Below are positions 1 through 14,609 of a stretch of 14,609 bases of DNA, one piece after another. Below the pieces are notes generated by a model, which was given only the letters and a program-made list of their open reading frames with translations, was not told the origin of the DNA and ran no database searches. Both the position numbers and the translations under genes were made by a program. The DNA lies in the NCBI GenBank assembly GCA_016200385.1, contig JACQEV010000050.1:1-14609 (forward strand). Direction: 5' to 3'. Position 1 is the stretch's first letter. Every line of letters begins with the position of its first letter. The stretch is from Candidatus Methylomirabilota bacterium. Its GTDB lineage: Bacteria > Methylomirabilota > Methylomirabilia > Methylomirabilales > Methylomirabilaceae.

Positions 1-782
1 TCGGGCGCGTTGCGCCAGTCGATCTTGGTCCAGACACGAAGGTGCTCGACGAGCTTGAAGCGATACTGCGGGTGGTTATTGAGGCCGGTACCGGCGGCGC
101 TGCCCCCGATCCCAAGCTCTTCAAGCGACCGGCCGGCGGCGGCGATCCGCTCGTGACATTTCCCGACCGTCGCGGCATAGGCGGCGAATTCCTGCCCCAG
201 CCGGATCGGGACCGCATCCTGCAGATGCGTTCGAGCCGATTTCAGGACACCGTCAAACTCCTTCGCCTTCTTGCTGAGCGCGTTCTTCAGATCCTTCAGG
301 ACGAGAAGCAGCTCCCGCAGCAGCAGTCGCGCAGTCACCCGCATGGCGGTCGGGATGACATCGTTGGTGGACTGAGCCATGTTCACATGGTCGTTGGGGT
401 GGACGAGTGCGTAGTCGCCTATCTTCCCGCCAAGGATTTCGATGGCCCGGTTGGCAAGCACCTCGTTCGCGTTCATATTGAAAGAGGTGCCTGCGCCCAT
501 CTGATAGACGTCCACAACAAACTGATCGCGCAACTTGCCCGCCAGGATCTCGTCGGCCGCGGCGGCGATCGCCTTGCTGACCTCCGGCTTCAGCAACCCC
601 AGGTCGGCGTTGGCCAGAGCCGCCGCCTTCTTGACCATGACAATCGCCTCCACCATCTTTGGATGCATCCTGAGCCCGCTGATGGGGAAGTTCTCCATCG
701 CCCGCACTGACTGGAGGCCATAATACGCCTCGGCCGGCACATCCTTCTGCCCCAGTGAGTCCTTTTCGATCCGCGTTGCCAT
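1..782 (-). CDS. aspA: Aspartate ammonia-lyase (aspartase), C-terminal part cut off by the window edge
   Basis: Reversible deamination of L-aspartate to fumarate and ammonia in the cytoplasm, by an enzyme of the class II fumarase/aspartase superfamily. Translating the minus strand from ATG at 782 gives an unbroken frame to base 1 (260 codons of a family usually near 470 residues). It starts MATRIEKDSLG and carries VPAEAYYGLQS, MGAGTSFNMNANEV, HPNDHVNMAQSTND, SARTHLQDAVP and GGSAAGTGLN, which are the substrate- and subunit-contact segments of this superfamily. Aspartase is preferred over fumarase because of the N-terminal DSLG...VPAEAYYG...RAMENF pattern. The signature near GSxxMPxKxN would lie beyond the edge. 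A GGAGAAG ribosome-binding site stands upstream of the ATG, and only 42 bp separate the gene from the phosphoesterase gene, so the two probably share a transcript. Confidence 0.93.
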   Translation of the reverse strand, partial: MATRIEKDSLGQKDVPAEAYYGLQSVRAMENFPISGLRMHPKMVEAIVMVKKAAALANADLGLLKPEVSKAIAAAADEILAGKLRDQFVVDVYQMGAGTSFNMNANEVLANRAIEILGGKIGDYALVHPNDHVNMAQSTNDVIPTAMRVTARLLLRELLLVLKDLKNALSKKAKEFDGVLKSARTHLQDAVPIRLGQEFAAYAATVGKCHERIAAAGRSLEELGIGGSAAGTGLNNHPQYRFKLVEHLRVWTKIDWRNAP

Positions 783-824
783 GTCTCTTCTTCTCCGCTT
801 GGCTGGTTTCCCGCACTATAATAA

Positions 825-1337
825 CTACGATGTGTCACAGGGTGGTGTTTTGACCACGAGTCGCTTGAGTCGCTGTGGCGTCAGATCGCTTTCGAGAGTC
901 CATGACGGATCGGCGTATTCGTCCTTCTTTTTCATGAGAAGCCATTCCCTCCCGGTCTCTCCCCTGCCGAAGCGGGCGAGCGCGAACGCCCCTTTGAGCT
1001 TCTTTCCTTTCAGAATGAAAGTGAGTTTCCCTGCTTGGAGCTGGGAGTCCCGCGCACCCGGCTCGGTCTGCTCATACGACCCATGGTCCCAGACCACCAC
1101 CGGCCCGGCACCATAGCTTCCTTCCGGGATAATCCCCTCGAAGTCGATATATTCGACCGAGTGATCCGCAACCATCACCGCGAGCCGCTTGTCGGCTGGA
1201 TTCATGGACGGCCCCTTGGGAACCGCCCATGATTTGAGGACGCCTCCCATTTCGAGCCGAAAGTCGTAGTGCAGTCGCGTGGCCTTATGCTCGTGCACAA
1301 CGAATCGACGGGTAGTGCTGGCAGTTCGTTTCGGCAT
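825..1337 (-). CDS. Stand-alone LigD-type DNA 3'-phosphoesterase (PE domain)
   Basis: A 170-residue protein made only of the 3'-phosphoesterase module found at the N terminus of LigD, the bacterial non-homologous end-joining ligase. These enzymes remove 3'-phosphate and 3'-ribonucleoside ends so that DNA ends can be sealed. The metal and phosphate ligands known from Pseudomonas LigD map with identical spacing to His17, His23, Asp25, Arg27, His59 and Tyr63 here, in the stretches VVHEHKATRLHYDFRLEM and VADHSVEYIDFEGIIPEG. No polymerase or ligase domain is attached and no Ku gene is visible in the window. The ATG at 1337 follows GAGGGAGGAC on the minus strand. It is the first gene of a leftward pair with aspA and lies divergent from the operon carrying the selenoprotein and uracil-DNA glycosylase. 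Confidence 0.9.
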   Translation of the reverse strand: MPKRTASTTRRFVVHEHKATRLHYDFRLEMGGVLKSWAVPKGPSMNPADKRLAVMVADHSVEYIDFEGIIPEGSYGAGPVVVWDHGSYEQTEPGARDSQLQAGKLTFILKGKKLKGAFALARFGRGETGREWLLMKKKDEYADPSWTLESDLTPQRLKRLVVKTPPCDTS

Positions 1338-1378
1338 GTCCTCCCTCAGCTCCCCGAAGAGCCATGGATTTGTCAGGC

Positions 1379-1408
1379 ATTATGTCATAAGTAAAGTAGG
1401 TTGAGCAA
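1379..1408 (-). promoter_or_regulatory. Probable sigma-70 promoter for the phosphoesterase/aspA pair
   Basis: On the minus strand a -35-like TTGCTC (1408-1403) is followed after 18 bp by CATAAT (1384-1379), one base from the TATAAT consensus, about 40 bp before the start at 1337. It is the best AT-rich -10 in the divergent intergenic region. Inference from sequence only. Confidence 0.45.
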
Positions 1409-1432
1409 ACATCATCTGACAGGTGGAATCGC

Positions 1433-1461
1433 TTGCCCGCCTCAGACCGGCGTAGTAGAAT
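1433..1461 (+). promoter_or_regulatory. Probable sigma-70 promoter for the selenoprotein operon
   Basis: TTGCCC (1433-1438), a 17-bp spacer and TAGAAT (1456-1461) lie about 44 bp before the ATG at 1505, facing right. The predicted leader is short and includes the AGGAGGA ribosome-binding site at 1494-1500. Spacing is ideal for a housekeeping sigma factor; no operator is recognisable. Confidence 0.5.
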
Positions 1462-1504
1462 CACGATCTGCTTGATCACGTTGTGCAACCGACAGGAGGA
1501 GACG

Positions 1505-1807
1505 ATGGCACTGAAAGAGTTTGCAGGAGTGTACTACGAGGAAGCGTTAGACGAGAAGACCCGCCAGTTGGTCGCCATGGCGGCGATGGCCGCGGCCGGC
1601 TGCACCTCGTGAGTGGGGGCTCGCTTCGCGGCCGCGAAGCAAGCTGGCGCGAGCAAGGCGGAGATCATGGAGGCGCTCTACCTGGCCATGCGCGCTTCCG
1701 CCAGGGCCGCCTGGACCACTATCAAGAACGGGATCGAGGGGATTGACGCAGAGGTCAAGGCGATGAAGACGCAATACGGGGCCGAGACAGCCGCTGCTCA
1801 CCGGTGA
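1505..1807 (+). CDS. AhpD-like (carboxymuconolactone decarboxylase family) selenoprotein, CxxU motif, in-frame UGA at 1610-1612
   Basis: A 100-residue AhpD/CMD-fold protein if the TGA at codon 36 is read as selenocysteine. The frame opens at ATG 1505, which sits 5 nt after a strong AGGAGG site. It reads MALKEFAGVYYEEALDEKTR, then a helix AMAAMAAAGCTSU, then VGARFAAAKQAGASKAEIM and on to TGA at 1805. AhpD-family thiol peroxidase/disulfide reductases have EK(T)R followed by GCxxC and then an AG-A---EI helix. Here everything aligns and the UGA falls exactly on the second, resolving cysteine (Cys33-Thr-Ser-Sec36). The AhpD proton-relay His, four residues after the second Cys, is Arg40. A SECIS-like hairpin follows the UGA. 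The only start after the UGA is GTG 1613, which lacks a ribosome-binding site and the catalytic half. First gene of the operon; its stop overlaps the next start (GTGA). Selenocysteine insertion is inferred, not shown; a nonsense-mutated pseudogene is the alternative. Confidence 0.85.
1610..1645 (+). promoter_or_regulatory. Bacterial SECIS-like hairpin adjoining the UGA selenocysteine codon
   Basis: Right after the UGA (1610-1612) the RNA can form a 7-bp perfect stem, GCTTCGC (1623-1629) with GCGAAGC (1634-1640), closed by a GGCC loop. A lower helix (GGCT 1618-1621 with AGCT 1642-1645, one G-U) extends it across one C-A mismatch. The loop begins 17 nt after the UGA and has G in its first two positions, in line with the published loose bacterial SECIS pattern read by SelB. 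The stem also encodes part of the protein, as bacterial SECIS elements do. Confidence 0.7.
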
Positions 1808-2529
1808 ACCCAACCAGCGCAGCGCGTCAAGTCGCCACGCTCTGCCGACGAATCATCACGTGTCGACGATGCCCGCGCTTGGTCCGGCATCGCGAGCGGA
1901 CAGCCCGCGAGAAGGTGCGCCGCTACCGTGACTGGGACTACTGGGGGCGGCCGGTTCCGGGGTTCGGTGACCCGGCCGCGCGCCTGCTCGTCGTGGGTTT
2001 GGCACCCGCCGCCCACGGCGGCAACAGGACCGGCCGCATCTTCACGGGGGACCGAAGCGGGGAATTCCTGTACAGAGCCCTCTACAGGGCCGGCTTCGCC
2101 AATCAGCCCACTTCGACCAACCGCGACGATGGCCTCCGTCTCACCGACTGCTACATCACCGCAGCGGTCCGGTGTGCCCCACCCGACAACAAGCCGAGCC
2201 CGATCGAGCTTTCTCGCTGCCGCCCCTTCCTCATGGAGGAGCTGGCGCTTCTCCGGCATGTCCGGGTGATCGTGGCCCTGGGGCAGATCGCATTTCGCGC
2301 GTGTCTACAAGCTCTAGAAAAGCGCGGAGTTCAGCTTCCGATTCCGAGGCCTCGCTTCCAACATGGACAAGTCGCGTCCCTTCAGAGTGGTTTCGTGCTC
2401 ATCGGGTCGTATCACCCGAGCCAGCAGAATACGCAGACCGGCAGGTTGACCGACATGATGTTTCAGCAGATCTTCACAATCGCGAGGCGCCATCTTGATG
2501 CGCAGTCCCGCCGAGCGGCTACGGACTGA
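1804..2529 (+). CDS. Family 5 uracil-DNA glycosylase (UDGb type) with 4Fe-4S cysteines
   Basis: DNA repair enzyme that excises uracil, and in this family other deaminated bases, from DNA. The 241-residue product has the family-5 motif GLAPAAHGGNRTGRIFTGD (residues 65-83), which lacks the polar Asp/Asn activating residue of other UDG families, and a C-terminal motif HPSQQNTQTGRLT starting at His204. Four cysteines at 20, 23, 124 and 139 (CRRC, VRC, RCRPF) match the cluster ligands of thermophilic and actinobacterial UDGb. The start is GTG 1804, overlapping the selenoprotein stop by 4 bp (GTGA), so translation is probably coupled. An ATG start is not available without losing the N-terminal cysteine pair. 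Its 3' end overlaps the HAD gene by 32 bp. Confidence 0.9.
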   Translation: MNPTSAARQVATLCRRIITCRRCPRLVRHRERTAREKVRRYRDWDYWGRPVPGFGDPAARLLVVGLAPAAHGGNRTGRIFTGDRSGEFLYRALYRAGFANQPTSTNRDDGLRLTDCYITAAVRCAPPDNKPSPIELSRCRPFLMEELALLRHVRVIVALGQIAFRACLQALEKRGVQLPIPRPRFQHGQVASLQSGFVLIGSYHPSQQNTQTGRLTDMMFQQIFTIARRHLDAQSRRAATD

Positions 2530-3274
2530 AGTGGCGGAAGTCACCCCTGAAGGGGACGAGCAAGCCTGCACCGACGGCGTGCGCCGGGCCATCCTCCTCG
2601 ATTTCGACCACACCCTCTTCGATACCGACCGCTTCTTCTGGGTCGATCTAAAATCCGCCTTCGCCCGCTTCGGCGTTCCCGATGACGCCTGGGAAAAGAG
2701 TTACGAGGCGACCTGGCCATCTGGCTACTCCCTGGCGAAGCACCTCGCGGAGCTGAACCGGCTCGGCGCGATGTCCGAACCAGCAACGACAAGAACGATG
2801 CTTGCCGCCCTCGACACCGCCTTCTCTGACCTCCGCCCATATCTGTTTCCTGATGTCCTGGAGTTTCTGAACACCGCGCGTCGCCAGGGGTTCGATCTCA
2901 TCCTTCTCTCGTTCGGCGACCCTGCCTGGCAAAGCTACAAGGTCCGCGCCTCGGGGCTTGCCCCGTATTTCCAGAAGATCGTGTACACAGCCAAACAGGA
3001 GGGCAAGGCAGAGGTGCTCGATGATCTCGGCCAGCGCTACAGAGAGCTGCATGCCATCGACAACAACCCGGCCGACCTGGATGCCATGAAGGCGCGTTGC
3101 CCCCGGCTGCGGACCCATCTGATCTGTCGCGTGGAGCCGTCCACCACCCTGGAGGCGAATGGTGGCTCCCGCGATCGCTTCCGCGAAGCCGCCAGGTATC
3201 TCTCCGTTCCCTCCCGCCTGCCTCATCACCGGTGCACCAGCCTCGCTGAGGTCCCCCTCTCATGTCCAGAGTGA
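2498..3274 (+). CDS. HAD superfamily hydrolase (phosphatase-like), substrate unknown
   Basis: Cytoplasmic haloacid-dehalogenase-fold hydrolase, about 258 residues. Motif I is LLDFDHTLFDTD, with nucleophile Asp35 and acid/base Asp37. Motif II is LLSFGD (Ser138). A lysine for motif III lies in TAKQEGKAE (about 166-172). Motif IV is AIDNNPADLDA around Asp188. A helical cap occupies about residues 45-115. The chosen ATG 2498 follows GAGG with a spacing of about 10; TTG 2495 just before it and GTG 2531 just after the glycosylase stop are possible alternatives, and residues 1-30 look unstructured. It overlaps both neighbours (32 bp upstream, 13 bp downstream). The GHMP sugar kinase next door suggests work on sugar or nucleotide phosphates, but nothing in the sequence fixes the substrate. 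Confidence 0.8.
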   Translation: MRSPAERLRTEVAEVTPEGDEQACTDGVRRAILLDFDHTLFDTDRFFWVDLKSAFARFGVPDDAWEKSYEATWPSGYSLAKHLAELNRLGAMSEPATTRTMLAALDTAFSDLRPYLFPDVLEFLNTARRQGFDLILLSFGDPAWQSYKVRASGLAPYFQKIVYTAKQEGKAEVLDDLGQRYRELHAIDNNPADLDAMKARCPRLRTHLICRVEPSTTLEANGGSRDRFREAARYLSVPSRLPHHRCTSLAEVPLSCPE

Positions 3275-4284
3275 TCGTCGCCTCGGCTCCGACGCGCATC
3301 GACTTCGCAGGCGGGACGCTCGACATCCCTCCCCTGCATCTCTTTCATCAGCCAGCGATCACGGTCAACGTGGCGATCGACCTGGTCGCCGAGGTTCGTG
3401 TCCGGCGGCGAGCGGGGCGAGCGATCCGGCTGTTCGCTGCCGATCAACACCGGCAACTGCTCTGGCCTTCGCGTGAGAAGATCTCCTGGTCGCGCGAGCC
3501 GTTCCTGGAGTTGGTGGCCCGGCTGATCCGATCCCTCGCGCCGGACGCCGGCCTGGATGTTCGAACCGAGTGTCACGCTCCGGCCGGCGCAGGAACCGGC
3601 GGGTCGTCGGCCCTGGCCGTCGCCACAGCCGCCGTCCTGGCCGCCGTCGCAGGGCGGCGCGTGACTCGAACGATGCTGATCGAGCAGGCAAGGAGCATCG
3701 AGACCCAGGCGATCCATGTGCCTACCGGCTATCAGGACTATTACGCCGCGACCTATGGCGGCGCCAGCGCCATCGAATATGGGCTGACCGGCATTCATCG
3801 AACCTCGATCGCCCGAAAGCCCTTTCTCAAGCAGCTCGAACGACACCTTATGCTCCTCTACCTCGGAAAGCCGCGCTTCTCTGGAGCCAATAACTGGGAC
3901 CTGTTCAAACGCCACATCGAGGGGGACCGAAAGACTCTTGCGCTTTTCGAGGCGTTGAAAGAGAACGCCATCTCGATGCGGGACGCCTTTCTTCGGCAAG
4001 ACCTGGCCGGCATCGCCGACCTCCTGAACCGGGACTGGGAGATTCGGCGGCGTTCCCTCCCGACCATGAGCAACCCCGCCATTGACAAATTGATAAACGC
4101 CCTTCGCCGTGCAGGCGCGCTCGGTGCAAGGGTCTGCGGTGCGGGCGGGGGCGGGTGCCTTGCCCTCGTCATCGAGCCCGAGGCGCGAGCGCGGTTGACC
4201 GCGCTGGCCGCAGGGGCTGGCGCCAAGACCCTACCCTGTGCGGTCAATTTGCGAGGCCTTGTTGTCAGGCGTGACGATGAGTAA
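3262..4284 (+). CDS. GHMP-family kinase (heptose-7-phosphate kinase-like)
   Basis: ATP-dependent small-molecule kinase of the galactokinase-homoserine-mevalonate-phosphomevalonate family, 340 residues. Motif 1 is SAPTRIDFAGGTLDIPP (8-24). Motif 2, the phosphate-binding loop, is APAGAGTGGSSALAVA (106-121). Motif 3 is GARVCGAGGGGCLAL (288-302). The opening APTRIDFAGG-D-PP pattern resembles D-glycero-D-manno-heptose 7-phosphate kinases and L-fucose kinases rather than mevalonate or homoserine kinases. I see no heptose biosynthesis genes nearby, so the substrate stays open. The ATG at 3262 overlaps the end of the HAD gene by 13 bp and makes this the last gene of the four-gene operon. No clear terminator follows before the inverted-repeat element at 4335. 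Confidence 0.85.
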   Translation: MSRVIVASAPTRIDFAGGTLDIPPLHLFHQPAITVNVAIDLVAEVRVRRRAGRAIRLFAADQHRQLLWPSREKISWSREPFLELVARLIRSLAPDAGLDVRTECHAPAGAGTGGSSALAVATAAVLAAVAGRRVTRTMLIEQARSIETQAIHVPTGYQDYYAATYGGASAIEYGLTGIHRTSIARKPFLKQLERHLMLLYLGKPRFSGANNWDLFKRHIEGDRKTLALFEALKENAISMRDAFLRQDLAGIADLLNRDWEIRRRSLPTMSNPAIDKLINALRRAGALGARVCGAGGGGCLALVIEPEARARLTALAAGAGAKTLPCAVNLRGLVVRRDDE

Positions 4285-4334
4285 CGGACCGGATGCTCGA
4301 CCTCGCCCTTGCGTCTGAGTGTTCGACGATTGAT

Positions 4335-4444
4335 CCTAGTGCCGTTCCAACTACTTACGCCAAAATGATGACGCCAGGGAGAGCGATAGTTTTTAGCGGG
4401 ACACGTGTCGGCAATTAGCCGCAACAAGTTGGAACGGCACTGGG
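4335..4444. repeat. MITE-like or palindromic element with 18-bp terminal inverted repeats
   Basis: The sequence at 4335-4352 and the reverse complement of 4427-4444 match at 17 of 18 positions, including a perfect 15-bp core (AGTGCCGTTCCAACT). The 74 bp between them hold a 10-bp palindrome GACACGTGTC and a small hairpin CGGC-AATTA-GCCG, and no gene. No target-site duplication is obvious. It sits between two operons. A non-autonomous transposon relic or a dispersed palindromic repeat is the likely identity; copy number cannot be judged here. Confidence 0.6.
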
Positions 4445-4452
4445 AGAGGAAC

Positions 4453-4584
4453 ATGGGGAAGCGCGATCGGGGTGCCATGCCAAAGCTTCGCCAGCCCGGA
4501 CCTGCCAGGGACAGACGTGGAATCATCAAGCTGGTCCCGAAGCTTCGGAAGATCAAGCCTGACACACCCCCAAAGGGAAGATAG
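4453..4584 (+). CDS. Possible small basic protein, 43 residues, unrecognised
   Basis: An ATG at 4453 preceded by GGGAGAGGA opens a 43-codon frame ending TAG at 4582-4584. The product starts MGKRDRGAMPKLRQPG and ends KIKPDTPPKGR. It is strongly basic, with roughly a third Lys/Arg, and has no transmembrane segment or cysteine. A GTG at 4405, inside the inverted-repeat element, would lengthen it to 59 residues. I do not recognise a family. The good ribosome-binding site argues for translation; the short length and place between a repeat element and a promoter argue for caution. It could be a relic of a longer gene. Confidence 0.35.
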   Translation: MGKRDRGAMPKLRQPGPARDRRGIIKLVPKLRKIKPDTPPKGR

Positions 4585-4640
4585 CTCCATCCTCTCGCTT
4601 CCCGGCCCATGCGGACCCGCGATGGGTTACCAGTCTAGGC

Positions 4641-4669
4641 TTGACCGGTCGGGTGAAAACCGATAATTT
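4641..4669 (+). promoter_or_regulatory. Probable sigma-70 promoter for the FAD oxidoreductase operon
   Basis: TTGACC (4641-4646), a 17-bp spacer and TAATTT (4664-4669) make a near-consensus promoter about 75 bp before the TTG start at 4743. An overlapping GATAAT could also serve as -10. The -35 contains the palindrome GACCGGTC. Its position argues against any translation start at 4641. Confidence 0.6.
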
Positions 4670-4742
4670 TGGGAGGCTCTCGAAGACCCGTCCAGAGATT
4701 GCTGCAATCGTGGCTCTCAACCTCAACCAGGAGGACGTGTCC

Positions 4743-6005
4743 TTGAGCTCACATTATACGGCGTCTGGCCGAAAGGTCGTCCTGGTTGTGGGTTGCGCGG
4801 TCGCCGGGTCGGAGGCGGTGGCCCAGTTCGCCCAGCAGGGGATCTTGACGATCGCCATCGAGCAGAACGCGAGGCCGTATGGCAAGATCGAGGATGGCCT
4901 TCCCCGCTGGCACGTCAAACAGCGGAGGCAGGAGTACGACAAGATCAACGCGAAATTGGATCACCCCAATGTGCGCTTCGTCCCCTTGACAAAGCTCAGC
5001 CGCGACATCTCTCTAGAGGAGATCGTGGGGTGGAAATTGAATGCCGCCTGCCTCGCTGTTGGCGCCTGGCGCGATCGGCCGCTTCCGGTTCCGGGAATTG
5101 ATGCCTACGTCGGTCGTGGCTTCTACTATCAAAACCCGTTCGTCTACTGGTTCAATCACTATGAGGACTCGGACTACAACGGCCCGAAGTATGAGGCGCC
5201 GGATGGCACCATTGTCGTGGGCGGAGGGCTCGCCTCACTCGACGTGGTGAAGATTTTGCAACTCGAGACGGTGGGGCGTGCCCTAAAAGCCAGAGGACTG
5301 CCAGGCGAAATGCTGGAACTAGAGCAGAAGGGGATCAAGCGGCCCCTTGACGCGCTGGGGCTTACGATGGCTGACTTGGGGGTCAAAGGCTGCATCCTGT
5401 ACTATCGCCGCCGTGTCGAGGATATGCCACTCGCCGAGCCACCCGACAATCCAACATCGGAGCAGATGGCGAAGGTGGGAATGGTCCGGCGAAAGCTGCT
5501 CCAGAACTTCCTGGACAAATACCTCTTTACCTTCCACGAGCGACACGTTCCAGTTGGGTTCATCGCAGAGGGTGACCGACTTGTCGGCCTGAAATTCGCC
5601 GAGACCGAGGTCAAGGACGGCAAGGCGGTGATCAAGCCTGGCACCGAAAAAGAGGTGCGGGCGCCCCTGGTCATCAGCTCCGTCGGAAGCATCCCCGAAC
5701 CGATCCAGGGAATCGAGATGAAGGGAGAGTTGTACCGGATCAAGGACGAGGAGACCGGCGAGGTTGAGGGGCTCTCGGGGGTGTTCGCGCTCGGGAACGC
5801 GGTGACTGGGAAAGGGAATATCCTTCTCTCCATGAAACATGGCCGACTGGTGGCCCAGCATGTCCTGAAATACCTTGCGGGCCAACCCGAGCTTCAATTG
5901 TCACAGATCGCCGCCATCGAGGCCAAGGTCAAAGCCCTACAAGAAAGGGTTGGCTACTCGGGCAACTACAGAGAATGGATCGCAAAAGTGGAGGCGCCCG
6001 TTTGA
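4743..6005 (+). CDS. FAD-dependent NAD(P)-linked oxidoreductase (adrenodoxin reductase/GltD-like)
   Basis: Two-dinucleotide-binding flavoprotein of about 420 residues that probably moves electrons between NAD(P)H and a ferredoxin or other small carrier. An N-terminal FAD fold starts at VVLVVGCAVAGSEAVAQF (12-29), where the usual GxGxxG reads GCAVAG, and is followed by the acidic strand end IAIEQN. PYGKIEDGLPRWHVKQRR (46-62) resembles the adrenodoxin-reductase/FprA flavin-contact loop. The NAD(P) site is IVVGGGLASLDVVK (157-170), and the C-terminal flavin motif is GVFALGNAVTGKGN (346-359). The start is TTG 4743, 7 nt after AGGAGGA (4729-4735); in-frame codons further upstream would be untranslated leader. 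No Fe-S cysteine motifs are present. The gene overlaps the zinc-ribbon gene by 4 bp. The electron acceptor is unknown. Confidence 0.8.
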   Translation: MSSHYTASGRKVVLVVGCAVAGSEAVAQFAQQGILTIAIEQNARPYGKIEDGLPRWHVKQRRQEYDKINAKLDHPNVRFVPLTKLSRDISLEEIVGWKLNAACLAVGAWRDRPLPVPGIDAYVGRGFYYQNPFVYWFNHYEDSDYNGPKYEAPDGTIVVGGGLASLDVVKILQLETVGRALKARGLPGEMLELEQKGIKRPLDALGLTMADLGVKGCILYYRRRVEDMPLAEPPDNPTSEQMAKVGMVRRKLLQNFLDKYLFTFHERHVPVGFIAEGDRLVGLKFAETEVKDGKAVIKPGTEKEVRAPLVISSVGSIPEPIQGIEMKGELYRIKDEETGEVEGLSGVFALGNAVTGKGNILLSMKHGRLVAQHVLKYLAGQPELQLSQIAAIEAKVKALQERVGYSGNYREWIAKVEAPV

Positions 6006-6211
6006 CGTGCAAATTTCTCCGACGCCCTCTTGACGCGGCCAAGAATCCCTCCGAGCCGCCAACCTGCGCCTGCTTCGATTGCGGGGCCGTGGTTCCGACC
6101 GCTGAGGCGTGGCACAGCACTCGAAACCCAGAGATCGCGCTCTGTGAGACATGCTTCCGCCAACGCGAGGCGAAGCGTCGCGTCCGGCGCCGACCGCCGG
6201 CATCGAGGTGA
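6002..6211 (+). CDS. Small zinc-ribbon-like protein, function unknown
   Basis: A 69-residue basic protein with two cysteine pairs, CACFDCG (Cys22, 24, 27) and LCETC (Cys48, 51), typical of a treble-clef or zinc-ribbon fold, and an Arg/Lys-rich tail (REAKRRVRRRPP) that could touch nucleic acid or acidic partners. The start chosen is TTG 6002, which overlaps the oxidoreductase stop (TTGA) and follows GGAGG (5990-5994) by 7 nt. ATG 5975 is an alternative that adds nine residues. Its own stop overlaps the lipoprotein start by 4 bp (GTGA). I do not recognise the family; coupling at both ends and the ordered cysteines support a real gene. Confidence 0.65.
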   Translation: MTCKFLRRPLDAAKNPSEPPTCACFDCGAVVPTAEAWHSTRNPEIALCETCFRQREAKRRVRRRPPASR

Positions 6212-7398
6212 CTCGCTCCCTCGCCGCTTCACTTTTGATCTTTTCTCTCATGGTGGTCGGCTGTTCCACCCTGATCGAGTGGGGCTGGGACGAGCCAGAC
6301 CAGACCTTCCTTAGAACCCACATCGCTGCAATGGAGCGCAAGCCGTTCGACGGCGTCGTGCTCCACCTTACGGTCCCCGGTGTTCCGCCACACCTGGCGA
6401 ACTTTTCGTGGCACCTTGCCGACTACCGTTATCAGTGGGACGAGCTCCGGCCTACCGTCGAGGAGCTCAGGGCTGTGCCGTTCCACCGCTTTCAGCATAA
6501 TCTCCTTCGGGTCAACCTCAATCCTACCGACCGGCCACTCGATCTGCTGGATGATGACACCTGGGATACCCTCCTGGCGAACCTGAAGCTAGCCGCCAGG
6601 GTCGCACGAGACAGTGGCCTGCGGGGGTTCATGGTGGACCCCGAAGCCTACGCTGCCCGCGATCCGGCGGAAGATCGCCCCAGGTTCAATGCGTTCGATT
6701 ATGGGCAACGGACAATTCGTGAGGCGTCCTTTGAGGTGTACCGATCAGCGGCCTTCCAGCGGGGCCAGCAAGTTGCGCTCGTGCTGGCCGAAACGGCACC
6801 CGATCTGGTCCTTCTGTTCGCTTTCGCCTACAGCTTCCCGTGCGGCGCCTCCAAGCCGGAGGCAGAGAAAGTCTACGGATTGCTCCCCGCCTTCATCGAC
6901 GGCATCCTGGTGGCCAAGCCAAAGGAGCTGGTGGTGGTTGAGGGACACGAGCCCTCCTATGCCCTCCGGTATTGCCACCAGTTCCAGGAGGCGTACCGTC
7001 GCCTTCGTGGGAAGTGCCGGCGGCTCTCGTCCGTTCCCGAGCTATACGATCGCGACCTGCGACTTGGATTCGGGATTTGGATGGACAACGAATCCGGGGA
7101 GCTCTGCGCGCCCTACCGCACGGAAGGCAAGCCATGCCCATGGGCTGACCCCAGCCTCTACCCAGAGAAGGCTCGTCACTGGGTGGACCCTCGCCTCTTC
7201 GGGGAGGCGGTCGCCTCGGCCCTCGACCTGAGCGACAGGTATGTCTGGATCTACTCGGAGGAGCCACGGTGGTGGACATCGGCCCAGCCCGAAGGGGAGA
7301 ACCTGCCAGTCGAGTTCGTGCGCGCGATCGAACAGGCGAGAGAGGCCGCCCCGGCCCGGAAGGGGTCAATCTGCCCGAGGCCGACAGGAGACGATTAG
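6208..7398 (+). CDS. Putative lipoprotein, possibly a TIM-barrel glycoside-hydrolase-like protein
   Basis: A 396-residue product starting at GTG 6208, which overlaps the previous stop by 4 bp. The start is fixed by the lipoprotein signal: MTRSLAASLLIFSLMVVGC gives a charged end, a hydrophobic core and lipidated Cys19. The mature part has strand-like segments at regular intervals, each ending in acidic residues: FDGVVLHL (48-54), RGFMVDPEAY (139-148), ELVVVEGHEP (240-249), LGFGIWMDN (286-294) and RYVWIYSEEPRWW (344-356). That spacing and the VDPE, VEGHE and SEE carboxylates resemble a sugar-active TIM barrel, though no named family is certain. Probably anchored to the outer membrane or the periplasmic face. 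It is last in the three-gene operon and meets the luciferase-like gene tail to tail with a 4-bp overlap, leaving no room for an intergenic terminator. Confidence 0.7.
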   Translation: MTRSLAASLLIFSLMVVGCSTLIEWGWDEPDQTFLRTHIAAMERKPFDGVVLHLTVPGVPPHLANFSWHLADYRYQWDELRPTVEELRAVPFHRFQHNLLRVNLNPTDRPLDLLDDDTWDTLLANLKLAARVARDSGLRGFMVDPEAYAARDPAEDRPRFNAFDYGQRTIREASFEVYRSAAFQRGQQVALVLAETAPDLVLLFAFAYSFPCGASKPEAEKVYGLLPAFIDGILVAKPKELVVVEGHEPSYALRYCHQFQEAYRRLRGKCRRLSSVPELYDRDLRLGFGIWMDNESGELCAPYRTEGKPCPWADPSLYPEKARHWVDPRLFGEAVASALDLSDRYVWIYSEEPRWWTSAQPEGENLPVEFVRAIEQAREAAPARKGSICPRPTGDD

Positions 7399-8420
7399 CG
7401 GGCGTCGCCCCCTGCTGGCTCAGCGCCCGGCGCCAGGAGTTCGATCGTCCGTCGGACGATGGCGAGGGTGGCGCCACGAGGAGGCAGCAGGATTGGGAGG
7501 GTCGCGCCGGCTGACCGAAAGCGATCAAGTTGGGCGCCGCAGGTGGCCCGGTCACCGCTAAGGGCAAGGGCCTCCAGCATGGTATCGCTGAGCTGCCCGG
7601 CTGCCTCTGCGCGATCGCCCAGCTTCCAGGCCGCCTGGATCGCTTCGGCCTCCTGCCCAAACCCCGACCGTTGCATAAGATTGAAATAGAAAGTTCCCAT
7701 GCCGCCGATGTAGTAAGCCAGATGGCGTCTGGCCAACCCCCGTCCCACCTCTGGATCATCGGATAGACATGCCAGGATGTAGGGAGCGACCTCGATCGCC
7801 GTCGGGTCTCGGCCGACAGCCTTCGCTCCTGCCGCAACCTCTTCGGCCATAGACGCCAGCCCCTCAGAAGAGCAGTAGATCGGAAGCCACCCGTCGGCCA
7901 CCTCTCCGGTCAATCGAAGGTTCTTGGGACCGATCGAAGCGAGATAGATCGGAATCGAGGGGCGCGGCGGGTGAAAGCCTAACCGGAACCGCTGGACTCG
8001 AAAGATCTCCCCGTCGTGAGTGACCCGCTCGCCTGCGAGTGCCAGCCTGATAACGGCGATTGCCTCGCGGGTCCGCTGGATCGGCCGCTCGAAGGCGACC
8101 CCATGCCAGTCCTGAATCACGATCGGACCGCTGATCCCAAGCCCCAAGATGAACCGTCCACTCGACAGCTCGTCGAGCGACGCCGCCGTCATCGCGAGCA
8201 AGGCAGGAGTTCGGCTCCAGATCGGGAGGATCCCGGTCCCGAGCTTGATCCGCCGCGTCTGAACGGCCAGCTCGGCCAGTGTCGTGACAGCGTCGTAGCC
8301 CCACGACTCGGGGACGAAGATCGCCTCGTAGCCGCGCTCTTCAGCCAGCCTCGCCAGCTCGACCAACTCCGGCCGCGACAGGCCGTCCCCAAGCTGAAGC
8401 GTGAGGCCAAGGCGTCTCAT
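7395..8420 (-). CDS. Luciferase-like (LLM class) flavin/F420-dependent oxidoreductase
   Basis: A 341-residue bacterial-luciferase-type TIM-barrel oxidoreductase. Landmarks are MRRLGLTLQLGDGLSRPELV at the start, AEERGYEAIFVPESWGYDA (27-45), RRIKLGTGILPIWSRTPA (56-73), SLDELSSGRFILGLGISG (81-98), PRPSIPIYLASIGPKNLRL (152-170) and GEVADGWLPIY (172-182). The GTGI-P-W-RTPA-LAM-AASLDE-S-GRF-LGLG pattern is that of the F420-dependent LLM group related to methylenetetrahydromethanopterin reductase, but FMN use cannot be excluded. The substrate is unknown. The ATG at 8420 follows a GGGAGAAGGGG tract on the minus strand. It stands alone, convergent with the lipoprotein gene. Confidence 0.87.
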   Translation of the reverse strand: MRRLGLTLQLGDGLSRPELVELARLAEERGYEAIFVPESWGYDAVTTLAELAVQTRRIKLGTGILPIWSRTPALLAMTAASLDELSSGRFILGLGISGPIVIQDWHGVAFERPIQRTREAIAVIRLALAGERVTHDGEIFRVQRFRLGFHPPRPSIPIYLASIGPKNLRLTGEVADGWLPIYCSSEGLASMAEEVAAGAKAVGRDPTAIEVAPYILACLSDDPEVGRGLARRHLAYYIGGMGTFYFNLMQRSGFGQEAEAIQAAWKLGDRAEAAGQLSDTMLEALALSGDRATCGAQLDRFRSAGATLPILLPPRGATLAIVRRTIELLAPGAEPAGGDAR

Positions 8421-8486
8421 TCAGCGCCCCTTCTCCCACCCGTTCCGCACGGGGTCAAAAAACTGGACGTTCCGTTCATTTTTTCC

Positions 8487-8515
8487 TTGCGTCACCCCCG
8501 AACCTTCGATACGGT
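8487..8515 (+). promoter_or_regulatory. Possible promoter of the short-ORF transcript
   Basis: TTGCGT (8487-8492), a 17-bp spacer and TACGGT (8510-8515) stand about 15 bp before the unusually long Shine-Dalgarno. With the terminator at 8655-8723 this would give a transcript of about 200 nt. The -10 is weak, so this is tentative. Confidence 0.35.
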
Positions 8516-8543
8516 ATCCGTACACAAGAAAGGAGGTGATCCA

Positions 8544-8591
8544 GTGCGCTTACCCTTAGCCATCTGGACATGTGAGGTGATTGTAACGTAG
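8544..8591 (+). CDS. 15-codon ORF with a full-length Shine-Dalgarno; leader peptide or small peptide
   Basis: GTG 8544 opens a 15-residue frame, MRLPLAIWTCEVIVT, ending TAG at 8589-8591. The sequence before it, at about 8527-8542 (AGAAAGGAGGTGATCC), is the exact complement of the usual 16S rRNA 3' tail, far longer than a normal ribosome-binding site, and its GGAGG lies 7 nt before the GTG. A CCTCCT at 8598-8603, just past the stop, could pair with AGGAGG and mask it. A terminator follows. I do not recognise the peptide. A regulatory leader, a peptide-modification precursor or a translated small-RNA gene are all possible; the site is too strong to dismiss as chance. Confidence 0.5.
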   Translation: MRLPLAIWTCEVIVT

Positions 8592-8622
8592 GCGTGTCCT
8601 CCTCACAGGATCGGCTGCCTAT

Positions 8623-8642
8623 GGATTCCGCCTACGGAATTC
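8623..8642 (+). other. Hairpin in the short-ORF transcript
   Basis: ATTCCG (8625-8630) and CGGAAT (8635-8640) pair around a CCTA loop. The stem extends outward by a G-U and a G-C pair to 8623-8642. It lies between the 15-codon ORF and the terminator and may be part of a structured non-coding RNA. Confidence 0.4.
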
Positions 8643-8654
8643 CAGCAGTCACCG

Positions 8655-8723
8655 AGCCCCGAAGCCCCTGGCCTTGTCCACCGGGGCCCTGCCACGGCGG
8701 GGAAGCGCTTCGGGGCTTTTTTT
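8655..8723 (+). terminator. Strong intrinsic terminator with a branched stem
   Basis: AGCCCCGAAGC (8655-8665) pairs perfectly over 11 bp with GCTTCGGGGCT (8707-8717), followed by seven T residues (8717-8723). The 41-nt interior is GC-rich and can form at least one inner hairpin, CCTGC-CACG-GCGGG, so the structure is branched rather than a simple loop. It ends the transcript that carries the 15-codon ORF. Confidence 0.85.
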
Positions 8724-8948
8724 GCTCTCAACCGATTGAGTGCTCCGCTTACCCTTCTCTCCCTGATCTTCTCCCTCCGTCGCCAGGCTCAGGAGACCCT
8801 CTGCCACGCTGCGATCATGCTTACGCTCAAGAGACAATCGTTTGTCTTTGTGGACGATATCGAAAGGGCAGAAGCCTGTCAAGCCATTGGCAAGCCGGTG
8901 CTCAGGTTAAGCCCGAAAAGCCCTAGCGGATATCGTCGATCCTGCGAT

Positions 8949-9305
8949 ATGCTGGTCACAATGGACCCATCGGATGACACGCGAGCAAGAGGGGATGTGG
9001 CAGGATCTGGCGAGGCAGAGCAACCGCTCAGTGAGCCGGTGCGGCTGCCCACCGAGGATGTCCTCGACTTGCACGCCTTTGCGCCGAGGGAGATCCCGTC
9101 GGTCGTCGAAGAGTATCTGACGCAGTGCCGACAGGCAGGACTTTTCGAAGTGCGGTTGATTCATGGGAAGGGAACGGGCACTCAGCGGGCAGCTGTCAGG
9201 CGGCTTCTGGCGAATCACCCTGACGTCCTCTCTTTTGCCGATGCCCCGCCCGAAGCCGGAGGGTGGGGGGCAACGCTCGTCCGGCTGAAGCCTCTGGATA
9301 GTTAA
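8949..9305 (+). CDS. Smr-domain protein (MutS2 C-terminal-like nuclease domain)
   Basis: About 118 residues. The C-terminal 80 form a complete Smr domain: LDLHAF (39-44), LIHGKGTGTQ (70-79) and GGWGATLVRLK (104-114), with the helix AVRRLLANHPDV between them. Smr domains bind and often nick DNA or RNA; stand-alone Smr proteins act in RNA cleavage, ribosome rescue or DNA metabolism depending on the lineage. The first 35 residues look disordered and acidic. ATG 8949 and ATG 8961 are both possible, and neither has a clear ribosome-binding site. The frame is open back to 8736, but that part shows no domain, and I see no gene between the terminator and 8949. Its stop overlaps the convergent amidotransferase stop by 4 bp. 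Confidence 0.8.
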   Translation: MLVTMDPSDDTRARGDVAGSGEAEQPLSEPVRLPTEDVLDLHAFAPREIPSVVEEYLTQCRQAGLFEVRLIHGKGTGTQRAAVRRLLANHPDVLSFADAPPEAGGWGATLVRLKPLDS

Positions 9306-10009
9306 CGCAGGCTTTCGCAGAAGCGGGTGAAGAGCGTCCGCGCCCGCCGATTGAGTGTGTCGATCCGGCCGGGAAGTTCCTCGAGAATCGCTTCGGGACG
9401 GATGTATTGCTTCACCCCATCCAGCTCCTCCTTGAAGGTGGCGACCCACTCCCTCACCATAGGGCCGGTCACTTCGAGATGGAACAGCAGGCCGCAGGCA
9501 TTCCGACCGATCGAGAAGGCCTGGCATTGATAGAGTCCCGAGCTGGCCAGGCTGACCGCCCCGGGCGGCGCGTCGAAATACTCCCCGTGCCACTGAAACA
9601 CTTCGATCGTCTCCGGCAGCCCCCTGAACAGCGGGTGGCGCCGCGCCGCCGACGTGAGCCGGACCGGGTGCCAGCCGATCTCCTTGCGCGGTCCTCTGCG
9701 CACCGTCCCACCGGCCGCCTTTGCGATGAGCTGCGAGCCGAGGCAGATGCCCAGCGTCGGGAAGTCGAGCGCCAGGGCCTTCTTCAGGAGTTGATCCTCC
9801 GCTTTCAACCAGGGGTGCTCGGCCTCATCGTTGACGCTCATCGGTCCGCCCATGACGAGGAGCCCCCCATACCCCGACAAGTCCTCGGGCGCCCGATCGC
9901 CCGCAAAAAACCTTACCGTCTCGACGGGGCGCTTCTGCTCCCGGAGCAGGTCAGCAAAGATGCCCGGCGTTTCGCACCCGATGTGCTGAAAGACCAGAAC
10001 GGGGCGCAT
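9302..10009 (-). CDS. Class I glutamine amidotransferase domain protein (GMP synthase-like)
   Basis: A 235-residue stand-alone glutaminase domain. The nucleophile elbow is LGICLGSQLIA with Cys89, and the His/Glu of the triad are His177 and Glu179 in LLFHLEVT. The oxyanion segment is LLVMGGPMSVND (50-61), and FQWHGEYFD (138-146) is a further family landmark. Such proteins release ammonia from glutamine or hydrolyse gamma-glutamyl bonds; the partner substrate is unknown. The ATG at 10009-10007 shares one base with the TGA of the oxidase remnant upstream (TGATG), so it was probably translated by coupling to that gene. That suggests an old pairing of amine or amino-acid oxidation with glutamyl chemistry. 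Confidence 0.87.
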   Translation of the reverse strand: MRPVLVFQHIGCETPGIFADLLREQKRPVETVRFFAGDRAPEDLSGYGGLLVMGGPMSVNDEAEHPWLKAEDQLLKKALALDFPTLGICLGSQLIAKAAGGTVRRGPRKEIGWHPVRLTSAARRHPLFRGLPETIEVFQWHGEYFDAPPGAVSLASSGLYQCQAFSIGRNACGLLFHLEVTGPMVREWVATFKEELDGVKQYIRPEAILEELPGRIDTLNRRARTLFTRFCESLR

Positions 10010-10250
10010 CAGAAGACCGCCCGCTCTGGGAAGACTCGTCCCGTCCGAGACTGATCGAGACTCAGGGCCGAGAGGTCGATGGTCGAGGCCCCGACGTCCA
10101 GTATCAGCTCAGCCATCAGCCTGCTGATCGCGGGCGCGTCCATGAAGCCGTGACCGGAGAAGCCGGCAGCGACGAAACGGCCATATGATAGGCGATGCTG
10201 AGGCCAACGATCCCTCCGCCGATGATCACCATCTCTGCGGTGCGTGCCAT
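10009..10250 (-). pseudogene. Internally deleted FAD-dependent amine/amino-acid oxidase (DAO family) remnant
   Basis: From ATG at 10250 the minus strand reads MARTAEMVIIGGGIVGLSIAYHM, a textbook N-terminal FAD-binding GxGxxG of the sarcosine/D-amino-acid oxidase family. Within a few codons another frame takes over with GRFVAAGFSGHGFMDAPAIS and then LILDVGASTIDLSALSLDQ, the typical C terminus of the same family, ending TGA at 10011-10009. The roughly 300 residues normally in between are missing and the two halves are out of frame, so no working enzyme can be made. The deletion joint lies near 10180-10190. The stop still overlaps the amidotransferase start, showing that the two were once co-translated. 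Confidence 0.8.
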
Positions 10251-10549
10251 TACCCGCAATCATAAACCAAACATCCAGTCCCATGCTAGGCGTTTTGCGT
10301 GACAGGAGGGACTGTGGGCGCCTACAGTTCCTACGACTTTCCATCAGGAGAAGCAGGCAGATTGCTTCGACTTTTCACTAAACGAAAGTCTTCCGTGGTA
10401 AGATCGTGCCAGGGCTCATCCGCTCTCGCACAAGGCAAAAACCCGTTGGGGCTCAATCATAACTGCAAAAAGGCGGGAATGGAATTGAACGGGTTTCTTC
10501 CATACCACTTCATGACGGGCCAGGCAGAAGGTGAGAGGAGCCACCCCGC
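10251..10549. other. Intergenic region with two inverted repeats, no gene seen
   Basis: About 300 bp without convincing coding sequence. It holds GACTTT (10369-10374)/AAAGTC (10385-10390), and AAACCCGTT (10439-10447) with its perfect 9-bp inverse AACGGGTTT (10488-10496). A TAAGAT at 10399-10404 might be a -10 for the toxin-antitoxin genes, but no good -35 accompanies it. One of the repeats could be an autoregulatory operator. Confidence 0.4.
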
Positions 10550-10886
10550 TTGAGTCCTTTGAAATCTCTTGATCACGACAAGTTGCGGGCGGTCTTATCT
10601 GATGATCGGTTTGAGTGGCGCAAGCACGTGCTCCAACGGCTTGCCGAACGGGGCATACGCCAAGCTTCAGTTGTGGAAATTCTCCTGAGCGGACAAAGGA
10701 TCGAGAACTATCCTGATGATAGGCCCTATCCAATCGCCCTGTTCTTCGGATGGGCAGCGGGCAAGCCGCTCCACCGCCGTCGCGGCCCTTGACGAAACGA
10801 ACGAGTAGGCGTACGTTATCACGGTCTACGAGCCAGACTTGGAGCATTTCGAGGCAGATTATAAGACCAGGAGGAAAGGCACATGA
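10550..10886 (+). pseudogene. Degenerate DUF4258 toxin gene of a YgiT-type toxin-antitoxin pair
   Basis: From TTG 10550 the frame encodes HVLQRLAERGIRQASVVEIL and IENYPDDRPYPIALFFGWAAGKPLH, which is typical of DUF4258 proteins, RelE/MqsR-like partners of YgiT zinc-finger antitoxins. After KPLH the frame slips into RRRGP and stops at 10790-10792. In the +1 frame the family sequence continues as AVAALDETNE, meets TAG at 10806-10808 where a sense codon is expected, then goes on AYVITVYEPDLEHFEADYK to a TGA at 10884-10886 that overlaps the antitoxin ATG. One extra base near 10771-10780 and one nonsense change explain both lesions. Loss of the toxin is likely; two sequencing errors so close together are less so. 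Confidence 0.75.
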
Positions 10887-11119
10887 AAGAGTCGCCCACA
10901 AACGGTCCGTGCCCGGTCTGTGGTGGGAGAAAGACGGCTGGAAAAACCACATACAGTGTCGATCTCGGCTTTGGCGTCGTTGTTGTCCGCAACGTGCCGG
11001 CCACCGTATGCCGCCAGTGTGGAGAAGAGTGGATTGGCGCCGAGATCGCTAGCGAGCTGGAGCGGCTGGTGGACGAAGCTCGCCAGAGTCGCCGCCAGGT
11101 AGAGGTTGTCTCACTGTAG
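10883..11119 (+). CDS. YgiT-type zinc-finger antitoxin
   Basis: A 78-residue protein with CPVCGG (Cys10, Cys13) and CRQCGE (Cys43, Cys46), the zinc site of the MqsA/YgiT N-terminal domain, then a helix AEIASELERLVDEARQSRRQ. In MqsA this domain binds the toxin and a separate helix-turn-helix binds DNA. The HTH domain is absent here, as is usual for the short YgiT-type partners of DUF4258 toxins. The ATG at 10883 follows AGGAGGAAA and overlaps the ancestral toxin stop by 4 bp (ATGA). The antitoxin is intact although its toxin gene is broken. Confidence 0.85.
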   Translation: MKESPTNGPCPVCGGRKTAGKTTYSVDLGFGVVVVRNVPATVCRQCGEEWIGAEIASELERLVDEARQSRRQVEVVSL

Positions 11120-11205
11120 GGCAAGCCCTAGCAACCCTGCCACGCAGAGGGTGAAGTGGGAACGAGACGAACATGACAAGGGATCGTAAGGCGAGAGTAA
11201 GCTGA

Positions 11206-12384
11206 ATGGCAACTCGGTCCGTGAAAGGCGCCCTCATCCATTACCACGAGATCGCCCTGAAAGGGAAAAACCGCAGTTTCTTTCTGAAGCAGCTCGCGGC
11301 CAATCTCCGGATGGCGTCGCGCGACCTCGACGTCGGCCCTCTTCGGAGGCCCGCAGGCAGGTTGTTTTTGGAGATGGAGGAGGGGACCTCGTGGGAGGAG
11401 CTGCGTGAACGACTGAGCCAGGTCTTCGGCATAGCGAACTTCGCTGCCGCCTCGCGGGTTCTACCCGACCTGGACCTGCTCTCGAAAAGCATCGAGGGCG
11501 AGATCTCTGGCCGTCGATTCGCCAGCTTCGCGGTGGCGGCCCGCCGCGCCTTCAAGACCTTCCCGCACACCTCGCAGGAGATCAACCAGGTGATCGGCGC
11601 CAGGGTGAAGCTTGCCTCTGGGGCGAAGGTGGATCTGAGCAACCCGGACCTGACCGTCTATATCGAGGTGCTGCCCAACGAGGCATTCTATTATTTCGAG
11701 AAGATCCGAGGGCCCGGCGGCCTTCCGGTAGGCGTCAGCGGGACGGTGGTCTGCTTGCTCTCGGGCGGGATCGATTCACCGGTTGCGGCCTACCGGATGA
11801 TGAAGCGGGGTTGCCGGGTCGTCTTCGTACACTTCCACAGCCAGCCATTCGCCGACCGGACTTCGGAAGAGAAAGCGATCGACCTCGCCCAACGCCTAAC
11901 CCGCTACCAGTTTGCCTCCCGGATCTACCTTGTGCCGTTCGGCGAAACCCAGCAGGAAGTGGTTGCCGGCGTCACCAGCCGCTTCCGCATCCTCGTCTAT
12001 CGACGGCTGATGCTGCGGATCGCTGAGGAGATCGCGCGAAAAGATGGGGCCCAGGCCCTCGTCACCGGCGAGAGCCTGGGCCAGGTGTCCTCGCAAACCA
12101 TCGAAAACATCGCCGCCATCGAAGAGGCGACCACCTTGCCGATCGTACGCCCTCTGGTGGGGATGGACAAAGAAGAGATCACCGAACAGGCGCAGCAGAT
12201 CGGGACCTATGACATCTCCATCATCCCCGATCAGGACTGCTGCTCGATGTTCGCGCCCAGGCAGGTGGTGACCCGCGCCACTGATAAGGAAATCAGCCTG
12301 GCCGAGAGCATCCTTGACCTCGGGCCGCTCGTCCAAGGGGCACTCTCCGCCGCGCGCCTCGTCGAGATGTCGTCTCCCGCCTGA
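11206..12384 (+). CDS. thiI: tRNA 4-thiouridine synthase ThiI
   Basis: Adenylates U8 of tRNA and installs sulfur to give 4-thiouridine; in many bacteria ThiI also supplies sulfur for the thiazole of thiamine. The 392-residue protein has an N-terminal ferredoxin-like/THUMP part (about 1-165; HYHEIALKGKNRSFF at 12-26), then the PP-loop ATP pyrophosphatase motif LLSGGIDSPVAAYRMM (184-199) and TGESLGQVSSQTIENI (287-302). DQDCCSMFAP (343-351) holds the conserved cysteine region near the end of the core domain. The C-terminal rhodanese domain of enteric ThiI is absent, as in most Gram-positive and many other bacteria, so a separate sulfur donor such as a dedicated cysteine desulfurase is expected. 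The ATG at 11206 has only a weak ribosome-binding site, but the protein aligns from this residue. It lies convergent with the cytochrome gene. Confidence 0.95.
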   Translation: MATRSVKGALIHYHEIALKGKNRSFFLKQLAANLRMASRDLDVGPLRRPAGRLFLEMEEGTSWEELRERLSQVFGIANFAAASRVLPDLDLLSKSIEGEISGRRFASFAVAARRAFKTFPHTSQEINQVIGARVKLASGAKVDLSNPDLTVYIEVLPNEAFYYFEKIRGPGGLPVGVSGTVVCLLSGGIDSPVAAYRMMKRGCRVVFVHFHSQPFADRTSEEKAIDLAQRLTRYQFASRIYLVPFGETQQEVVAGVTSRFRILVYRRLMLRIAEEIARKDGAQALVTGESLGQVSSQTIENIAAIEEATTLPIVRPLVGMDKEEITEQAQQIGTYDISIIPDQDCCSMFAPRQVVTRATDKEISLAESILDLGPLVQGALSAARLVEMSSPA

Positions 12385-12423
12385 TTTCCACTCCAGCCAG
12401 ATTGTCGTCCTAGCAGAGCCAAC

Positions 12424-12836
12424 CTACTTCACTGTTACCTTGCAAGGTGGATTGGGGATTGAGCGAATGAATGCAATGACATCCCAGATCTCCTTATCGT
12501 TGAGCTGGCTTTCGAAGGCGACCATGAGCGGGCTCAGCTTCGGTTCGACTCCTTGCCCTGGCCACCCTGTTTGATAACCTTGAACAGTTCTGCGTCTGAT
12601 TTTTTCCCCATGACACTGCAGTCAGTATAGTTTCGCGGCTTGGGGTTCAGCGCCACCGCCGCCGGCCCGTCCCCTTTCCCGGATTCGCCATGGCAAGCGG
12701 AGCAGCGCATGTTTTCCATGTACTTCTGCTTCCCCAACTTAGGGTCGCCTTTTCCGGCCATCGCGTCGGTCCATATACCGACACAGCTCACTGCCAAAGC
12801 AGTCGATAGGATCGCTCGTAGGGTGGATTTGCACAT
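12424..12836 (-). pseudogene. Monohaem cytochrome c, frameshifted near 12545
   Basis: From ATG 12836 the product has a Sec signal (MCKSTLRAILSTALAVSCVG to about DAMA), the haem site CSACH (45-49) and a class I cytochrome fold up to LFKVIKQGGQGK, then ends early at 12536-12534. The expected tail, LSPLMVAFESQLNDKEIWDV and AFIRSIPNPP, is encoded at once in the next frame and stops at 12426-12424. Adding one G in the GGAG run near 12545-12550 restores a 137-residue protein with axial Met in SPLM. As written, the protein loses its sixth haem ligand and last helix. The restored form would be a periplasmic electron carrier, in keeping with the cytochrome gene that follows in the same direction. A real single-base deletion or a read error are both possible. 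Confidence 0.75.
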
Positions 12837-13091
12837 CGCTGATTTCTCCTCTCGACTCGTTAGTGGTTAGGACATCATTCAATGTTGAACAACGGCATCA
12901 TGCACATGGGTCGTTGTCACGCACACGCGGCCTTCTCAAAGGGTCCCCGGGCTGGCCCGAGTTCTGGCGCACCCTCCCACCTTTACACCTCTCTCCCACC
13001 TAACGATTAGACAAACATGATGGCTAATCTATTCAACGCCTGTCAAAGAAATAATTGCAGGAGCGGACGTAAAGCTCGCCCTCACAAGGAA
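12837..13091. other. Intergenic region upstream of the monohaem cytochrome
   Basis: The GAGGAGA ribosome-binding site of the cytochrome gene lies next to its start. An inverted repeat GATTAG (13005-13010)/CTAATC (13024-13029), separated by 13 bp, and a TTCAACATTGAA half-palindrome (minus strand, near 12885) could be operator sites. No gene or convincing terminator for the large cytochrome gene is seen. Confidence 0.35.
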
Positions 13092-14594
13092 TTAGCTCTC
13101 TTGGGTCCTGTGCCTTCGCTGGGCCCCCCGGACAAGGAGTAGCTGGGCGGCGACGGTCAACAGCGCCGCTATGGGAGGGTACAGAAAGCTCTTCGCCGAA
13201 GCGGGCTCCTCAAGGATCAGGTAGTACCAGGCAGAGACTGACATCTTGTTCCCGGACTCTCCGTTTCCCCCGTCCCAGGCCAGGAATGCGACCGGTATAA
13301 ACCGGCCGCGCTTAAAGCCGGGCGCGCCCTTCGACTTGGGAGCCAACGGCCTGGTGATCAGCAACCGATACTGTCCCTCCTGATAGATCGCCGCCCCGGT
13401 CACTCCTGCCGCCCCTGCCGCAGGCTGTTCCTGCACCCGCCCCAACCCGGCCGCGGTCAGCTCATCGACCCGATCCGCATCCGATCGCCAGCGGATCAAG
13501 TAGACCGGATGATCCGAATCCCCCATGAGGAAATAGGGCCTTTCGCTCCCTTCGAGCGGTTGCGCCGGAAACTGCAGCGCGAGGGCGTCCGGAGCCGCCT
13601 GCGCCTGGTCACCGGTCGCTCGCTTGCCGGCGGTGGGGTCGTCCCACGCGACAAGAAAGGCAATCTCCTTGTCGTTATAGGCCACTTTTACCGATACCAT
13701 GTCGATCGAGGGCGTGAAGTTCCTCGGATCAACGATCACCTGCCCGACCAGGGGGAAATTTGTCGCGGAGATCTGTTCCCAGAGTGGATCACCGGGGGTC
13801 GTCGGGAGAGCGCTCCGCATGAGCTTGGCTGCCAAGACGGTGCCGTAGTTCGGGCCGTCGGGACCGAGGGACACGACGTAGTTGCTGAGATGCCAGCTCT
13901 GTTCGGCGTCGATCGATTCGGAATAGGCGGGCATGGGCGTCCCAGCAATGCCGGTGCTGAACCGTGTGTAGATCGCCTTGGCCGAGCTGCCGCCGCGGAA
14001 GTTCCACCGCTTCGTCAAATCGGCAGGGCGGTTTCTATTCCCCCACTCATCCTTCAGCGTGGGTGCCGATGCGCCGTCGGCTCGGCCCTCCTTCCCGTGG
14101 CAGGTGAAACACTCGAGGTCCTGGTACAGTTGGCGGCCTTTGTCCAGGCTCTCCTTCGAAGCCCCGACTTCCTTGCCGACTTGGATCGGCTTCCCCGCTC
14201 CTTCGCTCTTGAAGCGGTCCGAAAAGTTCTTGATGTACTGGACCACGGCGCGCCTCTCCCGTTCCGGCAGCGTGTTCCAGCCCGGCATCGAGGTCCCCCG
14301 CATCCCCTCGGTAACAATCGAGAAGAGATCGTCATCTGTGGGCAAGCTGCCGCTCGGCGTTGAGCGGATTTTGTAGAGGCCACGGGTGAAATCGCGTGGG
14401 CGCGGATCGAGGAATGGCGCAGCAACTCCGTCGCCGCCCCCCTCAAACCCATGGCAAAAGGCGCACCGCTTTTCGTAGACCTGTTTTCCCAGCTCCATAT
14501 CGGCCTGCTGGGCCCAGGCATCCGAAGAAAGCGCGAGGTGCGCGGTGCGCGGTGCGCGGTGCGAAGAATCGTGCACTCTTTCTGCGATGTTCAC
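13092..14594 (-). CDS. Dihaem cytochrome c fused to an ethylbenzene-dehydrogenase-type haem b domain, membrane-anchored
   Basis: A 500-residue exported electron-transfer protein. Two c-type haem sites, CAFCHG (44-49) and CFTCHG (162-167), each have a following axial Met (SMPGW, Met103; TPMPAY, Met221). Residues about 250-460 (e.g. VKVAYNDKEIAFLVAWDDP, ALQFPA, AFLAWDGGNGE, AWYYLILEE) match the EB_dh domain that holds haem b in gamma subunits of type II DMSO-reductase enzymes such as ethylbenzene dehydrogenase and the NxrC/NarI-like subunits of some nitrite oxidoreductases. A C-terminal helix YPPIAALLTVAAQLLLVRG (472-490) anchors it. Its job is probably to pass electrons between a periplasmic molybdoenzyme or quinol pool and soluble cytochromes. 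GTG 14594 is nominal: the frame is open to the window edge and the expected hydrophobic signal is poor (only LALSSDAWA before a likely AWA cleavage), so the true start may lie outside. Confidence 0.85.
   Translation of the reverse strand: MNIAERVHDSSHRAPRTAHLALSSDAWAQQADMELGKQVYEKRCAFCHGFEGGGDGVAAPFLDPRPRDFTRGLYKIRSTPSGSLPTDDDLFSIVTEGMRGTSMPGWNTLPERERRAVVQYIKNFSDRFKSEGAGKPIQVGKEVGASKESLDKGRQLYQDLECFTCHGKEGRADGASAPTLKDEWGNRNRPADLTKRWNFRGGSSAKAIYTRFSTGIAGTPMPAYSESIDAEQSWHLSNYVVSLGPDGPNYGTVLAAKLMRSALPTTPGDPLWEQISATNFPLVGQVIVDPRNFTPSIDMVSVKVAYNDKEIAFLVAWDDPTAGKRATGDQAQAAPDALALQFPAQPLEGSERPYFLMGDSDHPVYLIRWRSDADRVDELTAAGLGRVQEQPAAGAAGVTGAAIYQEGQYRLLITRPLAPKSKGAPGFKRGRFIPVAFLAWDGGNGESGNKMSVSAWYYLILEEPASAKSFLYPPIAALLTVAAQLLLVRGAQRRHRTQES
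14537..14563. repeat. Heptanucleotide tandem repeat (GGTGCGC, nearly four copies) in the 5' coding region
   Basis: GGTGCGC occurs three times in full and once as GGTGCG without a break. The unit is 7 bp, so loss or gain of one copy shifts the reading frame of the cytochrome gene. It encodes the HRAPRTAH segment ahead of the presumed signal cleavage site. Confidence 0.85.
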
Positions 14595-14609
14595 AGAACC
14601 GACCAGACC

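Follow-up and report, generated by a model that had tools for sequence, protein, structure and literature searches.

A small AhpD/CMD-like gene of Methylomirabilota with an in-frame UGA that is very probably read as selenocysteine

A reading frame on a contig of a Candidatus Methylomirabilota (NC10/Rokubacteria) bacterium resembles AhpD/CMD proteins and is interrupted by a TGA codon, which raises the question whether this codon ends translation or is decoded as selenocysteine. The window analyzed here is the whole stretch of 14,609 nucleotides (NCBI GenBank assembly GCA_016200385.1, contig JACQEV010000050.1), which is contig C220 of the host genome G000, a 2.2-Mb draft with 411 contigs and a completeness of 81%. 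A first-pass annotation made from the letters of this DNA had proposed an AhpD-like selenoprotein with a CxxU active site. We find that the frame encodes a small AhpD/CMD-like protein whose UGA is very probably read as selenocysteine, and we consider it highly likely that UGA 1610-1612 is recoded to Sec36 by SelB and a hairpin, giving a small redox selenoprotein of 100 residues with a predicted AhpD/CMD fold.

The reading frame and its neighborhood

The features of the window are listed in Table 1. The coding part of the frame extends from 1505 to 1804, and the UGA at 1610-1612 corresponds to residue 36 when TGA is read as Sec; the translation then begins with MALKEFAGVYYEEALDEKTRQLVAMAAMAAAGCTSUVGARFAAAKQAGAS.... 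The strong ribosome-binding site that the first-pass annotation had claimed for ATG 1505 is present, and the similarity to AhpD/CMD proteins that it had described on both sides of the TGA was borne out by a match to the Pfam CMD family PF02627, which covers residues 8 to 66 and thus spans the UGA (8.7e-14, 51.7 bits; cut-off 23). The best NCBIfam match was NF041047, the GSU3128 family (seleno)protein, with 51.8 bits, which is below the cut-off of 110. Standard gene calling had been expected to yield a 65-residue fragment from GTG 1613; the start was stated correctly, but the fragment comprises 64 residues.

Table 1. Coordinates of the predicted selenoprotein gene, its elements, and other features of the window
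Feature	Position	Strand	Remarks
Ribosome-binding site AGGAGGA	1494..1500	+	4 nt before ATG 1505; from the sequence
AhpD/CMD-like selenoprotein gene (predicted)	1505..1807	+	100 residues, Sec at position 36; stop TGA 1805-1807
C33 codon, first residue of the C-x-x-U motif	1601..1603	+	Column invariant in alignments A1 and A3
In-frame UGA, U36	1610..1612	+	At second Cys of CxxC (C33-T-S-U36); TGA in 43/43 loci counted
64-residue fragment from GTG 1613	1613..1807	+	Annotation artefact of standard gene calling
Wider stem-loop, outer helices 1613-1615/1648-1650 and 1618-1621/1642-1645	1613..1650	+	Window's own fold
SECIS-like hairpin GCUUCGC-GGCC-GCGAAGC	1623..1640	+	7 bp; loop 1630-1633
Uracil-DNA glycosylase superfamily gene	1804..2529	+	GTG start overlaps selenoprotein TGA stop (GTGA, 1804-1807)
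Free-standing LigD 3′-phosphoesterase domain gene	825-1337	-	TIGR02777, 186.8 bits (cut-off 144)
Protein with cytochrome c domains and ethylbenzene-dehydrogenase-like haem domain	13092-14594	-	PF13442, PF00034, PF09459

In the window and in the two same-genus relatives that carry the gene, G006 and G011 (judged by eye), the selenoprotein gene is flanked by genes for a LigD 3′-phosphoesterase, a HAD protein, and a GHMP kinase. The glycosylase gene follows downstream in G006 too, with the gene order kept, and is missing in G011, where the distance from the selenoprotein gene to the HAD gene is only 143 nt. Given the GTGA overlap, translation of the glycosylase may be coupled to selenium-dependent readthrough; as G011 has no room for a glycosylase gene, such coupling would not be general. 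One database protein, P0029, combines the C-terminal part of the selenoprotein with a portion of a glycosylase of the downstream type, apparently through a deletion. In other lineages, Pfam domains were found in only 2 of the 10 neighbors tested, one a methyltransferase and the other an ABC protein from another genome. The neighbors thus vary, and we drew no functional link from them. Elsewhere in the window, positions 8522-8724 (+) match the actinobacterial sRNA family Ms_IGR-5 (RF02471) with 65.1 bits; the host is not an actinobacterium.

Conserved UGA and flanking protein sequence

A search of 95 Methylomirabilota genomes gave at least one match at E <= 1e-6 in 59 of them. All 46 best rows, which come from 45 genomes (E <= 5.5e-16), contain an in-frame TGA, the placement of which was checked in the DNA for 43 loci and additionally for L023, L072, and L074; the row of G046 has two TGAs, the second being the terminal stop. 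This constancy agrees with the earlier argument that a stop codon would hardly fall on the catalytic residue by chance. Complete frames with start codon and stop were found in 41 of the 46 rows, three (L070, L071, L073) are cut by contig ends, and in two (L072 in G016 and L074 in G074) the UGA and the second half are kept while unrelated sequence replaces the N-terminal half. The remaining 17 rows comprise 16 distant matches (33-47% identity), only two of which, in G043 and G049, have a TGA, and the G034 copy, which is rearranged ahead of the RFAAAK stretch, lacks the N-terminal half, and contains no UGA. Within the genus of the host the gene is patchily distributed (3 of 15 genomes), and the frames in G006 and G011 are complete, with no lesion besides this UGA, so that the degenerate gene in close relatives named earlier as a counterargument was not encountered there; the N-terminal half is lost in the more distant copies of G016 and G074 and in that of G034.

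In a collection of named genomes, the Sec codon is TGA in 40 of 43 loci, the exceptions being two Planctomycetota loci with TGC (Cys) and one rearranged copy; most of these 43 loci lie on the same contigs as those of the 95-genome search and are not independent of it. The UGA is also present in five loci whose titles name groups outside Methylomirabilota. A locus titled Candidatus Methylomirabilis oxygeniifera (L079) encodes a protein that is 93% identical over residues 1-96, and many other relatives are titled Rokubacteria.

Both sides of the UGA show purifying selection. In same-genus pairs, the 24 codons before the UGA contain no amino acid changes and five to seven synonymous changes, and codons +13 to +62, which follow the hairpin, gave dN/dS ratios of 0.13-0.21. 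A downstream dN/dS of 0.96 for the window versus L022 was set aside, as alignment A1 has a one-residue gap there and the alignment used was gapless. Judged by these substitution patterns, selection acts on both halves as a single protein. That the UGA is a true nonsense mutation or a sequencing error in a pseudogene, as suggested by gene callers stopping there and by the decayed look of the three copies without an N-terminal half, is hardly credible in view of its recurrence in 45 Methylomirabilota genomes, the 41 complete copies with no other stop before the end, and the selection on both halves.

Protein databases reflect the UGA mainly as a break. A first search gave 114 proteins, of which 51 terminate precisely at the UGA and 54 start at most 3 residues from it; six span it, with W (three times), R, L, or G at this position, and three are of other kinds. 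In this way a conserved redox gene present in 45 of 95 genomes goes unseen, split into two fragments without meaning: 105 of the 114 entries start or end at the UGA. A wider profile search was evaluated for the best 120 of 1418 proteins, of which 114 were newly listed; among these best 120 were the single-chain homologs P0116 (GCTSC), P0117 and P0118 (GCADC), P0119, and P0120, and the other 109 of the 114 newly listed proteins start at most 3 residues from the UGA. Altogether 11 spanning database proteins have Cys at the Sec position in five cases and W, R, L, or G in six, and the loci L120 and L121 have Cys there as well. When the Cys homologs were aligned with the window protein, C33 and U36 both fell into invariant columns. 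The proposal that the UGA takes the place of the second cysteine of CxxC was thereby confirmed, since P0116 to P0119, L120, and L121 have Cys at exactly the UGA position.

The three proteins with W (P0002 to P0004) could indicate that UGA is read as tryptophan, by a reassigned code or by near-cognate readthrough. P0002 is, however, 93% identical to L082, whose DNA has TGA, and it ends in an extra W where the L082 gene terminates at TGA; we infer that the W proteins were translated with a code in which TGA means Trp. Those with R, L, or G would be errors or private mutations; P0019 (R) looks identical, by eye, to the L069 gene except for that residue. A tryptophan reading also conflicts with Cys in five other spanning homologs, with the use of UGA as terminator of other genes here, e.g., that of the glycosylase (2527-2529), and with the SECIS-like hairpin and the Sec machinery described below, and we regard it as very improbable.

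The hairpin downstream of the UGA and the selenocysteine machinery

The SECIS-like hairpin begins 10 nt after the UGA and its loop starts 17 nt after it. A stem-loop directly 3′ of the UGA with a G in its small apical loop is what is expected of a bacterial SECIS element, and this hairpin agrees in position and loop. Two general tests gave no signal. The window stem-loop showed no excess of stability over dinucleotide shuffles (z -0.48), probably because the sequence is GC-rich. In alignment A2 (42 rows, 28 distinct), the covariation count gave one two-sided pair in the outer helix, no better than shuffles, and the inner stem hardly varies, so that covariation is uninformative there; the RNAalifold consensus contained six of the inner seven pairs and two additional ones, again with no covariation. 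The outer part of the stem-loop differs from lineage to lineage and shows no significant covariation. We therefore used synonymous sites as a test.

Codons +4 to +10 (RFAAAKQ) are nearly frozen at synonymous sites in 43 loci, as CGC, TTC, GCG, GCC/GCT, GCG, AAG, and CAA; elsewhere in the gene most four- and six-fold codons vary, by about 0.5-1.5 bits. These counts leave out L072, L074, and L071, a contig-end partial second copy in G017. The consensus hairpin is GCUUCGC-GGCY-GCGAAGC. With L070 and L071, which are cut by contig ends, left out, 40 of 42 sequences form the complete seven-pair stem; 2000 synonymous-codon resamplings, in which the kinship of the sequences was not corrected for, gave 10.8 such sequences on average and at most 19. 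For any one sequence taken by itself, the probability of showing the stem is 0.27. A hairpin under synonymous constraint adds support to the Sec reading, with binding of SelB being putative. The set of clean SECIS sequences could be used to train selenoprotein finders for the phylum.

The codon after the UGA bears on another explanation, namely, that translation stops at the UGA and begins anew at the GTG next to it, with products of 35 and 64 residues that perhaps form one fold together. This codon is GTG, a possible start, in 39 of 39 sequences with Val at this position, a constancy that could also be due to pairing of the GTG in the outer helix. Several lineages, however, have Ala (GCN) as the next codon, L112 has GTA, and L117 and L118 have CTN; moreover, the Cys homologs are single chains, and a restart leaves the frozen hairpin unexplained. 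We thus consider a two-peptide gene very improbable and retain the decoding of UGA as Sec.

The first-pass annotation had suggested a search of the genome for selA, selB, selC, and selD. Three of the four were found in G000: selB on C304 (383 bits), selA as two contig-end pieces on C305 (model positions 1-254) and C411 (248-453) with 351 and 239 bits, and selD on C210 (400 bits), which has its own in-frame UGA (LSHGAGUACKISP) with a hairpin loop 14 nt downstream. Neither a covariance model nor the DNA of the G006 gene detected selC, the gene for tRNA-Sec, in this draft, which is 81% complete. Among 14 congeners searched, 13 had a tRNA-Sec match over the Rfam cut-off, the exception being G011, and for G009 ARAGORN called a UCA anticodon in the tRNA-Sec (L057).

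Across the 95 genomes, selB was over the cut-off in 84, selA in 83, selD in 92, and a tRNA-Sec match in 79. A looser figure of 88 for selB was not used, as its weaker rows near 190-200 bits are frames of ~400 residues that probably represent EF-Tu. In the 45 genomes with the UGA gene, the corresponding numbers were 45 for selD, 39 for selA, 39 for selB over the cut-off, and 37 for tRNA-Sec; G051 has a further contig-end selB piece below the cut-off. Four genomes with the gene lack selA, selB, and tRNA-Sec, and all four have selD. In family f7, to which these four belong, selA, selB, and the tRNA-Sec gene are usually only a few kilobases apart (e.g., on C80 of G037), so that one assembly gap could remove all of them. 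As nearly the whole phylum has the system, co-occurrence with Sec genes was rejected as a test; the machinery is permissive rather than discriminating. Recoding at the UGA is strongly supported by the comparative data.

A second tRNA-Sec-like gene of 98 nt, with 54-58 bits to RF01852, was observed in four genomes of the host genus (L128 in G014, L129 in G007, L130 in G001, L131 in G008). It stands beside the canonical gene in three of them, whereas in G001 no other match exceeds the cut-off. All three aligned 98-nt genes (L128, L130, L131) have a UCA anticodon; ARAGORN reported nothing for L128, L129, and L131 and an unassigned tRNA for L130.

Relation to known selenoproteins and probable function

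According to PMC13188914, PMC9312934, and PMC2398784, AhpD-like selenoproteins with CxxU are established, comprising the distant AhpD homolog (NF041047), CMD-like, and AhpD-like 1 and 2 forms. The family of the NF041047 type is listed as a prokaryotic selenoprotein family in PMC13188914 and PMC9312934. Like the window protein, the GSU3128 family consists of small single-domain CMD proteins with CxxU. All 16 members of A1 match its model; with its cut-off at 110 bits, L082 scored 43.7, the Cys forms P0116 and P0117 scored 50.2 and 53.9, and the distant L117 was nearest among the proteins scored with 75.2 bits. The subfamily of the window protein is thus beyond the reach of the nearest NCBIfam model at its cut-off. 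The window protein differs from L117 at two places: at +4 from Sec, Arg stands where L117 has His, and 12 residues ahead of C33, Gln stands where L117 has Glu.

The AhpD-like 1/2 and CMD-like CxxU proteins of ocean metagenomes share the motif in COG2128/PF02627 proteins, a likeness by description, as given in PMC2398784 and PMC13188914. A SECIS element has been shown for an AhpD-like selenoprotein (PMC1088965). The arsenite methyltransferase/AhpD domain selenoprotein NF041537 and MduS (NF045649) match all 16 A1 members with their AhpD-domain part; by model names and lengths they are fusions with a methyltransferase domain, whereas the window protein is free-standing and far below their cut-offs. 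RclX (PDB 7y4r), which has Cys at the Sec position, and TTHA0727 (2cwq) show 30-40% identity to the window protein over about 60-76 residues.

On the basis of these comparisons, we regard the window protein as a new subfamily member within the known CxxU AhpD-like selenoproteins. Searches at the level of titles and abstracts of the selenoprotein or selenocysteine literature on Methylomirabilota, Rokubacteria, and Methylomirabilis found no mention of the gene. A Methylomirabilota metagenome-assembled genome with 63 predicted selenoproteins is reported in PMC13188914. The phylum is known, by record titles, from soil and groundwater.

In the proposed mechanism, SelB would bind the hairpin just 3′ of UGA 1610-1612 and deliver Sec-tRNA(Sec) to the codon, and the ribosome would insert Sec36 and complete the 100 residues. 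AhpD of Mycobacterium tuberculosis (1gu9) belongs to the same superfamily, with its catalytic pair in CxxC. The second Cys of the AhpD CxxC is catalytic, and Glu118 and His137 form the proton relay of the M. tuberculosis enzyme. In contrast to AhpD, the window protein has Sec at the second position, as seen in the alignment with CxxC homologs. Sec36 would thus replace the second, peroxidatic-type cysteine, and Cys33 would be the resolving thiol that, by analogy with the family, probably forms a selenenyl-sulfide with Sec36 during peroxide or disulfide reduction. By the same analogy, the protein is probably a selenol-based thiol peroxidase or reductase.

The relay of AhpD is absent. Gln21 and Arg40 occupy the places equivalent to Glu118 and His137, as placed via the alignment with 7y4r rather than with AhpD itself, and Arg40 is invariant in A1. 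These replacements, together with the differences between lineages in the neighbor genes examined, could mean that Sec is inserted in a protein that is not a peroxidase, i.e., a selenol-based disulfide reductase or carrier without the AhpD proton relay. The Cys homologs P0116 to P0118, however, also lack these relay residues, so that relay loss is not tied to Sec, and we consider a non-peroxidase role possible but doubtful. Equally tentative is the idea of a separate, almost Sec-only subfamily in which Gln and Arg replace the relay and whose selenol chemistry would differ from the AhpD peroxidase cycle. If true, this subfamily would span Methylomirabilota and a few other lineages, missed by gene calling.

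Another AhpD-like frame, L076 350-622 (G043, C330, 6849-7121), has two in-frame TGAs at both cysteines of CxxC, giving U-x-x-U (AGULPUSKNRFAVAKQ), and a hairpin follows the second TGA. When the 95 genomes were searched with this frame, no other match had two TGAs. Besides the gene described here, that search gave 39 more distant AhpD-like matches (E 1.7e-9 to 8.6e-7), 38 with one in-frame TGA and one, in G022, with TAA. One of them that was inspected, L077 (G049, C34), has the TGA in N-T-H-U, Asn replacing the first Cys.
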